DNA from: Mycobacteriales bacterium | GTDB taxonomy: Bacteria > Actinomycetota > Actinomycetes > Mycobacteriales > SCTD01 | NCBI GenBank assembly: GCA_030697205.1 | Contig: JAUYQP010000045.1 | Location: 1 to 64,000 of the forward strand | Length of the DNA: 64,000 bases | Direction: 5' to 3' | Part shown: positions 1 through 64,000 of the stretch, in pieces | Position numbering within the stretch: position 1 is the first letter of the stretch | How the letters are laid out: each line of letters begins with the position of its first letter | The notes under the pieces: generated by a model | Database searches by the model: none | What the model was told of the DNA's origin: nothing | Seen by the model: the letters and a program-made list of their open reading frames with translations, nothing else | Translations under genes and position numbers: made by a program

Positions 1-410
1 GGGGCCGGGGGAGCGGCGACCGGGGCGGGGTCGGGCGCGGGGGCGGCCGCGACCGGCTCAGGGGTGGGCTCGGGGGTGGGCTCGGGCTCCGGGGCAGGGG
101 CCGGGGCGGCCTCGGCAGCAGGGGCCTCGGCAGCAGGGGCCTCAGCAGCAGGAGCGGCGGCGGGGGCCTCGGCGCCGTCGCTGATCACGGCCAGCTCGAC
201 GCCGACCTCGACGGTCTCGTCCTCCTGCACCTTGATGGAGGTGAGGACACCGGCGGCGGGCGACGGGATCTCGGTGTCGACCTTGTCGGTGGAGACCTCG
301 AGCAGCGGCTCGTCGACCGCGACCGTCTCGCCCTCCTTCTTCAGCCAGCGGGTGACGGTGCCCTCGGTGACGCTCTCGCCGAGGCGGGGCATGGTGACGG
401 AGACGGCCAT
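1..410 (-). CDS. sucB: Dihydrolipoyl acyltransferase (E2) of 2-oxoglutarate/2-oxoacid dehydrogenase, N-terminal part
   Basis: Runs off the left edge of the window, so only about 136 residues are visible. Residues 1-75 form a lipoyl domain: it opens [13 protein letters not shown] and has the lipoylation site ETD/STDKVD-type motif VSTDKVDTE with the modified lysine at about K43. It is followed by an Ala/Pro/Glu-rich flexible linker containing short repeats, which is normal between lipoyl, E3-binding and catalytic domains of E2 proteins. The enzyme moves the acyl group from E1 to CoA via the swinging lipoyl arm. It lies 37 bp downstream of lpdA (E3), matching the actinobacterial lpd-sucB order. 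Whether the complex is 2-oxoglutarate or branched-chain type cannot be decided without the catalytic domain. Confidence 0.9.
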
Positions 411-447
411 GGGGTGCGAGAGCTCCTCGAGAAGTCGGACGGTGCGG

Positions 448-1830
448 TCAGGAGTGGCTGTGGAGGGGCTTGCCCGCGAGAGCCAGGTGGGCCTCGCCGA
501 CAGCCTCGGACATCGTGGGGTGCGGGTGGATGAGCTGCGCGACCTCGCTGGGCAGCGCCTCCCAGTTGGTGATGAGCTGCGCCTCGGCGATGAGCTCGCC
601 GACGCGCTCGCCCACCATGTGGACGCCCAGGACGGGGCCGTCCTTCTGGGCGATGACCTTCACGGCACCTGCGGTGCCGAGGATGCGGGCCTTGCCGTTG
701 CCGGCCAAGTCGTAGACGGCCTCGATCACGTCGTACCCGCGCTCCTGGGCCTGCTTCGACGTGATGCCGACCGAGGCGACCTCGGGGTGGCTGTAGGTGA
801 CGCGCGGGACGCCGTCGTAGTCGACGGGGGTCACGGGCAGGCCGGCCAGGCGCTCCGCGACGAGGATGCCCTCGGCGAAGCCGACGTGGGCGAGCTGCAG
901 CGTAGGGATGAGGTCGCCGACCGCGCTGATCGTGGGGACGGAGGTCTGGCAGTAGCCGTCGACCTTGACGAAGCCGCGGTCGACCTCGACGCCGACCTGC
1001 TCGTAGCCGAGGTCGGCCGACACCGGGCCGCGGCCGATCGCGACGAGCAGCAGCTCGGCCTCGATGGACTTGCCGCCTTCGAGGTTGACCTTGACGCCGG
1101 TGGCGGTGTGCTCGACGGAGGAGAAGCGAGCGCCGAGCTCCTGCTTGATGCCCTTCTTGCGGAAGGCGCGCTCGAGCAGCTTGGAGGACGACTCCTCCTC
1201 GAGCGGGACGAGGTGGGGGAGTGCCTCGACGATGGTGACCTCGGCGCCGAAGGCGTTCCAGACGCTCGCGAACTCGCAGCCGATCGCGCCCGCACCCAGC
1301 ACGACCGCGCTGGCCGGGACGCGGTCGAGGCCGAGCGCCTCGTCGGAGGTGATGACCTTCGTGCCGTCGATCTCGAGGCCCGGCAGCGAGCGCGGGACCG
1401 ACCCGGTCGCGAGCAGGACGTGGCGCGCCTCGATGCGGCGGCCGTCGACCTCGACGGCGGTGGGGGAGACGAGGCGGCCGCTGCCCTGGACGGCCTCGAT
1501 GTTGCGGCTCTTCACCAGACCGGTGAGGCCCTTGAAGAGGCCCTCGACCACCTTGTTCTTGTAGGCGTTGACGGCCGACATGTCGACGGACTCGAAGGTG
1601 CCGTTGATGCCGAACTGCGCCGCCTCCTTGATGACCTCGACGGTCTCGGCGGAGTGCAGCAGCGCCTTGGTCGGGATGCAGCCGCGGTGCAGGCACGTGC
1701 CGCCGACCTTGTCCTTCTCGACCATGACCACCGTCATGCCGAGCTCGGCGGCGCGCAGGGCGGCGGCGTAGCCCCCGCTCCCACCTCCGAGCACCACGAG
1801 GTCGACGGTCCCGGTCTGGGGCTCGGTCAC
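448..1830 (-). CDS. lpdA: Dihydrolipoamide dehydrogenase (E3)
   Basis: 460 residues, the usual E3 length. It reoxidises dihydrolipoamide on E2 with NAD+ through FAD. Visible motifs: the FAD-binding GGGSGGYAA near residue 15, the redox-active disulfide [12 protein letters not shown] (C46/C51), a central NAD-binding [10 protein letters not shown] segment, and the C-terminal HPHPT sequence that supplies the active-site base from the partner subunit. The start is the GTG at 1830: a longer frame exists to 1935, but GGGAG lies 8-9 bases before this GTG and the product then begins just ahead of the FAD fold. Probably co-transcribed with the E2 gene. Confidence 0.96.
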
Positions 1831-1964
1831 TGCAGCTGCTCCCTTGCAGACGTGGTCCCGCGCCGAGCGGGCTCCATCAGGCATCCTTCCACCTACGTAG
1901 TGCAGTGCGTCAGGGGGTCCGGGCATTCCGGCCACCGGTGGACGGTCGTCGAACGGGGTGCGTG

Positions 1965-2303
1965 GTGGGGCTGTTCAACCGCAAGGGCAAGCCCGGGACG
2001 GTGCGCACCGCCGCGTCCGGCGACGCCGACCACCTGGCGGCGTTCGCGGAGAGCCGCCGCGGCGTGGAGGGCTTCGTCGAGCCCGAGACCCCCACCACCG
2101 CGACCACGCTGGTCCTCGTCGCCGGCGACGGCGAGTGGACCCGCCGCCGCGTCGACTCGCCGAAGGCCGCCTTCCAGCTTGGTCAGAAGCTCGGGATCCC
2201 GGTGTACGACGTGGCCGCCGTCGGCTACCCGGCCCGCATGCGCGAGTGGACCGCCCGCCGCAAGGCCGCCGGCGAGACCGGCGTCCCGCGCAACACCCCG
2301 TGA
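1965..2303 (+). CDS. Conserved hypothetical protein, about 112 residues
   Basis: Divergent from lpdA. The product starts (V/M)GLFNRKGKPGTVRTAA and carries a predicted alpha/beta pattern with several Arg/Lys-rich helices near the end; no membrane segment, signal peptide or metal motif is visible. The frame continues upstream to 1905, but the GTG at 1965 (or the adjacent GTG at 1962) follows a weak GGGG stretch and gives a protein without the low-complexity leader. It resembles a short actinobacterial family of unknown role that often lies beside lpd genes, which I state from memory and not from a search. Confidence 0.65.
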   Translation: MGLFNRKGKPGTVRTAASGDADHLAAFAESRRGVEGFVEPETPTTATTLVLVAGDGEWTRRRVDSPKAAFQLGQKLGIPVYDVAAVGYPARMREWTARRKAAGETGVPRNTP

Positions 2304-2326
2304 CCCTCCCTGCACCTCTCCCTGCC

Positions 2327-2396
2327 GCGCGATGATCACCGCGCGGAACGGCTCGCTACCTGCCGCTGGTAGCGAGCGCTTCCGCGCGATGATCAC
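2327..2396. repeat. GATC-type palindrome in a convergent gap
   Basis: A hairpin of about 16 bp (GGAACGGCTCGCTACC against GGTAGCGAGCGCTTCC, 14 of 16 paired) is flanked on both sides by the same 13-mer GCGCGATGATCAC in direct orientation (2327-2339 and 2384-2396). It sits between two convergent genes, so it may end transcription from both sides. Part of the gap 2304-2672, which holds no gene. Confidence 0.6.
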
Positions 2397-2508
2397 GTGG
2401 GCGGGACCTCGTCGGAAGGCGGGCACGGGCGGGTCGCACGGTCAGGCAGCGCCTAGGGCCGCGCGGCCGGGCGTCCCGCTGGCTACCTCGACGATTGGGG
2501 GGATCTTC

Positions 2509-2535
2509 TCGGCGTGTCACGGCACGACACGCCGA
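2509..2535. terminator. Perfect 10-bp stem-loop
   Basis: TCGGCGTGTC pairs perfectly with GACACGCCGA across a 7-base loop. It has no U-run, as is common in high-GC genomes. It lies downstream of pepA on the minus strand and downstream of the 112-residue protein gene on the plus strand. Confidence 0.45.
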
Positions 2536-2552
2536 GAGTAGCCACCCAATCC

Positions 2553-2634
2553 GGGGGAGGGGGTCGGGGAGGGGTCGGGGAGGGGGTCGGGGAGGGGGGT
2601 CGGGGAGGGGGCCGTCGGGGCGGGGGCGGGCGGG
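2553..2634 (+). repeat. G-tract array with GGGTCGGGGA units
   Basis: A run of about eight G4-G6 tracts separated by TC or A (units like GGGGTCGGGGA) on the plus strand, between two convergent genes. Tract number and spacing suit G-quadruplex formation on the plus strand. No coding function is visible. Confidence 0.7.
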
Positions 2635-2672
2635 GCTGCGCGGGGCGGGTCAGGCCGGGGCGCGCGGGTGGG

Positions 2673-4199
2673 TCAGACCCGACCGGCGGCGACGTCCTCG
2701 AGGAGCTGGACGAAGGTGCGGACCGCGGCACCGGTGCCGCCGTGGCCGGTGTAGCCGTAGGGCGTGGCCGAGTTGTAGGCCGGCCCGGCGATGTCGAGGT
2801 GGGCCCACCGGATGCCCTCGCCGACGAACTCCTTGAGGAACAACCCGGCGGTGAGCATCCCGCCCTCGCGCGGCCCGGTGTTGACGAGGTCGGCGATCTC
2901 GGAGTCGAGGCCCTTGCGGAGCTCGGGCGGCAGCGGCATGCCCCAGGAGTGCTCGCCTGCGCGGGTCGCCGCGTCGACGATGGCGGCCCGGAAGTCGTCG
3001 TCGTTGCTCATGACCCCGGTCGTGCGCGAGCCCAGCGCGACGAGAGCCGCGCCGGTGAGGGTGGCGACGTCGAGCATGAGGTCGGGGGAGTCCTGCGACG
3101 CGCGCGAGATCGCGTCGGCGAGGATCAGCCGGCCCTCGGCGTCGGTGTTGTTGACCTCGACGCGCAGGCCGTTGTGCATGGTGAGGATGTCCGAGGGGCG
3201 GATCGCGGTGCCCGACGGCATGTTCTCCGCCATCGGGATCCAGGCCTCGACGTCGACGGCGAGACCCAGCTCGGCGACGGCAGCCATGGTGGCGATGACG
3301 GCGGCCGCGCCGCCCATGTCCATCTTCATCTCCTCCATCGCGGCCGCGGGCTTGAGCGACAGGCCGCCGGAGTCGAACGTGATGCCCTTGCCGATCAGCG
3401 CGACCTTCTTCAGGGAGCCGGCCTTGGCACCCTTGCCCTTGTAGGACAGGTGCACCAGGCGCGGGCCGTTGACCGAGCCCTGGCCGACGCCGACGAGGCC
3501 GCCGTAGCCGCCCTTGACCAGCGCCTTGCCCTCGAGCACCTCGACGTCGAGGCCGGTGCGCTTGGCCTCTTCGGTCGCGACCGCGGCGAGCTCCACCGGG
3601 TGCAGGTGCGACGGCGGGGTGTTGACGAGGTCGCGGACCAGCGAGACGGCGCGGCCGACGACCTCGGCGCGCTTGAGCGCGGCCTTGGTCGGCTTGTCCT
3701 TGGCGTCGGGCACGACCACGGTGACCGAGACGACGGGCGCCTTGACGCCCTCAGCCGAGACAGCGCGGAAGGCCGTGAACGAGTAGGCACCGAGCAGCGC
3801 GCCCTCACCGACGGCCGAGACCTCGTGGACCGCACCGGCGCCGGGCGTGCCGTTGACGAGCGCGAGCGTCGTCGCGACCTTCGCCGTGCCGGCGAGCGCA
3901 CGGCTCGCCACACCGGCGGCGCGGCGCAGGACCTCGGCGTCGTACGACGGAGCAGCGTCACCGAGGCCGACCGCGACGATCACCGCGGCGGGCGCGCCAC
4001 CGAGGGTCGCGAGGCGGGTGACCTCCTCGGCCTTGCCGGTCGCGCCGAGGCCGACGAGAGCCGGCAGCAGCACCTTGCCGAGCAGGCCTTCTGCGCCGGG
4101 CGCGAGGACGAGTCCCTTCGGTCCCTTGGCGACACCGATGACGAGAGCGTCGGTCTTGAGGGAGGCGGCAGGGGTCGTGGTCAGCGCAAGGGTGGTCAC
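2673..4199 (-). CDS. pepA: Leucyl aminopeptidase (M17 family)
   Basis: 508 residues. Cytosolic two-metal exopeptidase that removes N-terminal residues from peptides. The N-terminal macro-like domain spans about residues 1-170; the catalytic domain holds GKGITFDSGGLSLKP (metal-binding Lys and Asp), MKMDMGGAAAV and the family signature NTDAEGRL (metal-binding Asp/Glu and catalytic Arg). The frame extends to 4256, but the GTG at 4199 is preferred because a TAGGCT box lies 8 bases before it and the divergent gene begins at 4247. All metal ligands typical of the family appear present. Confidence 0.95.
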   Translation of the reverse strand: MTTLALTTTPAASLKTDALVIGVAKGPKGLVLAPGAEGLLGKVLLPALVGLGATGKAEEVTRLATLGGAPAAVIVAVGLGDAAPSYDAEVLRRAAGVASRALAGTAKVATTLALVNGTPGAGAVHEVSAVGEGALLGAYSFTAFRAVSAEGVKAPVVSVTVVVPDAKDKPTKAALKRAEVVGRAVSLVRDLVNTPPSHLHPVELAAVATEEAKRTGLDVEVLEGKALVKGGYGGLVGVGQGSVNGPRLVHLSYKGKGAKAGSLKKVALIGKGITFDSGGLSLKPAAAMEEMKMDMGGAAAVIATMAAVAELGLAVDVEAWIPMAENMPSGTAIRPSDILTMHNGLRVEVNNTDAEGRLILADAISRASQDSPDLMLDVATLTGAALVALGSRTTGVMSNDDDFRAAIVDAATRAGEHSWGMPLPPELRKGLDSEIADLVNTGPREGGMLTAGLFLKEFVGEGIRWAHLDIAGPAYNSATPYGYTGHGGTGAAVRTFVQLLEDVAAGRV

Positions 4200-4207
4200 G
4201 GCTGTCG

Positions 4208-4213
4208 AGCCTA
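4208..4213 (-). promoter_or_regulatory. -10-like box, leaderless start of pepA
   Basis: TAGGCT on the minus strand, 8 bases before the GTG of pepA, with no Shine-Dalgarno sequence between; predicts a leaderless mRNA. Confidence 0.45.
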
Positions 4214-4246
4214 GTAGGGGCAACGGGTCCGGTGCAGACTGCGGGG

Positions 4247-5392
4247 ATGAGCGCACAGCGGTGGGTGGAGGAGCGGCTCCCGACCCAGGTCCGGCACCTC
4301 GACGTCGCGGCCTGCGGTCGCGTCTCGACCGGGGTCCTCGAGGCGCAGGTGGCGCACCTGCGCGCGGAGGCCGACGGCGGCTACGTCGCGCACGAGGCCG
4401 CGGAGCCGGAGCTCGCCAAGGGTCGCGAGGCCCTCGCCTCGATGGTCGGTCTGGCGGCCACCGACGTCGCTCACCTGGAGTCCGCGCACGAGGCGTTCTG
4501 GGCGCTGCTCGCCGTCTGGCCGCTGCCGCCAGGCTCGCGCATCGGCATGGTGACGAGCGAGTACGGCCCCAATGCCCTCGTCCTGCGCGCCCTGGCCGGC
4601 GAGCGCGGCTGGACCCTCGTCCCGCTGCCCGTGGACCGACGCGGGCGGGTCCTCGGGGTGCCGCAGGACCTCGACCTCGTGACGCTGCCGCAGGTCGCGT
4701 CGCAGCGCGGCATCGCCCAGCCCGTCGAGGAGGTGCTGCGCAGCGGAGTGCCGGTGGTCCTCGACGTCGCGCAGTCGCTCGGGCAGACCGAGGTGCCGGC
4801 AGGTGCCGCGGCGTATGTCGGGACCTCGCGCACGTGGCTGTGCGGGCCGCGCGGGGTCGGCTTCCTCGTGGTCGACCCGTCCTGGGAGCTCCGGCTCGGC
4901 ACGCCTCCGACGGGAGCGCGCTACCTGCACTCGGGCGTCCGCCGGATCGAGACCATGGAGGCCCACGTCGCCGGCCGGCTCGGCCTGGGCGTGGCCGCGC
5001 AGGAGTGGAGGCCCGAGCTGCTGCCCGTGGTGCGGGCCCGCTCGGCCCGGCTGCGAGCCGCGCTCGACGACACCGCGTGGGAGGTCCGTGAGCCGGTCGA
5101 GGAGCCCACTGGCATCACGACCCTCACCGCGCCCGAGGGCGTCGACGTCGTCGCCGTGCGGGCCGACCTGCTCGCGCGCGGCACGCTCACGACGGCGGTG
5201 CCCGCCCACCGCTCGGCCGACCTCGCCGGACCGGCGCTGCGGGTCTCCACCGCGGCCTGGGTGAGTGAGGACGACGTCGACGAGGTGGCCGACGCACTCG
5301 TCGGTGCGCTCCCCGGGGGAGGCACGAGCTCGTCGGGTGGCCCGCCGTCCCGGCGTACCTCCTCCTCGGCGAGCGAGTCCTCCGCGTCCTAG
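4247..5392 (+). CDS. EgtE-like class V aminotransferase-fold protein lacking the PLP lysine
   Basis: 381 residues, fold-type I (class V aminotransferase/NifS superfamily). The opening ([36 protein letters not shown]) resembles EgtE, the PLP-dependent C-S lyase of ergothioneine biosynthesis. The PLP-ring Asp and Gln are present in [11 protein letters not shown]. At the position where class V enzymes carry the Schiff-base lysine this protein reads [14 protein letters not shown], a Thr; the only lysine in the protein is in the N-terminal AKGRE, so covalent PLP binding is unlikely. No egtA-D genes are nearby. A Ser-rich tail ends the protein. The ATG at 4247 was chosen over one at 4232 because GCGGGG precedes it. 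Function unknown; it may be a pseudoenzyme or use the cofactor differently. Confidence 0.75.
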
Positions 5393-5403
5393 TCTCTCCG
5401 GTC

Positions 5404-6480
5404 GTGACCCTCCAGCAGAGCCCGCTGCACGACCGCCACGTCGCTCTCGGCGCGAAGATGTCGGACTTCGGCGGGTGGGACATGCCGATCCAGTACGGCG
5501 GGGTGCTCGAGGAGCACACCGCGGTGCGCGAGGACGTCGGCGTCTTCGACGTGAGCCACCTCGGCAAGGGCGTCGTGCGCGGCGCGGGCGCGGTCGACTT
5601 CGTCAACGACCGGCTGACCAACGACCTGCGCAAGATCGGGCCTGGGCAGGCGCAGTACACGCTGTGCTGCGACGAGGGCAGCGGCGGCGTGGTGGACGAC
5701 CTCATCCAGTACGTCCGCGGCGACGACGAGGTCTTCCTCATCCCCAACGCCGCCAACAGCTCGCAGGTCGTGGGGCGGCTCGCGGCGGACGCGCCCGCGG
5801 GCATCGAGGTCGAGGACCTGCACACCACCCTCGCGGTGCTGGCGGTGCAGGGCCCGCGGTCCAAGGAGGTCGTCGAGTCGCTCGGGCTGCCGACGTCCAG
5901 CGACTACATGGGCTTCACCGCGGCCACCTGGCAGGGCCGGCCGGTCGTGGTGTGCCGCACCGGCTACACCGGCGAGCTCGGCTTCGAGCTGCTGCCGGCG
6001 TGGGACGACGCGGGTGACCTGTGGGACGCCGTGGTCGCCGCCGGCGCGAAGCCGGCAGGGCTCGGGGCGCGCGACACCCTGCGCACCGAGATGGGCTACC
6101 CGCTGCACGGCCAGGACCTCTCGCTCGAGATCACCCCCGTGCAGGCCCGCGCGGGCTGGGCCGTCGGCTGGAACAAGGACGCCTACTGGGGTCGCGACGC
6201 GCTGCTCAAGGAGAAGGCCGCCGGCCCGCACCGCCTGCTGTGGGGCCTGGAGTCGCTCGACCGCGGCATCCCGCGCGCGCACATGCCCGTGCTGCGCGAC
6301 GGCGCGCCTGTCGGCGAGGTGACCAGCGGGACCTTCTCGCCGACCCGCAAGGTCGGGATCGGGCTGGCGCTGCTGGCCAGTGACGTCGCCGAGGGCGACG
6401 AGGTCGTGGTCGACGTGCGGGGGCGCGAGTCGCGGGCACGGGTGGTCAAGCCGCCCTTCGTCCCGTCGCACGTGCGGTGA
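5404..6480 (+). CDS. gcvT: Aminomethyltransferase, glycine cleavage T-protein
   Basis: 358 residues, normal for GcvT. It transfers the methylene group from aminomethyl-lipoyl H-protein to tetrahydrofolate and releases ammonia. Features: [10 protein letters not shown] near residue 21, [10 protein letters not shown], the folate-site region [10 protein letters not shown] with following Asp, the [10 protein letters not shown] segment, and the C-terminal barrel domain with [11 protein letters not shown]. The YgfZ signature KGCYxGQE is absent, which favours true GcvT. Other gcv genes are not in this window. Start GTG at 5404, 11 bases after the preceding stop, and its stop overlaps the next gene by 4 bases, so the three genes from 4247 probably form one transcript. 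Confidence 0.9.
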
Positions 6481-6983
6481 CGCGGGTCCTGCTCGTCGGC
6501 GCGATGGCGACGGGCAAGAGCACCGTGGGGCGGGCGCTGGCCGACCGGCTCGGCTGCCGCTACCTCGACAACGACGACCTGCTGCTGGCCGCGACCGGCC
6601 GCACCGCCCGGGCGCTGGCCGCCGCAGACGGTGAGCCAGCGCTGCGCGACGCCGAGTCAGACGTGCTGGCGGAGGTCCTCGCGACGCCGGCGCCCTGGGT
6701 GGCGGGCCTCGCCGGTGGGGCGGTGCTCGACGCCGCCGACCGCGAGCGGGTGCGGGACAGCGGTGCCGTCGTCGTCTGGCTGGCCGCGCCGGCCGAGGTC
6801 CTCGCCGAGCGGGTCGGCTCCGGTGACCACCGGCCCTGGCTGGGTGACGACCCGCTGGCGACGCTCGAGCGGCTGGTGTCGGAGCGGGCGGAGCTCTACG
6901 CCGAGGTGGCCGACGAGGTCGTCGACGTCTCGGTCGACAGCGCCCAGGTCATCGCCGATCGGCTCGCCGAGCGGTTGCGCTAG
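6477..6983 (+). CDS. Shikimate-kinase-like nucleotide-dependent kinase
   Basis: 168 residues. P-loop GAMATGKS at residues 8-15, an acidic pair in YLDNDDLL corresponding to the shikimate-binding Asp, an Arg/Glu segment [15 protein letters not shown], the glycine-rich AGLAGGAVL, and the lid DHRPWLGDD. The layout matches AroK/gluconate-kinase P-loop kinases closely. The real substrate is unclear: the gene is coupled to gcvT by a GTGA overlap and is not with aro genes. Its end overlaps the convergent cobS stop by 4 bases. Confidence 0.75.
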
Positions 6984-7858
6984 CGCGGCTGGATCCAGTC
7001 GAGGTCCTGCTGCACCGACACGGGCAGCTCCAGCGCCATGACGACGAGCACGACGGTCGTGGTCACCTCGACCAGCGCGCCGAGCACGTCGCCGGTCATC
7101 CCGCCGAGCCGCCGCACGCAGTGCCGTCGCAGCAGTCGCGCGACCAGCAGCGCGAGCCCGACCGCGAGCAGCGGCCGCACCATGTCGACGCCGCGCGCCC
7201 CGAGCGAGGCGGCCCGCTCGTCGAACGCCTCGTAGGCCATCCCCGCCGACACCAGCAGCCCCGCCCAGACCAGCGGGACGAGCCAGGGAACGCTGCCGGC
7301 GACCATCGCCCCGAGGCCGGTGGGGTCCGCGGCCGGCGTGGCGCGGGTGCACGCCGCGGTCACGGCGACCCGACCCGCCACCACCGCGATCAGGACGCTC
7401 GCCGTCCCGCGCCCGGAGCTCGTCGCGGCCAGGAGCGCGGCCACCTGCACGAGCAGCACCAGCCCCAGCACGGCGACTCCCAGCGGCCCGACCTCCGGTG
7501 AGCGCATGACCGCTCTGGCCTGCTCCGCAGGTCGGTACGACGCCAGGCCGTCCGTGGTGTCGGCCAGCCCGTCGAGGTGCAGGCCGCGGGTCAGCACCGC
7601 CAGCGCCACGATCGCCAGGGCGGCCGCGAGCAGCTGGGGTGCGTCGTAGGGCGAGAGCTGGCGGGCCGCGAACAGCACCGTCGCGACGACCAGGCCGAGG
7701 CCGAGGCCGACGAGCGGCGCGAGCGACATGGCGGCGCCGGCGGTGCGGCGGGTGATCTCGCGCGGACCGCGCACGGGCGCGACGGTCAGGGTGGTGAGCG
7801 CGAGCCGCAGCCCGTCGGGGAGCAGCCGACCGAGGCGGCCGCTATCGGGCTCAGGCAT
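6980..7858 (-). CDS. cobS: Adenosylcobinamide-GDP ribazoletransferase
   Basis: 292 residues with about six hydrophobic segments. It joins adenosylcobinamide-GDP and alpha-ribazole(-phosphate) to make (phospho)adenosylcobalamin in the membrane. Family motifs include GLHLDGLADTTDGL (acidic Asp residues binding Mg), the following SPEVGPLGV stretch, and GGMTGDVLGA near the end, both conserved in CobS. It is the last gene of a cob group (MBL-cobU, cobT-like, cobS) on the minus strand; it overlaps the cobT-like gene by 8 bases, indicating translational coupling. Confidence 0.94.
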   Translation of the reverse strand: MPEPDSGRLGRLLPDGLRLALTTLTVAPVRGPREITRRTAGAAMSLAPLVGLGLGLVVATVLFAARQLSPYDAPQLLAAALAIVALAVLTRGLHLDGLADTTDGLASYRPAEQARAVMRSPEVGPLGVAVLGLVLLVQVAALLAATSSGRGTASVLIAVVAGRVAVTAACTRATPAADPTGLGAMVAGSVPWLVPLVWAGLLVSAGMAYEAFDERAASLGARGVDMVRPLLAVGLALLVARLLRRHCVRRLGGMTGDVLGALVEVTTTVVLVVMALELPVSVQQDLDWIQPR

Positions 7859-8543
7859 CCGCGGCCGCGTCCGACGCCCCCGCGCGCAGCAGCGCGAGGG
7901 CCAGGTCGGCGCCCCGGTCGGTGAGCCCGAGGTCGAGCAGCGGCTCGACGTCGAGGTCGCGCAGCGCGGCCGCCGCGCCGGGGGCGGCCGGGGCGGACGC
8001 GGCGGTGCACCAGCCGGCGACGCCCGGCGCGAGGCGGTCGGCGACGAGCAGCGCCGCGGCGACCTGCGCCGAGCCGTCGAGCAGCAGCGGGGTACGACGG
8101 ACCGCCGCCTGCGCGAGCAGCCCGACGAGCAGACCCGGCTCGCCCGCGGCGTCGAGCAGCCGCAGCGGGTCGCCGACGTGCACCCTCGCGGACGCCAGAC
8201 CGGTGCGGACCGCGACGAGCGCCTCGGCCCAGCCGGCCCCTGCCGCCGTGCCGACGACGGCGACCGGCTCGAGGTCGAGCAGCGCGGCGGTGACGGTGTG
8301 GGCCCCGGCGGTCGAGCCGCCCCGGACCAGGAGCAGCCGCTGACCCTCGTCGGCGAGCCGGTCAGCCAGGGCCACCCCGTCGTCGACGCTCCCCTCGGCG
8401 GCGTCGACCGTCGCGACCCGGTCGAGGTCGAGGGTCGGCAGGCCCTGACAGGCGGCGATGCGGCTGAGCACCGCGCCGAGCCGGCCCAGCGGGTGCGGCG
8501 TGTCCGGTGCGGCCGGGGCCTCGGGGACCTCGAAGCGCGTCAC
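7851..8543 (-). CDS. Degenerate CobT homologue (nicotinate-nucleotide:DMB phosphoribosyltransferase family)
   Basis: 230 residues against about 340-360 for CobT. The start HPLGRLGAVLSRIAACQG and the later RRTPLLLDG and DVEPLLDLGL segments align to CobT, but the middle with the ADHGV motif is missing. EMGIGNTT reads RGGSTAG, SAEPGH (with the catalytic Glu) reads SAPAAPG, and GEGTGA reads DRGADL. The reading frame is intact, starts with GTG overlapping the cobU stop by 4 bases, and is coupled to cobS, so it is probably translated. It may be a non-catalytic partner of another CobT, as one subunit of the ArsA/ArsB heterodimers is, or a decaying gene. Confidence 0.75.
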   Translation of the reverse strand: MTRFEVPEAPAAPDTPHPLGRLGAVLSRIAACQGLPTLDLDRVATVDAAEGSVDDGVALADRLADEGQRLLLVRGGSTAGAHTVTAALLDLEPVAVVGTAAGAGWAEALVAVRTGLASARVHVGDPLRLLDAAGEPGLLVGLLAQAAVRRTPLLLDGSAQVAAALLVADRLAPGVAGWCTAASAPAAPGAAAALRDLDVEPLLDLGLTDRGADLALALLRAGASDAAADA

Positions 8544-9928
8544 CGCAGCCGCCGAGGGAGGCCCGCGACGACCTGCACGACCTCGTCGGAGACCGCGGCG
8601 AGACGGGTCGTCGCTGCGCCGAGGGCGTCGCGGAAGCGTCGTCCCGACGCGGTCGCCGGGATGACCCCGCCGCCGACCTCGGGTGCGACGAGGACCGCCG
8701 TCGCTCGGCACGCCGCCCAGGCCTCGACCAGCCGGTCGGTAGCGGCCTCCACCGCTGCGGACGCGCCGTCGGGCGACTCCCACGCACCGGCTTCGTCCAT
8801 GACGCGTGTGAGCCACAGCCCCAGGTCGTCGACGATCACCGGCCCGCCGGCGTCGCGCAGGACTGCGGCGACGTCGGCGGTCTCGACCGTCGTCCAGTGG
8901 TCTGGGCGCCGCGCGACGTGGGCCTGCACCCGGGCCTCCCAGTCGAGGTCGTCGGGGCGTGGCGGTGCGGTGGCGACGTAGGTGACCGCGGGCTCGGCCG
9001 CGAGCAGCTGCTCGGCGTGCGCGGACTTGCCGGAGCGGGCGCCGCCGAGCACCAGCACCCGCCTGCCGGCCCTGACTGCCGCAGCGCCCGCTGTGCTCGC
9101 AGTCGCAGCGGGGGGCACTGTGCCGGGCAGGACGGTCGGGCGTGCGACGAGGTCGAGCACGTCGCCGTCGCGGGGCGCGACCGCGCCCCACCCGGCGAGC
9201 ACCCGGTCGAGCTCGTCAGGGGGCGGGCAGCCGTGGCCGAGGTGGATCGCGGCGACCGTCGTGCCGTCGACGACCGCGCCGCAGGTGCGCAGGCGACCCA
9301 GCTCGACCGGCCAGCTGGCCAGGTCGAGGTGGACGGGGATCGGCGCGGCGGCCAGCTCGAGGAGCACCGCGTCGTACGCCCTGCCCTGGACCAGGCGGAT
9401 CGTCTCGTCGGGGAGCGGGCCGGTGTCGGTCGCCCAGAGCAGCCGGGTGCCGTCCGGGGCGGTGAGGTCGTAGAGGACCGCTGGGCCGAGCTCGTCGCCG
9501 CCGTGGTTGGCCGGCAGGGCCCGGACCTCGTAGCCCGCGACCTCCACGACCTCTCCCGGCGCGATCGGCACGGTCGTGACCGAGGGGTCGAGGCGCTCCG
9601 CGGCGTCTCGCAGCACCGCCGGCGGGGCGACGAGGGTCAGTGGCCGGCGACCCGGTACCCAGCCGCGCCACATCCACGCGTTGACGTCGTGGTGGTCGGC
9701 GTGGCTGTGGGTGACGAGGACGACCTCGACGTCGGCCAGCGAGAGACCGGCGCGCACCGCCGCCTTGGGTGCGTCGGGCCCGATCTCGATCAGCAGCCGG
9801 CCGTCGACGAGGGCCGAGGTGGACGCCCTGACGACGCCCTGGGTCGCCGCGGCACGGCACGACGCGCAGGTGCACCACGGGTTGGGCCACCCGTCGGACG
9901 CACCCGTGCCGAGCAGCCGCACGTGCAT
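8540..9928 (-). CDS. cobU: Metallo-beta-lactamase-fold domain fused to CobU (adenosylcobinamide kinase/guanylyltransferase)
   Basis: 462 residues. Residues 1-265 are an MBL-fold hydrolase of the PhnP/RNase Z-like type: THSHADHHD at about 75 binds two metals, with further ligands at ANHGGDE, DTGP and HLGHG. An Ala/Thr-rich linker follows, and from about 290 on there is a CobU domain with P-loop LGGARSGKS, YVATA, a Trp-rich guanylate-loop region and VIVDDLGLWLTR, the usual CobU sequence. CobU phosphorylates adenosylcobinamide and converts it to the GDP form. The fused hydrolase may act on a cobinamide or ribazole phosphate intermediate, which is inference. Confidence 0.88.
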   Translation of the reverse strand: MHVRLLGTGASDGWPNPWCTCASCRAAATQGVVRASTSALVDGRLLIEIGPDAPKAAVRAGLSLADVEVVLVTHSHADHHDVNAWMWRGWVPGRRPLTLVAPPAVLRDAAERLDPSVTTVPIAPGEVVEVAGYEVRALPANHGGDELGPAVLYDLTAPDGTRLLWATDTGPLPDETIRLVQGRAYDAVLLELAAAPIPVHLDLASWPVELGRLRTCGAVVDGTTVAAIHLGHGCPPPDELDRVLAGWGAVAPRDGDVLDLVARPTVLPGTVPPAATASTAGAAAVRAGRRVLVLGGARSGKSAHAEQLLAAEPAVTYVATAPPRPDDLDWEARVQAHVARRPDHWTTVETADVAAVLRDAGGPVIVDDLGLWLTRVMDEAGAWESPDGASAAVEAATDRLVEAWAACRATAVLVAPEVGGGVIPATASGRRFRDALGAATTRLAAVSDEVVQVVAGLPRRLR

Positions 9929-9933
9929 GGGCC

Positions 9934-9939
9934 TAGCCT
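9934..9939 (+). promoter_or_regulatory. -10-like box, leaderless start
   Basis: TAGCCT, 6 bases before the ATG at 9946, in an 17-bp divergent gap; the mRNA should begin at or next to the start codon. Confidence 0.5.
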
Positions 9940-9945
9940 GCCAGC

Positions 9946-10146
9946 ATGTCGTGGACCTGGCGGTACGAGGGCAGTGACGGCGCGGCGGTCGAGGGCGTGA
10001 CGGGGGAGACGTTCCCGTCCCAGGCCGACGCCGAGACCTTCATCGGGGAGTCGTGGCGCGAGCTGCGCGAGCAGGGCGTCCACGCGGTCGTCCTGCTCGA
10101 CGGCGACCGTGAGGTCTACGGCCCGATGGGTCTCGACCCGGCCTGA
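9946..10146 (+). CDS. Small conserved actinobacterial protein
   Basis: 66 residues beginning MSWTWRYEG, with an alpha/beta pattern and acidic overall charge; no signal peptide or membrane segment. It reads like the short family annotated as hypothetical in many actinobacteria (segment FPSQADAETFIGESWRELREQG), recalled rather than searched. It is divergent from the MBL-CobU gene with only 17 bp between. Function unknown. Confidence 0.75.
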   Translation: MSWTWRYEGSDGAAVEGVTGETFPSQADAETFIGESWRELREQGVHAVVLLDGDREVYGPMGLDPA

Positions 10147-10167
10147 CGACCCCGCCTGACGACCCGG

Positions 10168-11169
<1,002 letters not shown>

Positions 11170-11181
11170 GCCCCCATCCCA

Positions 11182-12180
11182 TCACTGGTAGGAGACGAGC
11201 TCCGGGCGGGGTCGCAGTGCCATGGTCTCGACCGGTGTCATCAGGTCGGTGTCCTCGTCGAGGAAGAGCTTGAAGCCCATGTGGAAACGGGCCGGCTGCT
11301 GCAGCAGGGAGTACGCCGAGCGCTTGGCGCCCTGGCTGCCGAAGCCGTCGACGTGCAGCACGGTCGCGAGCCCGTTGCGCAGGGCGATCCGGTCGCGGTC
11401 CGGCAGCATCGAGGGCCGGAACTGGTGGAGCACGAACAGCTTCTCGGGCAGGCCGTTCACCCGCCGCAGGGTGGCGAGGTACGCCGACACCCGGTTGACC
11501 TCCGCGGCCGTGAGGCGGCCGATCTGCCGGCCGGGGCGCCGGCTGCCGGTGAGCTTCCACTCCGGGTCGAGGGCAATGCCGACGTCGGGCTCGCGCAGGA
11601 AGCGCTCGTAGCGGCGTACCTGGTCGAGCAGGTCTGCCTTGCCCGGCTGGAAGTCCAGCACCAGCAGGCCCTTGGCCTTGCGCACCGCGGCGAGGTAGCG
11701 CTCGACGTCGGCGTGTGGGATGCCGGTGCTGTAGGTGCCGTCCGGCCCGGGGGCGCGGCGGGCGATGGTCGTGATGAGCTCGAACGCCGGGAGCACGGCC
11801 CGGCCGGAGGCCTTCGCGTAGGGCGCGGCGGCCTTGACCACCCGCGCGGCTGCCTGCTCCGGCGTGCCCTCGCCGAGGACGCCGAGCACGCCCGACCCCG
11901 CGGTCCCGTAGTGCATGACGACGAGGTGCCGCGGGAAGACCTGGCGACCGCCGCGCGGCAGCTGGGGTCGCGCGACCGCAGCGGGCGGTGCCGCAGTGGT
12001 GGGGGTCGCCGTCGGGGTCGACAGCGGATCGGTCAGCAGGCCCGCGACGCCGTTGCGGGCAGGCGGGCTGGGAGCGGTGAGCGAGGGTCCGGTGTCAGCA
12101 CACGCGGCCGAGGCGAGCACGGTGGCGACCAGGGCGGGCAGCAGCGCGGCACCGGCGCCCCGGCGGCGGCGATGGGCCAC
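11182..12180 (-). CDS. Secreted protein of unknown function, probable TIM-barrel hydrolase-like
   Basis: 332 residues from the GTG at 12180. An Arg-rich start and hydrophobic stretch ending VLASAACADTG form a signal peptide, with an imperfect lipobox before Cys. A Pro/Thr linker precedes a globular domain (HLVVMHYGTAGSGVLGVLGEG, KGLLVLDFQPGKADLL, DVGIALDPEWKL, KLFVLHQFRPSML) whose beta-strand ends with acidic residues suggest a glycosidase-like barrel. I do not recognise the family with certainty. It overlaps no neighbour and follows the DUF3043 gene by 17 bp, suggesting joint transcription. Confidence 0.75.
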   Translation of the reverse strand: MAHRRRRGAGAALLPALVATVLASAACADTGPSLTAPSPPARNGVAGLLTDPLSTPTATPTTAAPPAAVARPQLPRGGRQVFPRHLVVMHYGTAGSGVLGVLGEGTPEQAAARVVKAAAPYAKASGRAVLPAFELITTIARRAPGPDGTYSTGIPHADVERYLAAVRKAKGLLVLDFQPGKADLLDQVRRYERFLREPDVGIALDPEWKLTGSRRPGRQIGRLTAAEVNRVSAYLATLRRVNGLPEKLFVLHQFRPSMLPDRDRIALRNGLATVLHVDGFGSQGAKRSAYSLLQQPARFHMGFKLFLDEDTDLMTPVETMALRPRPELVSYQ

Positions 12181-12197
12181 GGTCGGGCGGGCGGCCC

Positions 12198-12740
12198 TCA
12201 GACGACATCGCCCACGGCGACGCGGGGCTTCGGGACGCGCAGCCGGCGGAACTGCAGCATCCGCACGATGCCGTAGAAGATGTGACCGCGGGTGCGCTTC
12301 TCGTCGGGGAAGCGCTCGGCGATGGCGCGCCGGATCCGCAGCCCGCCGCCGACGAAGTCCGCGAGCGACAGCGTGATCGCGAAGATCCAGAGGATCTGGG
12401 TGAGGGCCTCCACCTGCTTGATGCCGCTGAGCGAGCCGACGAGGGGCAGGACCGCTGCCGGCAGCAGCAGGGTCGCGGTGGTGCGGCGCGAGTCGACGAG
12501 GTCGCGGACCAGTCGGCGGACGGGGCCCTGGTCGCGGGCGAGGAGGTACTCGTCGTCGCCGGTCACCCGTCCCGTGCGCAACTGCTGGCGGCGGGTCGCG
12601 CCCTGCTGGCGGACCCGCTTCGCCGCCTCGCGGCGGGTCGTCGGGGGAGGAGCGACCGGACCCTTGCTGGTGGGCCGCTTGGGAGTCGGTCGCCCCTTGC
12701 CCGTCGGGCCGGGGGTCGCCTCGCCTGCAGTGTCGGTCAC
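12198..12740 (-). CDS. DUF3043 membrane protein
   Basis: 180 residues. A basic, Pro/Thr-rich cytoplasmic N-terminus (to about residue 55) leads to the family signature DDEYLLARDQGPVRRLVRDLVDSRR, followed by two hydrophobic helices (TLLLPAAVLPLVGSL and ILWIFAITLSLADFV) and a basic tail. DUF3043 is confined to actinobacteria; no function is established. The GTG at 12740 was taken because a TAGCCT box lies 8 bases upstream. Confidence 0.88.
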   Translation of the reverse strand: MTDTAGEATPGPTGKGRPTPKRPTSKGPVAPPPTTRREAAKRVRQQGATRRQQLRTGRVTGDDEYLLARDQGPVRRLVRDLVDSRRTTATLLLPAAVLPLVGSLSGIKQVEALTQILWIFAITLSLADFVGGGLRIRRAIAERFPDEKRTRGHIFYGIVRMLQFRRLRVPKPRVAVGDVV

Positions 12741-12748
12741 GAGCGTCG

Positions 12749-12754
12749 AGGCTA
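12749..12754 (-). promoter_or_regulatory. -10-like box, leaderless start of DUF3043 gene
   Basis: TAGCCT read on the minus strand, 8 bases before the GTG at 12740. Confidence 0.4.
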
Positions 12755-12815
12755 CCGACCTTCGCGGCCGACCGGGCCACTCGCCTCGATCGTGACGCGA
12801 CGGATCAGCAGGCAT

Positions 12816-13991
12816 CTAGGGCAGAGCGAGCATCTGGTCGAGGGCCAGGCGGGCGTAGCGGGCGGTCTCGGGCTCGACCTCGATGCGGTGGAGCACCTCG
12901 CCGGCGACGAGCGACTCGAGCTGGCGGACGAGGTGCGGCAGGTCGATGCGGTTCATCGTCGCGCAGTAGCAGACGGTCTTCTCCAGGAAGACGACCTGCT
13001 TGTCCGGGTGGTCCTGGGCGAGCCGCTTGACGAGGTTGAGCTCGGTGCCGATCGCCCAGGCGCTGCCGGCGGGCGCCGCGTCGAGGGTGCGGATGATGAA
13101 CTCCGTCGAGCCGACCAGGTCGGCGGCGGTGACCACCTCGTGGCGGCACTCGGGGTGGACGAGCACCTGCACGCCGGGGATGCGGGAGCGCACGTCGTCG
13201 ATCGCGTCGACGGTGAAGCGGCCGTGGACAGAGCAGTGGCCCTTCCACAGGATGACCTTCGCGGCCTGCAGCTGTGCGGCGGTGAGCCCACCTGCGGGCT
13301 TGCGCGGGTCGTAGAGCACGCAGTCGTCGAGCGAGAGCCCGAGCTCGAGGACCGCGGTGTTGCGGCCGAGGTGCTGGTCGGGCAGGAAGAGCACCTTCTC
13401 GCCCCGCGAGAACGCCCACTCGAGCGCCCGCTTGGCGTTGGAGCTGGTGCAGATCGTCCCGCCGTGACGGCCGGTGAAACCCTTGATCGCGGCGCTGGAG
13501 TTCATGTAGCTGACGGGGATCGTCACGTCGGCGACGCCCGCGTCGGTGAGGGCGTCCCAGCACTGCTCGACCTGGTCGAAGGTCGCCATGTCGGCCATCG
13601 AGCAGCCGGCCGCGAGGTCGGGCAGCAGCACGGCCTGGTGCGCGCCGGTGAGGATGTCGGCCGACTCGGCCATGAAGTGCACGCCGCAGAAGACGATGAA
13701 CTCGGCCTCGGGGCGGGCCGCGGCCTGCTGGGCCAGCTTGAAGCTGTCGCCGGTCACGTCGGCGAAGGCGATGACCTCGTTGCGCTGGTAGTGGTGGCCG
13801 AGGATGAAGACGCGGTCGCCGAGCGCGTCCTTGGCCGCCTGCGCGCGGGCGACGAGCGAGGGGTCGGACGCGGCCGGCAGGTCGCCGGGGCAGTCGACGC
13901 CGCGCTCGCTGTCGGGGTCGCTCTGGCGGCCGAGCAGCAGCAGCGCCAGGGGGGAGGCCTCCACCCCGGGCATCAGGTCGGGCAGCGTCAC
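12816..13991 (-). CDS. nadA: Quinolinate synthase
   Basis: 391 residues, the long actinobacterial form. It condenses iminoaspartate with dihydroxyacetone phosphate to quinolinate in NAD synthesis and binds one [4Fe-4S] cluster. Motifs: ILGHHYQRNEV, the CGVHFMAESA cysteine, SYMNSSAAIK, CTSSNA, LPDQHLG, WKGHCSVH, VHPECRHEV and the C-terminal KTVCYCATMN cysteines. The GTG at 13991 follows GAGGAG by 8 bases. No nadB or nadC lies in the window. A TGTCG-N6-CGACA repeat at 14021-14036 in the divergent gap may be an operator. Confidence 0.96.
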   Translation of the reverse strand: MTLPDLMPGVEASPLALLLLGRQSDPDSERGVDCPGDLPAASDPSLVARAQAAKDALGDRVFILGHHYQRNEVIAFADVTGDSFKLAQQAAARPEAEFIVFCGVHFMAESADILTGAHQAVLLPDLAAGCSMADMATFDQVEQCWDALTDAGVADVTIPVSYMNSSAAIKGFTGRHGGTICTSSNAKRALEWAFSRGEKVLFLPDQHLGRNTAVLELGLSLDDCVLYDPRKPAGGLTAAQLQAAKVILWKGHCSVHGRFTVDAIDDVRSRIPGVQVLVHPECRHEVVTAADLVGSTEFIIRTLDAAPAGSAWAIGTELNLVKRLAQDHPDKQVVFLEKTVCYCATMNRIDLPHLVRQLESLVAGEVLHRIEVEPETARYARLALDQMLALP

Positions 13992-14096
13992 GGGGAGCTC
14001 CTCGTCGTCGAGAGGGTTAGTGTCGCACAGACGACAACGTCCGGGGAGGTCGAGGCCTTCCCCTGGGTGCAGACTCCGCGGGGTGAGGGTCGCGCG

Positions 14097-15218
14097 GTGA
14101 GGGTGGTCGTGGCGCCGGACTGCTTTGGCGGGACCCTGTCGGCCGTCGAGGCCGCTGGGGCGATCGCGGCCGGGTGGGCGTCGGCGGCTCCCGGTGACGC
14201 GCTCGCCCTGGTCCCGCTGTCCGACGGGGGCCCGGGTCTCGTCGACGTCCTGGCGGCGCGGCTGCCGGGTCGGCGGGTCACCGTGGCTGTCGAGGGGCCG
14301 CTCGGCGGGCCGGTGGCGGCCGACCTGCTCGTCGCGGGCGACACCGCCTACGTCGAGAGCGCCGCGGCCTGCGGGCTGCACCTGGTGGCCGAGCGCGACC
14401 CCACGGTGACGTCGACGTTCGGGGTCGGGCAGCTCGTGCGCGCCGCGCTCCACGAGGGCGTGCGCAGGGTCGTGGTCGGGCTCGGCGGCAGCGCCACCAA
14501 CGACGGCGGCGCGGGGATGCTCGCGGCCCTCGGGCTCCAGGCGTACGACGGCAGCGGTGCGCCGGTCGCTCGTGGCGGGCTGGCGCTGCGTGGCGCCGCC
14601 TCGCTGGGGGGCGGGCCGGCGGGCGGGCTCGACCCGCGGCTGGCCGACGTCGAGCTGGTCGTCGCGACCGACGTGGACGCGCCGCTGCTCGGGCTGCACG
14701 GCGCCTCGAACGCGTTCGGGCCGCAGAAGGGGGCCACCCGCGCGCAGGTGCTCGACCTCGACGACGCGCTGCGGGTCTGGGCCGACCTGCTCGAGGCCGC
14801 TACCGGCCGCGAGGTCCGGGACCTGCCCGGTGCCGGTGCCGCCGGCGGCCTGGGCGCGGCGCTGCTGGCGCTCGGTGCCCGCCGCGAGCCCGGCATCGCG
14901 CTCGTCACCGAGCTCGTCGGCCTCGCCGCCGCGGTCGCCGACGCCCACCTCGTCGTCACGGGCGAGGGCTCCTTCGACGCGAGCTCGCTGCGTGGCAAGG
15001 TCGTCTCCGGGGTGGCCGCGCTCGCCGCCGAGCAGGCGCTGCCGTGCCTGGTGCTCGCCGGCCAGGTCCACGTCGGCCGCCGCGAGGCCGCCGCGATCGG
15101 GGTCGAGTCCAGCTACGCCCTCGCCGACGCCGTCGGGCTCGACGAGGCGATGGCGGCGCCCGCCGAGGAGCTCACCGCACTGGCCGCCCGCGTCGCGCGG
15201 GAGTGGTCGCGCGGCTGA
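14097..15218 (+). CDS. glxK: Glycerate kinase (GlxK/GarK family)
   Basis: 373 residues, class II glycerate 2-kinase of the GlxK family. Sequence marks: VVVAPDCFGGTLSAVEAA at the start, LSDGGPGLVDVL, VGLGGSATNDGGAGML, AFGPQKGAT and VTGEGSFDASSLRGK near the end, all typical. It phosphorylates D-glycerate at C2, feeding glyoxylate/serine degradation products into glycolysis. The GTG at 14097 is the first in-frame start after the divergent nadA promoter. A long frame continues upstream but only as antisense to nadA. Confidence 0.93.
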   Translation: MRVVVAPDCFGGTLSAVEAAGAIAAGWASAAPGDALALVPLSDGGPGLVDVLAARLPGRRVTVAVEGPLGGPVAADLLVAGDTAYVESAAACGLHLVAERDPTVTSTFGVGQLVRAALHEGVRRVVVGLGGSATNDGGAGMLAALGLQAYDGSGAPVARGGLALRGAASLGGGPAGGLDPRLADVELVVATDVDAPLLGLHGASNAFGPQKGATRAQVLDLDDALRVWADLLEAATGREVRDLPGAGAAGGLGAALLALGARREPGIALVTELVGLAAAVADAHLVVTGEGSFDASSLRGKVVSGVAALAAEQALPCLVLAGQVHVGRREAAAIGVESSYALADAVGLDEAMAAPAEELTALAARVAREWSRG

Positions 15219-15254
15219 GCGCGTCGCGCCCCGGCGTACACCCCCCGCCCTCGA

Positions 15255-15315
15255 CGAATGGGGATCCCCGTTCGCACGCGGGGCAGCCCCGGTGGCCAAC
15301 GGGGATCCCCATTCG
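15255..15315. repeat. Perfect 18-bp inverted repeat with GGGGATCCCC cores
   Basis: CGAATGGGGATCCCCGTT (15255-15272) is repeated as its exact reverse complement at 15298-15315; each arm is itself centred on the palindrome GGGGATCCCC, and a GGGGCAGCCCC hairpin lies in the loop. It separates glxK from erpA and could end transcription or fold as a cruciform. Confidence 0.7.
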
Positions 15316-15346
15316 CTGCGGGAGGGGCGGGATCGCGGCGGCGACG

Positions 15347-15352
15347 TAGGAT
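15347..15352 (+). promoter_or_regulatory. -10-like box upstream of erpA
   Basis: TAGGAT 68 bases before the erpA start codon; the untranslated leader holds GGGAGAG as ribosome site at about 15409-15415. No convincing -35 element. Confidence 0.35.
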
Positions 15353-15420
15353 GGGAAGGGTCCGCGCCGCACCGCTGTTGGCAGTGGACGAGACCCCGAC
15401 ACCCCTGGGAGAGCCGCTTC

Positions 15421-15792
15421 ATGACCGCTCCGGAGACGACCACCACCGAGGCGCCCGCCGGCGTGACCGGCATCGTGCTGACCGACCCGGCTGCCGCCAA
15501 GGTCGCTGCGCTGCTCGCCCAGGAGGGCCGCGACGACCTGTCGCTGCGCGTCGCCGTGCAGCCCGGTGGCTGCAGCGGCCTGCGCTACCAGCTGTTCTTC
15601 GACGAGCGCTCGCTCGACGGTGACGAGGTCCAGACCTACGGCGAGGGCGTCCGCGTCGTCACCGACCGGATGAGCGTCCCCTACCTGTCGGGCGCGACGA
15701 TCGACTTCGTCGACACCATTGAGAAGCAGGGCTTCACGATCGACAACCCCAACGCGGGCGGCTCGTGCGCCTGCGGGGAGTCCTTCCACTAG
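15421..15792 (+). CDS. erpA: Iron-sulfur cluster insertion protein (HesB/IscA family)
   Basis: 123 residues. Carries an A-type Fe-S carrier domain with the three conserved cysteines: one in VQPGGCSGLRYQ and two in the C-terminal GGSCACGESFH. It delivers clusters to apo-enzymes. The ATG at 15421 is preceded by GGGAGAG. Nearby candidates for clients are NadA and the respiratory Rieske protein. The N-terminal 15 residues are Thr/Glu-rich and probably disordered. Confidence 0.95.
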   Translation: MTAPETTTTEAPAGVTGIVLTDPAAAKVAALLAQEGRDDLSLRVAVQPGGCSGLRYQLFFDERSLDGDEVQTYGEGVRVVTDRMSVPYLSGATIDFVDTIEKQGFTIDNPNAGGSCACGESFH

Positions 15793-15811
15793 ACCCCGCC
15801 CCCGCGCGACA

Positions 15812-15843
15812 CGGCGCCGGTCACCCTCGGGTGGCCGGCGCCG
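15812..15843 (+). terminator. Strong stem-loop after erpA
   Basis: CGGCGCCGGTCACC pairs with GGTGGCCGGCGCCG (14 bp including one G-T pair) across a CTCG tetraloop, 19 bases after the erpA stop. No poly-T tract. Confidence 0.65.
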
Positions 15844-16019
15844 TTCGCGTCTCCGGGCCGGTCGGCGTGCCCTCGCCCGGATCCCCCGGCAGATGTGGCG
15901 ATCATGCGAGCGCACCCGACCGTGCGTGATCGCCACATCCCGCTCGGCGGGGGCGGGGCGGGGCGGCGTGGCGGGCTCGGCGGGGCGGCGCCGCTCGCGT
16001 GTCCGGGCCGGTCGGCGTC
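15838..16019. repeat. Pair of 32-bp direct repeats 150 bp apart
   Basis: GGCGCCG(T/C)TCGCGT(C/G)TCC followed by GGGCCGGTCGGCGT occurs at 15838-15869 and again at 15988-16019 with only two or three mismatches. The repeats enclose the palindrome at 15892-15940. The gap 15793-16106 holds no gene. Confidence 0.65.
15892..15940. repeat. 49-bp GATC palindrome, intergenic copy 1
   Basis: Opens GATGTGGCGATCATGCG and closes GCGTGATCGCCACATCC, an inverted repeat of about 17 bp. Lies between the convergent erpA and the gene ending at 16107. The same element recurs at 56345-56393 and three times inside the transporter gene at 42080-42334. Confidence 0.8.
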
Positions 16020-16106
16020 ACCGGTGTGGCGGCGCCGACCGACCGGCCCGGGGTCAGTGGGGGAGCGGTGCTCCCGGTGCTAAGACGCAGCAGGAGGCCG
16101 TGTGGT

Positions 16107-17921
16107 TCACCCGGGGCACATCTCGGTGGTCGACGGGCACGTGACAACGGTCACCTCGCGGCCGGTGGAGGCATCCACGACGGTGCGGTCACCGAGCGGC
16201 GCGGCCAGCGCGACCTCGACGAACGTCGCCTGGTAGAGGTCGATGCACGCCTGGTCCGGCGGCGGGGTGTCCTGCGTGAGGACGACCGTCACGCTGTCGG
16301 CCGCCTCCTTCACCTCTGCCTTCGCGCCCGTGACGCAGACGCTGCCGTACCGGACCGACAGCCGACCGTCGACCAGCACCGCGCCGTCGAAGGCCAGCGG
16401 TGAGCGGCCCGGCGCGGGCTCGGTCTGCCCAGGTTCGGTCTTGCCAGGAGCGGGCTCGACCGTGCCGGGCTGGTCGGCGGGCTGGTCGGTGGGCTCGGTG
16501 ACGTAGGCGTCCTGGACGGCGAGCACGGTGAGCACGCCCCCGCCGCTGGCCGCGAACAGCCACGCCGGCACCAGCGCGGCCTCGGAGTCCTGCAGCGCGG
16601 TGAGCTGCAGTCCGAGCTCGACCGACGACAGCGTCGTGACCGCTGGCTCCGGGCAGCCGCCCTTCGCGTCGCACGGGGCGCCCAGCGCCGGCGGTGGCGC
16701 CAGCCGCTCGAGGGCCTCGGTCGCGGAGATCAGGGGGTACGACGCACCCGCGCGGCTGTCCGCGAGCCACCCGGCAGCGGAGACGAGCGCCTTGTCGGCG
16801 TCGACGGTGAGCGTCGTCGCGAGGCCCTGGGTGCGACGGCCGTCGACCCGTGGGTCCGCGACGACGGTGGCGCCGCCGACCGACGGGTAGGCGGTGACGT
16901 CAGCGTCGACGAGGCCGAGCGCGGTGCGCAGCCGCTGGGTGGCGTCGAGAGCCTTCCGCACGGTCATCGCGAGCGCGTTCGTGCAGCTGCCCTTTCCCAC
17001 CGCCCCGCCGCAGTCGATCGTCGACACGGGCGGGACCGCGCAGGTCGCCGCCGGACCGCAGTCGGCGGGGACGGTCGTGCCGTCGCCCGCGCTGGCGCAC
17101 CGCGTCCCGGCGGGGCCTGCGGGACAGGTGACGCTGCCGCCCGACCCCGCGCAGAAGGTCGAGCCCGCAGGGCACACCGTGGTGGAGTCGGTCGGGCAGG
17201 GCGACGGTCCGCACGGCTCGAACGCGGGCGTGTCGTCGCAGGGGGCCGGCTCGGCTCCGGGCGGGGGTGCCGGGCAGGACAGCGACGGCAGGGTCGCTCG
17301 GCCGGAGGTCACCGTGGCCGGGGTGTCCTGGGGCTGGTCGGCGGGGACGGGGGTCGGCGGCGGGCAGTCGGCCGGCGCGTCGGGGGAGGCGCCGGCGGGC
17401 TCGGGCTGGGCGCAGCCGGTGCCGACGGACCCGCCCCCGGAGCCTGACGAGCCGGAGCCGCTTCCCGGGTGGGGGGCGACGCAGGTGGTGGTGCCGTCGG
17501 AGGAGACGGCGCTGTCGGGTCCGCAGTCGGAGCCGGCACCGAACGTCCACGGGTGGCCGGGGTCGTCACGGACCACGAGCGCCCCGGCCCGCCAGGCCTT
17601 CACGACCCGCTCCGGCGAGGCCTCGATCCCGAGGGCGCGCGCGAGCTCGCGGACCCGGTTGACCGGGGCCGCACCACCCGGGAGGTCGCGCACCTGCGCG
17701 GAGTCCGGACCGGTGGGGAGCGTGCCGGTGAGGCGGTACCCAGAGGCCGCGCCCGAGGAGGCGCTCGCGGGACCGGTGGTGCTGTCCGTCGTACTCCCGG
17801 CGGCCAGTCGCAGAGCGGGAGGTCCGTCGCTGCCACCCCCGAGGGTGAGCGACACCCCCACGACGAGGCCGACGACCGCGACGGCGCTGACGACCGGTGC
17901 CCACGTTGCCCATCTGCTCAT
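16107..17921 (-). CDS. Membrane-anchored, Cys/Pro-rich extracellular protein of unknown function
   Basis: 604 residues. A single N-terminal membrane anchor (WAPVVSAVAVVGLVVGVSL) leads to an outside portion. Residues 30-300 are low-complexity, rich in Gly/Ser/Pro with about 16 cysteines (patterns CPAPPPG, CGPSPCPTDS, CPAGSTFC, CPAGPAGTRC); the last 270 residues form a globular part (ALDATQRLRTALGLVDADVTA, QLTALQDSEAALVPAWLFAA, DQACIDLYQATFVEVAL). Alone among its neighbours, divergent from the thiolase. No known family recognised; the globular tail may be a surface sensor or adhesin. Confidence 0.75.
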   Translation of the reverse strand: MSRWATWAPVVSAVAVVGLVVGVSLTLGGGSDGPPALRLAAGSTTDSTTGPASASSGAASGYRLTGTLPTGPDSAQVRDLPGGAAPVNRVRELARALGIEASPERVVKAWRAGALVVRDDPGHPWTFGAGSDCGPDSAVSSDGTTTCVAPHPGSGSGSSGSGGGSVGTGCAQPEPAGASPDAPADCPPPTPVPADQPQDTPATVTSGRATLPSLSCPAPPPGAEPAPCDDTPAFEPCGPSPCPTDSTTVCPAGSTFCAGSGGSVTCPAGPAGTRCASAGDGTTVPADCGPAATCAVPPVSTIDCGGAVGKGSCTNALAMTVRKALDATQRLRTALGLVDADVTAYPSVGGATVVADPRVDGRRTQGLATTLTVDADKALVSAAGWLADSRAGASYPLISATEALERLAPPPALGAPCDAKGGCPEPAVTTLSSVELGLQLTALQDSEAALVPAWLFAASGGGVLTVLAVQDAYVTEPTDQPADQPGTVEPAPGKTEPGQTEPAPGRSPLAFDGAVLVDGRLSVRYGSVCVTGAKAEVKEAADSVTVVLTQDTPPPDQACIDLYQATFVEVALAAPLGDRTVVDASTGREVTVVTCPSTTEMCPG

Positions 17922-17956
17922 GGCGGTGTGACGGCGCCGACACCCTGGCGGTTCCG

Positions 17957-17962
17957 TACCCT
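17957..17962 (+). promoter_or_regulatory. -10-like box, leaderless start of thiolase gene
   Basis: TACCCT, 6 bases before the ATG at 17969. Confidence 0.5.
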
Positions 17963-17968
17963 GCCCGC

Positions 17969-19132
17969 ATGCGCGAGGTCTTCCTGGTCGACGGTGTCCG
18001 GACTCCCACGGGTCGCTACGGCGGGGCGCTGGCGAAGACCCGCGCCGACGACCTTGCTGCCACGGTCGTGCGGGCTGTCGTGGAGCGCACCGGCGTGGAC
18101 CCGGCGGCCGTCGACGAGGTCGTGCTCGGCGCGGCCAACCAGTCCGGCGACGACAACCGCAACGTCGCCCGGATGGCCGTGCTGCTCGCCGGCCTGCCGC
18201 TGTCGGTTCCCGGTCACACGGTCAACCGGCTGTGCGCGAGCGGCCTGCAGGCGATCGTCGCCGCGGCCGCGCAGGTCCGCACCGGCGAGGCCGACCTCGT
18301 CGTCGCCGGCGGCGTCGAGTCGATGACCCGCGCGCCGTGGGTGATGGCCAAGCCGGGCACCCCGTGGGCCAAGCCGGGGGAGGTCCACGACACCGCGCTG
18401 GGTTGGCGCTTCGTCAACCCGCGCCACGACCGCGAGCACACGATCACCCTCGGCGAGACGGCCGAGCGGGTCGCGGCTCTCGACGGGATCACCCGCGAGG
18501 ACAGCGACGCCTTCGGACTGCGGTCGCAGGAGCGGGCGCTCGCCGCGGTCGCCGCCGGCCGCTTCGACGCCGAGATCGTGCCGGTCGGCGACGTGACGGC
18601 CGACGAGACCCCGCGGGCCACGACCCCCGAGAAGCTCGCCGCCCTGAAGCCGTCCTTCGGAGGCGTCGTCACCGCGGGCTCGGCCTCGCCGCTGTCCGAC
18701 GGGGCGAGCGCGCTGCTGGTGGCGTCGGAGGAGGCGGTACGCCGCCACGGCCTGGTGCCCCGCGCGCGCGTCGTCGTGAGCGCGTCCGCGGGACTCGAGC
18801 CGCACCTGATGGGCCTCGGGCCGGTGCCCGCGACCGAGAAGGCCCTCGCGCGGGCCGGCTGGTCGGTCGCCGACCTCGCCGCGGTCGAGCTCAACGAGGC
18901 CTTCGCCGTGCAGGTCATCGCGAGCGCCCGCCGGCTCGGCCTCGACGACGCGACCCTCAACGCCGACGGCGGCGCGATCGCGCTCGGTCACCCGCTGGGG
19001 TCCAGCGGCTGTCGGCTGGTCGTCACGCTGCTCGGCCGGCTCGAGCGGGAGGGCGCCTCAGGTGTCCGCGGGCTCGCGACGATGTGCGTGGGCGTCGGTC
19101 AGGGAGCGTCCCTGCTCGTCGAGCGCGTCTGA
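17969..19132 (+). CDS. Thiolase family acetyl-CoA acyltransferase
   Basis: 387 residues. Condenses or cleaves (3-keto)acyl-CoA. Nucleophilic Cys in VNRLCASGLQAI (about residue 90), ELNEAFAVQ, the catalytic His in GGAIALGHPLGSSG, and the second catalytic Cys in TMCVGVGQGASL. The common MCIGGGQG is here MCVGVGQG, a conservative variant. It is monocistronic: divergent from the Cys-rich protein gene and convergent with the short gene ending at 19134. Substrate chain length cannot be inferred. Confidence 0.93.
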   Translation: MREVFLVDGVRTPTGRYGGALAKTRADDLAATVVRAVVERTGVDPAAVDEVVLGAANQSGDDNRNVARMAVLLAGLPLSVPGHTVNRLCASGLQAIVAAAAQVRTGEADLVVAGGVESMTRAPWVMAKPGTPWAKPGEVHDTALGWRFVNPRHDREHTITLGETAERVAALDGITREDSDAFGLRSQERALAAVAAGRFDAEIVPVGDVTADETPRATTPEKLAALKPSFGGVVTAGSASPLSDGASALLVASEEAVRRHGLVPRARVVVSASAGLEPHLMGLGPVPATEKALARAGWSVADLAAVELNEAFAVQVIASARRLGLDDATLNADGGAIALGHPLGSSGCRLVVTLLGRLEREGASGVRGLATMCVGVGQGASLLVERV

Positions 19133-19133
19133 C

Positions 19134-19424
19134 TCAGGAGCCGTAGTCGCCGTAGCCGTCGAGGGACGTCGCGGTGGTGACGAGGGTGTCCTCGGTGAGC
19201 TCGGCGGGCATCGCGCCGAAGGAGAACGGCATCCGGTCGAGCGGGATGCGCGACAGCGGGATGCGGGAGAGGTTGATCACCGCACCGGTGAGGGCGCCGG
19301 TGGCGGGCCTGGTCAGGTCGATGACGGTGCCCCCCAGGACACCGGCGACCTCGCGGCAGTCGTTCACGAGGTCCATCAGCGAGGTCGGCTCGACGTCGGA
19401 CGGGACAGGCGTGTGCATCGACAT
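19134..19424 (-). CDS. Hypothetical protein, 96 residues
   Basis: Starts MSMHTPVPSDVEPTSLMDL. A central segment repeats the pattern INLSRIPLSRIPLDRMPF; the end is acidic and Tyr/Gly-containing. No signal peptide or recognised domain. It ends one base from the thiolase stop. The divergent gap to the PfkB kinase contains a double palindromic operator-like site, so it may be regulated together with the kinase. Coding status is probable but rests only on frame and codon pattern. Confidence 0.55.
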   Translation of the reverse strand: MSMHTPVPSDVEPTSLMDLVNDCREVAGVLGGTVIDLTRPATGALTGAVINLSRIPLSRIPLDRMPFSFGAMPAELTEDTLVTTATSLDGYGDYGS

Positions 19425-19443
19425 GGGACCGACGGTAGGCAGT

Positions 19444-19477
19444 TACCGGCCAGTACCCAATGCCTACTGACCAGTAG
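19444..19477. promoter_or_regulatory. Tandem palindromic operator-like boxes
   Basis: TACCGGCCAGTA (19444-19455) and TACTGACCAGTA (19465-19476) are near-identical dyads with centres 21 bp apart, two helical turns. The second extends to CTACTGACCAGTAG with perfect 6-bp arms. The layout is typical of dimeric regulators of the TetR kind binding twice on one DNA face. It lies between the 96-residue gene and the PfkB kinase gene; no regulator gene is adjacent. Confidence 0.5.
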
Positions 19478-19529
19478 TGTTCGGCGACCGGGTGACACCG
19501 GCCACAGGGCCGCTCGGAGCAACTGTCAC

Positions 19530-19535
19530 TAGGGT
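19530..19535 (+). promoter_or_regulatory. -10-like box, leaderless start of PfkB kinase gene
   Basis: TAGGGT, 6 bases before the GTG at 19542. Confidence 0.5.
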
Positions 19536-19541
19536 GTCCGG

Positions 19542-20510
19542 GTGCTGAAGATCGCCGTCACCGGCTCCATCGCGACCGACCACCTCATGACCTTCGACGG
19601 GCGGTTCGCGGAGCAGATCCTCCCGGACCAGCTCGACAAGATCAGCCTCGTCTTCCTGGCCTCGGACCTGCAGGTACGCCGGGGAGGCACCGGCGCCAAC
19701 ATCGCCTTCGGGATGGGCGTGCTCGGGCAGCGCCCGCTGCTGGTCGGGTCCGTCGGGCGCGACGCCGGTGACTACCTCCAGTGGCTCGCCGACCACGGCG
19801 TCGACACCTCGGGCGTCCGGGTCAGCGAGACCCTGGCCTCGCCGCGCTTCACCGTCACCACCGACAACGACCAGAACCAGATCGGCGCCTTCTACCCCGG
19901 CGCGATGGCCGAGGCCGTCGGCATCGAGCTCGCGCCGCTCGGCGAGGTCGACCTCGTCGTCGTCGCCCCCAACGACCCCGGCGCGATGCTGCGCCACACC
20001 GCCGAGTGCACCGCCCGCGGCGTGGCCTTCGCTGCCGACCCGTCGCAGACGCTGTCCTTCCTCGACGGCGACGCGATCCGCACGCTCTGCACCGGCGCGA
20101 CCTGGCTGTTCACCAACGAGTACGAAGCCGGCCTGGTCCGCGAGAAGACCGGCTGGTCCGACGCCGACGTCCTCGAGGTGGTCGGCACCCGCGTCACGAC
20201 CCACGGCGCCGACGGCGTGGTCATCACCCGCAAGGGCGAGGACGACATCCGGGTCGGTGTCGTCCCGGCCGACGCGGTCGCGGAGCCGACCGGGGTCGGC
20301 GACGCCTTCCGGGCCGGCTTCCTGACCGGCACCTCCTGGGGCCTCGGCCTCGAGTGCGCCGCGCAGGTCGGCGCGCTGCTCGCGACCCACGTCGTGGAGA
20401 CCGTCGGCACCCAGGAGTACTCCTTCACCCCGGGGTCGTTCCTGGCCCGTCTGGCCAAGGCCTACGGCGACGAGGCCGCCGCCGAGGTCGCGCCGCACCT
20501 GTCCGCCTGA
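19542..20510 (+). CDS. PfkB-family carbohydrate/nucleoside kinase (adenosine-kinase-like)
   Basis: 322 residues. Ribokinase fold: GSIATDHLMTF at the N-terminus with substrate Asp, RRGGTGANIAFGMG near residue 47, and the catalytic anion-hole motif GVGDAFRAGF with catalytic Asp at about 248. By position (close to ctaC and the bc1 genes) and sequence it matches the mycobacterial carbohydrate kinase CbhK/adenosine kinase AdoK gene. Ribose-type or adenosine substrate both possible. Monocistronic, followed by a bidirectional hairpin. Confidence 0.88.
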   Translation: MLKIAVTGSIATDHLMTFDGRFAEQILPDQLDKISLVFLASDLQVRRGGTGANIAFGMGVLGQRPLLVGSVGRDAGDYLQWLADHGVDTSGVRVSETLASPRFTVTTDNDQNQIGAFYPGAMAEAVGIELAPLGEVDLVVVAPNDPGAMLRHTAECTARGVAFAADPSQTLSFLDGDAIRTLCTGATWLFTNEYEAGLVREKTGWSDADVLEVVGTRVTTHGADGVVITRKGEDDIRVGVVPADAVAEPTGVGDAFRAGFLTGTSWGLGLECAAQVGALLATHVVETVGTQEYSFTPGSFLARLAKAYGDEAAAEVAPHLSA

Positions 20511-20512
20511 CG

Positions 20513-20543
20513 GGGGTCGCGACAGCGGCGCTGCCGCGACCCC
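20513..20543. terminator. Bidirectional stem-loop
   Basis: GGGGTCGCG pairs perfectly with CGCGACCCC, with AGCG/CGCT extending the pairing in the loop. It lies in the 40-bp convergent gap between the kinase and the DUF4242 gene. Confidence 0.65.
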
Positions 20544-20550
20544 GCACCGG

Positions 20551-20823
20551 TCAGTCGCCGGTCGCCGGGTCGATGACGCTGGTCACCCTCGACACCGCGT
20601 TCGCCGGGAAGCCTCCACACCGCGCGTGCTCCAGCACGGCGTCCTCGTCGTCGGCGATGTAGACGCAGTAGATCTTGTCGTCGGTGACGTAGCTCTGCTG
20701 CCACTGGACCTTCGGGCCCAGGTCGGCAAGGACGCCGTTGGACTTCTGCGCGATGGCGCGCAGCTCGTCGGCGCCGAGGTCACCGACTCCGGGGATCTCC
20801 CGCTCGATCACGTACTTGGGCAT
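20551..20823 (-). CDS. DUF4242 protein, SCO4226-like nickel-binding ferredoxin-like fold
   Basis: 90 residues starting MPKYVIEREIPGVGDL. Sequence pattern (ELRAIAQKSNGVLADLG, QWQQSYVTDDKIYCVYIADDEDAVLEHARCGGFPA) matches the DUF4242 family, whose member SCO4226 from Streptomyces binds nickel as a ferredoxin-like dimer. The ATG at 20823 has a perfect AAGGAG 8 bases upstream, which decides against the longer frame from 20838. It sits immediately downstream of the SARP-type regulator gene. Physiological role not established. Confidence 0.88.
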   Translation of the reverse strand: MPKYVIEREIPGVGDLGADELRAIAQKSNGVLADLGPKVQWQQSYVTDDKIYCVYIADDEDAVLEHARCGGFPANAVSRVTSVIDPATGD

Positions 20824-20834
20824 GACGTGCTCCT

Positions 20835-22646
20835 TCATCTGGTAGGAGACGCCACCGTGGCCCCCGCCCGTGTGAGGCGGCGTGTGAGCGCCGGGCTGTC
20901 GATCCCCAGTGCCAGGGACACCGCAGCCTCGAGCGCGCCACGCTGGCCCAGGGCGGAGCGGTGCAGCTGCGCGCGGACGACCAGCTCACGCATGTTGCCG
21001 CCGGCGGCGATGAGCTCGAGGTCGACGACCCAGGCCAGTCCCTGGCTCGGGAACACCGGGGCCAACGACGCGAGCGTGTCGAGGACCTCCGCGTGCGCGA
21101 AGCGCCAGCCGTCGGTGGCGCGGGCACCGCGCACCGCGGCGTCCAGCAGGATGTCGCGGGCGCCGTCGGCGTCACCGCGGGCGAGGGCGACCAGACCGAG
21201 GACCCGACCGGCTGTCTCCTCCCAGCAGGGGTCCCGCAGCTCGCAGCCGAGGGCGAAGGCATGGGTGGCTGCCTCCTCTGCCCGGGCCACCGCTCCAGAG
21301 GCGAGGTCCACCTCGGCGAGCAGCGCCTGCGGCCAGGGGAGCACGCTCGTCCACCCGGTCGAGCGGGCCAGCTCCCAGGCCTCCTCGAGCGGAGGTCGCG
21401 CCAGGTCGTGCTCCTCGAGCAGGACGTGCAGGCGCCCGGACATCGTCAGCGCCCACACCAGCCACCGACGGGCGCCTGCCGCGCGTGCCGAGACCACGGC
21501 GCCCTCGAGCGCGACTGCCGCCTCGCTGTAGCTGGCGAGGTCGGTCAGGCACGCCCCTCTCAGCGCCGCGACGGCGGCGGCCTCCTCGCCGCTGGTGCCC
21601 GCCAGGTGCGCAGCGTGGTCGAGCTGTCGCAGTGCCTCGGAATAGCGCGCTGCCAGGAACGCCGTGTAGCCCAGCTCGCGGTGCGCGGCGACGGCGAGCT
21701 CGGGTTCGCCCGCGGCGTCTGCCAGCGCGACGGCCCGCGCGAGGGCCGTCGCCCCCGCCTCGTCCCGACCGCGCACGGAGTGGACGAGCGCGTAGCCCAG
21801 CTCGCACAGTGCCTGCACCTCGGCGTGCAGGTCGTCGTTGTGGTGGCTGACGGCGACAGCGTCGCGCAGCCGCTCCAGGCCCACGTCGACGGCCCCCGCC
21901 GAGATGGCCGCGACGCCCGCGTCGAGGAGGGCCCGCCCCGCGGCCCGGTGCGTCGAGCGAGGTGCCGCGGGCACGGCGAGCTCCTCGTGCACGGCCCCGC
22001 TCGGTGCCACGCCGAGCTCGCGACGGAACTCCTCGGTGCACCGCCGTACGGCGTCCTCCGCCTGGGTGCGCGCCCCCGACTCCACGAGGGCCCGCACGAG
22101 CAGGACGTGCCCGGCCTCGTCCAGCGGGGCCGCCTCGACGAGCGCCCGGGCGGACGCGACCGCACCCACGGTGTCACCGACCGCCAGCCGGCCCAGGGTG
22201 GCCTCCCGCAGCACCGCCGCGCGGGTGGCCTCGAGGTGGTGACGCTCGGCGGCGAGCCACGCGTCGAAGGACGGGTTGGCAGGGAAGGACAGTCCGGCGA
22301 GCAGCGACCCCCCGTCGCGGGCGACGGCCTCCGCGTGCACCCACGAGCTCGTGGTCAGCAGCACCGCGTCCACGGTGAGGTGTCCCGGCTCGATCAGCAG
22401 GGGGTCGCCGCGGAGCGGGACGCCGGTCAGTCTCCGGGCCTCGGCGAGCGTCCACCGCAGCGCGCCCAGGGGGTCGTCGGCCTCACCGAAGAGCAGGGTG
22501 GCGGCCCGCTCGCGGGACACGGGGCGCTCGGAGAGGGCAAGCAGCGCAAGAAGCGCCCAGGTCTTGCGCCCTCGCGGTCGCGGGGCCTCCACCCCGTCGC
22601 GCTCGACGCGGGGGCGGCCGAGTAGGTGGACGACGGTCGCGGGCAC
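20835..22646 (-). CDS. SARP/BTAD-type transcriptional regulator with TPR-like repeats
   Basis: 603 residues. Residues 1-100 form an OmpR-like winged helix (LLGRPRVERDG, RGRKTWALLALLAL, LRWTLAEARRLTG); residues 110-240 are a bacterial transcriptional activation domain (FDAWLAAERHHLEATRAAVLREATL, VEAAPLDEAGHVLLVRALVE); the remainder is helical repeats of the TPR kind (AVAAHRELGYTAFLAARYSEALRQLDHA). No AAA/NB-ARC ATPase domain. Such proteins activate one or a few neighbouring operons; the DUF4242 gene 11 bp downstream and the NifS-like group upstream are candidates. The GTG at 22646 is the first start after the upstream stop. Confidence 0.82.
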   Translation of the reverse strand: MPATVVHLLGRPRVERDGVEAPRPRGRKTWALLALLALSERPVSRERAATLLFGEADDPLGALRWTLAEARRLTGVPLRGDPLLIEPGHLTVDAVLLTTSSWVHAEAVARDGGSLLAGLSFPANPSFDAWLAAERHHLEATRAAVLREATLGRLAVGDTVGAVASARALVEAAPLDEAGHVLLVRALVESGARTQAEDAVRRCTEEFRRELGVAPSGAVHEELAVPAAPRSTHRAAGRALLDAGVAAISAGAVDVGLERLRDAVAVSHHNDDLHAEVQALCELGYALVHSVRGRDEAGATALARAVALADAAGEPELAVAAHRELGYTAFLAARYSEALRQLDHAAHLAGTSGEEAAAVAALRGACLTDLASYSEAAVALEGAVVSARAAGARRWLVWALTMSGRLHVLLEEHDLARPPLEEAWELARSTGWTSVLPWPQALLAEVDLASGAVARAEEAATHAFALGCELRDPCWEETAGRVLGLVALARGDADGARDILLDAAVRGARATDGWRFAHAEVLDTLASLAPVFPSQGLAWVVDLELIAAGGNMRELVVRAQLHRSALGQRGALEAAVSLALGIDSPALTRRLTRAGATVASPTR

Positions 22647-22684
22647 GCGCCATCGTGGCGGCAGGACCGCGGTGGGTCCAGGAC

Positions 22685-23311
22685 CTAGGGGTCGCTGCGC
22701 TCGGCGTGGTCGCGCTGCGCGAGCAGCAGCCGGTCGAAGACCGCGTGGTCGGTCTCCGGCTCGAGCGTCGTCAGCGTGACCTCGTAGACGAAGCGGTCGC
22801 GGACGAAGAGCCCGTGCTGGACGCTGAACCCCTCGACCTCGTCGACGAAGGTGAAGGCGCCCGGCACCGTCGCACTGGTGAAGGTCCCGGTCGCGTCCTC
22901 GCGGCTGGACGCGAGCAGCCGGTCGGCTCCCTTGCGGGTCGCGAGCCGCACGATCACGCAGCCGTAGAGGCCCTCGTCGCCCGACCACAGGTGGCCTCGG
23001 GACGCCTCGAAGCCGAGCAGCCGCAGTCCCTGCTCGGAGGTCTGGGCCTCTGCGGCCGAGCTCGAGAAGCGGCTGGCGAAGCCGCTGACGGTCAGGTCGC
23101 CGAGCCGTGACGCGGTGTCGTCGACCCGGGTGAAGCCGCCGGGCCCCGGCAGTCGGCCCTCGAGGTCGGCGTCCGCGAGGGGCACTGCGGCGGTAGGGCT
23201 GGCGGTCGGTGCGGGGCGAGCCGAGCCGACATCGTCGGAGCCCGAACGCGCCGCGACGGTCACGAGGTCGGCGGCGACGACGAGCGCGAGGCCTGCGGCG
23301 ACGAGCCTCAC
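22685..23311 (-). CDS. Membrane-anchored protein of unknown function
   Basis: 208 residues. An uncleaved-looking N-terminal segment (VRLVAAGLALVVAADLVTVAA) anchors a Ser/Pro linker and a globular outside domain (GFASRFSSSAAEAQTSEQGLRLLGFEA, GLYGCVIVRLATRKGADRLLASSRED, GTFTSATVPGAFTFVDE). It starts with a GTG overlapping the NifS-like stop by 4 bases, so it is translationally coupled to that gene. No family recognised. Confidence 0.75.
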   Translation of the reverse strand: MRLVAAGLALVVAADLVTVAARSGSDDVGSARPAPTASPTAAVPLADADLEGRLPGPGGFTRVDDTASRLGDLTVSGFASRFSSSAAEAQTSEQGLRLLGFEASRGHLWSGDEGLYGCVIVRLATRKGADRLLASSREDATGTFTSATVPGAFTFVDEVEGFSVQHGLFVRDRFVYEVTLTTLEPETDHAVFDRLLLAQRDHAERSDP

Positions 23312-24387
23312 GGGACCGCCGCCCGCAGCTCGGCCAGCACCGGGGGCAGCACCGCGAGGAAGCGCTCGACGTCGCCGCGCGTCGTCCCGCGGTGCAGCGA
23401 CAGCCGGACCGACCCGTCCGTCGGCGCGCCCATCGCGGCCAGGACGTGAGACGGCTCGATGCTGGACGCCGAGCACGAGGACCCGCTGGACACCTGGAGG
23501 TCGCGGGCGTCCAGCGCCCGCAGCAGCTCCTCGCTGTCGACGCCCTCGCAGACCAGCGTGACCAGGTGGGGTAGCCGGTCGAGCGGGTCACCCACGGCCG
23601 TCACGCCCTCGACCCGGGCCCCGCGGACGAGGTCGACGAGAGCCCGGAGCCGGGCGTCCTCGGCCGCCGCCTCCGCGGCCGCGGCCTGGAGGCCCGCGGC
23701 GGCGGCCACGACGGCCGGGAGGTCGAGCCGGCCGGGGGAGCGGTCGGGGCGCTCGTCGTCAGGCAGCGGGGAGCGCCAGCGCGTGCCGGTCCGGACGACG
23801 AGCAGCCCGACGCCGGGCGGCCCGCCCCAGGTCCGCGCGCTGGCTGTCAGCACCGACCAGCCCGTGGGCACCGGCGCCCGGCCGAGCGCGTGGGAGGCGT
23901 CGACGAGCAGGGGTACGCCGGCCCCCGCGCAGCGGGCCGCCACGTCGGCGACGGGCTGCGTCGTACCGACCTCGTGGTTGGCCGCCTGCAGGCACACCAG
24001 CGCCCAGTCGGGGTCGACGTCGACGGGGAGGACCCGGCCGGCCGCGTCGACGGGCAGGCTCAGCCCGGCGCTGCCGGCCGCCTGCAGGACGGCGGAGTGC
24101 TCGACCGCGGAGTGCGCGACCGTCGTACCCCGTCGTGGTGCGGCTGTCCCGAGCACACCGAGGAAGGCGGCCATCGTGCCGGAGGCGGTGAAGGACACCT
24201 CGTCGGGCCGGGCCCCGACCACCTCCGCGACGGCCTCGCGGGCGGCGTCGAGGAGCAGCCGGGCGCGCCGGCCGGCACCGTGCAGGCGGGCCGGATCAGC
24301 CCAACCGTCGTCGAGCGCGGCGAGCAGGGCCGCGCGGGCGGCCGGGTGCAGCGGCGCGCCCGAGGCGGCGTCGAGGTAGACCGGCAC
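23308..24387 (-). CDS. NifS/IscS-like cysteine desulfurase homologue with no lysine
   Basis: 359 residues with class V aminotransferase layout: VYLDAASGAPLHP, SFTASGTMAAFLG, the His of VEHSAVLQAAG, ANHEVGTTQP, the PLP-binding Asp of LLVDASHALGR, and the mobile-loop cysteine in SSGSSCSASSIEPSHVL. At the Schiff-base position IscS has SAHK; here the sequence is TASARTWGGPPGVG with Thr (codon ACC), and the whole protein contains no lysine. Covalent PLP attachment is therefore not possible, though the substrate Cys is kept. Coupled to the membrane-anchored protein downstream. A true IscS/SufS must exist elsewhere if this one is inactive. Confidence 0.85.
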   Translation of the reverse strand: MPVYLDAASGAPLHPAARAALLAALDDGWADPARLHGAGRRARLLLDAAREAVAEVVGARPDEVSFTASGTMAAFLGVLGTAAPRRGTTVAHSAVEHSAVLQAAGSAGLSLPVDAAGRVLPVDVDPDWALVCLQAANHEVGTTQPVADVAARCAGAGVPLLVDASHALGRAPVPTGWSVLTASARTWGGPPGVGLLVVRTGTRWRSPLPDDERPDRSPGRLDLPAVVAAAAGLQAAAAEAAAEDARLRALVDLVRGARVEGVTAVGDPLDRLPHLVTLVCEGVDSEELLRALDARDLQVSSGSSCSASSIEPSHVLAAMGAPTDGSVRLSLHRGTTRGDVERFLAVLPPVLAELRAAVP

Positions 24388-24394
24388 CAGGCCG

Positions 24395-24400
24395 ACGCTA
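24395..24400 (-). promoter_or_regulatory. -10-like box, leaderless start of NifS-like gene
   Basis: TAGCGT on the minus strand, 7 bases before the GTG at 24387. Confidence 0.45.
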
Positions 24401-24485
24401 CGGGGCGGGGGCGGCGAGGGGGGAGTGGGCAGCGCCACACCGCAGTGACACCGCACCCCAGCAGGAAGCGAGCGGGCTGCTGGGA

Positions 24486-24528
24486 TAGTCTCGCTCCGCT
24501 TGGAGGAGAGCCCGACGAGGGCTTCTCC
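24486..24528 (+). promoter_or_regulatory. ctaC promoter -10 and leader hairpin
   Basis: TAGTCT at 24486-24491 is followed by a leader hairpin, GGAGAGCCC with GGGCTTCTCC (24505-24528, one bulge), ahead of GAGGAAGG at 24539-24546. The hairpin contains its own GGAGGAGAG, which could compete for ribosomes; regulatory use is conjecture. Confidence 0.35.
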
Positions 24529-24555
24529 GACCCCTCGTGAGGAAGGCCTGTGAGC

Positions 24556-25416
24556 GTGAGAGCCACCCCTCGGCGCAGCGGTGCGCGACTCGGCCTGATG
24601 GCCGCCGCGACCGCGCTGCTGGCGACCGGATGCGGCGGTCGTGAGGCCTACGAGAACACCTTCGGCCTGGGCTTCCCGAAGCCCGTCACCGACCAGGCCC
24701 AGGAGATCTACGACCTGTGGCTCGGCTCGGTCGCCGCGGCTGCCGTGGTCGGCCTCTTGGTCTGGGCGCTGATCTTCTACGCCGTCGTGCGCTTCCGGAA
24801 GACCAGCGACGACCTGCCGCGCCAGATCCGCTACAACCTCCCGGTCGAGGTGCTCTACACCGTCGTGCCGTTCGTGATCATCGCGGTGCTCTTCTACTAC
24901 ACGGTGGTCGCGCAGAACCGCGTCAACGACCTGTCCGACGAGACCGCCGGCGGCAAGCCCGACGTGACCGTCAACGTCGTCGGCTTCAAGTGGAACTGGA
25001 TGTTCCAGCACGTCGACGCGGGCGTGCAGGTCATCGGCGAGATCGAGCAGCCCGCGGTGCTGGTGCTCCCGACCGACCGCACGGTGCGCTTCGTCGAGAC
25101 CTCTCCCGACGTCATCCACTCCTTCTTCGTGCCGGCGTTCCTCTTCAAGCGCGACGTCATCCCGGGCCGCGCCAACACCTTCGAAGTGAAGATCACCAAG
25201 CCGGGTGAGTACATCGGCCGTTGCGCCGAGCTGTGCGGCGAGAAGCACGCCCGCATGACCTTCTACGTCAAGGCCGTCCCCCCGGCGGAGTACGACGCCT
25301 ACGTCGCGGGCCTCAAGGCCGACCCCGCCAACGCTCTGGAAGACAACCCCGCCGTGACGGGCGCGGTCCGCCCCGTCGTGGCCGGCACGCCGCACCCCGA
25401 GGAGGAGAAGAAGTGA
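24556..25416 (+). CDS. ctaC: Cytochrome c oxidase subunit II
   Basis: 286 residues. A signal peptide ends at LLATGCGG, consistent with lipid modification of the Cys. Two membrane helices ([34 protein letters not shown]) lead to a cupredoxin domain with the CuA ligands: His in DVIHSFFVP and [12 protein letters not shown] (two Cys, His, Met), and the aromatic FKWNWMF patch. GAGGAAGG is 9 bases from the GTG at 24556 but only 3 from the GTG at 24550, so the later start is preferred. First gene of ctaC-ctaD-ctaF, the aa3 oxidase of the bcc-aa3 supercomplex. Confidence 0.95.
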
Positions 25417-27107
25417 CCCTGCTCGAGGGAGCCACCACACCCGTCGAGGTACGCCGCCCGCGGCCGACCCTGGGCTCGAAGGTGGTCAAGGTCGTCACGA
25501 CCACCGACCACAAGACGATCGGCATGCTCTACCTCTGCACGTCGTTCGCGTTCTTCCTGTTCGCCGGGCTGCTCGCGATGATCATCCGCGCCGAGCTGGC
25601 CCAGCCGGGCGTGCAGATCGTGTCGGCGGAGCAGTACAACCAGCTGTTCACCATGCACGGCACAATCATGATGTTCCTGTTCGCGCCGCCCGCGGCCTAC
25701 GGGTTCACGAACTTCATCATGCCGCTGCAGATCGGCGCGCCGGACATGAGCTTCCCGCGCCTGAACGCCTTCTCCTACTGGCTGTACCTCTTCGGCGGGC
25801 TGACCGTCGTCGCCGGCTTCCTCACCCCTGACGGTGCGGCGGCCTTCGGTTGGTTCGCCTACACGCCGCTGTCGGACATCATCCACTCGCCGCAGCTCGG
25901 CAGCGACCTGTGGATCGTCGGCCTGATCACCTCCGGCCTCGGCACGATCCTCGGTGCCGTCAACTTCATCGTCACGATCATCACGCTGCGCGCCCCCGGC
26001 ATGACGATGTTCCGGATGCCGATCTTCACCTGGAACATGCTCGTCACGTCGATCCTGGTGCTGATGGCCTTCCCGGTCATCACGGCCGCGTTCTTCGCGC
26101 TGCTCGCCGACCGCCACCTCGGGTCGCACATCTACGACGCCGCGAACGGCGGCGCGATCCTGTGGCAGCACCTGTTCTGGTTCTTCGGCCACCCGGAGGT
26201 CTACATCGTGGCGCTGCCGTTCTTCGGCATCGTCTCTGAGATCATCCCGGTCTTCAGCCGCAAGCCGATGTTCGGCTACAAGGGCCTGGTGTTCGCCACG
26301 ATCGGCATCGGCGCGCTGTCGATGACGGTGTGGGCGCACCACATGTTCGTCACGGGCGCGGTGCTGCTGCCGTTCTTCGCGTTCATGTCGTTCCTCATCG
26401 CCGTACCGACGGGCGTGAAGTTCTTCAACTGGATCGGCACCATGTGGCGCGGCCAGCTGACGTTCGAGACCCCGATGCTGTTCTGCATCGGCTTCCTCGT
26501 GACCTTCCTGCTCGGTGGTCTCACCGGCGTCCTGCTGGCCGCCCCGCCCATCGACTTCCACGTCAGCGACACCTACTTCGTCGTCGCCCACTTCCACTAC
26601 GTGCTGTTCGGCACCGTGGTGTTCGCCTTCTTCGCCGGCGTCTACTACTGGTTCCCCAAGCTCACCGGCCGGATGATGGACGACCGGCTCGGCAAGATCC
26701 ACGCGTGGACGCTGTTCGTCGGCTTCCACACGACCTTCCTCGTCCAGCACTGGCTGGGCAACGAGGGCATGCCGCGCCGCTACGTCGACTACGTCAACGA
26801 GCTCGGCGTCGCGCCGGCCGGCTGGACCGCGATGAACACCGTGTCCTCCATCGGTGCCTTCGTGCTCGGTGCCTCGACGCTGCCGTTCATCTACAACGTG
26901 TGGGTGAGCTTCCGGCGCGGCGAGAAGGCCGTCGGCGACGACCCGTGGGGCTACGGCAACTCGCTGGAGTGGGCGACCTCCTGCCCGCCGCCGCGGCACA
27001 ACTTCGTGACCATGCCGCGCATCCGCAGCGAGCGTCCCGCGTTCGACCTGCACTACCCCGAGGCGGCCGGCAAGGTCGACTTCCACGCCACCCCCGAGCT
27101 GAGGTAG
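25413..27107 (+). CDS. ctaD: Cytochrome c oxidase subunit I
   Basis: 564 residues, about twelve membrane helices. Contains the CuB/heme a3 motif [17 protein letters not shown] with the His-Tyr cross-link region, a second HH pair in [10 protein letters not shown], and the heme a/a3 histidines in [11 protein letters not shown]. Start GTG overlaps the ctaC stop (GTGA). Catalyses oxygen reduction to water with proton pumping. Confidence 0.97.
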
Positions 27108-27111
27108 GACG

Positions 27112-27576
27112 ATGAAGGTCGAAGGTCTGCTGTTCGCCGGACTGGCGGTGTTCCTCGCCGTCGTCTCGGTCGTCTACGCCGTGCTGTCCGAGGAGTGGGT
27201 CGGCGTCACCTGCCTGGCCCTGTCGGGTGGGCTCGCGCTCATCATCGGCTACTACCTGCTGTTCACCGCCCGGCGGATGGACCTGCGCCCGGAGGACCGT
27301 CCGGACGCCGAGATCAGCGAGGGCTCCGGCGAGGTCGGCTTCTTCGCGCCGCACTCCTGGTGGCCGATCGCGACCGCGGGTGCCTTCACGGTCACGACGC
27401 TCGGGCTCGTCTTCGGACCGTTCCTCGCGCTGATCGGGTTCTTCCTGATCCTCATCACCGCCAGCGGGTTCCTCTTCGAGTTCTACCTCGGCGTCAACCG
27501 CGCGCAGGGCTTCACCCTCGGCGAGCTTGAGGCCATGGGCGAGGCGCCCACGTCGGACCGCAAGTTCCTCGGCTGA
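27112..27576 (+). CDS. ctaF: Actinobacterial cytochrome c oxidase subunit IV
   Basis: 154 residues with four hydrophobic helices (LLFAGLAVFLAVVSVVYAV, LALSGGLALIIGYYLLF, TAGAFTVTTLGLVFGPFLALIGFFLILITASGF split in two). The DRPDAEISEGSGEVGFFAPHSWWPI loop is the family hallmark. Starts 4 bp after the ctaD stop. Structural subunit of the supercomplex found only in actinobacteria. Confidence 0.95.
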   Translation: MKVEGLLFAGLAVFLAVVSVVYAVLSEEWVGVTCLALSGGLALIIGYYLLFTARRMDLRPEDRPDAEISEGSGEVGFFAPHSWWPIATAGAFTVTTLGLVFGPFLALIGFFLILITASGFLFEFYLGVNRAQGFTLGELEAMGEAPTSDRKFLG

Positions 27577-27597
27577 CCGCTGGTCTGCCTGCCAGGG

Positions 27598-27636
27598 CCG
27601 CCTGACAGGGCCGCCGGACAGACCCGCCGGACAGAC
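27598..27636. repeat. Three tandem 13-bp units
   Basis: CCGCCGGACAGAC twice in a row, preceded by the variant CCGCCTGACAGGG. Within the gene-free gap 27577-27891, after ctaF. Confidence 0.65.
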
Positions 27637-27640
27637 CCGC

Positions 27641-27658
27641 GCCGCCGCCCGGGGCGGC
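27641..27658 (+). terminator. Stem-loop after ctaF
   Basis: GCCGCC pairs with GGCGGC over a GCCCGG loop, followed by CTTCGTCGT. Short but GC-only stem, 65 bases after the ctaF stop. Confidence 0.4.
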
Positions 27659-27787
27659 CTTCGTCGTACCCGCCCTTGGTCCCGGCCGGTTCCCCGCCCC
27701 GCGGGCCTCCGCCCTGCCCTGCCGGGCGTCCGCCCCTCTTGCGGCCCGGCCCTTCCTGCGGGCGCCCTCCCGGCCCCCTTCCTGCGG

Positions 27788-27845
27788 TGATCTTCGCCCT
27801 CTTGAGGCGCGTCACGCTCACTGAATCGCAAGACGGCGTAGATCG
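27788..27845. repeat. GATC-type palindrome in a convergent gap
   Basis: TGATCTTCGCCCTCTTG (27788-27804) and CAAGACGGCGTAGATCG (27829-27845) pair at 14 of 17 positions with GATC at both outer ends. Lies between ctaF and the convergent cyclase gene. Confidence 0.55.
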
Positions 27846-27848
27846 TTC

Positions 27849-27890
27849 CGGGGGTGGGTGCGGTGGTGGGTGCGGCGGTGGGTGCGCGGG
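27849..27890 (+). repeat. Tandem GGTGGGTGCGG units
   Basis: Three to four copies of a GGTGGGTGCGG unit directly beyond the stop codon of the cyclase gene. G-tracts of three to five bases on the plus strand; compatible with a G-quadruplex. Confidence 0.55.
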
Positions 27891-27891
27891 G

Positions 27892-28695
27892 TCAGGGAGC
27901 CGGGTCGCGGGGGGTCGCGACGTAGACCTTGAGGTCGTCGGGGACGCCCTTGACGCGGGTGAGCAGGAAGGTCTTCTTCACGCGGGTCGCGACACGCTGC
28001 GGGTCGAGCCCCGCGAGAGCGGTGTTGCTGACGAGGACCTCCTCGGGGCCGGCCTTCTCGACCAGGCGCGCGGCGATATTGACGTCGACGCCGAGGTAGT
28101 CGTCGCCGAGCCGGCGCGGCAGCCCGGTGTGCAGGCCGGCGCGCAGTCGCGGGCGGTGACCGTCGACCTCGAGCGCGGCCACGCGCGCGCGGGCCATGAC
28201 GACCGCGTCGAAGGCGAGCGCCGGGGTGGGGAAGACCGCCATCACGCCATCCCCGAGCCGCTTGACCACCTGTCCGCGATGGCTGAGGACGGCCGGCTCG
28301 ACGGCGCTCGCGACCTGGCGCAGCAGCCGTAGCGCGGCGTCGTCGCCGGCGCGCTCGGCCCAGGTGGAGAAGCCCGCCAGGTCGGTGAAGGCGATGGTCA
28401 GCTCTCGGTCGCCACGGCCCCGACCGGTGCGCTCCAACAGCGACTGCCAGACCTGCAGGGCGCCCAGCCCGATCTCCCTGGAGACCCGGGGCTGCTCGTC
28501 GAAGAGCCTGTCTGCCAGGCGGGCGATGGTGGCGGCGCTGTCGGTACCTGCGGCGCTCAGCGGGTCGCCGAAGCCGGGGTCACCGGGCAGGGCGCGGCGC
28601 AGCCGCCGTACGACGCCGACCGCTCCCGCCTGCCGGTCGACCTGCCTGACGCCGGCGAGCGCGCGCCGTGCCGCGCCGTCGGGTCCGTCTGTCAT
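27892..28695 (-). CDS. Class III adenylate/guanylate cyclase
   Basis: 267 residues. The C-terminal half is a class III catalytic domain: metal Asp in IAFTDLAGFSTW, second metal Asp in VVKRLGDGVMAVF (with the base-selecting Lys typical of adenylate cyclases), and the transition-state Asn/Arg in GVDVNIAARLVE. The N-terminal 100 residues resemble the helical regulatory region seen in soluble actinobacterial cyclases, with no membrane segment. The ATG at 28695, 6 bases after TAGGGT, is preferred to the GTG one codon upstream. Lies between the two respiratory gene blocks but is on the opposite strand to ctaCDF. Confidence 0.9.
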   Translation of the reverse strand: MTDGPDGAARRALAGVRQVDRQAGAVGVVRRLRRALPGDPGFGDPLSAAGTDSAATIARLADRLFDEQPRVSREIGLGALQVWQSLLERTGRGRGDRELTIAFTDLAGFSTWAERAGDDAALRLLRQVASAVEPAVLSHRGQVVKRLGDGVMAVFPTPALAFDAVVMARARVAALEVDGHRPRLRAGLHTGLPRRLGDDYLGVDVNIAARLVEKAGPEEVLVSNTALAGLDPQRVATRVKKTFLLTRVKGVPDDLKVYVATPRDPAP

Positions 28696-28701
28696 CACTC
28701 G

Positions 28702-28707
28702 ACCCTA
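28702..28707 (-). promoter_or_regulatory. -10-like box, leaderless start of cyclase gene
   Basis: TAGGGT on the minus strand, 6 bases before the ATG at 28695. Confidence 0.5.
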
Positions 28708-28852
28708 GCGAGGTGCGGCCGCGCCGTTGTGACGGCACGGTGACCGCCAGGGGTCGGGGTCCGTACGGGGCGCGTGGGAAGAAGGCCGCGACGGCCCGGT
28801 TGCAGGGAGGCAGCGGGGGGCCGGGGGCGGCGCTGGTCGGGCGGGGCGAGCG

Positions 28853-28868
28853 TGTGGGAGTGATCGCC
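28853..28868 (+). repeat. Half-copy of the 49-bp palindrome
   Basis: The 16-mer TGTGGGAGTGATCGCC is identical to the right half of the palindrome at 56345-56393, but no left arm is present. It sits 6 bases before the -10 box of the gene at 28887. Confidence 0.5.
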
Positions 28869-28874
28869 GGGTCC

Positions 28875-28880
28875 TAGCTT
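28875..28880 (+). promoter_or_regulatory. -10-like box, leaderless start
   Basis: TAGCTT, 6 bases before the GTG at 28887. Confidence 0.5.
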
Positions 28881-28886
28881 GGTCCG

Positions 28887-29600
28887 GTGCCGGAACCCCA
28901 GCCCTGGCCGCTGTCCGCGGCGGCCACCCAGGTCCTGCGCCAGCCGCGGGTGTCGGCGGGCGTCGTGCTGCAGCTCGCGCTCAAGGAGCTCGTGGCGAGC
29001 GGCGCGTGGACCCTGCGCCGTGACACGAGGCGGCTGCGCACCTCGGTCGTGCTGCTCCGCCGCGGGACCCTGCCTGTGCCCGACAGGGCGCCGTTGCCGC
29101 TGCTGGACCACCAGCTGCGCTGCGTCGTGCTGCCGGGTTCGGCGATGCCACTGCGGGAGGCGGTGAGCGCGCTCGCGCGACGTCACGCCGCGGGGGAGCT
29201 GCGGGACGCGTGCCGGGCTGACCTCGTCGCTCGGGAGCTGCTGGAGCAGGTCCCGCGCCGGTGGTGGCTCGACGGCTGGCGCCGGGTCAGCGACGAGGAC
29301 GGCCTCGTGCGCGACCTCGGCCGGCGTCAGCGGGAGCTGAGGACCGCGCTGGCGAGCGGCGGGCCGAGTGCCGACAGCGCCCTGCGCGACGCCGACCCCG
29401 CGCTGCTCCTGCTGCTGGGCCGCCGACAGCTGCGCGCGGTCGACCGGGCCGTCGGCGACGCCCGCCGGCGCGGCGTCGAGATCGTCGTGGTGATGGGGTC
29501 CGGCGACGGCTCGCTGTGCGGCCTGGCCGACATCAGCGCGACGATCGACAGCAGTGTCGACTCAGGCGGTGACGCGGGCGGAGACGGCGGCGGCGACTGA
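28887..29600 (+). CDS. Hypothetical protein, 237 residues, GOLPH3-like in outline
   Basis: Mostly helical and Arg-rich: QLALKELVASGAWTLRR, LREAVSALARRHAAGELRDACRADLVARELLEQVPRRWW, then an Asp/Gly-rich tail. The length, the LALKEL opening and the helical repeat layout are reminiscent of the GPP34/GOLPH3 phosphoinositide-binding family found in actinobacteria, but I am not sure. No membrane segment. Divergent from the cyclase gene and convergent with the bc1 genes. Confidence 0.7.
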   Translation: MPEPQPWPLSAAATQVLRQPRVSAGVVLQLALKELVASGAWTLRRDTRRLRTSVVLLRRGTLPVPDRAPLPLLDHQLRCVVLPGSAMPLREAVSALARRHAAGELRDACRADLVARELLEQVPRRWWLDGWRRVSDEDGLVRDLGRRQRELRTALASGGPSADSALRDADPALLLLLGRRQLRAVDRAVGDARRRGVEIVVVMGSGDGSLCGLADISATIDSSVDSGGDAGGDGGGD

Positions 29601-29618
29601 CCCGTCGTACTCCTCGCC

Positions 29619-29686
29619 GGTGATCAACGCCGCCTTGACCGCACTTCCAGTGGTCCAGAAGTGGGGCATCGCTCGCGTTGATCACC
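29619..29686. repeat. GATC-type palindrome in a convergent gap
   Basis: GGTGATCAACGC (29619-29630) is exactly reversed as GCGTTGATCACC (29675-29686); a GCACTTC/GAAGTG pair lies inside. Convergent gap between the 237-residue protein gene and qcrB. Confidence 0.65.
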
Positions 29687-29707
29687 AGGAGGGGGACCGG
29701 CGACGGC

Positions 29708-29740
29708 GACGGCCCGCCACCGCGAGGGTGACGGGCCGTC
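29708..29740. terminator. Bidirectional stem-loop
   Basis: GACGGCCCGCCACC pairs with GGTGACGGGCCGTC (13 of 14) over a 5-base loop, 19 bp beyond the qcrB stop codon. It can serve the bc1 operon on the minus strand and the facing gene. Confidence 0.7.
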
Positions 29741-29759
29741 GGGACGGGCCGGGGGAGCG

Positions 29760-31376
29760 CTAGTCCGGGCGCCCGGACAGCTGCGGCAGGGTCGCCTCGG
29801 TGCGCTCGGCGTCGGCGTTCTCGTCGTAGCTCTTCGGGAAGAAGAAGCCGCGTGGCGTGCGGGTCGCCACCACCGTCCCGCCGTTCGACGAGCCGGCCGG
29901 CAGCTCGCCGTGGGAGTGGCTGCCCGAGCCGATGCCGATGAGCGGCTCGTAGGTCGCGGGCAGCGGGACGGTCTCCTCGACGAACTCGCCCGAGGGGAGC
30001 CGGCGGATCGTGCCGGACTCGATGCCGTGGTGGACGAGCTCGTCGTCCGAGGCCTGCAGGCCCAGGCAGATGCGCTTGGTGAGCACATAGGCCAGCGGTG
30101 GCAGGACGAACAGCGCCACCCGCAGGAAGTAGGTGATCGTCTGCGCCGACATCCCGAAGGTGACCGCCAGCAGGTCGTTGCCACCACCGAGCATGAGCAG
30201 CACGTAGAACACGATGCTCATGACGCCGATGGCCGTGCGGACCGGCACGTCGCGCGGGCGGTCGAGGATGTTGTGGACGGCCTTGTCGCCGGTCAGCCGC
30301 TGCTCGATCCAGGGGTAGAGGATCAGAGCGTTGAAGATCAGGCCAGGCATGACGACGGCCGGCAGGAAGATGTTGAGCGGGATGGTGTAGCCGAACTCGC
30401 GGATCTCCCAGTTGGGCATGAGGCGCGACGAGCCGTCGAGCCAGCCGACGTACCAGTCGGGCTGCGAGCCAGCCGTGACCTGCGACGGGTCGTAGGGGCC
30501 GAACAACCAGACCGGGTTGATCTGGGCGAGCCCGCCGAGCAGGGCGAGCACCGCGAAGACCAGGAAGAAGAAGCCGCCTGCCTTGGTCGCGAAGACCGGG
30601 AAGAACCGGGTCCCGACGACGTTGGTCTCGGTCCGGCGCGGGCCGGCGAACTGGGTGTGCTTCTGGTACCAGATCATCATCATGTGGAAGGTGATGAGCC
30701 CGAGGATGATCCCTGGCACGAGCAGGATGTGGATCGCGTAGAGCCGCTCGATGATCGCGTCGCCGGGGTACTCTCCGCCGAAGACGAGGAACGCCGCCCA
30801 GGTGCCGACGACGGGGATCGACAGCGCGATGGAGTAGGCGATGCGCAGGCCGGTACCGGACAGCAGGTCGTCGGGCAGGGAGTAGCCGGCGAAGCCCTCG
30901 ACGATGCCGAGGATGAGCAGCGTGCCGCCGATGACCCAGTTGAGCTCGCGCGGCTTGCGGAAGGCGCCGGTGAAGAACACCCGCATGAGGTGCACCACGA
31001 TCGACGCCATGAACAGCAGCGCCGCCCAGTGGTGGATCTGCCGCATGATCAGGCCGCCGCGGACGTCGAAGGAGATGTCGAGCGTCGAGGCGTAGGCCGC
31101 CGACATCGGCAGGCCGCGCAGCGGGGTGTAGGAGCCGTCGTAGATGACCTCCTGGACCGAGGCCTCGTAGAAGAACGTGAGGTAGGTGCCGGTCAGCAGC
31201 AGGATGATGAAGCTGTTGAGCGCGATCTCGCCCAGCATGAACGACCAGTGGTCCGGGAAGACCTTGTTGACCGCGCGCTTGACGAAGCCCGAGGAGCTCA
31301 GCCGGTCGTCCACCCAGCCGGCTGTGACGTCGGCGGCCTTCTCGGCGGGGTTCTTCCGGACAGCGGTGGCAGCCAT
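29760..31376 (-). CDS. qcrB: Cytochrome bc1 complex cytochrome b subunit
   Basis: 538 residues, about eight or nine membrane helices. Heme b histidines lie in RQIHHWAALLFM and in the later AIHILLVPGIILGLITFHMM. The Qo-site PEWY motif of other organisms is PDWY here (QPDWYVGWLDGSSR), as in many actinobacteria. A C-terminal soluble extension with a His/Ser-rich stretch follows the last helix. Target site of Q203-type inhibitors in mycobacteria. Its ATG overlaps the qcrA stop by one base. Confidence 0.96.
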   Translation of the reverse strand: MAATAVRKNPAEKAADVTAGWVDDRLSSSGFVKRAVNKVFPDHWSFMLGEIALNSFIILLLTGTYLTFFYEASVQEVIYDGSYTPLRGLPMSAAYASTLDISFDVRGGLIMRQIHHWAALLFMASIVVHLMRVFFTGAFRKPRELNWVIGGTLLILGIVEGFAGYSLPDDLLSGTGLRIAYSIALSIPVVGTWAAFLVFGGEYPGDAIIERLYAIHILLVPGIILGLITFHMMMIWYQKHTQFAGPRRTETNVVGTRFFPVFATKAGGFFFLVFAVLALLGGLAQINPVWLFGPYDPSQVTAGSQPDWYVGWLDGSSRLMPNWEIREFGYTIPLNIFLPAVVMPGLIFNALILYPWIEQRLTGDKAVHNILDRPRDVPVRTAIGVMSIVFYVLLMLGGGNDLLAVTFGMSAQTITYFLRVALFVLPPLAYVLTKRICLGLQASDDELVHHGIESGTIRRLPSGEFVEETVPLPATYEPLIGIGSGSHSHGELPAGSSNGGTVVATRTPRGFFFPKSYDENADAERTEATLPQLSGRPD

Positions 31377-32500
31377 CAGAGGTCCTTCAGGTAGTCGTCC
31401 CGGCGCTCCCAGTAGCTGGGACCGACCGGCTCCGCGAAATCGCCCTGTGCCACGAAGTAGCCCTCGTCGTCGAGCGCCAGCGCCAGCTGGGGGAGCGGGC
31501 GCGCGGCCGGGCCGAAGGTCACCTTGCAGCCCTCGTCGGCCTTGAAGGTCGACTGGTGGCAGGGGCAGAACAGGTTGTGCGTCTGCTGCTCGTAGAGCTT
31601 GACCGGGCAGCCGAGGTGGGTGCAGATGACGGAGTAGGCGACGTGGCCGTCGATCGCCCAGTCATCAGGGTTGCGCGAGGGCTTGAGCTCCTCGGGGCGC
31701 ATCCGGATGAGCAGGACGGCGGAGTCGGCGTACTTCGCGCCGCTCGCGACGTCGGGGAAGACCGACTCCGCGCCGCCGACCTGCAGGTCGCCGAGCCGGA
31801 CGGGCGTGCCGTTCTCGCGCACGAGGCGCACGCCCTTGGCCCACGCGGTGGTGGCGAGCGAGCGCTCCTTGTGCTGCCACTTGCCGAGACCCGCGAGGGG
31901 TACGACGGCAAGCACCGGAAGCGTCGCTCCGGCGAGCAGCAGCGAGCCGGTGAGCAGCTTGCGGCGGCCGAGCTGGGTCTGGGCGAGCCCGTCCTTGAGC
32001 AGCTGACCGGTCTCGGCGCGGTCCTCCGGCGACGACGCGAGGTCGTGGCGCTCCTGGACCGTCTCCTCGCCGTGCATGAGCGTCTTGGCCCACAGGACGG
32101 CGCCGGCACCCATGCCGCCCAGGGCGAGCGCCATCGTCACGCCCAGCAGCGGCGTGTAGTACTCGTTGTCCTCCTCGACGCCGAACTGGAACGGCGCGAA
32201 CCAGAAGACGACGAAGAAGCCGACGACGCCGAGGACCGAGAGCAGGAAGAGGAACGCGATCTTGCGCTCCGCCGCAGCGGCCTCATCGGGGTCGAGGTCG
32301 TGGTGGGCGAGACCGCTGGTCTCCTCGTGCAGGACCGCGGTGCCGCCGTGGGCGACCCGCTGACCGGGGTCGGCAGGCGTGGAGTGGGTCTGCTGGAAGT
32401 CCGCGCTGGACAGCTCGCTGTGGCGGCTGTCGCCGCCGCTGTTGGCCTGGTCCGAGGACGCGGGGGACTTCAAGCGGTCCCTGATGGACTCGTCGCTCAT
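31376..32500 (-). CDS. qcrA: Rieske iron-sulfur subunit of the bc1 complex
   Basis: 374 residues. A polar N-terminal tail of about 95 residues, three membrane helices (LFLLSVLGVVGFFVVFWFA; LLGVTMALALGGMGAGAVLW; LLAGATLPVLAVVPLAGLG) as in actinobacterial QcrA, then the Rieske domain with CTHLGCPVKLY and FCPCHQSTF holding the two Cys and two His cluster ligands. ATG at 32500. The qcrC stop lies within the overlap at its start. Confidence 0.96.
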   Translation of the reverse strand: MSDESIRDRLKSPASSDQANSGGDSRHSELSSADFQQTHSTPADPGQRVAHGGTAVLHEETSGLAHHDLDPDEAAAAERKIAFLFLLSVLGVVGFFVVFWFAPFQFGVEEDNEYYTPLLGVTMALALGGMGAGAVLWAKTLMHGEETVQERHDLASSPEDRAETGQLLKDGLAQTQLGRRKLLTGSLLLAGATLPVLAVVPLAGLGKWQHKERSLATTAWAKGVRLVRENGTPVRLGDLQVGGAESVFPDVASGAKYADSAVLLIRMRPEELKPSRNPDDWAIDGHVAYSVICTHLGCPVKLYEQQTHNLFCPCHQSTFKADEGCKVTFGPAARPLPQLALALDDEGYFVAQGDFAEPVGPSYWERRDDYLKDL

Positions 32501-33276
32501 GCGCGCGCTCCGATCCAGAGGGTGACGAGGACGAGCAGGCCGATCCCGACGAGCCAGATCACCAGGCCCTCGGGCACCGGGCCGAGCTTGCCGAGGCTGT
32601 TACCGCCCGGCTGCGCGGACTGGGTGACGAAGCGGACGTAGGAGGTGATGGCCCGCTTCTCCTCGGGGGTCAGCTGGTTGTCACCGAAGCGCGGCATCGA
32701 CTCGGGGCCGGACTGCATCGCGGTGTAGATCACGCGAGCCGAGGCAGGGCGCAGCGCGGGGGCGTACTTGCCGTAGGACAGCGCGCCGCCGGAGCCGGCG
32801 CTGTTGTGGCAGGACGCGCAGTTGGTGCGGAACAGGTCGCCTCCGAGCGCGAGCTGGCCGTCGTCCTGGAGCTGGTCCGGGACCTCGGGTCCGCCGCCCT
32901 GCGTCTGGATGAAGGCCGCGAGCTGGTCGGTCTCCTCGGGCGTGTACTTCGCCTCCTTGCGGGGCGCCTGGACCTGCCCGGCGACGAGCGGCATGCGACC
33001 GCTCTCCACCTGGAAGACCACCGACGCTGCACCCACACCGACCAGGCTGGGGCCACCGGCGCCACCCTGCAAGTTGAGGCCGTGACACGTGGAGCAGCCG
33101 GTCGCGTAGAGCGCCCGACCCTCCTTGACCGCGAGCGACTGGGCCTCGTCGGCGGTGCCGCGGGCCGCGCTCGGCGAGGCCACCGCGGTGTAGAGCCCAC
33201 CGGTGGTGACCAGCGCGAGCGCGAGCACGCCGTAGCTGGAGAAGCGGGAGAGACGGGTCTTCACGGTCGTCCTCAC
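32497..33276 (-). CDS. qcrC: Di-heme cytochrome c subunit of the bc1 complex
   Basis: 259 residues. N-terminal signal anchor ([19 protein letters not shown]), two c-type heme motifs CSTCH and CASCH, about 95 residues apart, and a C-terminal membrane helix ([21 protein letters not shown]). The second heme passes electrons directly to CuA of the aa3 oxidase, replacing a soluble cytochrome c. A GTG at 33276 overlapping the ctaE stop was chosen; the GTG at 33264 is an alternative. Confidence 0.95.
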
Positions 33277-33890
33277 TGGATGATGTAGATCGTGGCGTAG
33301 AGCCCGATCCACACGACGTCGACGAAGTGCCAGTAGTACGAGGTCACGATGGCGCTGGTGGCCTTCTCCGGCGTGTAGCGGCCCACGAGCGAGCGCAGCA
33401 GCACGAAGACGAAGGCGAACAGCCCACCGATGACGTGCAGGCCGTGGAAGCCGGTGGTCAGGTAGAAGACCGAGCCGTAGCCGTGGCTGTCGATCCGCAT
33501 GTCCTCGGCGTACTGGATGCGGTACTCGTTGGCCTGCCCGAGCACGAACACCAGGCCCATGAGCAGCGTGAGGACATACCACCGCCGCATGGCGTAGACG
33601 TCGCCCTTCTCGGCCGCGAACACGCCCATCTGGCAGGTCACCGAGCTCAGCACGAGGATCACGGTGAAGACCAGGGAGTAGCCCACGGCGAGCTCGACCG
33701 GCACCGGGGGCCAGTTGTCGAGCCCGGTCTCGGTCACGCCCGTGACGGAGCGGATCGTGAAGTACATCGCGAACAGCGCCGCGAAGAACATCAGCTCCGA
33801 GGAGAGCCACACGATCGTGCCGACGGACACCATGTTGGGACGCGTCAACGAGCCGTGTCCGGTCGTCGATCCCACAGCAGTAGCAGCCAC
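33273..33890 (-). CDS. ctaE: Cytochrome c oxidase subunit III
   Basis: 205 residues, five membrane helices, with the conserved acidic residue region [41 protein letters not shown] and a C-terminal [13 protein letters not shown]. First gene of ctaE-qcrC-qcrA-qcrB on the minus strand. GTG at 33890 preferred: the longer frame to 33998 would add a charged leader that overlaps the divergent gene. Confidence 0.95.
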
Positions 33891-33965
33891 GTCGGGCAGT
33901 CTGCCAGCCCCGCGGCCCGCTTTCCACGCGGGGTGCCCCGGCGCGCCGGAGTGCTGTGTCACACC

Positions 33966-33971
33966 TACCCT
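33966..33971 (+). promoter_or_regulatory. -10-like box, leaderless start of ctaG-like gene
   Basis: TACCCT, 6 bases before the GTG at 33978. Confidence 0.5.
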
Positions 33972-33977
33972 GAAGGG

Positions 33978-34883
33978 GTGACCGGGCCCCTCGCGCACGC
34001 GACCGAGCTGCCGGGCTTCTCGGCGGGGGTACTGCTCTCCGAGGCCCGTGCCGAGGTGCTCCCGCTGACCGCCCTGCTGGTCGCTGCAGCCCTCTACCTG
34101 TACGCCGTGACGCGGCTGCGTCGCCGGGGCGACTCCTGGTCACCGCTGCGCACGCTGGCCTTCGTCGGGCTCGGGCTCGGCACGATCGCGATCGCGCTGC
34201 TGAGCGGCCTGGCGGCGTACGACACGTCGCTGTTCGGCGCCCACATGGTCCAGCACATGCTGCTCGCGATGGTCGCGCCGGTCTTCCTCGCGCTCGGCGC
34301 TCCGGTCACCCTCGCGCTGCGCACGCTGCCGGCGCGCCCGCGCGGCTGGCTGATGGCGCTGCTGCACTCCCGGGTCGCGGCGCTGCTGACCTTCCCCCTG
34401 GTGCCGTGGCTGCTGTTCGTCGCGAGCCCGTTCGCGCTCTACTTCACCGGCTGGTACGACGCGACGCTCGACAGCGGTTACCTCCACGAGGCGCTCCACC
34501 TGCACTTCCTCGCGGTCGGCTCGCTGTTCTTCTGGCCGCTGCTCGGCATCGACCCGGTCCCCGGCCGGCGCTCCTACCCGATGCGGATGCTGCTGCTCGC
34601 GGCCACGCTGCCCTTCCACGCCTTCCTGGGCGTGGCGATCATGAGCGTGCCGGCGAGCGGGTCGAGCCTGATCGCCCGCGACCACTACCTCGCGCTGCAC
34701 CCCGTGTCGGAGGCCGTCTTCCAGCAGCAGGTCGGCGGCGGGCTGCTGTGGGCCTCCGGAGACCTCGTCGGGCTGCTCTTCCTCGCCGTCACTCTCACCC
34801 AGTGGATGCGGGCCTCGGAGCGGGAGGCCGCGCGGGAGGACCGGCGGCTGGACCGGCTCGACCGCGCGAGCGCCCCGACCTGA
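33978..34883 (+). CDS. Cytochrome c oxidase assembly protein, caa3_CtaG family
   Basis: 301 residues with seven predicted membrane helices. Conserved His-containing segments [41 protein letters not shown] and [14 protein letters not shown] mark the caa3_CtaG family, linked to CuB insertion into subunit I. It ends in a charged helix ([15 protein letters not shown]). Divergent from the ctaE-qcr operon, with which it belongs functionally. Stop overlaps the next start (TGATG). Confidence 0.9.
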
Positions 34884-35290
34884 TGGGGCTGCTGTCGCGC
34901 TTCCGGCGGCCCGCGGTCGTCGCGGACGTGCGGGCCGACGACCCGGGGCTGGTCGTCGTGGCGAGCTCGTTCGACCCCGCCGCCGCCGACAGCGCGGTCG
35001 TCGCCGCGAGCCTGGCCGACGGCCGCGCCGACCCCGACCGGCCGGTCCTGCTCCGTCACCACCTCAGCGGTCTGGAGCCGCGGCGCGAGGCGCTCGCCGA
35101 GCTGCTCGACCCGTCGTACGCCCTGGTCGGGGGTGAGGGTCGGTTGCTCGTGCAGCGGTCGCAGTCGCTCACGGCGCTCGGTGTCGCGCAGGAGCGGACC
35201 CGGATGGCCGGGCTCGCCCAGCGGCTCGGGGGAGACGCCCTCGGGTGGGACGCCCTGCAGGCGCCCCTACCCATGGGTAACACGTCCTGA
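34883..35290 (+). CDS. Conserved hypothetical protein, 135 residues
   Basis: Begins [32 protein letters not shown], then an alpha/beta pattern (AADSAVVAASLADGRADPDRPVLLRHHLSGLE). No catalytic motif or membrane helix. Translationally coupled to the CtaG-like gene, so perhaps concerned with oxidase assembly, but that is only context. Confidence 0.7.
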   Translation: MGLLSRFRRPAVVADVRADDPGLVVVASSFDPAAADSAVVAASLADGRADPDRPVLLRHHLSGLEPRREALAELLDPSYALVGGEGRLLVQRSQSLTALGVAQERTRMAGLAQRLGGDALGWDALQAPLPMGNTS

Positions 35291-35317
35291 CCTGCGACGA
35301 CGGGTTCGTCAGAGCTC

Positions 35318-35347
35318 TTGACCTACACAGCGCGTCCTGCCTACTGT
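35318..35347 (+). promoter_or_regulatory. Promoter with -35 TTGACC and -10 TACTGT
   Basis: TTGACC (35318-35323) and TACTGT (35342-35347) spaced by 18 bp, about 55 bp before the zinc-ribbon peptide gene. The best vegetative (RpoD/HrdB-type) promoter in the window. Confidence 0.6.
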
Positions 35348-35401
35348 CACCCGGTGTGACCCGGGACACACTCGGTGCACCCAGCGCAAGGGGGACGAGG
35401 C

Positions 35402-35581
35402 GTGGCGAGCGGGACTCGACTGGCGGGAACGACGGGCAAGCCCGTGGAGCGGGCGCGCTCGGGGGCCGGGGCGGCCTGCGCGGTGTGCGGGAGCCGGCTG
35501 TCGTCGTACAACCAGGGCCCCAACTGCTACGCCCACACCCTCGACATCCCGTGGAAGGGCCCCGGCACGCGCCACCGGTGA
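35402..35581 (+). CDS. Small zinc-ribbon-like protein
   Basis: 59 residues. A basic N-terminal half (TRLAGTTGKPVERARS) then CAVCGSRLSSYNQGPNCYAH, with Cys-x2-Cys, a Cys and a His as possible zinc ligands. The GTG at 35402 follows GGGGGACGAGG; an in-frame GTG at 35375 is less likely. Frame conservation with this motif suggests a DNA- or RNA-binding peptide. Resembles WhiB-neighbour style short proteins only superficially. Confidence 0.65.
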   Translation: MASGTRLAGTTGKPVERARSGAGAACAVCGSRLSSYNQGPNCYAHTLDIPWKGPGTRHR

Positions 35582-35589
35582 CGCCTCGC

Positions 35590-35595
35590 TAGGCT
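35590..35595 (+). promoter_or_regulatory. -10-like box, leaderless start
   Basis: TAGGCT, 7 bases before the ATG at 35603. Confidence 0.45.
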
Positions 35596-35602
35596 CGCGC
35601 GC

Positions 35603-36025
35603 ATGAGCGCCCTCACCGTCCTCGTCTACAGCGACGACGCGGCGGTCCGCGACGCGGTCCGCACCGCGGTCGGTCGGCGCCCCGCGAGCGACCTGGCGCG
35701 GCTCGAGTGGGTCGAGGCCGCGACCGGCGCCGCCGTCGTCAAGGCGGTCGACGCGGGCGGCATCGACCTGGTCGTGCTCGACGGCGAGGCGTGGCCGACC
35801 GGTGGCCTGGGCCTCGCCAAGCAGCTCAAGGACGAGATCGCCGACGCCCCGGCGACCCTCGTGCTCGTCGCCCGCAAGGACGACGTCTGGCTCGCGACCT
35901 GGTCGCTCGCCGACGCCGTCGTGCCGCTCCCGATCGACGCCCCGCAGCTCGCCGCTGCGGTCGCGGGCGCTCTGCGCGACCGCGAGCGCGGCCTGCCCGT
36001 GCGGCGCCAGGCGGTCCCGCACTGA
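35603..36025 (+). CDS. Receiver-like (pseudo-receiver) domain protein
   Basis: 140 residues, a stand-alone CheY-like fold. Acidic pair in [14 protein letters not shown] and the phosphoacceptor-position Asp in [14 protein letters not shown] are present, but the conserved Lys of the KP motif is missing ([11 protein letters not shown]) and the switch Thr/Ser is absent (VLVARKDDV), so phosphorylation signalling is doubtful. No output domain. Overlaps trpD by 4 bases. Related stand-alone receivers occur beside trpD in other actinobacteria, from memory. Confidence 0.75.
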
Positions 36026-37056
36026 CCAGCTGGCCCACGCTGCTGTCGTCACTGCTGCGACGCGAGGACCTCACCAGCGACGACACCGCCTGGGCGATGG
36101 GCGAGGTCATGGGCGGCGAGGCCAGCCCCGCGCAGCTCGCGGCCTTCGTGGTCGCCCTGCGGGCCAAGGGCGAGACGCCCGAAGAGATCGCCGGCCTGGT
36201 GCAGGTGATGCTGCGCGAGGCGGCCACGGTGGAGGTGCCCGGCCGGGTCGTCGACACCTGCGGCACCGGCGGCGACCGCTCCCACACCGTCAACCTGTCG
36301 ACCATGGCCGCGCTGGTCGTCGCCGGGGCGGGCGTGCCGGTGGTCAAGCACGGCAACCGCGCGGCGTCGTCGGCCTGCGGCTCGGCCGACCTGCTCGAGG
36401 AGCTCGGGGTCGTCGTCGACCTCCCGCCCGCGGCTGTCGGGCCCTGCCTCGCGCAGGCCGGGATCGCCTTCTGCTTCGCGCCGGTCTTCCACCCGGGCAT
36501 GCGCCACGCGGCCGTCGCCCGTCGCGACATCGGGATCCCTACCGCCTTCAACGTCCTCGGGCCGCTCACCAACCCGGCCCGCCCCATGGCCCAGGCCGTC
36601 GGGGTGTCCGACGCGCGGCTCGCGCCGGTGATGGCCGGGGTACTGGCCGCTCGGGGCGCGGACGCGCTCGTCTTCCGCGGCGACGACGGCCTCGACGAGC
36701 TCACCACGACCGGGCCCTCGACGGTCTGGGTGGTCGCCGGCGGGGCGGTGGTCGAGGAGCGCTTCGACCCGGCGGCCCTCGGGATCGCCCGCGCCACGCT
36801 CGAGGACCTGCGCGGTGAGGACGCCGCCTTCAACGCCGCGGTCTGCCGCCGCCTGCTCGCGGGGGAGACCGGTCCGGTCCGCGACGCGGTGCTGCTCAAC
36901 GCCGCCGCAGCGCTGGCCGCCCACGCGGGCGGGTCCGGCCCGCTGGAGGCCCGACTGGGAGAGGGGCTGGCCGGGGCCACGGAGTCGCTGGCCTCCGGGT
37001 CCGCCGAGCGCGCGCTCGCGACCTGGACCGCGGTCAGCCAGTCCCTGCGCCTCTGA
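36022..37056 (+). CDS. trpD: Anthranilate phosphoribosyltransferase, probable CTG start
   Basis: 344 residues. Transfers the phosphoribosyl group of PRPP to anthranilate in tryptophan synthesis. Motifs: [18 protein letters not shown] (PRPP binding), [22 protein letters not shown], the HPGMRHA and NVLGPLTNP segments. Homologues start about where this frame reads [17 protein letters not shown], and there is no ATG, GTG or TTG in frame between there and the upstream stop; the next ATG would delete 25 conserved residues. The CTG at 36022, overlapping the preceding stop as ACTGA and 7 bases after AGGCGG, is therefore the likely start. Confidence 0.92.
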
Positions 37057-37094
37057 CGCTGCCGCGGCCGCCCCGCGCCCGCCCCGCACTCCCA

Positions 37095-37156
37095 TGATCA
37101 ACAGGGGGTCTGCACGGGGACACGCCGTGTCGCGCGTGCAGATCCCCTGATGATCA
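37095..37156. repeat. GATC-type palindrome in a convergent gap
   Basis: CAGGGGGTCTGCACG (37102-37116) pairs with CGTGCAGATCCCCTG (37135-37149), 14 of 15, and both ends are flanked by TGATCA. Between trpD and the convergent Lrp-type gene. Confidence 0.65.
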
Positions 37157-37179
37157 CCGGCCGGGGGTGGCAGCCCGCC

Positions 37180-37461
37180 CTAGGGCTCGATGCCGAGGGA
37201 GAAGGTCGACTCGAGGTCGTGCTGGGAGTAGGCCTGGAAGGCGATGAGCGTCTGCGTGGACAGCACCCCGTCGACCTTGTTGAGCCGCCCGGCGATGGTG
37301 TCGTGCAGGTCCTCGTGCTTGCGGACCCGCACCATCGCGACCAGGTCGACGTCGCCGGCGACGGAGTAGACCTCGCTCACCCCGTCGAGGTCGGCGATCG
37401 CCTGCGCGACCTCGGGGATGCGGTCGACCGCGGCGGACACCATGACGATGGCTGTGATCAC
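37180..37461 (-). CDS. Lrp/AsnC effector-binding (RAM) domain protein without HTH
   Basis: 93 residues: VITAIVMVSAAVDRIPEVAQAIADLDGVSEVYSVAG and VDLVAMVRVRKHEDLHD match the RAM domain of Lrp/AsnC regulators (ferredoxin-like fold). The DNA-binding HTH is absent, so it may modulate another Lrp protein or act as an amino-acid sensor. GTG at 37461 follows TAGGTT by 7 bases. Confidence 0.9.
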   Translation of the reverse strand: MITAIVMVSAAVDRIPEVAQAIADLDGVSEVYSVAGDVDLVAMVRVRKHEDLHDTIAGRLNKVDGVLSTQTLIAFQAYSQHDLESTFSLGIEP

Positions 37462-37468
37462 AGCCCCG

Positions 37469-37474
37469 AACCTA
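37469..37474 (-). promoter_or_regulatory. -10-like box, leaderless start of Lrp-type gene
   Basis: TAGGTT on the minus strand, 7 bases before the GTG at 37461. Confidence 0.45.
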
Positions 37475-37504
37475 CCCACGACGGCGTAGGACGCACGCGC
37501 GGCC

Positions 37505-39262
37505 TCACGCCGACGCGCGAGCAGGGCGGGCGAGCGGCCGCAGGCCACGGCGGTCCGCGAAGGGGTCCGCACTGCCGCGAGCCTCGCCGACGGCGTCGAG
37601 GAAGCTGCGGTGCCCGCCGGCCCCGTGGGCGGGCGAGGCCAGCACGCCGTCGAGCCGGACGAGGCGGGTGCCGTCGGTCTCGAGCCAGCGCAGCACGCAG
37701 CCGACCTCCTCGGCGGTCGCGGCCGGCAGCGGCCCCGGGCCGGGCACGACGGTCTCGGCGGTGGCGACGAGCGCGTCGACGTAGGGCGCCGGGTGGGCAC
37801 CGCGCGGGATGGTGCCGGCCGCGACGAGCCGGCCGTGGCGCACCACCGCGACCTCCCACCCCAGGTCCGCGGTGGGTCGCGCGGCCACCAGCTCCGGCAC
37901 CGAGGTCAGCGACACGATCCGCTGCTGGCGGGCGACGGCCCGCACCAGCGCGGCCAGTCGGTCGCGCTGGGCGGCCGCGTCCTCGAACCGCTCGTCGGCG
38001 GCGAGCGCCTCGATGCGGCGGGTCAGCACCGCGACGAGCGCGCCGGGGTCGGTGGTCACGGCGGTGCGGTAGGCGGCGACGTGGTCGGCGTACGCCTCGA
38101 CGCTCTCCAGGCCTTGGCACGGCGCGCCGCAGCGGCCCATCTCGGCGAGCACGCAGGCGGGGGACGGCCGGCGGGTCGACAACCGCGTGGTGCACTGGCG
38201 CAGCGGGAGCGCCTCGTGGACAGCGGCGACGGCGGCCTCGGCGGTGCGGGTCGAGCCGAAGGGGCCGAGGTAGGTCGCGCCGTCGTCGAGGACGGCGCGG
38301 ACGAGCGAGAGCCGCGGGAAGGCCTCGACGGTGAGCTTCACCCAGACGGCGCGCTCGGGGAACTTCGAGCGGCGGTTGTAGCGCGGCCGGTGCTCGGCGA
38401 TGAGTCGCAGCTCGCGGACCTCGGCCTCGAGGGGGGTGGCGCACACGACCGGGTCGACGCGCTCGGCGATGCCGACCATCTCGGCCATCCGCGAGCGCAT
38501 CTCCGACGCGGTGAAGTACTGCCGGACGCGTGAGCGCAGGTTGGTGCTCTTGCCGACGTAGAGGACCCGGTCGCGGGCGTCGCGGAAGAGGTAGACGCCC
38601 GGCGCGGTCGGTATCGCGTCGGCGAGGTGGCGCTTGCGGCGCTGCTGCGGAGTGACCGTCGCGGAGAAGGTCCGCAGCTCCTCGAGGCTGTGCACGCCGA
38701 GGTTGCCGAGGCGCGCCATCAGCCCGTGGAGCACGTCGACGGTGGCCTGCGCGTCGGCGAGCGCGCGGTGGCAGGGGGTGACGTCGGCGCGGAAGAGCCG
38801 GGCGAGGCTCGAGAGCTTGCAGTCGGGGGCCTCGTCGCGGGTGAGGACGCGGCGGGCGAGGCGCGCGGTGTCGAGGGAGTCGAAGCCGGGCCAGTCGAGG
38901 CCGAGCTGGTCGCAGCCGGCGCGCAGGAAGCCCAGGTCGAAGGGCGCGTTGTGGGCGACCAGCACGGTGCCGCGCGCGAACTCGAGGAACGCCGGCAGTG
39001 CCTGGTCGAGCCGCGGCGCGCCCGCGACCATGGAGTCGGTGATGCCGGTGAGGACCGCGATGAAGGGCGGGATCGCGCGGTCGGGGTTGACCAGCGTCTG
39101 GAACTCCCCGAGGACCTCGCCGCCGCGCACCTTCACCGCGCCGATCTCGGTGATGTGGCAGTCCTTGTGGCTGCCGCCGGTGGTCTCGAGGTCGACCACG
39201 ACGAAGGTCGCGTCGCGCAGCGGCGTGCCCAGTTCGTCGAAGGTCGCCTGCACCGGGATCAC
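37505..39262 (-). CDS. DEDDh 3'-5' exonuclease fused to GIY-YIG (UvrC N-terminal-like) nuclease
   Basis: 585 residues. Residues 15-180: DnaQ-type exonuclease with VVVDLETTG (Asp, Glu), LVAHNAPFD and the terminal HRALADAQAT (His, Asp). Residues 215-300: GIY-YIG domain (PGVYLFRDARDRVLYVGKSTNLRSRV) as in UvrC. A Cys cluster CVLAEMGRCGAPC and a UvrB-interaction-like helical segment (ERFEDAAAQRDRLAAL) follow. Same architecture as Mycobacterium Rv2191 and relatives; probably DNA repair. GTG at 39262 is 7 bases after TACCGT. Confidence 0.93.
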   Translation of the reverse strand: MIPVQATFDELGTPLRDATFVVVDLETTGGSHKDCHITEIGAVKVRGGEVLGEFQTLVNPDRAIPPFIAVLTGITDSMVAGAPRLDQALPAFLEFARGTVLVAHNAPFDLGFLRAGCDQLGLDWPGFDSLDTARLARRVLTRDEAPDCKLSSLARLFRADVTPCHRALADAQATVDVLHGLMARLGNLGVHSLEELRTFSATVTPQQRRKRHLADAIPTAPGVYLFRDARDRVLYVGKSTNLRSRVRQYFTASEMRSRMAEMVGIAERVDPVVCATPLEAEVRELRLIAEHRPRYNRRSKFPERAVWVKLTVEAFPRLSLVRAVLDDGATYLGPFGSTRTAEAAVAAVHEALPLRQCTTRLSTRRPSPACVLAEMGRCGAPCQGLESVEAYADHVAAYRTAVTTDPGALVAVLTRRIEALAADERFEDAAAQRDRLAALVRAVARQQRIVSLTSVPELVAARPTADLGWEVAVVRHGRLVAAGTIPRGAHPAPYVDALVATAETVVPGPGPLPAATAEEVGCVLRWLETDGTRLVRLDGVLASPAHGAGGHRSFLDAVGEARGSADPFADRRGLRPLARPARASA

Positions 39263-39269
39263 CTGTCGG

Positions 39270-39275
39270 ACGGTA
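39270..39275 (-). promoter_or_regulatory. -10-like box, leaderless start of exonuclease gene
   Basis: TACCGT on the minus strand, 7 bases before the GTG at 39262. Confidence 0.45.
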
Positions 39276-39322
39276 GGGCGCTCGTCCGACAGGACGGTGT
39301 ACGCCGCGCCGCGCGATCGACC

Positions 39323-39961
39323 TCAGACGGGCTTGGCGAACACCACGACGTTGCTGCGGTAGCTCTTGCTGCGCCGGTCGAAGTCTCCGCCGCAGGTGAC
39401 GAGCCGCAGGGACTCCTTTCCGTCGCCGCGATAGACCAGCTCAGTGGGGAAGTCGCGCTTGGCGTAGGTGCGGACCAGGGTCACGGCGTAGGTGACCAGC
39501 GAGCCGTCGGCGCGTCGTACCTTGATCGTGTCGCCCTTGCGCAGCTCGTCGATGCGGGCGAAGACACCGGGGCCGCGGAAGCTGTCGACGTGGCCGGCGA
39601 TGACCGCTGGGCCCTTGTCGCCGGGGGCGGGGCCCTGCGCGTACCAGCCGGCGCGCATCGGGTCGGCAGGGACCTGCAGCCGGCCGGCGCGGTCCTTGCG
39701 GAGCCCGATCAGGGAGCTCGTGACCTTCAGCCGGGGGATCCCGATCCGGATCGGAGCCGCCGCCCGTCGCTCCGAGACGGCCACCGCGACGACGGGTCCC
39801 GCGCCGCGCTCCGCGGCGAGGTCCTTGCGCGCCGCGTCGACGAGCACGAGGTCGGTGGCGAGCACTGCAGCGAGGACCACCGCCTGCAGCGCGGGGGTGC
39901 GCCACCGGCGAGCCGGCGCAGGACGAGAGGGGTCGAGTCCTCGTCCTGCGCCGGTCGCCAT
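39323..39961 (-). CDS. Class F sortase
   Basis: 212 residues. N-terminal signal anchor (ALQAVVLAAVLATDLVLVDA), then a sortase beta-barrel with catalytic His in AVIAGHVDSF, Cys in LRLVTCGGDFD and Arg in SYRSNVVVFA. Length and the TCGG context fit class F, the actinobacterial housekeeping-like sortases. It lies 5 bp downstream of the DUF4331 protein whose C-terminus has a surface-anchor layout, making that protein the obvious candidate substrate. Confidence 0.9.
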   Translation of the reverse strand: MATGAGRGLDPSRPAPARRWRTPALQAVVLAAVLATDLVLVDAARKDLAAERGAGPVVAVAVSERRAAAPIRIGIPRLKVTSSLIGLRKDRAGRLQVPADPMRAGWYAQGPAPGDKGPAVIAGHVDSFRGPGVFARIDELRKGDTIKVRRADGSLVTYAVTLVRTYAKRDFPTELVYRGDGKESLRLVTCGGDFDRRSKSYRSNVVVFAKPV

Positions 39962-39966
39962 GGGGA

Positions 39967-41550
39967 TCAGACCGTGACGCTGGTGCGGCGGCGCAGGAGC
40001 AGGCCCGAGCCGGCGAGGGCCGCACCGAGGACCGCGAGGGTCACCGGCAGGACCGGGAGCCCGCCGTCGGCGCTGCCACCGAAGCCGGTCGAGACGCCGC
40101 CCTGAGGAGCGGTCGCCGTCCCACCTGCGCTGTTGCCCGTGCTGTTGCCGGAGGTGGTGCCGGCGGAGCTGCCGCGCGCCTGGGTGCTCGAGCCGGAGTG
40201 CGGGAGCGCGACGTAGGGGAACGCGCTGCCGAAGGCGAGGTCGTTCTCGTTGACGCCGTCACCGGCCGCGAGCGCCTCCACGATCGTGCCGGTACGGACC
40301 GCGCCGACGAGCGCCTGCAGCTCGATGTCGACGACGTCGTCGGTGAGGCGGCGGCCGTTGGGGAAGCCCGCGGTGTCCTTGGCGAGGACGCCGAGGCGGT
40401 TGGCGGTGGCTGCCGGCGCGATCGTGGTGTTGAGGCGCAGCTGCTCCGACGGCGTCACCTTCGGCGGCTGGTTGAGGCCCTTGATGCCGGTGAGGAAGGC
40501 GGCGACGAGGTCGTCGCGAGGGGCGGCGGGGGCCGGCACCTTGTAGATGGCCTCGAGGAGTTTGGGGACCTCGGGGTCGCTCACGCGCGCGACGGCCTCC
40601 ATGACGGAGCCGTCCTTGTCGGGCGTGAGGGAGTTGAAGGCGTCCTTGAGGTTGGCCGGGAGGACGACCTCGTTGACGAGCGGGCTGCCGAGGCGCGAGA
40701 CCTGGACGAAGTCGCCGCTCGGGGTCGCCTTGCCCGGAGTGAGGGTCAGCGTCTGCTGCTCGGTCGTGCTCCAGACGCCGACGATGCCGCTGCCGTCGCC
40801 GCCCTCGGTGAGGGACGCGGTCGGGACCTGCAGCGCGACCGTGTTGACGTTGTAGCCGGTCAGCGTGTCGTTGCCGGCCTCGGACAGGTCGGCGCCGTAG
40901 AGCAGGTCGAAGACGCGCAGGTCGAGGAAGAACGGGTCGTCGGCCTGGCCGACATAGCTCCTGCCGCCGCCGTCCACGGACTCGATGGCCTCGTCGCGCA
41001 GGGACGCGTAGTTGGGCATCGTCGCCTCGCCGACGTTGCTCGGGGCCACCTTGCCGGTGTCGACCAGCGTCTTCGCCATGCCGTCGCCGTCGAGGACCTC
41101 GAGCGTGTAGGTCTGCTTGAACAGCAGCGTCGCGTCGTCGAAGGAGTTCACCGGGCCGTTGGCGTAGAGAAACGTCTCGCCACCGCGCTTGTCGACGTTG
41201 GTGAACGTCCACCGGTAGGTGAGGTCCGGCAGTGCGTCGCCGTCGTTGTCGACCTTGATGTCGTAGCGGTAGCCCTCCGCGCCCCACGGGTAGAAGTTCG
41301 GGCCGCCGGACGGGTCCTGAAAGCCCGTCCAGTTGGCGATGAGCGTCGTGGTGTCGGGGGCGTCGGGGCTGACGAAGGCGTAGGTGTCGGTGTTGTCGAC
41401 GAGCGGGTTTGCGGAGGTCAGGGGGGCCTCGCGGTGGCTGGAGGCGCTGGAGGTGCCGGGAGCCAGGACCAGCGCGCTGCCGGTCATCGCCAGACCGGAC
41501 GCGAGCATCAGGGACCCGGCGCGGCGCGGGGTCGATCGGAGACGGGACAT
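39967..41550 (-). CDS. DUF4331 surface protein with C-terminal membrane anchor
   Basis: 527 residues. Signal peptide (LMLASGLAMTGSALVLAPGTSSA) then SSHREAP, the DUF4331 start, with family blocks DNTDTYAFVSPD, PNFYPWG, YRWTFTNVDKRGG, DDPFFLDLRVFDLLYG, GYNVNTVALQVP and PLVNEVVLPANLKD. A Gly/Ser/Thr linker precedes GGLPVLPVTLAVLGAALAG and a basic RRRT tail, a sorting-signal-like arrangement without a canonical LPXTG. ATG at 41550 has GAGGAG 6 bases upstream. Paralogue of the gene at 44862. Biochemical role of DUF4331 unknown. Confidence 0.88.
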   Translation of the reverse strand: MSRLRSTPRRAGSLMLASGLAMTGSALVLAPGTSSASSHREAPLTSANPLVDNTDTYAFVSPDAPDTTTLIANWTGFQDPSGGPNFYPWGAEGYRYDIKVDNDGDALPDLTYRWTFTNVDKRGGETFLYANGPVNSFDDATLLFKQTYTLEVLDGDGMAKTLVDTGKVAPSNVGEATMPNYASLRDEAIESVDGGGRSYVGQADDPFFLDLRVFDLLYGADLSEAGNDTLTGYNVNTVALQVPTASLTEGGDGSGIVGVWSTTEQQTLTLTPGKATPSGDFVQVSRLGSPLVNEVVLPANLKDAFNSLTPDKDGSVMEAVARVSDPEVPKLLEAIYKVPAPAAPRDDLVAAFLTGIKGLNQPPKVTPSEQLRLNTTIAPAATANRLGVLAKDTAGFPNGRRLTDDVVDIELQALVGAVRTGTIVEALAAGDGVNENDLAFGSAFPYVALPHSGSSTQARGSSAGTTSGNSTGNSAGGTATAPQGGVSTGFGGSADGGLPVLPVTLAVLGAALAGSGLLLRRRTSVTV

Positions 41551-41662
41551 GGTGCTCCTCACGTATGAATCGGACGAATCGCCCGACTGCTTGTGTCATG
41601 CATCCGTCCGGGCGGCCCGCGCGGTTCATTTCCGTGGCCGAGCGGTCGGCCCGCCGGTCAGG

Positions 41663-43399
41663 TCAGAAGACGTCGCGGGCAGTGCCGAGACCGCGCACGG
41701 CGAGCGCGAGGCCGAGCAGGACGACGACGCCGGCGGTGAGGGCCGGGAGCAGCCGACCGAGCCGGCGGGTGCGGGCGAGTCGCCAACCGCGGCGCTCGGC
41801 GACGCCCTGCGCGCGCAGCAGCAGCAGGCCGGCGGCCACGAGGGTGGCCGCCATCCCGATGCCGTAGCCCAGGACGAGCAGTACGCCGAAGGGCGCGCGG
41901 CCGAGCGCGGTCGCCCCGAGCAGGACCACGAGCACCGACGGGCTCGGGACGATGCCGCTCGCGACGCCCATGGTGGCCAGGGACCGCCACGTGAGGGGAC
42001 GGTCGGGGGGCGGGGCGTGGCTGTGGGCTCGGCCGCCGTGGCTGTGCACGAGCACGGGTCCGGTCGCAGGCTCCTGCGGGATGTGGTGATCACTGTCGGG
42101 GTCCGAGCGCTCATGATCGCCACGTCCTGGTGAGGCGGGGGCGACGGGCTCGTGGTCGTGCGGGATGTGGTGATCACCGTGGGGGGCTGAGCGCGCATGA
42201 TCGCCACTTCCCGCGGAGGCTGAGGCGACGGGCTCGTGGGGGTGGTCGTGGGGGTGGTCGCGATCACCGTGGGGGTGGTCGTGGGCGATGTGGCGATCAC
42301 CGTGGGGGGCTGAGCGCGCGTGATCGCCACGTCCCGCGGCGGGGACCGCGGCGGGGTGGTCGTGGTCGGGGGTGCCGCGCAGACGGCGCAGCGCCCCGGT
42401 GAGCAGCCACGCACCGATGGCGACGAGCAGCACGCCGGACAGCACCTCGGTGGCGGGCACGACGCGCTCGGGGGCGACCAGGGTGCCGAGGTTGATGAGC
42501 AGGCCGAGCAGCAGCACCGACGCGGTGTGGCTGACGGTGACGAAGGCGCCGAGCAGCAGGGCCTGCCGGCGGGTGCCGCGGGTGCCGACGAGGTAGGCCG
42601 CCATGACGGTCTTGCCGTGGCCGGGGGCAAGCGCGTGCAGGCATCCGAACAGCACCGACAGCGCGAGCGCCCCCAGCCCGGTGAGCAGCCCGAGGTCGTC
42701 GCGGCCGACGAACGCGGTGAACTCCGCGGTCAGCCGGTCGACCCCGCGCGGCGCGGCGACGTCGGGCGCGGTGTCTCCCGCGGCCCCGGTCCGGCAGGGA
42801 CCACTCGCGAGGGAGACGGCGGCGGTGCGGACGTCCGGCGGCGACTGCAGTGACTCCTCGGGATAGGCGAGGAGCAGCTGCGACGGGGACTCGAGAGGTA
42901 CGTCGGAGGCGACCACCTCCCCGCACAGCGTGTCGGCGGTGACCTCCTTCCACCCGGTGCGGTCGGCGGCGGAGGAGTCGGTGAAGGCGAGTGATCGCGC
43001 CGGGCGGGTGTCGGTGCGCAGCGCGCACTCGAGCCGGGTCGTCGTGAGGCCGGCCTGACCGGGCAGGGAGCGGCCTGACGAGGACTCCAGCCGCAGCGGC
43101 GCGGGGGAGCCGTCGACCACGAGCTCCAGCTGGGGGAGGACCTGGGCGCACAGGGTCCCGGCGTACGCCGTGATCTCGGGGTCCGACAGCGACGCCGACC
43201 CGTCGGTGTCGGCGGTCTCGCGCAGCTGCACGGTCGGGATCTCGGCGAGGTCGACGACGTGGGTGACCGCGACGCCGGAGCCGTCGACGACCAGGCGGTC
43301 GGCGGTGTTGGTCGTGAAGTTGCCGAGCGGGTGCGCCCACGCCGCGGTCGGGAGCAGCAGCGCCCCCGTCAGCAGGCCCACTGCGACGAGGCGCCTCAC
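41663..43399 (-). CDS. NicO-family nickel/cobalt transporter with extracellular domain and His-rich loop
   Basis: 578 residues. A signal sequence (VAVGLLTGALLLPTAAWAHPLGNFTTN) is followed by a 240-residue extracytoplasmic domain, then a membrane part with the metal motif HALAPGHGKTV at about residue 275, three helices, a 120-residue Pro/His/Asp-rich loop (residues about 345-460), and three more helices. The loop contains three 16-residue repeats of the form GDHxRSxPxxDxHI, each encoded by a 48-bp palindromic DNA element. His-rich loops in this family bind Ni/Co. GTG overlaps the TPR gene stop by 4 bases. Confidence 0.87.
   Translation of the reverse strand: MRRLVAVGLLTGALLLPTAAWAHPLGNFTTNTADRLVVDGSGVAVTHVVDLAEIPTVQLRETADTDGSASLSDPEITAYAGTLCAQVLPQLELVVDGSPAPLRLESSSGRSLPGQAGLTTTRLECALRTDTRPARSLAFTDSSAADRTGWKEVTADTLCGEVVASDVPLESPSQLLLAYPEESLQSPPDVRTAAVSLASGPCRTGAAGDTAPDVAAPRGVDRLTAEFTAFVGRDDLGLLTGLGALALSVLFGCLHALAPGHGKTVMAAYLVGTRGTRRQALLLGAFVTVSHTASVLLLGLLINLGTLVAPERVVPATEVLSGVLLVAIGAWLLTGALRRLRGTPDHDHPAAVPAAGRGDHARSAPHGDRHIAHDHPHGDRDHPHDHPHEPVASASAGSGDHARSAPHGDHHIPHDHEPVAPASPGRGDHERSDPDSDHHIPQEPATGPVLVHSHGGRAHSHAPPPDRPLTWRSLATMGVASGIVPSPSVLVVLLGATALGRAPFGVLLVLGYGIGMAATLVAAGLLLLRAQGVAERRGWRLARTRRLGRLLPALTAGVVVLLGLALAVRGLGTARDVF
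42080..42127 (-). repeat. 48-bp palindrome inside the transporter gene, copy 1
   Basis: On the plus strand opens GATGTGGTGATCAC and ends ATGATCGCCACGTCC. Encodes GRGDHERSDPDSDHHIP on the minus strand. The most diverged of the three coding copies. Confidence 0.8.
42164..42211 (-). repeat. 48-bp palindrome inside the transporter gene, copy 2
   Basis: Opens GATGTGGTGATCACCG and ends GCGCATGATCGCCACTTCC. Encodes GSGDHARSAPHGDHHIP. Inner GGGGGGCTGAGCGCGC is shared with copy 3. Confidence 0.85.
42287..42334 (-). repeat. 48-bp palindrome inside the transporter gene, copy 3
   Basis: Opens GATGTGGCGATCACCG and ends GCGCGTGATCGCCACGTCC. Encodes GRGDHARSAPHGDRHIA. Closest to the intergenic copies at 15892 and 56345; a partial fourth left arm (GCGATCACCGTGGGGG) lies at about 42260-42275. 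Confidence 0.85.
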
Positions 43400-44706
43400 G
43401 AGGACGGCAGCGAGGCGAGCAGCGCCTTCGCGCGCGGGGCGTGCAGCGGGCTGAAGGCCGGGTTGAGCTCGAGCGCGCGGGTCAGCGCGGTGCGGGCCAG
43501 GGTGGTGTCGCCGGCGGCGGCCGCGATGGCCCCGAGGTGCCACTGGAAGGACGGGTTGCGAAAGCCGGTCCGCACCGCCTGCTTCGCGATCGGCAGCGCC
43601 TCGCGGGAGCGGCCGGCGGCGTGCAGCGCCCAGGCGTAGGCGTCCTGGACGTAGACCGCATGGGGCCGCGAGCGGTAGGCCGCGGCGGCCGAGGCGACGG
43701 CGGCGGCAGGCGTGCCGTGGTCGGCCTCGAAGACGGCCAGCTCGGTGTCGACGTCGGCGCCGGCCGCGGCGAACAGCTGCTGGGTGGCCCGCACGACGGA
43801 GTACTGCTGCTGCGCCGCCGGGGTCTGCCCGGTCGCCTCGAGCAGCTCGCCGAGCTCGGTGACGTACTGCGGGGCGGGGAGCCGCGACACGACCTCGCGG
43901 TAGTCGGCGAGCGCGGCCGTCGGGTCGCCCTGCGCCGCGAGCACCTTCGCGCGTCCCGCCAACGACGGGAGGTACGACGGGTCGGCGGCGAGCGCGCGGT
44001 CGTAGGCGGCCTTCGCGGCTGTCAGGTCACCGGAGGCCCAGGCGAGCTCGCCGAGGTACTGAGACGCGAACGCCTGGTCGGCCGGTGCGACGGCGTCCTC
44101 GCGGGCCTGCTCCATCGCCGCCTTGGCCTGCGCGACGTCGCCGCGCAGCTCGAGGACGTAGGAGAGCCGGGCGTAGGCGTCGGTGCCGGGTCGCAGCTGC
44201 ACCATCCGGTCGACCGCGCGGGCCGCCTCGGCGTACCTCCCGAGCTCCACGAGCGCGTCGGTCTTCACGCCGTAGGTGGTCGCCGAGAAGTCGTTGTCGC
44301 GCAGGGCCGCGTCGGCGAGCCGCAGCGCGTCGGCGAAGTCGTGGCGCGCGGCCGCGAGGGTCGCCTGGCCGGTGAGCGCGTCGGGGGTGGGCCGGATCGC
44401 GAGCGAGCGGGCGAAGGCGGTCTCGGCGCGGCCGTAGTAGGACGGGTCGGCGGTGAGGCGGGCCTTCTGGACGTAGGCCGAGCCGAGCTCGTGCCAGGCC
44501 CGGAAGTTCTTCGGGATCCGAGTGACGGTCGCGGTGAGGTCGGTGATCGCCGCGTCGAGCGGGTCGGCTGCCTCGGTGACCGTCGGGGCCGTGGGCGGGG
44601 CCGGCTCGGGGGTGCCCCCACCGGCGACCGCGCCGACCACGAGCAGCGCCGCGGCGAGCCCGACGATCGCGACGCCGACGGTGGCGCGACGGGCGAGGCG
44701 ATGCAC
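43396..44706 (-). CDS. Membrane-anchored TPR protein
   Basis: 436 residues. One N-terminal helix (ATVGVAIVGLAAALLVVGAVAGGG), a Pro/Thr linker, then about ten tetratricopeptide units (for example FRAWHELGSAYVQKARLTADPSYYGRAETAFARSL, ASQYLGELAWASGDLTAAKAAYDRALAADPSYLP). TPRs mediate protein contacts, probably outside the membrane here. The GTG at 44706 has GGAGGA 9 bases upstream. Coupled to the nickel/cobalt transporter; divergent from the second DUF4331 gene with a 155-bp shared promoter region. Confidence 0.85.
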   Translation of the reverse strand: MHRLARRATVGVAIVGLAAALLVVGAVAGGGTPEPAPPTAPTVTEAADPLDAAITDLTATVTRIPKNFRAWHELGSAYVQKARLTADPSYYGRAETAFARSLAIRPTPDALTGQATLAAARHDFADALRLADAALRDNDFSATTYGVKTDALVELGRYAEAARAVDRMVQLRPGTDAYARLSYVLELRGDVAQAKAAMEQAREDAVAPADQAFASQYLGELAWASGDLTAAKAAYDRALAADPSYLPSLAGRAKVLAAQGDPTAALADYREVVSRLPAPQYVTELGELLEATGQTPAAQQQYSVVRATQQLFAAAGADVDTELAVFEADHGTPAAAVASAAAAYRSRPHAVYVQDAYAWALHAAGRSREALPIAKQAVRTGFRNPSFQWHLGAIAAAAGDTTLARTALTRALELNPAFSPLHAPRAKALLASLPSS

Positions 44707-44861
44707 GCGGGTGTCCTCCGAGTCGCGGGGGTGGGTGGTGTCGGACAGCGTTCGCGTGCCAGCCGCAATCGGACTGTGGCCGTCAGGACACAGCAAGGGT
44801 CCCATCCGCTGGTCGCTCTCGCGCGAACGGCGTGGGAAGGACGTCCAACACAAGGAGACCC

Positions 44862-46673
44862 ATGGCACGCACTCTCAGGACACCGGCGCGACGACGCGCT
44901 CTGGCGGTCCTCACCGCTGGCGCGACCGTCGCCGGCGGTTGCGCACTGCTCGGCCCGGGCACCAGCTCGGCCTCGAGCCACCGCGAGGCGCCGTACATCC
45001 TCGGCGACCCCGCGGTCGACAACACCGACACCTACGCCTTCGTCAGCCCCGACGACGCCAGCTCGGTGACCTTCGTCGCCAACTGGGCGCCGTTCTCCGA
45101 GCCCGGCGGCGGCCCCAACTTCTTCCCGTGGGACACCGACGCGGCCTACGACATCAACGTCGACAACAACGGTGACGCGAAGGCCGACATCGTCTACCGC
45201 TGGACGTTCGCCGACGTCGACAAGCGCGGCGCCCAGGAGCGCGGCAAGGTCGACGGCACGTTCCTGCTCAACGACGGTCCGGTCACCGACCTCGACGACC
45301 CGAACCTGCTCTACCGCCAGACCTACGACCTGCAGGCGATCCCGTTCACCAACGGCACCGCGGGCACGCCCGTCACGATCGTCAACGACGGCAAGGTCGC
45401 CCCGAGCAACGTCGGTGTGGCGTCCATGCCCGACTACGTCGAGCTCCGCCAGGAGGCGGTCACGCCGCTCGCCGGCGGTGCCGCGGGCAAGTCCTACGTC
45501 GGCCAGGCCGACGACCCGTTCTACCTCGACCTGCGCATCTTCGACCTGCTCTACGGCGGTGACCTCTCCGAGGTCGGCTACGACACGCTGTCGGGCTACA
45601 ACGTCAACACGGTCGCGCTGCAGGTCCCGAAGGTGGCCGTGGCCGGTGCCGGCAACGTCACCGACAACCCGGTCATCGGTGTCTGGTCGACCACCAGCCG
45701 CAAGGCCACCCGCACCTTCAAGGCCACCAACGCCGCGCCGACCACGAGCGCGACCGACGCGACCGACGCGACCGACGACACGGGCGCCTTCCAGCAGGTC
45801 TCGCGCCTGGGCAACCCGCTCGTCAACGAGGCCGTCGTCCCGGCCAACCTCAAGGACTACTTCAACCGGTCCACGCCGGACAAGGACGCGCAGTTCCTCG
45901 GCAAGGTGCAGGACCCCGAGGTCCCGCAGCTGATCGAGCTGCTCTACAAGATCCCGAACCCCAACAAGACGCCCAAGGGCGCCGACCGCCCCGACCTCGT
46001 CGCCGCGTTCCTCACGGGCATCGACGGCCTCAACGCCACCAAGATCAACAAGAACAACGCGAGCCCGGCACCGGCGGAGTACCTCCGTCTCAACATGTCG
46101 ATCCCGCCGACCACCAGCAACAGCGGCCAGGGCAACCGCCTCGGCGTCGTCGCCGGTGACAACGCGGGCTTCCCCAACGGCCGTCGCCTCGGTGACGACG
46201 TCGTCGACATCGCGTTGCAGGTCCTCGAGGGTCTGCTCGTGCCGGACCAGGACCCGGCCGTGAAGAAGGCCGTCTCCGGTCTCGGTGACGCGGTCTCGAA
46301 GAACGACGTCTCGTACCTCGGCGTCTTCCCCTACATCGGCGACCCGCACACGGGCTCCGACCTGCGTCAGGGCGCCTCGCCGGTGAGCTTCACGCAGAGC
46401 TTCACCAGCGCCGGTGGCAAGGTCACCGCACAGGTCACCGGCATCAGCCCGGCAGCCCCGGGCGGCTTCGCGGTCCTCTACCGCGTGAACGGCAACGGCA
46501 GCCTGACCGGCCTCGGCCAGTCCTCGCTCAACGCCGCCGGCACCGCCGGCCCGGCCCGCGTCATCCCGTGGACCTCGGGCCAGAAGCTGACCCTCGTCTG
46601 GCGCGTGTTCCCCAAGCGCGGCAGCGTCGGCCAGATCAACCGCGGCGAGCCGACGACGATCACCGTCCGCTAG
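44862..46673 (+). CDS. DUF4331 secreted protein
   Basis: 603 residues. Signal peptide (ALAVLTAGATVAGGCALLGPGTSSA) followed by SSHREAP and the same blocks as its paralogue at 39967 (DNTDTYAFVSPDD, PNFFPWD, DDPFYLDLRIFDLLYGGDLSE, GYNVNTVALQVPK, PLVNEAVVPANLKD). Instead of a membrane tail it ends in an Ig-like or beta-sandwich segment (KVTAQVTGISPAAPGGFAVLYRV, LTLVWRVFPKRG). The ATG at 44862 follows AAGGAG. Inferred to act in the same surface system as the TPR and transporter proteins. Confidence 0.88.
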   Translation: MARTLRTPARRRALAVLTAGATVAGGCALLGPGTSSASSHREAPYILGDPAVDNTDTYAFVSPDDASSVTFVANWAPFSEPGGGPNFFPWDTDAAYDINVDNNGDAKADIVYRWTFADVDKRGAQERGKVDGTFLLNDGPVTDLDDPNLLYRQTYDLQAIPFTNGTAGTPVTIVNDGKVAPSNVGVASMPDYVELRQEAVTPLAGGAAGKSYVGQADDPFYLDLRIFDLLYGGDLSEVGYDTLSGYNVNTVALQVPKVAVAGAGNVTDNPVIGVWSTTSRKATRTFKATNAAPTTSATDATDATDDTGAFQQVSRLGNPLVNEAVVPANLKDYFNRSTPDKDAQFLGKVQDPEVPQLIELLYKIPNPNKTPKGADRPDLVAAFLTGIDGLNATKINKNNASPAPAEYLRLNMSIPPTTSNSGQGNRLGVVAGDNAGFPNGRRLGDDVVDIALQVLEGLLVPDQDPAVKKAVSGLGDAVSKNDVSYLGVFPYIGDPHTGSDLRQGASPVSFTQSFTSAGGKVTAQVTGISPAAPGGFAVLYRVNGNGSLTGLGQSSLNAAGTAGPARVIPWTSGQKLTLVWRVFPKRGSVGQINRGEPTTITVR

Positions 46674-46691
46674 CCAGCACCGCACTACCGT

Positions 46692-46726
46692 CCGGGGCGG
46701 TCCCTCTCGTGGAGGGGCCGTCCCGG
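46692..46726 (+). terminator. Strong stem-loop after the second DUF4331 gene
   Basis: CCGGGGCGGTCCCTC pairs with GAGGGGCCGTCCCGG (13 of 15) over a 5-base loop, 18 bases after the stop codon. Confidence 0.7.
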
Positions 46727-46767
46727 CGGCATGACCGGACACCTGGCCAGACCTCGAGGGAGACCCC

Positions 46768-47199
46768 GTGCGCACCCCCCTGCTCGTCGTCGCGCTGCTC
46801 GCCGGCACTGCCCTCACCGCCTGCCAGGCGGTCGAGAAGACGCCGGTCGCGACGCCCACTCCGACGATCTCCCAGCCGCCGTCGTCCGCCTTCGTCGCCG
46901 GCACCTGCAGCCTCGCCGCCGAGGACGTCCTCGCGGTCGGTCGCGACACCGTGCGGCTCGGTGACGGCGGCGACGGGAAGGTCGACCCCGCCGTCAAGGA
47001 CTCGCTGCGCGAGACCCAGGACCGGTTGGCGCCCCTCGCGGAGACCGCCGACGCCACGGCCAAGGCCGCGCTCGACCGGCTCGTCGTCGCCATCGGCCTG
47101 GTGCGGGTCCGGGCGGACGGCAACACCTACGAGCCCGCCCTCGGGCAGGAGTTGCGCACGGCGTACGACGCTGCCGTCCTTGCCTGCACGACTGGCTAG
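46768..47199 (+). CDS. Lipoprotein of unknown function
   Basis: 143 residues. Signal peptide with lipobox LTAC at residue 19, a Thr/Pro linker, then a helical domain (CSLAAEDVLAVGRDTVRLGDG, ALDRLVVAIGLVRVRADG) with a second Cys near the end. Alone; no family recognised. Confidence 0.8.
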   Translation: MRTPLLVVALLAGTALTACQAVEKTPVATPTPTISQPPSSAFVAGTCSLAAEDVLAVGRDTVRLGDGGDGKVDPAVKDSLRETQDRLAPLAETADATAKAALDRLVVAIGLVRVRADGNTYEPALGQELRTAYDAAVLACTTG

Positions 47200-47229
47200 G
47201 CTGACGCTCCCTGCGATCGGAAGGCCGCC

Positions 47230-47499
47230 GTGCCCGTCGTCGTCCCCGGTGCCACCACGCGCTGGCGCTGCACGCTGTGCGGCAACCTCACCCGCTTCGA
47301 CGTGACCCGGGCGACCCGGGCGGTGGACTACGTCCACGTCGACCTCGCCGGCGAGCCGGTCGTGGAGGAGCGCGAGGTCGTCAGCGAGGTCGTCGAGCAC
47401 GTCACCTGCCGCTGGTGCAAGGCGGTCGACCAGGTCGAGGTCGTGCCGCGTCCCGGCAGCGACTCCGGAAGCGAGCAGGGCGCAGCCAGCGCGGTCTAG
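47230..47499 (+). CDS. Zinc-ribbon protein
   Basis: 89 residues. CTLCGNLTRFDVTR and CRWCKAVDQVE give two CxxC pairs 46 residues apart, a zinc ribbon. Acidic Ser-rich tail. Close to a short actinobacterial family of unknown function. GGAAGG lies 8-9 bases before the GTG. Its stop codon contains the start of the TAGCGT box of the next gene. Confidence 0.82.
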   Translation: MPVVVPGATTRWRCTLCGNLTRFDVTRATRAVDYVHVDLAGEPVVEEREVVSEVVEHVTCRWCKAVDQVEVVPRPGSDSGSEQGAASAV

Positions 47500-47502
47500 C
47501 GT
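47497..47502 (+). promoter_or_regulatory. -10-like box, leaderless start of NYN gene
   Basis: TAGCGT, 6 bases before the ATG at 47509; the TAG is also the upstream stop codon. Confidence 0.45.
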
Positions 47503-47508
47503 GACCGC

Positions 47509-48804
47509 ATGACAGACCCGGTCCTGCCTCCCGCGGTGCGGGAGCGGGTCGTGGCCGTCGCCGCCGACCGGCTCGCGGCGCTGCCCGTCGAGCAGGTGCC
47601 TGCGTCCCTGCGGGCCTTCCGCTCCTTCACGCCGACCAAGCGGGCCCGGCTCGCGGCGACCCCGCTCGCCGCGGCCCTCGCCACCGACCCGGTCTTCCGT
47701 CAGCGGGTGTCCGAGGGGGTCGGCGAGGCGTTCCCGGGGCTGGCCGTCGCGCTCGCCGACGGCGCGCCGCTGCCGGCCGCGGACCCCGTCGACGTCGCGG
47801 CGCTGGCCTACCTGCTGCGCCCCGCCGGCTGGGAGGCCCACGTCGCGCGGGCCGTCGAGGAGCTCGCCCGCACCGCCGCGGTCGAGGACGCCTCCGTGCA
47901 CGTCGATGCCGTCACCCGGCTCACCGAGCAGCTCGAGGCGGTCAGGGCAGCCGCGCGATCCGAGGCCGAGCGGGCCACGGCGGAGGTGACGAGCCTCAAG
48001 GCCGACGCGGCCGCGCTGCGCCGCAAGGTCCGCGAGCTGGGGGAGCGGGCCGCGACCGCCGACCGGGCCCGGGTCGCCGCCGAGGAGGCGGTCGCCGCGG
48101 CGGGCACGTCGGAGTCGGCCCGGCTCGTCGAGGCCGAGGCGGAGGTCCGCCGGCTGCGCACCCGGCTCACCGAGGCCGAGGACGCGCTCGCTGCCGCCAA
48201 GCAGGCCGCCCGCGAGGGGCGCAACGCCGACGAGCTGCGGCTGCGGGTCCTGCTCGACACCCTGGTCGGCTCCGCGACCGGGCTGCGTCGCGAGCTCGCC
48301 CTCGCGCCGCTCGAGGGCCGGCCCGCCGACGCCCTCGAGGCCGACTACGCCTTGGTGGCCGCGTCGGTCTCCGCCCAGGGGCGCTCCGACGACGACCCGC
48401 TGCTGCTCGACGCGCTGCTGCAGGCCCCCGGCACGCACCTGCTCGTCGACGGCTACAACGTCACCAAGACCGGCTACGGCGAGCTCGCGCTCGACGTCCA
48501 GCGGGCCCGGCTGCTGGCCGGCCTCGGTGCCCTCGCCGCCCGCACCGGCGCCGAGACGACCCTGGTCTTCGACGGCACCGACCGGGCCGCGCCGCTCGCG
48601 CCCGCCTCACCGCGCGGGGTCCGGCTGCTGTTCAGCCGGCAGGGCGAGACCGCCGACGAGGTCCTGCGCCGGCTGGTGCGCCACGAGCCCGCGGGCCGCC
48701 CGCTCGTCGTGGTGTCCAGCGACAAGGAGGTCGCCGACGGCGTACGCCGGGCAGGTGCCCGTCCCATGGCCGCGCGGGCCCTGCTGAGGCTCCTCGAGCG
48801 CTGA
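47509..48804 (+). CDS. NYN-domain (PIN-like) RNA-binding protein with coiled coil
   Basis: 431 residues. N-terminal helical part (residues 1-130), coiled coil at about 135-250 (AVRAAARSEAERATAEVTSLKADAAALRRKVRELGERAA), then an NYN/YacP-like domain from about 300: HLLVDGYNVTKTGYG, TTLVFDGTDR, VVVSSDKEVADGVRRAG. The acidic residues of PIN-type nucleases (D of VDGYN, D of FDGTD, D of SSDKEV) are present. Probably an RNase or RNA binder. Confidence 0.9.
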   Translation: MTDPVLPPAVRERVVAVAADRLAALPVEQVPASLRAFRSFTPTKRARLAATPLAAALATDPVFRQRVSEGVGEAFPGLAVALADGAPLPAADPVDVAALAYLLRPAGWEAHVARAVEELARTAAVEDASVHVDAVTRLTEQLEAVRAAARSEAERATAEVTSLKADAAALRRKVRELGERAATADRARVAAEEAVAAAGTSESARLVEAEAEVRRLRTRLTEAEDALAAAKQAAREGRNADELRLRVLLDTLVGSATGLRRELALAPLEGRPADALEADYALVAASVSAQGRSDDDPLLLDALLQAPGTHLLVDGYNVTKTGYGELALDVQRARLLAGLGALAARTGAETTLVFDGTDRAAPLAPASPRGVRLLFSRQGETADEVLRRLVRHEPAGRPLVVVSSDKEVADGVRRAGARPMAARALLRLLER

Positions 48805-48889
48805 TCCTGTCGGAGGGCCCGCCTAGCGTCGGCCGGGCCGGCACGTTGGACTGCCCCGCCGGACCGCCCAACCCCCGAGAGGCCCCACC

Positions 48890-49135
48890 ATGCTGATCGA
48901 CTGCGACACCTGCGCGGTGCGCGACCTGCGCTGCGGTGACTGCGTCATGAGCGTGCTCCTCGACGCGCCGGGCTCGTCCGCGCACGTGCGCGAGGTCGAT
49001 CTCGCCGAGCAGGCCGCCCTCGCCGCCCTCGCCGACAGCGGGCTCGTGCCGCGGCTGCAGCTCGTCCGGCTCGGCCTGCCCCGGCTGCGCGACGGCGCAG
49101 GCCCGGGAGACGGGTCCACCCAGCACGCCGTCTGA
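48890..49135 (+). CDS. Small Cys-containing conserved protein
   Basis: 81 residues: MLIDCDTCAVRDLRCGDCVMSVLL, with four cysteines spaced as a possible metal site, then AEQAALAALADSGLVPRLQLVRLGLP. An actinobacterial short family often near NlpC/P60 genes. Function unknown. Confidence 0.75.
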   Translation: MLIDCDTCAVRDLRCGDCVMSVLLDAPGSSAHVREVDLAEQAALAALADSGLVPRLQLVRLGLPRLRDGAGPGDGSTQHAV

Positions 49136-49155
49136 CACCGACACGGCTCCCTCAC

Positions 49156-49185
49156 TCGACGGTCACAGTCCGATCTCGGTAGAGT
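49156..49185 (+). promoter_or_regulatory. Promoter of the riboswitch transcript
   Basis: TCGACG (49156-49161) and TAGAGT (49180-49185) with an 18-bp spacer, about 50 bp before the riboswitch. Confidence 0.45.
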
Positions 49186-49236
49186 CGTCCGGTCCGCACG
49201 TGACGGCGACCCATCCGGGCCGCGGGCGCGCGGGCA

Positions 49237-49389
49237 CCGCCGAGTCTGCGTCCGGGTCCTGCCTGGTCGCGGAGCCGGGGAACCAACCGTTCCCCCGGGG
49301 TGAATCGGCGCTTGGGCCTCTGCGTGCAGGGGGTGCGGCGTCGTAGGGCAGCTTCCGAGCCCGAACCCGACAGCTCACCCGGTAGGCGG
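49237..49389 (+). ncRNA. c-di-AMP riboswitch (ydaO/yuaA type)
   Basis: Recognised from the conserved landmarks in order: a CCGCC P1 strand at 49237, GAGCCGGGGAACCA, GGGGTGAATCGG, GTAGGGC, then CCGAACCCGACAGCTCACC and GGTAGGCGG closing P1 at 49385-49389. Binds cyclic di-AMP; ligand binding usually lowers expression of the downstream gene. Placement just ahead of a secreted NlpC/P60 cell-wall hydrolase is classic for actinobacteria, where it links c-di-AMP and osmotic state to peptidoglycan cutting. Confidence 0.93.
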
Positions 49390-49417
49390 GCGACGGAAGG
49401 ACAGGAGAGCCGCCGTC

Positions 49418-50443
49418 ATGGCGACCCCCCGCGTACCCAGCTCCCGCACGCGCCGCTTGCTCGTCTCCGCAGGTCTTGCCGTGGCCGTCGCGACCGGTGT
49501 GGCGGTCGCCCCGTCGGGCGCCGTCGCCGAGCCGCGCCCCTCGCTCGCCGAGGTGGAGCGCCGCGTCGACGCCCTCAACACCGAGGTCGAGCGGCTGGCC
49601 GAGGACTACAACGAAGCCCGCCTCGTCCTGCAGACCGCGGCCCGGGCCGGTGCCGCCGCGAAGGCGCGCGTCGCCCGCGAGCAGGCCAAGCTCGAGCAGG
49701 CCCGCGCGACCCTGTCTGCAGTGCTCGCCGGTGCCTACCGCTCCGGTGGCACCGACGCGGCGGTCTCGCTCATCGGCACCACCGACCCGCAGGTCTTCCT
49801 CGACCGGGCGTCCAGCCTCGAGGTGCTCGCCCGCAGCCAGGCCGACCAGCTGGCCGACGTCGCCGTCGTGCGCAAGCGACTCGCTGACCTGCAGGCCGCG
49901 GCCGACCGACAGGAGCAGGCGCAGCGCGACATCCAGAGCCGGATCGATGCCCGCAAGAGCGACATCGAGAAGAAGCTGCGCGAGCAGCAGGGCCTGCTCA
50001 GCGGTCTGCGGGCTGACGAGCGCCGGCGCTACGCCGCAGCGCGCGCCAGTCGCGAGCGCGCTGCGGCTCCGCGCGCGACCTACAACGGTCCGGCAAGTGG
50101 TCGCGCGGCGGTCGCCGTGCGCGAGGCCTACGCCCAGCTCGGCAAGCCCTACAAGTGGGGCGCTGCCGGCCCGGACCGCTTCGACTGCTCCGGCCTGACC
50201 ATGTGGGTGTGGGGCAAGGCAGGCGTGTCGCTGCCGCACAACAGCCGCGCGCAGTTCGCCAGCGGCCGCAAGGTGGCGCGCAACGACTGGCAGCCCGGAG
50301 ACCTGCTCTACTTCGGCAGCCCGATCCACCACGTCGCGATCTACGTCGGCGGCGGCAAGATGATCAGCGCCCCGCAGACCGGCGACGTCGTCAAGCTGCG
50401 CGGCGCCCAGCGCAACGACTACGCGGGCGCGACCCGCCCCTGA
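49418..50443 (+). CDS. Secreted NlpC/P60 peptidoglycan endopeptidase (RipA-like)
   Basis: 341 residues. Signal peptide (LLVSAGLAVAVATGVAVAPSGAVA), coiled-coil N-domain at residues 40-215 (VERRVDALNTEVERLAEDYNEARLVL, QRDIQSRIDARKSDIEKKLREQQGLLSGL), and a C-terminal NlpC/P60 domain with catalytic Cys in RFDCSGLTMW, His in IHHVAIYVG and the following polar residue. Cuts stem peptides of peptidoglycan; the coiled coil may autoinhibit it. Ribosome site GGAGAG at 49404. Expression is expected to follow the c-di-AMP riboswitch upstream. Confidence 0.95.
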   Translation: MATPRVPSSRTRRLLVSAGLAVAVATGVAVAPSGAVAEPRPSLAEVERRVDALNTEVERLAEDYNEARLVLQTAARAGAAAKARVAREQAKLEQARATLSAVLAGAYRSGGTDAAVSLIGTTDPQVFLDRASSLEVLARSQADQLADVAVVRKRLADLQAAADRQEQAQRDIQSRIDARKSDIEKKLREQQGLLSGLRADERRRYAAARASRERAAAPRATYNGPASGRAAVAVREAYAQLGKPYKWGAAGPDRFDCSGLTMWVWGKAGVSLPHNSRAQFASGRKVARNDWQPGDLLYFGSPIHHVAIYVGGGKMISAPQTGDVVKLRGAQRNDYAGATRP

Positions 50444-50450
50444 CGGGGTC

Positions 50451-50510
50451 GCGAGATGATCACCATCAGGCTTCGATGGTGATCGACTCGCGTGACACGT
50501 CGGCGTGTCG
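50451..50510. repeat. GATC-type palindrome downstream of NlpC/P60
   Basis: GATCACCATC (50458-50467) is exactly reversed at GATGGTGATC (50475-50484), with GCGAG/CTCGC pairing outside it, and a second small hairpin GACACG-TCGG-CGTGTC follows. Terminator-like for the gene upstream; the next gene is in the same direction. Confidence 0.6.
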
Positions 50511-50673
50511 TCGCGACATGATCAGCCACCCCCTACGCCGGCATCCGTGGGCCGGCCGCCTGCCGACGACGCGCCGGTGAGGCCACGCGGCTTGTGACTG
50601 CAGCGCCCAGCGGCGAGGATGGCGCGCCGCACCGACCCACCGGGGCGGGGCGGTCCGAGGAGAGGGGTGCCGG

Positions 50674-51810
50674 GTGCGGGAGCTGCACGTCGTCGCGCTG
50701 AGCGAGGACGGGCGCTCGGTCGTGCTCGCCACCTCGGCGACGGCCACCAAGGGCGCTTATCGGGTCCGGCTCGACGGGCCGCTGACCGCCGCGGTCCGCG
50801 GCGAGCTGCGCCGACCCGGTGAGCCCACCGCGCCCGAGGTCGACCTCACCCCGAAGGACATCCAGGCCCGGCTGCGGGCCGGCGAGACCCCCGAGCAGAT
50901 CGCCGAGTCGGCCGGGGTCCCGGTCGCCCGCGTCGAGCGCTTCGAGGGCCCGGTCATCTCCGAGCGCCAGCGCGTCATCGAGCAGACCCGCGCCGCCTTC
51001 ATGGTCCGCGGGCGCAAGGGCGCCTCCGCGCTGCCGCTCGGCGACGTCGTCGACCACCAGCTGGCCGAGACCGCCGCGCTCGTCGAGGACAGCGTCGAGT
51101 GGAGCGCGCGCCGCCTCGACGACGCCACCTGGGAGGTCGCGCTGCGCTTCGTCGCCCGCGCGCGTGCCCGCACCGCCCGGTGGACCTACGACCCCGCCAC
51201 CCGCATCGTCACCGGAGTCGACAGCGCCTCCGCGGCGATGGGCCACAGCGACCGCGCGGTGCTGCCCGCGCACAAGCCGGCCGCCGCACCCGCGAAGAAG
51301 GCCCCGGCCACGAAGGGGGCGAAGGGCACCACGAGAGCGGGTACGCCGAAGGCGGCTCCGACGCGGGCGCTCCCGAAGGCCGCGCCGAAGGCTGCCCCGA
51401 AGAAGGCCCCGAAGAAGGTGGCGGCGACGGTGGCCGCCACGAAGGCGACCCCCAAGGCCGCTCCGAAGGCGGCCCCGACGAAGGTGGCCGTGACGAAGGC
51501 GGCCCCGAAGGCGGCTGCGGCGAAGAAGGCTGCGCCGAAGCCGCCGAGGAAGGCTGCGGCCCCAGCACCGGTCGCGCTGCCCAAGGCCCGGGTGCGCCGC
51601 AAGCCGCCCGCCCAGGCCGCCGCGCAGGCCGCACCCCCGCCGGCCGAGCCGCGTCGGGTGCTGCGCATCGTCACCGACGACCCGATCGAGACCACCCCCG
51701 CCGTGGCCCGGCGGGCGGCCGGCGCCCGGGCGAGCGTGCCGGGGTGGGCCGACGTGCTGCTCGGCGCCACACCCAGCACGCAGACCGGTGCGACCAGGGA
51801 CGACGACTGA
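50674..51810 (+). CDS. sepH: Septation protein SepH (DUF3071 family)
   Basis: 378 residues. N-terminal DUF3071 domain with a helix-turn-helix (IQARLRAGETPEQIAESAGVPVARVERFEGPVISERQ) and the WTYDPATRIVTGVDSA end, then a disordered basic region from about 205 with more than ten AAPK/KAAPKA repeats, and a C-terminal block EPRRVLRIVTDDPIE. In Streptomyces SepH stimulates FtsZ assembly at the septum; the HTH is needed for oligomerisation. GTG at 50674 follows GAGGAGAGGGG. Confidence 0.92.
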   Translation: MRELHVVALSEDGRSVVLATSATATKGAYRVRLDGPLTAAVRGELRRPGEPTAPEVDLTPKDIQARLRAGETPEQIAESAGVPVARVERFEGPVISERQRVIEQTRAAFMVRGRKGASALPLGDVVDHQLAETAALVEDSVEWSARRLDDATWEVALRFVARARARTARWTYDPATRIVTGVDSASAAMGHSDRAVLPAHKPAAAPAKKAPATKGAKGTTRAGTPKAAPTRALPKAAPKAAPKKAPKKVAATVAATKATPKAAPKAAPTKVAVTKAAPKAAAAKKAAPKPPRKAAAPAPVALPKARVRRKPPAQAAAQAAPPPAEPRRVLRIVTDDPIETTPAVARRAAGARASVPGWADVLLGATPSTQTGATRDDD

Positions 51811-51839
51811 GCCGCGCGGCCGGGGGGCACGGGACGCGG

Positions 51840-52541
51840 GTGCGACGGGCGGTTGTCGGCGTACTCCTGGTCCTCACGCTGGCCGGGTGCGGCGGCGCCG
51901 AGGAGCCGGTGGTCGACCCGGGCATCGCCCAGCTCGGCGCGGCCATCACCGCGGTCAGCGCAGCGCGCGGGGAGGTCCTCGACGCGACCCAGGCGATCGC
52001 CGACGGCGCGACCGCCCTCGACGACGTCGACGAGGCTGCGGCGGCGGGGGAGCCGGCCGCGACGAAGGCCGCCCGCGAGCGCGCAGCGAAGGCCACTCCC
52101 GCCACGACGAAGGCGCTCGCCTCGCTGCCGGCCCGTCTGCAGGCCTACCGCGACGCGCTCGTCGCGCTCGAGACCGGCGCGACGACGGCGCAGTCGCTCG
52201 ACCAGGCGCAGCGCGGCCTGCTCGCGGCCGTCGGCACCACCGGAGCCGCCGAGGTCGCGGCCGTCGACGCGCTGCGGAAGACCGGCAACGGCGCGTGGGC
52301 GACCTACTCCCGCCTCGACCGGATCTCGGCGACCTGGCTCGAGCGCTCGACCGCCGGGTGGTACCGCACCAAGGCGGAGGGGCGACAGGCCTACGCCGTC
52401 CTCGTCGGCGACCTGCGGCAGGCGCTCGACAAGGCCCGGCCCGCGCTGCAGCGCGCCGACACCGCGACCCGGGCAGCGGCCCGTCGGGTGTCGACGGCGC
52501 TGAAGGAGGCCGACGCGGCGCTCGAGCCGCTGCGGCCCTGA
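51840..52541 (+). CDS. Lipoprotein, helical, unknown function
   Basis: 233 residues. Lipobox LAGC at about residue 17, then an all-helical Ala-rich domain (GIAQLGAAITAVSAARGEVLDATQAIADGATALDDV, RLQAYRDALVALETGATTAQSLDQAQRGLLA, ARRVSTALKEADAALEPL). GTG at 51840 follows the sepH stop by 29 bases. No family recognised. Confidence 0.8.
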   Translation: MRRAVVGVLLVLTLAGCGGAEEPVVDPGIAQLGAAITAVSAARGEVLDATQAIADGATALDDVDEAAAAGEPAATKAARERAAKATPATTKALASLPARLQAYRDALVALETGATTAQSLDQAQRGLLAAVGTTGAAEVAAVDALRKTGNGAWATYSRLDRISATWLERSTAGWYRTKAEGRQAYAVLVGDLRQALDKARPALQRADTATRAAARRVSTALKEADAALEPLRP

Positions 52542-52572
52542 GCTCCCGCTGCGCGATCTGCCCGGCTCGCCC

Positions 52573-52578
52573 TACGAT
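52573..52578 (+). promoter_or_regulatory. -10-like box, leaderless start
   Basis: TACGAT, 6 bases before the GTG at 52585; the GTG one codon earlier would be only 3 bases away. Confidence 0.45.
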
Positions 52579-52584
52579 CAGGTG

Positions 52585-53925
52585 GTGACGGAGCCGCGGA
52601 GGTCGTGGCGACTGCGCGCCCTCGCCGTTCTCGCGGCGCTGGAGCTGACCGCGGGCGTCACCGGGGCCGTGGTCCTGCACGAGGACGCCGCCCTGCCGGG
52701 GCTGGCGTCGGACCGGGCCCGCAGCGTCCCCGACGACGACCCCGAGGCGGTGCGCACCGCGGCCGTCGAGCGGCTGCTCGGCGACCGCGCGCAGGCGATC
52801 CGTCGTCGCGACCGCGCCGCCTTCGTCGCGACGCTGGACCCGGACCCGTCCGCTGCGCCGTTCCGTAAGCGGCAGGCGAAGGTCTTCGACGCCCTCGCCG
52901 ACGTCCCGATCGGGTCGTGGAGCTACGCCCTCGACCCGACCCGCGAGCGCGTCCCCGACGCGCGCGTCGACGCGCTGCGCGGCCCGGGCTGGTGGGCGCC
53001 CGACGTCGTGCTGCGCTACCAGCTCAAGGGCTACGACCCGTCGCCCACCAGGGCCGAGCAGTACTTCACCTTCGTGCAGCGCGCCGGCCGCTGGCTGGTC
53101 GCGTCCGACGACGACTTCAAGGCCGTCGGGCAGGCCAGCACGCCGGGGATCTGGGACGGCGGGGACGTCGTCGTGGTCCGCGGCGCGCGCTGCCTCGTGC
53201 TCGGCCATCCGGCCTCGGCCCGCACCCTGCGCCAGGTCGCCGACGCCGTCGACGCGGCGGTCCCGCGGGTCACCGCGGTCTTCGGCTCCGACTGGACCCG
53301 CAAGGTCGTGGTGCTCGTCCCGGACAGCTCGGCCGAGCTCGCCGAGCTGCTCGACAGCCGCAGCGACTTCAGCCAGATCGCCGCTGTCGCGACCGCGGAG
53401 CTCGAGAGCAGCGCGGACTACAAGCCGATCGGCGACCGGGTCATCGTCAACCCGCCGAACTTCACCAAGCTCGGCAGCCTCGGGCGCCGGGTCGTGCTCA
53501 CCCACGAGGTCGCGCACGTCGCCACCCGCAAGGCGAGCGGGCCGCTGATGCCGACCTGGCTCGTCGAGGGCTTCGCCGACTACGTCGGCTACCAGGGCGT
53601 CGACCTGCCGCTGTCGGTGTCCGCGCGCGAGCTGCGCGCGGCGGTGCGAGCCGGTCGGGTGCCCAAGGCGCTGCCGACCGACCGCGACTTCGACGCGACC
53701 AACAAGGAGCTGTCGGAGGTCTACGAACAGGCCTGGCTCGCTGTGCTGCGGCTCGCCGAGGTCCACGGCCGCGCGAAGCTGCTCGCCTTCTACCGCGACG
53801 TCGGGGCGGCCCGCGAAGGTGACCGCGACGCGATCGTCGAGGCGGCGTTCCGCAAGGCCTTCGGGCGCAGCACCGCCGACTTCGTCGAGGACTGGACGGC
53901 CACCCTGCGGCTGCGGCTGCGATGA
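52585..53925 (+). CDS. Membrane-anchored gluzincin-type (M1-like) metallopeptidase
   Basis: 446 residues. N-terminal anchor (LRALAVLAALELTAGVTGAVVL), a stalk/NTF2-like domain to about residue 190, then a peptidase domain with HEVAHVATR (zinc His, Glu, His) and, 19 residues on, LVEGFADYVGY supplying the third ligand Glu. The catalytic acid Tyr lies further on in VYEQAWLAVLRLAE. Probably acts outside the membrane. Overlaps the M48 peptidase gene by 4 bases. Confidence 0.88.
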   Translation: MTEPRRSWRLRALAVLAALELTAGVTGAVVLHEDAALPGLASDRARSVPDDDPEAVRTAAVERLLGDRAQAIRRRDRAAFVATLDPDPSAAPFRKRQAKVFDALADVPIGSWSYALDPTRERVPDARVDALRGPGWWAPDVVLRYQLKGYDPSPTRAEQYFTFVQRAGRWLVASDDDFKAVGQASTPGIWDGGDVVVVRGARCLVLGHPASARTLRQVADAVDAAVPRVTAVFGSDWTRKVVVLVPDSSAELAELLDSRSDFSQIAAVATAELESSADYKPIGDRVIVNPPNFTKLGSLGRRVVLTHEVAHVATRKASGPLMPTWLVEGFADYVGYQGVDLPLSVSARELRAAVRAGRVPKALPTDRDFDATNKELSEVYEQAWLAVLRLAEVHGRAKLLAFYRDVGAAREGDRDAIVEAAFRKAFGRSTADFVEDWTATLRLRLR

Positions 53926-55172
53926 GCCGCCGGGCCACCGCCCTCGTCCTCGCCGGGCTGCTCGCCGCTCTCGGGGTGGCACTCGCCCTCACCGTGCCGT
54001 GGACGGTGCTGCCCGGCGCCGACCCGGTCGTCGACGTGGGGCGCGACTTCACCACCGGGCAGGTCGCGCGCGAGGTGGCGTTCCACGACGCGGTGCGGCC
54101 CCCGGCGTACGCCTCCCTGGTGCTCGGGCTGGTCGTGTCGGCGGTGCTGGGGCTGACGCCGCTGGGAGGGCGGCTGGTGCGGGCGGTCGCGCGGCCGCTC
54201 GGCGGCGGGTGGGTGTGGCAGGTGCTGCTCGGGACCCTCGCGCTCGGGGTCGTCGGGCGGCTCGTGACGCTGCCGCTCGACGCGCGCAGCGAGGTCGTGC
54301 TGCGGCGCTACGACCTGTCGACGCAGACCTGGGGGAGCTGGGCGGTCGACGTCGCGAAGGGCATCGGTGTCGGCGCCGGCTTGACGGCGCTGGTGCTGCT
54401 CGCCGCCGTCGGGGCGGCCCGTCGGCTCCCGCGCATCTGGCACCTCGTCGCGGCGCCGCTCGTCGCGCTGCTCGTCGTCGGGGGGTCCTTCGCCTACCCG
54501 GTCGTCGTCGAGCCGGTCTTCAACCGCTTCGAGCCGCTGGCCGTCGGTCAGCTGCGCGAGGACCTGCTGGCGCTGGCCGACCGCGACGGCGTCCCTGTCG
54601 AGGACGTGCTCGTAGCGGACGCCTCACGTCGTACGACGGCTCTGAACGCCTATGTCTCCGGCTTCGGCGGGACGCGCCGGATCGTCGTCTACGACACGCT
54701 CCTGCGCGAGGCCACGCCTGCCGAGGTGCGGCTCGTCGTCGCCCACGAGCTCGGGCACGCCAAGGAGCGCGACGTGCTCGTCGGCACCCTGCTCGGCGCG
54801 CTGGGTGCCGCTGCAGCGGTCGTCGTCCTGGCGCTGCTGCTGTCGTGGGGGCCGCTGCTGCGGAGGTCAGGTGCCGATGGTCCGGGGGACCCGCGGGTCA
54901 TCGCGCTGGTGCTGCTGCTCGCCGGGGTCGGGACGCTGCTGCTCGGGCCGGTGACCAACGTCGTGTCGCGCAAGGTCGAGGCCCGCGCCGACGTCCACGC
55001 GCTCGGGCTGACCTGCGACGCCGCGACCTTCGTCGACAGCCAGCGCCGCCTCGCGACGACCAACCTCTCCGACCTCGACCCGAACCCGCTGGCCTTCGCG
55101 CTGTTCGCCACCCACCCTTCGTCACCGCAGCGGATCGCCCTGGCCCGCGAGCACGAGCGGCTGCGCTGCTGA
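53922..55172 (+). CDS. M48-family membrane metalloprotease (Ste24/CAAX protease-like)
   Basis: 416 residues. Several membrane helices; catalytic HELGH in VVAHELGHAKERDV, third zinc ligand Glu in KVEARADVHALG, and the C-terminal FATHPSSPQRIALA typical of M48A. Overlap ATGA with the upstream peptidase and TGATG with pimB. Substrates unknown; Ste24-like enzymes handle membrane or misfolded proteins. Confidence 0.92.
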   Translation: MSRRATALVLAGLLAALGVALALTVPWTVLPGADPVVDVGRDFTTGQVAREVAFHDAVRPPAYASLVLGLVVSAVLGLTPLGGRLVRAVARPLGGGWVWQVLLGTLALGVVGRLVTLPLDARSEVVLRRYDLSTQTWGSWAVDVAKGIGVGAGLTALVLLAAVGAARRLPRIWHLVAAPLVALLVVGGSFAYPVVVEPVFNRFEPLAVGQLREDLLALADRDGVPVEDVLVADASRRTTALNAYVSGFGGTRRIVVYDTLLREATPAEVRLVVAHELGHAKERDVLVGTLLGALGAAAAVVVLALLLSWGPLLRRSGADGPGDPRVIALVLLLAGVGTLLLGPVTNVVSRKVEARADVHALGLTCDAATFVDSQRRLATTNLSDLDPNPLAFALFATHPSSPQRIALAREHERLRC

Positions 55173-56278
55173 TGCGCACCCTCGTCGTCACCAACGACTT
55201 CCCGCCGCGACCCGGCGGCATTCAGGCCTTCGTGCACTCCCTCGCGACGCGCCAGCCCGACGGCGAGCTCGTCGTCTACGCGCCGGCCTGGAAGGGGGCC
55301 GAGGCCTTCGACGCGGCCCAGCCCTTCCCCGTCGTCCGGCACCCGACGTCGCTGATGCTGCCGGTCCCCGAGGTGCTGCGTCGGGCGCGGGCCGTCGCGT
55401 CGGCGGAGGGCTGCGACCGCGTGTGGTTCGGGGCCGCCGCGCCGCTCGGCCTGCTCGCCCGCCCGCTCGGGCTCTCTCGCGCGGTCGCCTCGACGCACGG
55501 CCACGAGGTCGGCTGGGCTGCGCTGCCCGGCGCCCGCCAGCTGCTGCGTCGCATCGGCCGCGACGTCGACGTCGTCACCTACCTCGGCGACTACACCCGG
55601 TCGCGGCTCGAGCCGGCTTTCCGGACCACGATGGCGCAGCTGCCGTCGGGGGTCGACACCACGGCCTTCCGCCCCGGCGCGGGAGGTTCAGACGTACGAC
55701 GAAAGCTCGGGCTGGGCGACCGCCCTGTCGTCGTGTGCGTCTCCCGTCTGGTCCCGCGCAAGGGCCAGGACGTGCTCGTCAAGGCGCTGCCGCTCATCCG
55801 GCGGCAGGTCCCCGACGCCGCGCTGCTGCTCGTCGGCGGCGGGCCGGACCACCCGCGCATTCAGCGGCTCGCGGCCGAGCACGGCGTCGCCGACGACGTC
55901 GTCCTCACCGGCTCGGTGCCGTGGGAGGAGCTGCCCGCCCACTACGACGCGGGTGACGTCTTCGCGATGCCGTGCCGCACCCGGCGCGCCGGGCTCGAGG
56001 TCGAGGGGCTCGGGATCGTCTTCCTCGAGGCCTCTGCGACGGGGCTGCCCGTGGTCGCCGGCCGGTCGGGCGGGTCGCCCGACGCGGTGCTCGACGGGGT
56101 GACAGGGCACGTGGTCGACGGGACGTCGGTGGCCGCTGTCGCCGCTGCCGTGGGCGGGCTGCTCGCGGATCCTGTCGCTGCACGGGCGATGGGCGCTGCG
56201 GGGCGCGAGTGGGTCGAGCGGGAGTGGCGTTGGGACGTCCTCGCCGCCCGGTTACGCGGCCTGCTCGCCGGTCCGTAG
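55172..56278 (+). CDS. pimB: GDP-mannose-dependent phosphatidylinositol mannoside mannosyltransferase, GT4 (PimB-type)
   Basis: 368 residues, GT-B fold. TNDFPPRPGGIQAFVHSLA at the N-terminus, then VVCVSRLVPRKGQDVLVKALPLI and the GT4 donor site EVEGLGIVFLEASATGLPVVAG with the ExxxxxxxE pattern. Sequence and neighbourhood (NlpC/P60, DEDDh nuclease, trpD) match mycobacterial PimB (Rv2188c), which adds the second mannose to PIM1. Substrate assignment rests on family likeness. Confidence 0.88.
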   Translation: MRTLVVTNDFPPRPGGIQAFVHSLATRQPDGELVVYAPAWKGAEAFDAAQPFPVVRHPTSLMLPVPEVLRRARAVASAEGCDRVWFGAAAPLGLLARPLGLSRAVASTHGHEVGWAALPGARQLLRRIGRDVDVVTYLGDYTRSRLEPAFRTTMAQLPSGVDTTAFRPGAGGSDVRRKLGLGDRPVVVCVSRLVPRKGQDVLVKALPLIRRQVPDAALLLVGGGPDHPRIQRLAAEHGVADDVVLTGSVPWEELPAHYDAGDVFAMPCRTRRAGLEVEGLGIVFLEASATGLPVVAGRSGGSPDAVLDGVTGHVVDGTSVAAVAAAVGGLLADPVAARAMGAAGREWVEREWRWDVLAARLRGLLAGP

Positions 56279-56344
56279 GGGACCCGCGACCTGCGCGGGT
56301 GACCCCCACGCGCTCCTCCGCGGACGTGCCGCACACCCTCCGGG

Positions 56345-56393
56345 GATGTGGCGATCATGCGCGCTCGGGCTTGTGGGAGTGATCGCCACATCC
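56345..56393. repeat. 49-bp GATC palindrome, intergenic copy 2
   Basis: Opens GATGTGGCGATCATGCGCGC and closes GGAGTGATCGCCACATCC. Lies between convergent pimB and the ABC permease. Same element as 15892-15940 and the three coding copies at 42080-42334; its right half recurs alone at 28853-28868. Confidence 0.8.
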
Positions 56394-56413
56394 GCGCGCG
56401 CTGCGGCCCCGAC

Positions 56414-57937
56414 TCAGCCGGCGGAGACCCGCGTGGTGATGCGGCCGCGGACGTGCGGGTCGGCGTAGCGCTCGAGGGTGTGCCGGAGCGACAGGACGCA
56501 CAGGACCATCAGCGGGACGGCGAGCGCCGGAGCGAGCCACGCGACGTCGGTGCTGGCAGCGCTGCCGAGCAGGATCCCGACCAGCGCGGTCGGGAAGGCG
56601 AGCTTGACGCTCGCGAGCACCATGGCGCCGGGCGGTGCCACGGCATCGCGCACGCCGTTGAGGTCGGCGCGGTGCGGGTGCAGCACCGACATCCGGATGC
56701 CGGTGGCGACAACCAGCAGCGTGCAGAGCAGGCCGCTGCTGATAATGGCCGTGACCTCGGCAGCGGTGGGCGCCCCAGGGCTGCGCAGCGACCCTGCCAC
56801 CGCGGCGACGACGACCGCAGCGAGCACGGTCTCGGCCAGGACGATGAGCTTGGAGCGGGCGACGAGCAGCGGGTCGTGGGGGAGCGAGGCGAGCCAGACC
56901 GCCCCGGAGGCGTCGAGGCAGAAGGCGTTGACGCCGAAGAGCAGGCCCGCTCCCGCGGCGACCAGGCCGGGGAGGACGACGAGCGACTCCCACGGCACAG
57001 CCGCGCCGGCGGCGATGAGGCCCGGCAGGACGGCGAGGACGAGGCCCCCTCGGCGCAGCGCTGGGGCGCGCCAGACGCTGGCGCGGTCCATCGCGATGAG
57101 CTCGCGCAGCGGGCTGCGGACCGCCGTGCGGCGACGGACGGCCGACCCGACATGGGTCGCGCCCGCGTCGCCGGGCCGGCCGAGTGCCCAGCCGCACAGC
57201 GCCGATCCGCTGACCAGCCCGAGCACGGTGAGCCCGATCAGGCCGGCCGTCGTCAGGCCCCAGCGGCCGAGGCTGCCGTCGCTCGCGACGATGCCGTCGA
57301 CGACGACGCGCGTCGGGCTCGCGTCGAGCAGGTCGTCGCCCTGCCCGAGGCGGACGAGCAGCACAGCCGTAGCGAGCGTCGCGATCGAGATCACGCCGAC
57401 GGCGCGGCGGCCGGAGCGGGTCTGGCGCAGCCCGGCGACGGCCCACGCAAGCGCCTGGCCGCAGACGGTGAGGGCGAGGACGAAGGAGAAGGTCGTCATC
57501 CCGCCCAGCAGCGGCCGGCCTCCCTGGGTGAGGAAGGTCGACTCGGCGGCCAGCACCAGCAGCTGCACGATCCAGACCAGGTTGACCGGTGCGAGCGCGA
57601 GCCCGCCGAGGAAGTGGGTCCGCGGACGGACGGGATAGGCGACGAGCTGGTCCGGAGGCACGATCTCGGCGCCGCCACCTGCGGTCAGCGGAGCGATGAG
57701 GGCGAGCACGCCGAAGCCGAGGAAGGCTGTCGGCGCGAGCTCCTTCGCGGTCTCGAGCGCGGCAGGCTCGATCGAGCCCGCGCTGCTGATGATGACCGAC
57801 AGCAGCCAGAGCGCGGCGATGCCGCCGAGGCAGATCGCGAGCTTGGCGCCCGGCGCCCGCATCATCGTCCAGCGCAGCGCCAGGAGGGCGCGCAGCTGCG
57901 CGGCCGGGCTCGCGACGCGTACGACGGAAGCGGTCAT
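56414..57937 (-). CDS. ABC-2-like transporter permease
   Basis: 507 residues with about twelve hydrophobic helices (for example AKLAICLGGIAALWLLSVIIS, TAFLGFGVLALIAPLTAGGG, LVVLPGLVAAGAGLLFGVNAF, LLCTLLVVATGIRMSVL). No ATPase motifs. Overlaps the ATPase gene by 4 bases (ATGA), forming a two-component exporter. Substrate unknown. Confidence 0.87.
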   Translation of the reverse strand: MTASVVRVASPAAQLRALLALRWTMMRAPGAKLAICLGGIAALWLLSVIISSAGSIEPAALETAKELAPTAFLGFGVLALIAPLTAGGGAEIVPPDQLVAYPVRPRTHFLGGLALAPVNLVWIVQLLVLAAESTFLTQGGRPLLGGMTTFSFVLALTVCGQALAWAVAGLRQTRSGRRAVGVISIATLATAVLLVRLGQGDDLLDASPTRVVVDGIVASDGSLGRWGLTTAGLIGLTVLGLVSGSALCGWALGRPGDAGATHVGSAVRRRTAVRSPLRELIAMDRASVWRAPALRRGGLVLAVLPGLIAAGAAVPWESLVVLPGLVAAGAGLLFGVNAFCLDASGAVWLASLPHDPLLVARSKLIVLAETVLAAVVVAAVAGSLRSPGAPTAAEVTAIISSGLLCTLLVVATGIRMSVLHPHRADLNGVRDAVAPPGAMVLASVKLAFPTALVGILLGSAASTDVAWLAPALAVPLMVLCVLSLRHTLERYADPHVRGRITTRVSAG

Positions 57938-58641
57938 GCGATGAGCGAGCGGTAGCGGACCCGTCCCTCGTCGCCGGCGAGCTCCTCGGCCCGGGCGGCG
58001 CCGACGACGCGGCCGCCCTTGAGGACGACGGCCTCCTCGCACGCCTCGATGGCCAGGGGGAGCAGGTGGGTGCTGACGAGGACCGCGGCGCCGCTCGCGC
58101 GGGCAGCAGCGATCGCTTCCATGGTGGCCTCGACGCCGAGCGGGTCGACCCCGTCGAAGGGCTCGTCGAGCAGCAGCAGGCGGGGTTCATGGAAGGTCGC
58201 GAGCAGGACCGAGAGGCGCCGTCCCATGCCGTGGCTGAAGCCGGCGGTGACGCGGTCGGTCGCCGCGGCCAGGTCGAAGCGCTCGAGCAGCTCGTGGGCC
58301 CGCTGCTGCCAGCCGTCGGGCATCGCGCGCAGCCGGGCCGCGAGCTGGAGGTGCTCCCACGGGGTCGCCCGTGGCACGAGTCCGCCGACGTCGGGGCAGT
58401 AGCCGACCAGGGAGCGCACCCCAGCGGGGTCGTGGCCGGCGTCGACGCCCTGCACGGTCACCCGACCGCCGCTGGGCGGCAGCACGCCCGCGAGCACGCG
58501 CATCGTGGTGGACTTCCCGGCGCCGTTGCGGCCGACCAGCGCCACCGAGGCGCCGGCGGCGACAGACAGGTCGAACCCGTCGACGGCGCGGACCTCCGCG
58601 AAGTCGACGACGAGTCCCTGGGCCAGGAGGACGGGTTCCAC
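57934..58641 (-). CDS. ABC transporter ATPase
   Basis: 235 residues. Walker A GRNGAGKST, a Q-loop replaced by the region SLVGYCPDVGG, the ABC signature in degenerate form FSHGMGRRLSVLLA, Walker B LLLLDEPFDGVDP and switch His in LVSTHLLPLA. The GTG at 58641 has AAGGAGAG directly upstream, so it is preferred to the frame start at 58680. Exports an unknown substrate with the coupled permease. Confidence 0.93.
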   Translation of the reverse strand: MEPVLLAQGLVVDFAEVRAVDGFDLSVAAGASVALVGRNGAGKSTTMRVLAGVLPPSGGRVTVQGVDAGHDPAGVRSLVGYCPDVGGLVPRATPWEHLQLAARLRAMPDGWQQRAHELLERFDLAAATDRVTAGFSHGMGRRLSVLLATFHEPRLLLLDEPFDGVDPLGVEATMEAIAAARASGAAVLVSTHLLPLAIEACEEAVVLKGGRVVGAARAEELAGDEGRVRYRSLIA

Positions 58642-58745
58642 ATCTCTCCTTCGGCTGCCGAGCCCTAGCGGTGTAGTCACCAGGTCGGGTCAAGTCTGGC
58701 CGAAAGGATGATGGCCGTCACCCCGAGGACGGTCACTCTGACGGC

Positions 58746-59867
58746 ATGGTCAAGACCTCCAGCTCCCGGCCCCTGCCCTCCGACCTGCTGCTCGAGCAGC
58801 TCTGGGACAGCAAGGGCACCGATCTGCTCGTGACTGCCGGCGTGTCGCCGATGGTCCGGGTCGACGGCGATCTGCGGCCTGTGGACGGGTTCGGCCCGAT
58901 CTCGGCCGAGGACACCGAGGGGCTGCTCGAGGAGCTGCTCACCGACGACCAGCAGGCGGCCTTCGCGGCTGGGGCCGAGGTCGACTTCTCCTTCACCTGG
59001 CGCCAGGTGGCGCGGCTGCGCGGCAACGCCTTCCGAGCGTCCGGGACGATCGGGCTCGCGCTGCGGCTCATCCCGCACGAGATCCCCACCTTCGCGGACC
59101 TGGGACTCCCGCCCGTCCTCGGGCGCTTCGCCGCGCTCCGTCAGGGACTGGTGCTCGTCACCGGGCCGACGGGGGCCGGCAAGTCCACGACCCTCGCGTC
59201 GATGATCGACCACATCAACGCCACACGGGCGTGCCACATCATCACCATCGAGGACCCGATCGAGTACGTCTACTCGCACCGCGCCGGCGTGGTCCACCAG
59301 CGCGAGGTCGGGACCGACACCCGGTCCTTCCCGGACGCGCTGCGGTCCGCCCTGCGCGAGGACCCCGACGTCGTCCTGGTCGGCGAGATGCGCGACCTCG
59401 AGTCGATCGCTTTCGCGCTGTCGATCGCCGAGACCGGGCACCTGGTCTTCGCGACCCTGCACACCAACGACACGGCACAGGCTCTGGACCGCATCGTCGA
59501 CGTCTTCCCGGCCGACCGGCAGTCGCAGATCCGTGTGCAGCTCGCCAACGCACTGACCGGCATCGTCTACCAGCGGCTGCTCCCGCGTCGCGAGGGCGGG
59601 CTCGTCGCGGCGTACGAGGTGCTGGTCGCCAACTCGGCTGTCCGCAACCTCGTCAAGGAGGGCAAGAGCAACCAGCTGCGCAACGTCGTCTCCACCCACC
59701 AGCACGAGGGGATGCAGACGCTCGAGAGCGCGCTGACCCGCCTGGTGGCCGACGACGTCATCGACCTGGAGCAGGCCCGCCTCGTCTCGCTCTACCCGAA
59801 GGAGGTCGAGGCCCCGGCCCCCGTGCTCGCCGAGGTCGCGCCGATGCGGCGGAGCCTTCGCCGCTGA
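58746..59867 (+). CDS. pilT: Type IV pilus twitching-motility ATPase
   Basis: 373 residues. Walker A GPTGAGKSTT at about residue 138, Asp box IITIEDPIEYVY, Walker B VVLVGEMRDLES, His box FATLHTNDTAQALDR. The AIRNLIRE-like motif reads SAVRNLVKEGKSNQ, so all PilT hallmarks are present. Drives pilus retraction. With the pilin at 62102 it indicates a functional or partial T4P system; pilB, pilC, pilM-O lie outside the window if present. Confidence 0.94.
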   Translation: MVKTSSSRPLPSDLLLEQLWDSKGTDLLVTAGVSPMVRVDGDLRPVDGFGPISAEDTEGLLEELLTDDQQAAFAAGAEVDFSFTWRQVARLRGNAFRASGTIGLALRLIPHEIPTFADLGLPPVLGRFAALRQGLVLVTGPTGAGKSTTLASMIDHINATRACHIITIEDPIEYVYSHRAGVVHQREVGTDTRSFPDALRSALREDPDVVLVGEMRDLESIAFALSIAETGHLVFATLHTNDTAQALDRIVDVFPADRQSQIRVQLANALTGIVYQRLLPRREGGLVAAYEVLVANSAVRNLVKEGKSNQLRNVVSTHQHEGMQTLESALTRLVADDVIDLEQARLVSLYPKEVEAPAPVLAEVAPMRRSLRR

Positions 59868-59880
59868 CGTCCCGCACTCC

Positions 59881-59914
59881 GACGGCCCGTCCTGCCCCTG
59901 GCGGACGGGCCGTC
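59881..59914 (+). terminator. Perfect 12-bp stem-loop after pilT
   Basis: GACGGCCCGTCC pairs exactly with GGACGGGCCGTC over TGCCCCTGGC, 13 bases after the pilT stop; followed by GCGTTAGGTT. Confidence 0.8.
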
Positions 59915-59918
59915 GCGT

Positions 59919-59924
59919 TAGGTT
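59919..59924 (+). promoter_or_regulatory. -10-like box, leaderless start of DUF429 gene
   Basis: TAGGTT directly after the pilT terminator, 6 bases before the GTG at 59931. Confidence 0.5.
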
Positions 59925-59930
59925 GCCCCT

Positions 59931-60659
59931 GTGCCACCCCAGAAGCGAGGCGGGGGCCCTGACCTGCCCTATCGGCTCATCGCCGGCGTCGAGCCGTGCC
60001 CAGGTGGCTGGCTGGTCGTCGGTGCGCGACTGCAGGGCATCACGGCGCACCCGACCGAGCCGGAGGTCTTCCCGACCTTCGCCGAGATCCTCGACTACCG
60101 GCCGTCCTTCGACGTCATCGCCATCCACTGCCACCTGTCCTTCCCGGAGGAGGACACCGAGGGTGGTCGCACCTGCGACAAGCTCGCGCGCCAGCTGCTC
60201 GGCTGGCCGCGCTCCGGCGCTGTGCAGTCCCCGCCGTCGCGGCACTATCTGCGCACCGGCGACCTCGACGCACGGGCCCGCAAGGGGCTCTCACCCATCT
60301 CCGCCCGGATGCTGCGCCGCTACGCCGAGGTGGCCGAGGAGATGCAGCCCTACCGCCAGCGCCAGGTCTTCGAGGTCCATCCGGAGCTGAGCTTCTACCA
60401 GCTCAACGACGACGTCCCGATGCAGCACTCGAAGCGCTCGCCCGCCGGGGTCGAGGAGCGCCGCCGGCTTGTCGAGGCCCGCATCCCCGGCGCCGACACC
60501 GTCCTCGAGGCGTCGCTCCCGGGTGTCACCCTGGCCCATCTGCTCGACGCGACCGCGGACATGGTGACGGCCCGGCGCATCGCTGCCCGGGCCGTCGACC
60601 GCATCCCTGAGGATCCCGAGTGGGACGAGCAGGGCGTCAGGATGGAACTGCTGCGCTAA
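59931..60659 (+). CDS. DUF429 protein (predicted RNase H-like nuclease)
   Basis: 242 residues. AGVEPCPGGWLVVGARL (the usual Asp replaced in this variant by Glu/Cys), DVIAIHCHLSF, GGRTCDKLARQLLG, PSRHYLRT, FEVHPELSFYQLN and MQHSKRSPAGVEERRRLV follow the DUF429 pattern. The catalytic DxG start of the family is here GVEPCPGGW, so activity is uncertain. Its last 23 bases overlap the convergent glycosyltransferase gene. Confidence 0.8.
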   Translation: MPPQKRGGGPDLPYRLIAGVEPCPGGWLVVGARLQGITAHPTEPEVFPTFAEILDYRPSFDVIAIHCHLSFPEEDTEGGRTCDKLARQLLGWPRSGAVQSPPSRHYLRTGDLDARARKGLSPISARMLRRYAEVAEEMQPYRQRQVFEVHPELSFYQLNDDVPMQHSKRSPAGVEERRRLVEARIPGADTVLEASLPGVTLAHLLDATADMVTARRIAARAVDRIPEDPEWDEQGVRMELLR

Positions 60660-62016
60660 GCGGCTTGCTCGACTCGTAGGCCCACCGAGGATCCTGCGGA
60701 TCACATCGTGGTCTTGACACTCGGAGCGCACAGGCGCTTGTCACAGCAACGAAGACCGCACCCGCGAGGAGGGTTCCGGCCGAACCGCGTGAGATCGCCG
60801 CGTCGACAAGGCCCCACGTGCGCCACGGGTCTCGCTCTTGACTGACCCTGCCGAGGGGCTGGTACCAGAAGACGCCCACCGCGTGCGTGGCGATGGACCA
60901 GCCCACCAGGAACCGCGTCACGCGACGCACCCCCGCGCGGGCCGCAAGCCGCTCGTAGCCGAGTGCGCATAGAGGCAGCGCCAAGACGAGCAATTCCAGT
61001 GGCAGTCGGTAGGAGTAGTAGCCCGTTCCGCCTTCGAAGGAGTTCACACGCCACTGGACGACCTGGTAGGCCAATCCGCCAACGGCCGCCCCTCTCGCCC
61101 AGCCCGGCGCGCCATGCAGGCCGCGCCAGGCGGCCATGATCGCCACGATGACGAAGGGCGAGAAGACGAGCAGTCCCCTGATCGGGCTGACCAGGGACCC
61201 CATGGCCGAGTCGAACATGGCAGCCCATGCGCTGGGCGAACTATCTGCGATGCGCGGGCCGGCGTAGGTGTAGCCCCCGCCAACTGAGGGTGCAGCGAAC
61301 ATGACGCTGTTCCAGAGCACGAGCGTCCCCAGACCCAGGCTGGCCGGCAGCCCGACCCGGTACAACGGCCGAAGGCTTCGTCGCTCCATCGCGAGCGCTG
61401 CGCCGATCACCGCGGCGGGTAGGGCTAAGTGGGGTCTGGTCATGATCGCGGGTGCCAAAGCGAGGCCCGCCCACCATTGCCTGTTTCGTTGAAAGGCCAG
61501 CAGAGCCAGGCTGAGCCAAAAGGCGTCCGGACCATGGGTCCACAGCTCTGCTGAGGCATTGGGCCACAGGCCGGTGCCGAAGGCGAGAGCGGCTGCCATG
61601 GTCAGGGCTGTAGGCGCAGGGATACCGCATCGGGTCATCACGAGACACAGATTGGCTACCGCCAAGCTTGTCAGCACGACGGCGGTCAAGACTGCTGGCG
61701 TGAGCGGGCTCACTCCCAGGGGTTGCATCACAAACTGGAGTGGGATCGCCACGAGGATCACGCCGGGCATGCGGTTCGACACGACATGCTCGCCTTGCTG
61801 CGTGAACCAGGGGTTGTCTGGCCGTGATGCCTGCTCGAGGTAGAAGGTCCCTCGCGTTGCGAACTCATGAGCCGGCCACGCGGCTGCAACGCTGTCGGCG
61901 TTCGCGATGCCGTACCAGTGCGCGCACACGAGGTAGACGAGCAGGCACGCGAGCGCGCACACCGTCCAAGGCTGCGAAGAAGCATGTGCGGTCGCTCTCG
62001 CTAGCTGCCAAGGCAT
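60637..62016 (-). CDS. Polytopic membrane glycosyltransferase-like protein (GT-C type)
   Basis: 459 residues with about eleven membrane helices and a large loop after the first (VSAAWPAHEFATRGTFYLEQASRPDNPWFTQQGEHVVSNRMPGVILVA-type region with acidic DxD-like residues). The layout resembles ArnT/PMT-like GT-C enzymes that use polyprenyl-linked sugars. ATG at 62016 follows GAGGAG. It directly follows the pilin gene, which makes pilin glycosylation a reasonable guess. Lower GC and different codon use than genes before 60 kb. Confidence 0.75.
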   Translation of the reverse strand: MPWQLARATAHASSQPWTVCALACLLVYLVCAHWYGIANADSVAAAWPAHEFATRGTFYLEQASRPDNPWFTQQGEHVVSNRMPGVILVAIPLQFVMQPLGVSPLTPAVLTAVVLTSLAVANLCLVMTRCGIPAPTALTMAAALAFGTGLWPNASAELWTHGPDAFWLSLALLAFQRNRQWWAGLALAPAIMTRPHLALPAAVIGAALAMERRSLRPLYRVGLPASLGLGTLVLWNSVMFAAPSVGGGYTYAGPRIADSSPSAWAAMFDSAMGSLVSPIRGLLVFSPFVIVAIMAAWRGLHGAPGWARGAAVGGLAYQVVQWRVNSFEGGTGYYSYRLPLELLVLALPLCALGYERLAARAGVRRVTRFLVGWSIATHAVGVFWYQPLGRVSQERDPWRTWGLVDAAISRGSAGTLLAGAVFVAVTSACALRVSRPRCDPQDPRWAYESSKPLSAAVPS

Positions 62017-62052
62017 CGGTGTCTCCTCTCTCGACGCGGGTTGATACGCGAC

Positions 62053-62081
62053 GACGGGGTCGGCGCGATGCCGACCCCGTC
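62053..62081 (-). terminator. Perfect 12-bp stem-loop after the pilin gene
   Basis: GACGGGGTCGGC pairs exactly with GCCGACCCCGTC over a 5-base loop, 20 bases after the pilin stop and before the glycosyltransferase start. Confidence 0.75.
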
Positions 62082-62101
62082 CCGTCTCGGAGCGCCGTCA
62101 A

Positions 62102-62347
62102 TCAGGTGCAGTTGCCGCCCTCAGCGGTGTAGACGCCGCTGCCGTTCACCTTCTGCGCAGCTGAGACCGTCTTGTCGATCCGGCTGTTGGCGTCCGTGCA
62201 GGCGTTCTTGGCGTCAGCCTGGAAGGCGTCCACGGCGAAGATGGCGATGCCGGCGAGGATGCCGAGCACGACGATGACGATCAGCAGCTCGATGAGCGTG
62301 AAGCCGTCGTCCTTGCGGGTCTTGATGCGCTGAGACATGCGGTTCAT
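62102..62347 (-). CDS. pilA: Type IV pilin, minor or major (PilA-like)
   Basis: 81 residues. The prepilin peptidase site is KDDG/FTLIELLIVIVVLGILAGIAIFAV: short basic leader of 15 residues, Gly before Phe, Glu at +5 of the mature chain. The short globular end carries two cysteines (KNACTDANS and GGNCT) for a disulfide. GGAGGA precedes the ATG at 62347; the ATG at 62338 is a second possibility. Typical short actinobacterial pilin. Confidence 0.93.
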   Translation of the reverse strand: MNRMSQRIKTRKDDGFTLIELLIVIVVLGILAGIAIFAVDAFQADAKNACTDANSRIDKTVSAAQKVNGSGVYTAEGGNCT

Positions 62348-62446
62348 GGTTCCTCCGTAGACGATGGGCGAAGCTGTCAGGAGGAGGATGTGTCGAGAAG
62401 GCGCTCGGTGGCATCAACTGAACGTCTCTCGCCAGCCGCCGAACGG

Positions 62447-62716
62447 TCAGCGCACCTCATCAATTGTGACTAGCCACCCTGACCGACAGCTCCGCGCATG
62501 GAGCGGCAGAAGGGCGACAGACTTGCACCGCTCGAGAGGGAATGCGGGGACCGGCGCGTTCACATCGGCAATCAGCGTGGTGCGTCCGGAACCGACGGCT
62601 ACCTGTGAATAGTGGCCACTATAAAGCTGCCCACCGTCGATGAAGCACGTCGCTACGCGAGGAACGCGCACAGGCGAGTCGCCACGGGGGGCCGAGGCTA
62701 CGGGAGCTGGCTCCAC
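62447..62716 (-). CDS. Possible small protein overlapping the PilX-like gene
   Basis: 89 residues from a GTG that overlaps the preceding stop by 19 bases in another frame. Sequence VATCFIDGGQLYSGHYSQVAVGSGRTTLIADVNAPVPAFPLERCKSVALLP looks protein-like, with two or three cysteines, but no domain is recognised. It could be a separate small pilus protein or the C-terminal end of the PilX-like protein displaced by a frameshift. It fills the otherwise empty gap before pilA. Confidence 0.45.
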   Translation of the reverse strand: MEPAPVASAPRGDSPVRVPRVATCFIDGGQLYSGHYSQVAVGSGRTTLIADVNAPVPAFPLERCKSVALLPLHARSCRSGWLVTIDEVR

Positions 62717-64000
62717 TGCGTGAGTGTCGTGGCTGACGCCGGTGTTGCGCCGCCTTGGTCATCAAAGGACATGATGCTGCGCAGCACGGGAGGTCCACCG
62801 CTCACTGCAGCAGTGAACACGACGCGCCGATCGCTGCGGCAGGGGTCTAATGCCGAACACGCTGGGAGGGAGATGGGTGCATCCACCTGTGTCGAGGAGG
62901 CGTTCAGCGTCGCAGTGAGAGCCCACACGAGGATTCCGCCATCGAAGACCGTTCTGGTTCTGTTGTGGAGGGAGATGACCCCGCGCGACGTCGGCAGATA
63001 CAGGGTTCCGTGGACAAAGATGCTGGGCTCCTTGCCGAACCGAACCGAAACGGGTGACGAGAGCGCCTTCATCCCGCCCACTGCGGACGTGAGTCCGTGT
63101 ATCGCGATTGCCGGCTTGTCGGTCGGCCTGGGTCCCGCACAGATCGACAGGACTGGACTGTCGTTCGAGCTGTCGGAGATCAGCACCGACGAGCCACCGA
63201 GCAGCAACTGAGTGTTCGTGGCTCCGCCGTTGTCGCAGGCGGTCCCATCCATCGGTGTTGCGATCTTCTTGCTGGTGAGCCACGTACCTGTTGCACGTCC
63301 GAAGACCACGTTGTACTTGCCGAGGTCGAAGGTGACGTCTTCGAGGTAGTAGACGCCAGGTTGAAAGTACAGAGTTGCATCCTCGTCGCAGGCCTTCGCG
63401 AGATCGAGGGTCTTGAGGATGGTGACAGGACTCAGGACGTAGGTGCCCGGCGAGAACGTGATCAGATCCTTGTCGTCGTTCTTGCCCGCCTTTCCTGGAA
63501 GGCATGACAGTTGCGGGGGAAGAAGCGGAGCGGCAGGCCGCAGCATGACCGAAGGTGTCCACTGGGGGTCCACGCCGGCGGGTGTCGGTGCTGAGCGGCA
63601 GGTCTTGCCCTTGTCGGCAACCACCCGCTCGGCGGGGTTGTTGCCCACTGCGCTGCACTGGCCGTCGCCCTCCGCGATAACCGTGGCCGTCGATCGGATG
63701 AAACTGTTTGAAGACGTCGAGGTGGTGATGTCATCGTGGCTGTAGATACGCCCGTCCACTACGAGGTCGAACGTGCCAGTCAGCGCAAGCGGCTCCGTGT
63801 CCGAGAGCGTGAGCAAGGCGTTGAGTGCGCGATTCTGAAGCACGACGCCGGAGCCAGGGGCGGGTGAGCAGAGGACAGTCGATGGGCGTCCGTTGACACC
63901 CTCGACGACGAATGCGCAAGGCGGACCGTAAGTGGTACCGACGTCGCCGCTCGGGTCGGCCTTGACCTTCGCTATGGCGTACTCGGTTGCGGCATCGGCC
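62698..64000 (-). CDS. PilX/prepilin-like secreted protein, 5' part outside the window
   Basis: At least 434 residues, open to the right edge. Visible sequence starts ATEYAIAKVKADPSG, matching the end of a type IV pilin-like helix region, then a long beta-rich domain: RIYSHDDITTSTSSNSF, GTYVLSPVTILKTL, TLYFQPGVYYLEDVTFDLG, SVLISDSSNDSPVLSICAG, a parallel beta-helix-like run of short strands, with about ten cysteines. Similar domains occur in actinobacterial PilX-like proteins beside pilA. It ends ATTLTQWSQLP. Confidence 0.75.
   Translation of the reverse strand, partial: ADAATEYAIAKVKADPSGDVGTTYGPPCAFVVEGVNGRPSTVLCSPAPGSGVVLQNRALNALLTLSDTEPLALTGTFDLVVDGRIYSHDDITTSTSSNSFIRSTATVIAEGDGQCSAVGNNPAERVVADKGKTCRSAPTPAGVDPQWTPSVMLRPAAPLLPPQLSCLPGKAGKNDDKDLITFSPGTYVLSPVTILKTLDLAKACDEDATLYFQPGVYYLEDVTFDLGKYNVVFGRATGTWLTSKKIATPMDGTACDNGGATNTQLLLGGSSVLISDSSNDSPVLSICAGPRPTDKPAIAIHGLTSAVGGMKALSSPVSVRFGKEPSIFVHGTLYLPTSRGVISLHNRTRTVFDGGILVWALTATLNASSTQVDAPISLPACSALDPCRSDRRVVFTAAVSGGPPVLRSIMSFDDQGGATPASATTLTQWSQLP

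Follow-up and report, generated by a model that had tools for sequence, protein, structure and literature searches.

Results

The locus and its genes

Within the 64,000-nucleotide stretch of Mycobacteriales contig JAUYQP010000045.1 analysed here (hereafter the window), an open reading frame with a GTG start at 23308-24387 on the minus strand encodes a 359-residue cysteine desulfurase homologue of the class V aminotransferase fold that lacks the Schiff-base lysine. The coordinates and length agree with those of the preliminary description, which gave no strand; the gene runs from 24387 down to 23308. About 160 bp away, on the opposite strand and divergently oriented, lies ctaC (24550-25416, plus strand), the gene for cytochrome c oxidase subunit II, which is kept as the divergent neighbour at most related loci, and a gene for a PfkB-family carbohydrate kinase at 19542-20510 (plus strand) is also a neighbour conserved across the family. 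The place of TusA is taken by a 208-residue frame with a hydrophobic N-terminus (22685-23311, minus strand), whose GTG overlaps the desulfurase TGA (GTGA), and which has no Pfam match and no homologue among the family loci compared. Between the desulfurase locus and the kinase gene, a BTAD-domain protein (PF03704, bacterial transcriptional activator) is encoded at 20838-22604 on the minus strand; it was not seen at the equivalent place in the family loci compared. A small protein encoded at 20554-20838 (minus strand) matches the SCO4226-like nickel-responsive family (PF14026).

The genome comprises 4.02 Mb in 59 contigs. Elsewhere it encodes a lysine-bearing IscS-like paralogue (contig C15), 41% identical to the window protein, and SufS with SufU adjoining (C47), on a different contig from the lysine-less gene.

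The sole Pfam match of the window protein is PF00266 (Aminotran_5), at 106.1 bits against a curated cut-off of 21.5. NifS (TIGR03402) is its top NCBIfam model, with a score of 197.5 bits that falls far under the equivalog cut-off of 530.75; of the features expected of a NifS/IscS cysteine desulfurase (EC 2.8.1.7) the protein has the fold, as predicted, and the loop cysteine, and lacks the Schiff-base lysine and an equivalog-level score. The nearest solved sequences include those of M. tuberculosis IscS (4isy) and A. fulgidus IscS (4eb5, 4r5f). An AlphaFold2 model built from 62 aligned rows reached a pLDDT of 94.2 and a pTM of 0.92, its low stretch (residues 301-310, mean 59) being the Cys loop, and a Foldseek search with this model returned 4isy first, with TM (query) values of 0.90-0.92 to the 4isy chains, and 4eb5 seventh. 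From these scores and this ranking, a complete type I (NifS/IscS) fold is predicted.

The active site

Where E. coli IscS has K206, the window protein reads ASARTWGGPP: the codons CGG ACC (23830-23835, minus strand) specify Arg185-Thr186 in place of His/Arg-Lys, with Thr186 encoded by ACC at 23832-23830, and there is no lysine anywhere in the 359 residues. The preliminary description had reported both points and had concluded that the internal aldimine is impossible, which is certain from the sequence, since a protein with no Schiff-base lysine has neither an internal aldimine nor the usual Cα base. It was also correct that the PLP contacts and the reactive Cys loop are retained. His97 (24097-24099), the equivalent of the PLP-stacking His, and Asp163 (23899-23901), the equivalent of the Asp at the pyridine N, are both encoded on the minus strand and are invariant in lysine-less and lysine-bearing members; Asn137 is present, as are Thr71 and Ser183; and Cys305 (codon 23475-23473) lies in the SSGSSC motif of the catalytic-loop segment VSSGSSCSASSIEPS (23449-23493, minus strand). 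Residue 185, Arg in the window protein, is His in 94 of 115 lysine-bearing relatives, and residue 166, His in the window protein, is Gln in 101 of them. All four canonical paralogues checked have lysine at the Schiff-base position.

Thr186 is not a one-base error, because CGG ACC differs by two bases in each codon from CAC AAG, the commonest form among relatives (those compared read CAC AAG or CGC AAG, with one TGG AAG); this, together with the existence of 21 further lysine-less members, rules out a sequencing error. The complete absence of lysine was likewise rejected as a special trait on the basis of the lysine counts in the family and the base composition: the mode is two, and a total of zero is weak evidence in itself because 16 of 136 members have none, while lysine makes up 2.0% of the residues of called genes in the window, which has a G+C content of about 74%. 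In one orthologue (L007), the single lysine of a 440-residue stop-to-stop frame is the Schiff-base lysine.

The family and its TusA partner

Judged by both orthology and gene position, the window protein falls within a NifS/IscS-like family of actinobacteria that is encoded divergently from ctaC, with TusA adjacent or fused. Near full-length orthologues, 57-69% identical to it, occur in most genomes of its own taxonomic family (f1), and others are found across the Actinomycetes, in Micromonospora, Streptomyces, Streptosporangium, Nocardioides, Frankia and others. When neighbouring genes were clustered for 120 loci plus the window, 121 sequences in all (some loci being two records of one genome), ctaC was found at 110, the PfkB kinase at 96, ctaF at 92, an ErpA-like gene at 83 and NadA at 72; the kinase label was checked by Pfam, and the other four were assigned by reading the sequences. 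In most loci listed the desulfurase gene and ctaC are divergent.

TusA was present in 40 of 46 genomes searched, usually once and mostly encoded directly downstream of the desulfurase gene. In the deduplicated set, 106 of 115 lysine-bearing and 19 of 22 lysine-less members either carry TusA as a fusion or have it next to them on the same strand, with CPxP in every TusA stretch counted. Two of the remaining three lysine-less genes end at a contig end, which leaves TusA adjacent or fused in 19 of the 20 lysine-less members with a readable flank; the sole exception is the window, and a whole-genome search found no TusA in its genome. A neighbouring TusA is also missing from nine of the 115 lysine-bearing members. 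Three loci of the window's taxonomic family (L003, L004, L008) form a lysine-bearing subclade that has lost TusA and kept the lysine, so the two losses are separable. The desulfurase-TusA module can also vanish whole, because another genome of that family (G010) has neither a close member of the desulfurase family nor TusA.

A C-terminal tail containing CPxP is fused to the desulfurase homologue in Streptomyces, in Kitasatospora and in all eight lysine-less members of one genus; the four fused proteins that were scanned, three of them lysine-less, all gave a TusA Pfam match. In the clade of a second taxonomic family, f2 (L146, L148, L149, L154, L163-L165), the lysine-less desulfurase-TusA gene or genes are followed by an asparagine-synthetase-like gene, which we take to be asnB, and in some members of one f2 genus a sugar epimerase/isomerase-like gene lies between the two.

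Recurrence of lysine loss

Among 150 deduplicated loci, 126 have the lysine (115 of these inside the family), 22 do not, and two fragments (L022, L025) stop short of the motif and are unreadable. Lysine is thus absent from 22 of the 137 readable family members, in which it is replaced by Thr (7), Leu (7), Met (3), Ser (2), Gln (2) or Gly (1). Seventeen of the 22 belong to f2, whose named members are 'Jatrophihabitans' and 'Pseudonocardiales' assemblies at NCBI; four of the 18 members read in f1 lack the lysine, among lysine-bearing relatives, and a further family, f6, has one lysine-less member. The preliminary description had suggested aligning orthologues around ASARTWGGP to see whether Thr is fixed in a clade: loss of the lysine is uniform in f2 (17 members read), whereas the replacing residue varies among the 22, and position 186 has therefore gained no conserved new role. 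Orthologues with lysine, which that description had regarded as fatal to its case, are indeed the rule (115 of 137), but the loss is genuine and has happened repeatedly, with several origins among the 22.

A tree was built without the motif columns from 91 of 136 family rows and three outgroup rows, the 45 rows omitted being mostly lysine-bearing near-duplicates. It requires six changes at the lysine position, four of them forced by firmly supported branches, and 0% of 200 bootstrap trees had a single origin; a topology holding all 22 lysine-less members together as one clade was rejected by the AU test (p-AU 2e-5). As read from these sequences, a single bacterial family has lost the lysine on four or more occasions, and the loss is recurrent and clade-wide rather than the oddity of one gene.

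The window's genus is represented by one genome. A family match was present in 298 genomes of the order, and the motif was read in 69 among the 100 of them that were listed. The remaining genomes of the order were covered by a DNA pattern for the lysine-less motif, which demands a Trp and a non-A second base in the replaced codon, and is thus blind to Gln and to the type found at L019; within the order, 12 of 397 genomes carried a match to it. When lysine-less variants were sought outside the order with the same pattern, with the same blind spots, the sole match among 394 genomes of the class was the window's own genome, whereas the corresponding lysine-form pattern matched 99 of the 394.

Arg185, which may have been a permissive step on the way to lysine loss, is found in 21 of 22 lysine-less and 20 of 115 lysine-bearing members, but the tree supplies too few independent pairs to judge this order of events (median p 0.5). 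The motif DARTWGG (Ser183Asp, Arg185, Thr186) is common to an f1 member (L012) and to f2 members, which have different origins of lysine loss.

Conservation and selection

Across the 22 lysine-less members, in the rows that reach each site, VSSGS.C, PSHVL.AMG, His97, Asp163 and Glu139 are invariant. The main losses are Lys186 and Ser183, the latter being Asp in 18 of 22 and probably part of the PLP-phosphate site, to judge by IscS structures. At the 82 positions that are at least 97% conserved in lysine-bearing rows, lysine-less rows alter between two and nine; the window protein alters six, five of which fall at 278-351, outside the PLP site. NG86 dN/dS was 0.12-0.27 for five lysine-less pairs and 0.12-0.44 for eight lysine-bearing pairs. 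The window protein gave 0.36 and 0.42 against two relatives, comparisons in which synonymous sites are close to saturated. Normalised to ctaC, the window copy evolves fastest of 16, mildly so, at 1.10 as compared with 0.70-1.06 for lysine-bearing copies. These sequence comparisons indicate purifying selection on the lysine-less members taken together, with somewhat looser constraint on the window branch alone.

Discussion

The lysine-less proteins described here are most likely no longer desulfurases, since they can have neither the internal aldimine nor the usual Cα base, and since the K206A variant of E. coli IscS, which keeps some PLP and forms cysteine adducts, has no desulfurase activity according to the available portion of PMC9978102. 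As both the loop Cys and TusA have been retained, a role in sulfur relay or docking is indicated, in keeping with E. coli IscS, whose Cys328 loop extends from one subunit to TusA on the other (PMC2854127), and the proteins may pass sulfur on. The normal unit of the family is a desulfurase and TusA, adjacent or fused and divergent from ctaC, and its lysine-less members presumably stopped cutting L-cysteine. A persulfide could then come to the loop Cys from another desulfurase, which in the window genome would be, at a guess, SufS or the lysine-bearing IscS-like paralogue; the loop Cys would hand the persulfide to TusA, or else hold TusA or a cluster intermediate. That the desulfurase-TusA pair repeatedly became such a PLP-free relay in several lineages, from SufS or another donor to the loop Cys and on to TusA, is a proposal we put forward tentatively.

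For the window protein itself, we see about an even chance that it is a PLP-independent former desulfurase whose loop Cys relays or holds sulfur. TusA is gone from its genome, so the partner argument covers the other lysine-less members and not this one, and another acceptor has to be invoked, perhaps linked to the translationally coupled 208-residue frame. Sulfur relay, one of the functions offered in the preliminary description, thus fits the group, with its invariant Cys loop and TusA, and fits least the very protein for which it was suggested; the earlier interpretation as a whole was half right. The window copy is the most derived case, in which the lysine has been lost and the partner is gone too.

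Because that partner is gone, drift has to be taken seriously as an alternative for this species: its desulfurase may have lost the lysine and TusA, in either order, and be functionless now and drifting towards loss. It is the one lysine-less member with a readable flank and no TusA; its ctaC-normalised rate is the highest and its dN/dS of 0.36-0.42 is consistent with loosened constraint; Gln166 has become His and changes have accumulated at F278, S279, G285 and G296; and G010 lacks a close desulfurase relative and TusA alike. On the other side, the 359-codon frame is intact and the downstream frame is coupled to it, 76 of the 82 strongly conserved positions are retained, and the loop and its Cys are unaltered. 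The intact frame is weak evidence against a relic, since the lysine loss on the window branch may be recent. Weighing both sides, we think it possible, though less likely than not, that the gene is such a relic.

A lysine-less IscS is not in itself new, as archaeal cases are known. The IscS of A. fulgidus (4eb5, 4eb7, 4hvk) likewise combines the NifS/IscS fold and the loop Cys with a replaced Schiff-base lysine, and the preceding residue is changed too (SSND, as compared with SSNK in the D199K structure 4r5f). It is reported to have no desulfurase activity and to donate a Cys ligand to the cluster on IscU, and M. acetivorans has an IscS1 that also lacks the essential lysine, beside an IscS2 that is a working desulfurase, as stated in the part of PMC7585200 available to us. 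By analogy, the loop Cys of the window protein could serve as a ligand to an Fe-S cluster carried by a U-type scaffold, with no sulfur produced, and SufU is encoded in the genome. However, the scaffold gene adjoins sufS on another contig rather than the lysine-less gene, and what has been conserved next door across the family is TusA rather than a scaffold. The archaeal protein was studied with IscU, and M. acetivorans IscS1 is paired with an IscU gene in the same portion of PMC7585200, which makes no mention of TusA, whereas the family here is actinobacterial and lies beside TusA and ctaC; the substitution in A. fulgidus is Asp, whereas here it is Thr, Leu, Met, Ser, Gln or Gly, arising repeatedly within a mostly lysine-bearing family. 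We therefore regard a cluster-ligand role as improbable.

Less probable still is that the lysine-less chain forms one half of a heterodimer with a lysine-bearing paralogue, an arrangement suggested by IscS itself, where the loop Cys of one subunit acts at the partner site next to it. When TusA sits on one subunit of E. coli IscS, the Cys328 loop that reaches it comes from the other subunit, according to the available part of PMC2854127. A lysine-bearing IscS-like paralogue does exist in the window genome, but it is encoded on another contig and is 41% identical. Finally, non-covalent PLP chemistry, which the preliminary description had also entertained and in which PLP bound without a Schiff base would be served by another base such as His97, is very unlikely despite the retention of His97, Asp163, Asn137, Thr71 and Ser183 and the residual PLP binding of K206A, for that variant is inactive, Ser183 is Asp in 18 of 22 lysine-less members, and Gln183 of E. 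coli IscS, which hydrogen-bonds PLP in the accessible text of PMC9978102, has His as its equivalent in the window protein.

The PLP-independent relay that we favour can be set against two desulfurase-TusA systems that keep the lysine. The lysine-bearing actinobacterial proteins, fused to TusA in Streptomyces and Kitasatospora and neighbouring it in Micromonospora, are orthologous to the window protein by sequence and by ctaC/TusA synteny, but retain SAHKWGGP or SARKWGGP and are expected to work as desulfurases. E. coli IscS has the same fold (PDB 3lvj) and its loop Cys gives sulfur to the Cys of TusA; it retains Lys206, where the window protein has Thr186, and serves many partners. TusA of E. 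coli is encoded away from IscS. Term searches of one open-access literature collection found no account of repeated lysine loss inside a bacterial TusA-linked family.

The repeated loss of the lysine, with the loop Cys and TusA kept, offers natural replicates for what a desulfurase fold can do once its chemistry is gone, and the lysine-bearing and lysine-less TusA fusions, which share a layout, form a ready pair of constructs. There is also a caution for annotation, as some genes labelled 'cysteine desulfurase' in such bacteria are unlikely to encode desulfurases. If the relay is real, these proteins would constitute a recurrent class of pseudoenzymes in sulfur trafficking.

Follow-up and report, generated by a model that had tools for sequence, protein, structure and literature searches.

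The locus studied here encodes a conserved set of envelope proteins that is likely to handle transition metals; of the mechanisms that we can propose, capture of metal at the cell surface followed by import ranks first (probability about 0.55). The set joins DUF4331 proteins, a tetratricopeptide repeat (TPR) protein, a NicO-type permease and, in some loci, a class F sortase. This reading builds on established ground, namely the conserved gene set, the positions of N-terminal residues in the sequences, the fold match of the permease outside domain, and the link between the sortase and a tail motif.

Organization of the locus

In the window (the whole 64,000-nucleotide stretch of DNA from a Mycobacteriales bacterium that was analyzed), open reading frames together with Pfam and NCBIfam profiles located all five genes that a preliminary description had read from the sequence, and the 155-bp region that it placed between two divergent arms proved exact. 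The features are as follows.

39323–39961, minus strand: class F sortase (NF033748 at 178.2 bits, cut-off 166; PF04203)
39967–41562, minus strand: anchored DUF4331 protein (PF14224, 503 bits; alternative ATG start at 41550)
40075–40101, minus strand: GGVSTGFGG sorting motif of the anchored DUF4331 protein, followed by a C-terminal helix at about 39991–40059
41434–41442, minus strand: Ser-Ser-His with which the anchored DUF4331 protein is predicted to begin after maturation (ATCUN pattern; by the (-3,-1) rule only)
41663–43399, minus strand: NicO-type permease with an outside N-terminal domain and a His-rich loop (PF03824, 52.1 bits)
42005–42375, minus strand: histidine-rich stretch of the permease, in a loop or on the cytoplasmic side (by eye, approximate bounds)
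42725–43333, minus strand: outward-facing domain of the permease with a predicted mature start at His1 (HPLGNF) and a predicted anglerase-like fold (from sequence and model)
43396–44706, minus strand: TPR protein, with a membrane anchor at its N-terminus assigned by eye (PF07719 and other TPR models)
44707–44861, no strand: intergenic region common to both arms, 155 bp (from sequence)
44862–46673, plus strand: second DUF4331 protein, secreted, without a C-terminal anchor (PF14224, 489 bits)
44973–44981, plus strand: Ser-Ser-His with which the secreted DUF4331 protein is predicted to begin after maturation (from sequence)

The TPR gene, for which we chose a GTG among the possible starts, overlaps the permease gene by 4 bp. 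Both DUF4331 proteins far exceed the gathering score of PF14224 (503 and 489 versus 27 bits), and the permease exceeds that of PF03824 (52.1 versus 27.7 bits). The DUF4331 paralogue on the opposite arm, described earlier as secreted, indeed carries no C-terminal anchor, and the extracellular domain ascribed to the transporter corresponds to an outside domain of ~200 amino acids on the NicO permease. A search of all contigs of the assembly found no third DUF4331 gene; both copies sit at the locus. A mobile origin of the locus was considered and rejected, with no match among phage records. Known RNA control elements were absent near the locus in the window and near six other loci scanned, and no promoter motif common to the divergent regions was evident by eye in the upstream stretches of 13 loci including the window. 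A c-di-AMP riboswitch lies at 49250–49404 of the window, and a fluoride riboswitch occurs in L098. Genes for ECF sigma factors are found near 11 DUF4331 loci and in two Pseudoalteromonas records.

Conservation of the gene set

Profiles built for this analysis were run over 160 DUF4331 loci, comprising the window, 79 named loci, and 80 further genome stretches, and gave 130 loci with the TPR protein, 115 with the NicO permease, and 27 with the class F sortase; these counts include the duplicate pair L053/L178, of which L053 was dropped from later counts. Most often the genes run DUF4331–(sortase)–TPR–NicO, or a TPR–NicO pair diverges from DUF4331, the latter being the arrangement in most loci of the source genome's own family. 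No further universal partner gene was tightly associated, the largest cluster of other open reading frames occurring in 34 of the 160 loci at scattered distances.

Because the loci were picked by DUF4331 and several stop at contig edges, a genome-wide count provides the fairer test. Among the 296 Actinomycetota genomes sampled, DUF4331 occurs in 58, the TPR protein of the module in 46, and a NicO permease with the outside domain (as judged from match starts) in 36; all 36 genomes with the latter also hold the TPR protein and 35 hold DUF4331, and DUF4331 is likewise present in 43 of the 46 TPR-bearing genomes. Shared ancestry is left uncorrected in this and all other co-occurrence tests reported here. 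Conservation of the neighborhood across actinobacterial genomes, on which the preliminary description had staked its proposal, is thus strong, and the DUF4331–TPR–NicO set is almost certainly a conserved functional module. The proposed set of five endures as a conserved core with varying membership, the sortase being confined to 27 of the 160 loci and the permease missing from several genomes. Fifteen DUF4331 genomes lack the module TPR protein, many of them holding only divergent or partial DUF4331, and the genomes G001, G114, G135, G167, G261 and G274 carry DUF4331 and TPR without the permease, indicating that transport is not the whole function.

A histidine at position 3 of the predicted mature DUF4331

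The N-terminus and tail were counted in 158 of 166 DUF4331 open reading frames, leaving out L055 (a spurious motif match) and L174, L179 and L187 (whose open reading frames lack the motif), and moving L076–L079 to a divergent set, which comprises these four and 20 further stretches (n = 24). Signal cleavage sites were called with the simple (-3,-1) rule in place of a dedicated prediction program. By this rule, cleavage by signal peptidase exactly before Ser1 of the SSHREAP motif fits in 142 of the 158 main-family proteins. A further 14 (13 loci) have no signal peptide and begin directly with Met-Ser-Ser-His. Serine after the initiator methionine leads to methionine removal, so the signal-less proteins would acquire the same mature start as the cleaved ones. 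L044 and L189 are the two exceptions to the Ser-Ser-His start. Histidine therefore occupies position 3 behind a predicted free amino terminus in 156 of the 158 main-family proteins and in all 24 divergent proteins; in 23 of the latter, [SAP]-x-H (SHH, SNH, SDH, ADH, PDH) comes directly after the start codon, and the remaining one, L211, shows ADH after a plausible cleavage point.

A free X-X-His start is the ATCUN pattern, which chelates Cu(II) or Ni(II). In the divergent proteins most of the invariant residues are gone and His3 is kept, with 21 or 24 residues separating the N-terminus from the next conserved motif in the 18 of 24 sequences where this could be measured; the other six were missed by the spacing regular expression and show [MV]SxH. 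Since His3 remains fixed while the spacing to the next motif varies, selection seems to act on how far the histidine lies from the free amine, a spacing on which ATCUN chelation depends.

The AlphaFold2 model of DUF4331 is confident overall (pLDDT 91.3, pTM 0.93) and less certain over the first ten residues (mean pLDDT 73). No sequence relative was found in the PDB at E up to 10, and no Foldseek fold match to the model had E < 0.001. Assignment of function by fold was rejected: the best score in a second comparison was a Z of 5.8, with antibody domains, which does not make the fold new. No paper on DUF4331 or PF14224 was found in the open literature searched, from which most subscription papers are absent.

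The permease carries a predicted His1 outside domain

A His-Pro start of the outside domain occurs at a recognizable motif in 110 of 114 NicO open reading frames, the other four (L063, L131, L181 and L195) having no recognizable start of this kind. Directly before His-Pro, 104 of the 110 possess a compatible cleavage site by rule, 92 of these being AxA; the window permease reads AWA immediately before HPLGNF at the predicted cleavage point. Invariant columns of the domain include H1, P2, D28, A30, E31, Q36 and E130.

The confident AlphaFold2 model of this domain (pLDDT 92.0) gave a single PDB match with E < 0.001 in Foldseek, namely 9gce, the Cu-bound Ang-1 domain from a HupE/UreJ-2 permease (E 5.4e-6, probability 1.00). 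Superposition of the predicted model on 9gce yielded Z 9.0 and an rmsd of 3.5 over 136 residues at 17% identity, followed by the zinc-binding ZrgA (Z 7.7) and PA4063 (Z 6.6). Anglerases are outside Ang-1/Ang-2 domains on HupE/UreJ-2 permeases; Ang-1 is reported to bind Cu2+ and Ni2+ (Kd 73.6 and 220 nM) with His1 as a ligand, and metal capture has been proposed for the permease so headed (PMC12537917). The window permease had no match to PF13795 at E up to 0.1, and its best NCBIfam match is the RcnA subfamily (NF007454, PRK10019), at 113.2 bits and thus under the cut-off of 195.

Probable sortase-linked anchoring of DUF4331

Where a class F sortase gene lies no more than 3 kb away, 22 of 22 DUF4331 proteins possess a C-terminal helix, compared to 46 of 136 others. 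Near the end of the protein, the tail motif [GA][GA][VATIS]x[TASGP]GxG[GSTA] was found in 19 of the 22 sortase-linked proteins versus 8 of 136 (p = 1.8e-15, a value that is optimistic as the regular expression was written after viewing these tails). The NCBIfam model NF058571 (GVDTG_CTERM, cut-off 29) scored the anchored DUF4331 protein at 28.7 bits in the protein search and 33.7 bits in a six-frame search. The anchoring suggested in the preliminary description is borne out by GGVSTGFGG and the membrane helix, with a signal other than LPXTG; an LPXTG anchor was rejected, as the tail motif differs. Judged from this co-occurrence of sortase and motif, DUF4331 is likely the substrate of the class F sortase. 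We found no described substrate for class F sortases in the literature listings searched, and papers containing the string GVDTG, judged by title and abstract, dealt with other subjects.

Signal-less DUF4331 and a His-rich partner

All 13 loci with signal-less DUF4331 also encode a small protein that carries the motif LDIGGDIGAL, the centers of the two genes lying no more than about 1.1 kb apart, and a profile of this protein had no match in any other of the 160 loci. It often contains His runs (e.g. L095, L097, L115, L057, L105). The five proteins tested matched no specific Pfam or NCBIfam family, and their weak matches were mostly to His-rich metal proteins. The signal-less DUF4331 proteins of L098 and L115 still have a C-terminal helix; L098, without a visible signal peptide, also has a GVDTG motif and a sortase gene nearby.

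Further metal links

NiCoT uptake permeases carry an HX4DH signature of the RHAFDADH type. Such a permease occurs near DUF4331 in seven loci, at about 1.5 kb in L122, L123, L126, L136 and L137, 3.5 kb in L098, and 6 kb in L144, and its identity was confirmed by Pfam in L126 and L136. The open reading frames with this signature comprise these seven neighbors and a weaker one in L188, and the window permease is not among them. At the level of genomes, nickel superoxide dismutase is present in 28 of the 36 module genomes versus 56 of the 260 others, uncorrected for kinship. In a 160-genome subset, all 16 module genomes are cytochrome-oxidase positive, and among oxidase-positive genomes nickel superoxide dismutase occurs in 15 of 16 with the module versus 31 of 73 (p = 1.7e-4, likewise uncorrected for kinship). 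A link to urease was set aside as weak (14 of 36 versus 43 of 260, p = 0.003, with the stronger urease matches listed by hand).

The module in other phyla

Plasmid-borne DUF4331 was found in Pseudomonadota, Bacteroidota, and Cyanobacteriota among 35 matching records, 13 of which were read. The order DUF4331–TPR–HupE/UreJ occurs in Marinobacter (L199), Pseudoalteromonas (L200 and L231), Lichenicola (L203), and Comamonadaceae (L230); TPR models are clear for L199 and L200 and weak for L203, and the middle gene of L230 and L231, annotated as hypothetical, was taken as TPR by eye. Inspection by eye of the unannotated Variovorax L228 suggests DUF4331, a possible middle open reading frame, and a HupE-like one. 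The HupE proteins adjoining DUF4331 are also predicted to start with His1, after AxA or a similar site, and the HupE/UreJ membrane part that characterizes anglerases was found in the three Pseudomonadota partners tested. Nostoc L206 has DUF4331–TPR–NicO, and Adhaeribacter L202 and Miltoncostaea L204 have DUF4331–TPR only, the L202 protein bearing a Por secretion tail at its C-terminal end. In Jannaschia L201, Sulfitobacter L205, and Paracoccus L229, DUF4331 adjoins type II secretion genes, with neither TPR nor permease in the stretch. Rhizobium L227 encodes a divergent DUF4331 starting MSDH.

Proposed mechanism and alternatives

The locus may be pictured as an envelope module for handling transition metals. 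DUF4331 would be displayed outside the cell, where its free Ser-Ser-His could chelate Cu(II) or Ni(II). In the source genome, one DUF4331 protein would be fixed to the wall by the dedicated class F sortase via GGVSTGFGG, and the other released. The membrane-tethered TPR protein may keep DUF4331 close to the membrane, from where the NicO permease, with its His1 anglerase-like head, would take over the metal, with nickel, cobalt, and copper as candidates, and transport it, most probably into the cell. The cell-surface metal capture and uptake system envisaged in the preliminary description thus gains several pointers to metal, in the X-X-His start, the His1 fold, the NiCoT neighbors, and the His-rich partner. 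Uptake would be the most likely direction, against which stands the best NCBIfam match of the permease, to the RcnA efflux subfamily.

That match could also be read as efflux or detoxification, in which NicO would export Ni or Co as RcnA does and DUF4331 would sequester metal outside, and the His-rich loop of the permease fits such a role. However, the RcnA model stays under its cut-off, the outer-face His1 head and the anglerase precedent (PMC12537917) suit capture from the outside, and NiCoT permeases, an uptake family, adjoin DUF4331 in some loci, which together render efflux improbable. We give still less credence to a surface scaffold unrelated to metals, in which the SSHREAP start is kept only for docking onto the protein fold. 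The REAP residues and the downstream DNTD residues are likewise conserved in DUF4331, as docking would predict, but histidine keeps the third position by both maturation routes and in all 24 divergent members, whose neighboring residues differ, and the permease possesses an independent His1 domain of a Cu-binding fold.

The constancy of the DUF4331–TPR core, from which the permease is absent in the genomes named above, raises the question of whether DUF4331 is instead an extracytoplasmic metalloenzyme, with TPR as its assembly factor and the NicO/HupE His1 permease serving to supply or salvage its metal cofactor instead of providing metal to the cell. The large conserved fold, with 36 invariant columns in an alignment of 79 sequences, would also suit an enzyme, and the signal-less proteins retain their start while accompanied by a His-rich protein, whose position would suit a metal chaperone. 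Nevertheless, DUF4331 displayed no fold or sequence kinship to known enzymes in the PDB and Foldseek comparisons, ATCUN sites exposed at the surface usually serve binding, and the divergent proteins have shed most invariant residues yet retain His3, so that we regard an enzymatic role as unlikely.

Surface capture for import may extend well beyond the source genome. Tentatively, DUF4331 could be a pan-bacterial metal-binding family whose mature X-X-His start is reached by two routes, and which, together with the TPR tether and the His1-headed permease, would form a general system for surface capture and hand-over of nickel, cobalt, or copper, with lineage-specific sorting by class F sortase, a type IX Por tail, or possibly type II secretion. 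A widespread family previously without a role thereby gains a hypothesis testable by a single residue, and class F sortases gain a named candidate substrate and motif. In addition, the anglerase idea of His1-headed permeases, published in 2025, is extended to NicO, and the missing partners of such permeases are proposed.

Comparison with known systems

The closest likeness is to the anglerases, a term that the open literature searched contains only in PMC12537917; the main text of that article, as available, makes no mention of DUF4331, tetratricopeptide, or NicO. The window permease shares with them an outside N-terminal His1 domain of the same predicted beta-sandwich fold class, but its membrane part is NicO rather than HupE/UreJ-2 and identity is 17%; with this membrane part, it is no strict Ang-1/Ang-2 member. 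As in NicO/RcnA and NiCoT (HoxN/NixA) permeases, there is a PF03824 match over the cut-off and a His-rich loop. Unlike NiCoT, the permease has the form HALAPGHGKT and no RHAFDADH signature, and it departs from NicO/RcnA in its outside domain and in falling under the RcnA cut-off.

The anchoring arm resembles the NCBIfam pairing of class F sortase with GVDTG (NF033748, NF058571), in that the sortase is over its cut-off and the DUF4331 tail scores around its own. The motif associated with the sortase here is wider than the GVDTG of NF058571, roughly GG[VA]x[TASG]GxG, and points to DUF4331 as the probable substrate. Finally, DUF4331 shares with ATCUN peptides and proteins a free X-X-His start, as read from its sequence, and differs from the known examples in being a family of ~400 residues that would reach this start by either signal cleavage or methionine removal.

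Genes accompanying DUF4331 and its module

An undescribed small protein with an LDIGGDIGAL motif, in which His tracts are frequent, adjoins every DUF4331 protein that lacks a signal peptide (13/13 of the loci compared, namely the four listed here and nine further loci). No specific family for this small protein was found in Pfam or NCBIfam with the five proteins searched.

L095:8439-8900, LDIGGDIGAL small protein
L097:8659-9168, LDIGGDIGAL small protein
L115:7887-8321, LDIGGDIGAL small protein
L057:8712-9161, LDIGGDIGAL small protein

Two signal-less DUF4331 proteins carry a C-terminal membrane helix, and that of L098 also contains a GVDTG motif, with a class F sortase-like gene downstream.

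L098:8481-10085, signal-less DUF4331 with C-terminal helix
L115:8267-9934, signal-less DUF4331 with C-terminal helix

The genome that encodes the GVDTG-like tail of the anchored window DUF4331 has a second, weaker one (21.7 bits, under the cut-off of 29), whose protein is possibly another class F sortase substrate.

G000:C4:9364-9477 (L002), second GVDTG-like tail

An additional copy of the TPR protein, distant from DUF4331, occurs in seven Streptomyces-like genomes (G023, G128, G161, G182, G193, G107 and G246), of which G107 and G246 have the TPR protein without any DUF4331.

Riboswitch and possible regulatory genes

A c-di-AMP riboswitch lies immediately upstream of a window ORF, delimited by eye, whose product resembles a cell wall hydrolase of the NlpC/P60 type, secreted and with a coiled coil.

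49250-49404, + strand, c-di-AMP riboswitch (RF00379, 55.9 bits)
49418-50443, ORF, putative hydrolase

In two Pseudoalteromonas records, ECF sigma factor and anti-sigma genes stand immediately upstream of the module, and 11 other loci have sigma genes nearby; such genes may place the module under envelope or metal stress control.

L200:5588-6804, ECF sigma factor/anti-sigma genes, Pseudoalteromonas
L231:4346-5550, ECF sigma factor/anti-sigma genes, Pseudoalteromonas
L054:3309-5042, sigma gene stretch near DUF4331

Follow-up and report, generated by a model that had tools for sequence, protein, structure and literature searches.

The genome studied here carries a family of dispersed palindromes, some copies of which lie in frame inside protein genes, among them those encoding a NicO-family nickel/cobalt transporter and the cobyrinic acid a,c-diamide synthase CobB. 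This family is very probably a lineage-restricted, REP/BIME-like dispersed palindrome that spread non-autonomously. The first-pass annotation of the window (i.e. the whole stretch of DNA analysed, 64,000 nucleotides) had proposed that a spreading palindrome sits in frame in the NicO gene, and had conceded that the likeness would be fortuitous or local if the palindrome occurred nowhere else in the genome. A whole-genome search shows that it does occur elsewhere, with 59 copies in 4.0 Mb (118 covariance-model matches on the two strands), and the orthologues are without it. The proposal of a spreading palindrome in frame in genes is thus borne out by the genome-wide family and by an insertion of 16 codons in CobB.

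The palindromes are about 48 bp long and follow the pattern GATGTGGCGATCA-N22-TGATCGCCACATC, with the family consensus GATGTGGCGATCAyGCnnGCnnnnnnnnGCnnGCrTGATCGCCACATC. Nearly invariant arms (GTGGCGATCA/TGATCGCCAC), which start with GATGTGG and finish with CCACATC, enclose a variable core of 22 nt that is symmetrically tagged by GC. Little or no variation is seen at consensus positions 4-12 and 37-45, while the core varies except at its symmetric GC pairs. In the flanks, a purine/pyrimidine preference is seen at the adjoining base only. Pattern searches of the genome found 30 pairs of perfect 13-bp arms, 46 palindromes of fixed length with at most three mismatches and 56 palindromes with looser arms, each time with zero control matches. 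An Rfam search with the palindrome found no matching family.

Two intergenic copies are present in the window, both between convergent genes and with no strand assigned, at 15892..15939 (covariance model 66.7 bits) and 56345..56392 (62.4 bits). Each measures 48 bp, not the 49 bp initially annotated (15892-15940 and 56345-56393). Three copies of 47 bp are located on the minus strand within the NicO gene (41663..43543, minus strand; intact ORF, 626 aa; PF03824, E 1e-13). Copy 1 (42080..42126; 41.1 bits, E 5e-8) encodes GRGDHERSDPDSDHHI with one flanking base, copy 2 (42164..42210; 48.2 bits, E 1e-9) encodes GSGDHARSAPHGDHHI and has a flank in common with copy 1 (84-bp unit), and copy 3 (42287..42333; 57.2 bits, E 6e-12) encodes GRGDHARSAPHGDRHI and has a core 95% identical to that of copy 2; these E-values refer to the window and are rough, as the calibration is short. 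The covariance model (R1) was built from 50 copies, the NicO copies being left out, and it finds all three of them, in line with the earlier claim that they share arms and part of the core with the intergenic palindromes. Moreover, 13 arm matches were counted in the window against 1.1 expected, a number reached in none of 100 shuffles. The likeness of the NicO copies to the intergenic palindromes is not due to chance. A weak model match at 34634-34676 (rough E 0.006), which sits in an ordinary membrane-protein gene, was rejected as a coincidence. The window also contains a c-di-AMP (ydaO/yuaA) riboswitch (49250-49404, plus strand; 55.9 bits), an imperfect inverted repeat of 58 nt (15227-15343; 76% complementary), which contains two GGGGATCCCC cores and is situated some 550 bp away from the palindrome at 15892, and strong inverted repeats at 2333-2395 and 2493-2551 (arms of 31 nt, 87%, and 26 nt, 85%), which are possible terminators.

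Each NicO palindrome needs one additional coding-strand G to make up 16 codons, and the distances between the starts of the copies, 84 and 123 bp, are divisible by 3. The frame is kept, as first noted, but the length of exactly 48 bp then given to the coding copies includes this extra G. In two of the three copies, a nearly invariant arm base is changed (C to T), turning CGC (Arg) into CAC (His). These two copies have a common right flank (80% alike), probably owing to a single duplication event, and appear to stem from local tandem duplication of an 84-bp unit, not from independent insertions. The loop that holds the three copies is predicted to be disordered (model residues 350-473, pLDDT under 50, in a model of modest overall confidence) and contains 24 His in 136 residues (18%), 10 of which are encoded by the palindromes. 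Orthologous NicO loops without palindrome possess 11-51 His (14-29%), vary in length and show at most isolated, imperfect half-site likenesses. Because these loops are equally His-rich, the element most likely entered and lengthened a loop that was already His-rich beforehand. The suggestion that the palindrome supplied metal-binding sequence is thus only partly supported, and any metal binding is putative. A benefit of the palindrome-encoded residues for the transporter is possible.

The strongest proof of a spreading palindrome that enters genes in frame is the clean 16-codon insertion in CobB (P0002; TIGR00379/NF002204). There, the palindrome (L064:4026-4072, i.e. G000:C10:109625-109671) occupies 16 codons in frame, translated as DVAITDGAQAGVIATS, in the linker that joins the CbiA domain to the glutamine-amidotransferase domain. 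The 16 extra residues of this linker are the translation of the palindrome, and every orthologue covering the linker is without them: in most, the stretch from a conserved W to RPVVAV is shorter by exactly 16 codons, and nearly all have the same shorter length. The insert falls at a low-confidence linker of the structure model and is predicted to be disordered. The frame in which the palindrome is translated differs between NicO and CobB. Both of these clearly decorated genes concern cobalt/B12, possibly by coincidence. Only 4 of the 59 copies are clearly inside genes; all are 47 bp long and the net gain in CobB is 48 bp, lengths that fit selection for frame. Other copies are less certain as coding sequence: an HTTM-domain gene facing a purA-like gene is predicted to draw its C-terminal tail and stop from two palindromes (L076:3932-4052), and a further palindrome runs across the predicted start of a mycothiol-S-transferase/DinB-like gene.

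The elements mostly occur in close pairs, with 26 neighbour pairs in total. The centres are 84-86 bp apart in most pairs, and otherwise 74-76, 94-97, 102 or 123-124 bp apart; the edges are mostly separated by 37-38 bp, and also by 27-28 and 46-49 bp. These pairs are direct and have near-identical cores. Core likeness is far higher between neighbours than across loci (in most pairs, p is about 0.02 or lower), while the flanks of neighbours are at background likeness in most pairs. Such near-identical cores shared between unrelated flanks are the least explained feature of the family. Tandem duplication of the palindrome with its linker accounts for about five loci (NicO, L061, L081, L084 and part of L073). 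For the remaining pairs, the sequences suggest that the palindrome alone was copied or homogenised at a preferred distance. The spacings of 74-76, 84-86 and 94-97 bp are near whole helical turns, which hints at a bound protein, helical phasing outside the 84-86 class being suggestive only (7 of 9 spacings). Copying of the palindrome, without flanking DNA, to a site at a set number of helical turns by a non-RAYT mover or a DNA-binding protein, the same process making the NicO protein repeats, would be one explanation, which we regard as speculative and rather unlikely.

It is possible, though not probable, that the palindromes are binding sites of a nucleoid or regulatory DNA-binding protein and that the coding copies are kept as sites, not for their peptide. 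About 10 arm positions are nearly invariant. Such constant arms around variable cores might reflect selection on a site bound by a protein; the conserved GC blocks of the core are symmetric and 10 bp apart, the arms are about three helical turns apart, and the near-whole-turn spacings of neighbours are of the same nature, but with the phasing only suggestive outside the main class. Covariation of the core base pairs is not above that of shuffles except for the innermost one or two pairs, and there is thus no sign of a selected longer RNA stem. However, the elements are absent from most relatives, and in the two NicO copies with the C to T change, an arm base that hardly varies elsewhere has been lost. 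The genes adjoining the elements have no common functional theme, for which reason the idea of a regulon was dropped.

The position of the elements relative to genes, called for this purpose by a simple codon-usage script, is strongly biased. The 28 gene junctions with elements comprise 13 convergent and 15 co-directional ones, and none is divergent, against 31% expected from the divergent share of comparable intergenic bases (p about 3e-5). Most elements start 11-100 bp 3' of a stop codon. Since their hairpins are also stable (mean -28.6 kcal/mol), the elements might be transcription terminators or mRNA 3'-end stabilising hairpins, spread for their usefulness after genes. This is doubtful, as no U-tract follows the hairpin (average 0.9 T in the 10 nt downstream), the core pairs do not covary, the nearly invariant arm sequence exceeds the needs of a stem, and the NicO and CobB copies would stop transcription inside genes. 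Finally, the reading of the NicO repeats as an ordinary His-rich coding repeat, similar to the palindrome by chance or convergence, has next to no probability left and is refuted by the genome-wide family: related loops are indeed His-rich and variable in length, and the 84-bp duplication is local, but the NicO copies match the arms and core of a model from other loci, orthologue loops show at most scattered half-site likenesses, and CobB bears the same palindrome in another reading frame.

Outside this genome, the covariance model detected about 1-9 copies in each of four species of a related genus (g6) and no copies in the other 19 genomes of the family; by pattern search, no copies were found in 375 further genomes of the order. 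In one genome of this genus (G015), an element is present at an orthologous gene junction where six congeners are without it, the edges of the exact intergenic empty site not being resolvable between flanks that are too diverged. Five pattern matches in viral contigs were taken as chance, as each is a lone copy in which the outer arm bases are all missing. At two loci (L072 and L075, contigs C27 and C31), palindromes are found no more than about 160 bp from a contig end, in C27 at both ends. Palindromes at contig ends may break the assembly and hence be undercounted.

We looked for the mover of the preferred reading, a non-autonomously spread palindrome. The Y1/IS200 (RAYT-type) transposase PF01797 is absent from the genome, which is 100% complete, while control genomes were positive. 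Some REP-bearing strains have lost their RAYTs, so this absence alone is not decisive (PMC3733652). The GTAG/CGTC tag of the REP superfamilies is also absent from the palindrome ends, so that the family agrees with none of the known REP classes. As in MITEs, terminal inverted repeats are present in the form of the arms, but a target-site duplication is not: at the element edges, direct repeats between 2 and 10 bp long are not convincingly in excess (best z about 2.4, among many offsets). None of the unpaired half-sites listed flanks a larger element. In the broad sense, the family is REP-like, being a short repeated palindrome, mainly extragenic, near gene 3' ends and often paired; it is also RPE-like, being in frame in genes and absent from orthologues (CobB and the NicO loop).

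The likeness to REP/BIME elements (Di Nocera 2013, PMC3733652) extends to tens of copies with a patchy distribution between species, to a location between convergent or co-directional genes near 3' ends with some copies inside genes, and to frequent dimers with 20-100 bp spacers. The present family differs by a 48-bp dyad with a 22-nt core (20-40 bp for REPs), by the missing GTAG or CGTC tag and IS200/RAYT transposase, and by direct pairs with near-identical cores and mostly unrelated flanks. Intragenic REPs are known in several other bacteria, with a 3'-end preference, and REP dimers have spacers of like length but different sequence (PMC3733652). The parallel with the RPEs of Rickettsia drawn in the first-pass annotation is thus apt but not unique. 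In both families, palindromes are in frame inside unrelated protein genes and apparently tolerated, but RPEs are reported to be about 150 bp long, to encode a conserved peptide and to lie in genes in nearly half of the cases (PMC10969869), unlike the 48-bp elements described here with their two different reading frames and few genic copies. In-frame cases have been described for RPE, ERIC and QMITE (PMC10969869, PMC5896051). MITEs such as ERIC and the Coxiella QMITE are likewise non-autonomous and dispersed, and some are fused to genes in frame or lengthen a C-terminus; here, no target-site duplication was detected, there is no internal region beyond the palindrome, and the half-sites listed revealed no related insertion sequence. 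Actinobacteria are not mentioned in PMC3733652, and searches of open-licence papers for actinobacterial REP or intragenic palindromes brought up no case. In-gene palindromes are known from other bacteria, while this family and its putative fixed-distance self-copying appear to be undescribed.

The family, its 3'-end bias, the CobB insertion, the lack of the palindrome in orthologues and the likeness of cores within loci are established by the data, from which we infer that mobility is the cause of the spread. A non-autonomous palindrome would spread through some mover that leaves no detectable target-site duplication, and would be tolerated mainly in the first 100 bp past stop codons. New copies would then arise nearby, as a rule some 38 bp away from one already present, by the copying mechanism that the pairs suggest. 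Occasional copies would enter genes and be kept where the net length holds the frame (48 bp) and the site is a flexible linker, as with the single copy of CobB and in the His-rich NicO loop, where the copy number would have risen to three, partly via the in-frame 84-bp duplication. The encoded peptides would be neutral or mildly useful. As far as the open-licence literature goes, this is the first clear example among actinobacteria of a dispersed palindrome inserted in frame into protein genes, for which CobB gives a clean with/without comparison. As a REP-like system without RAYT, it lends itself to testing whether local copying or a different mover spreads such repeats, and it indicates that tolerated insertions can lengthen disordered, metal-binding-like loops.
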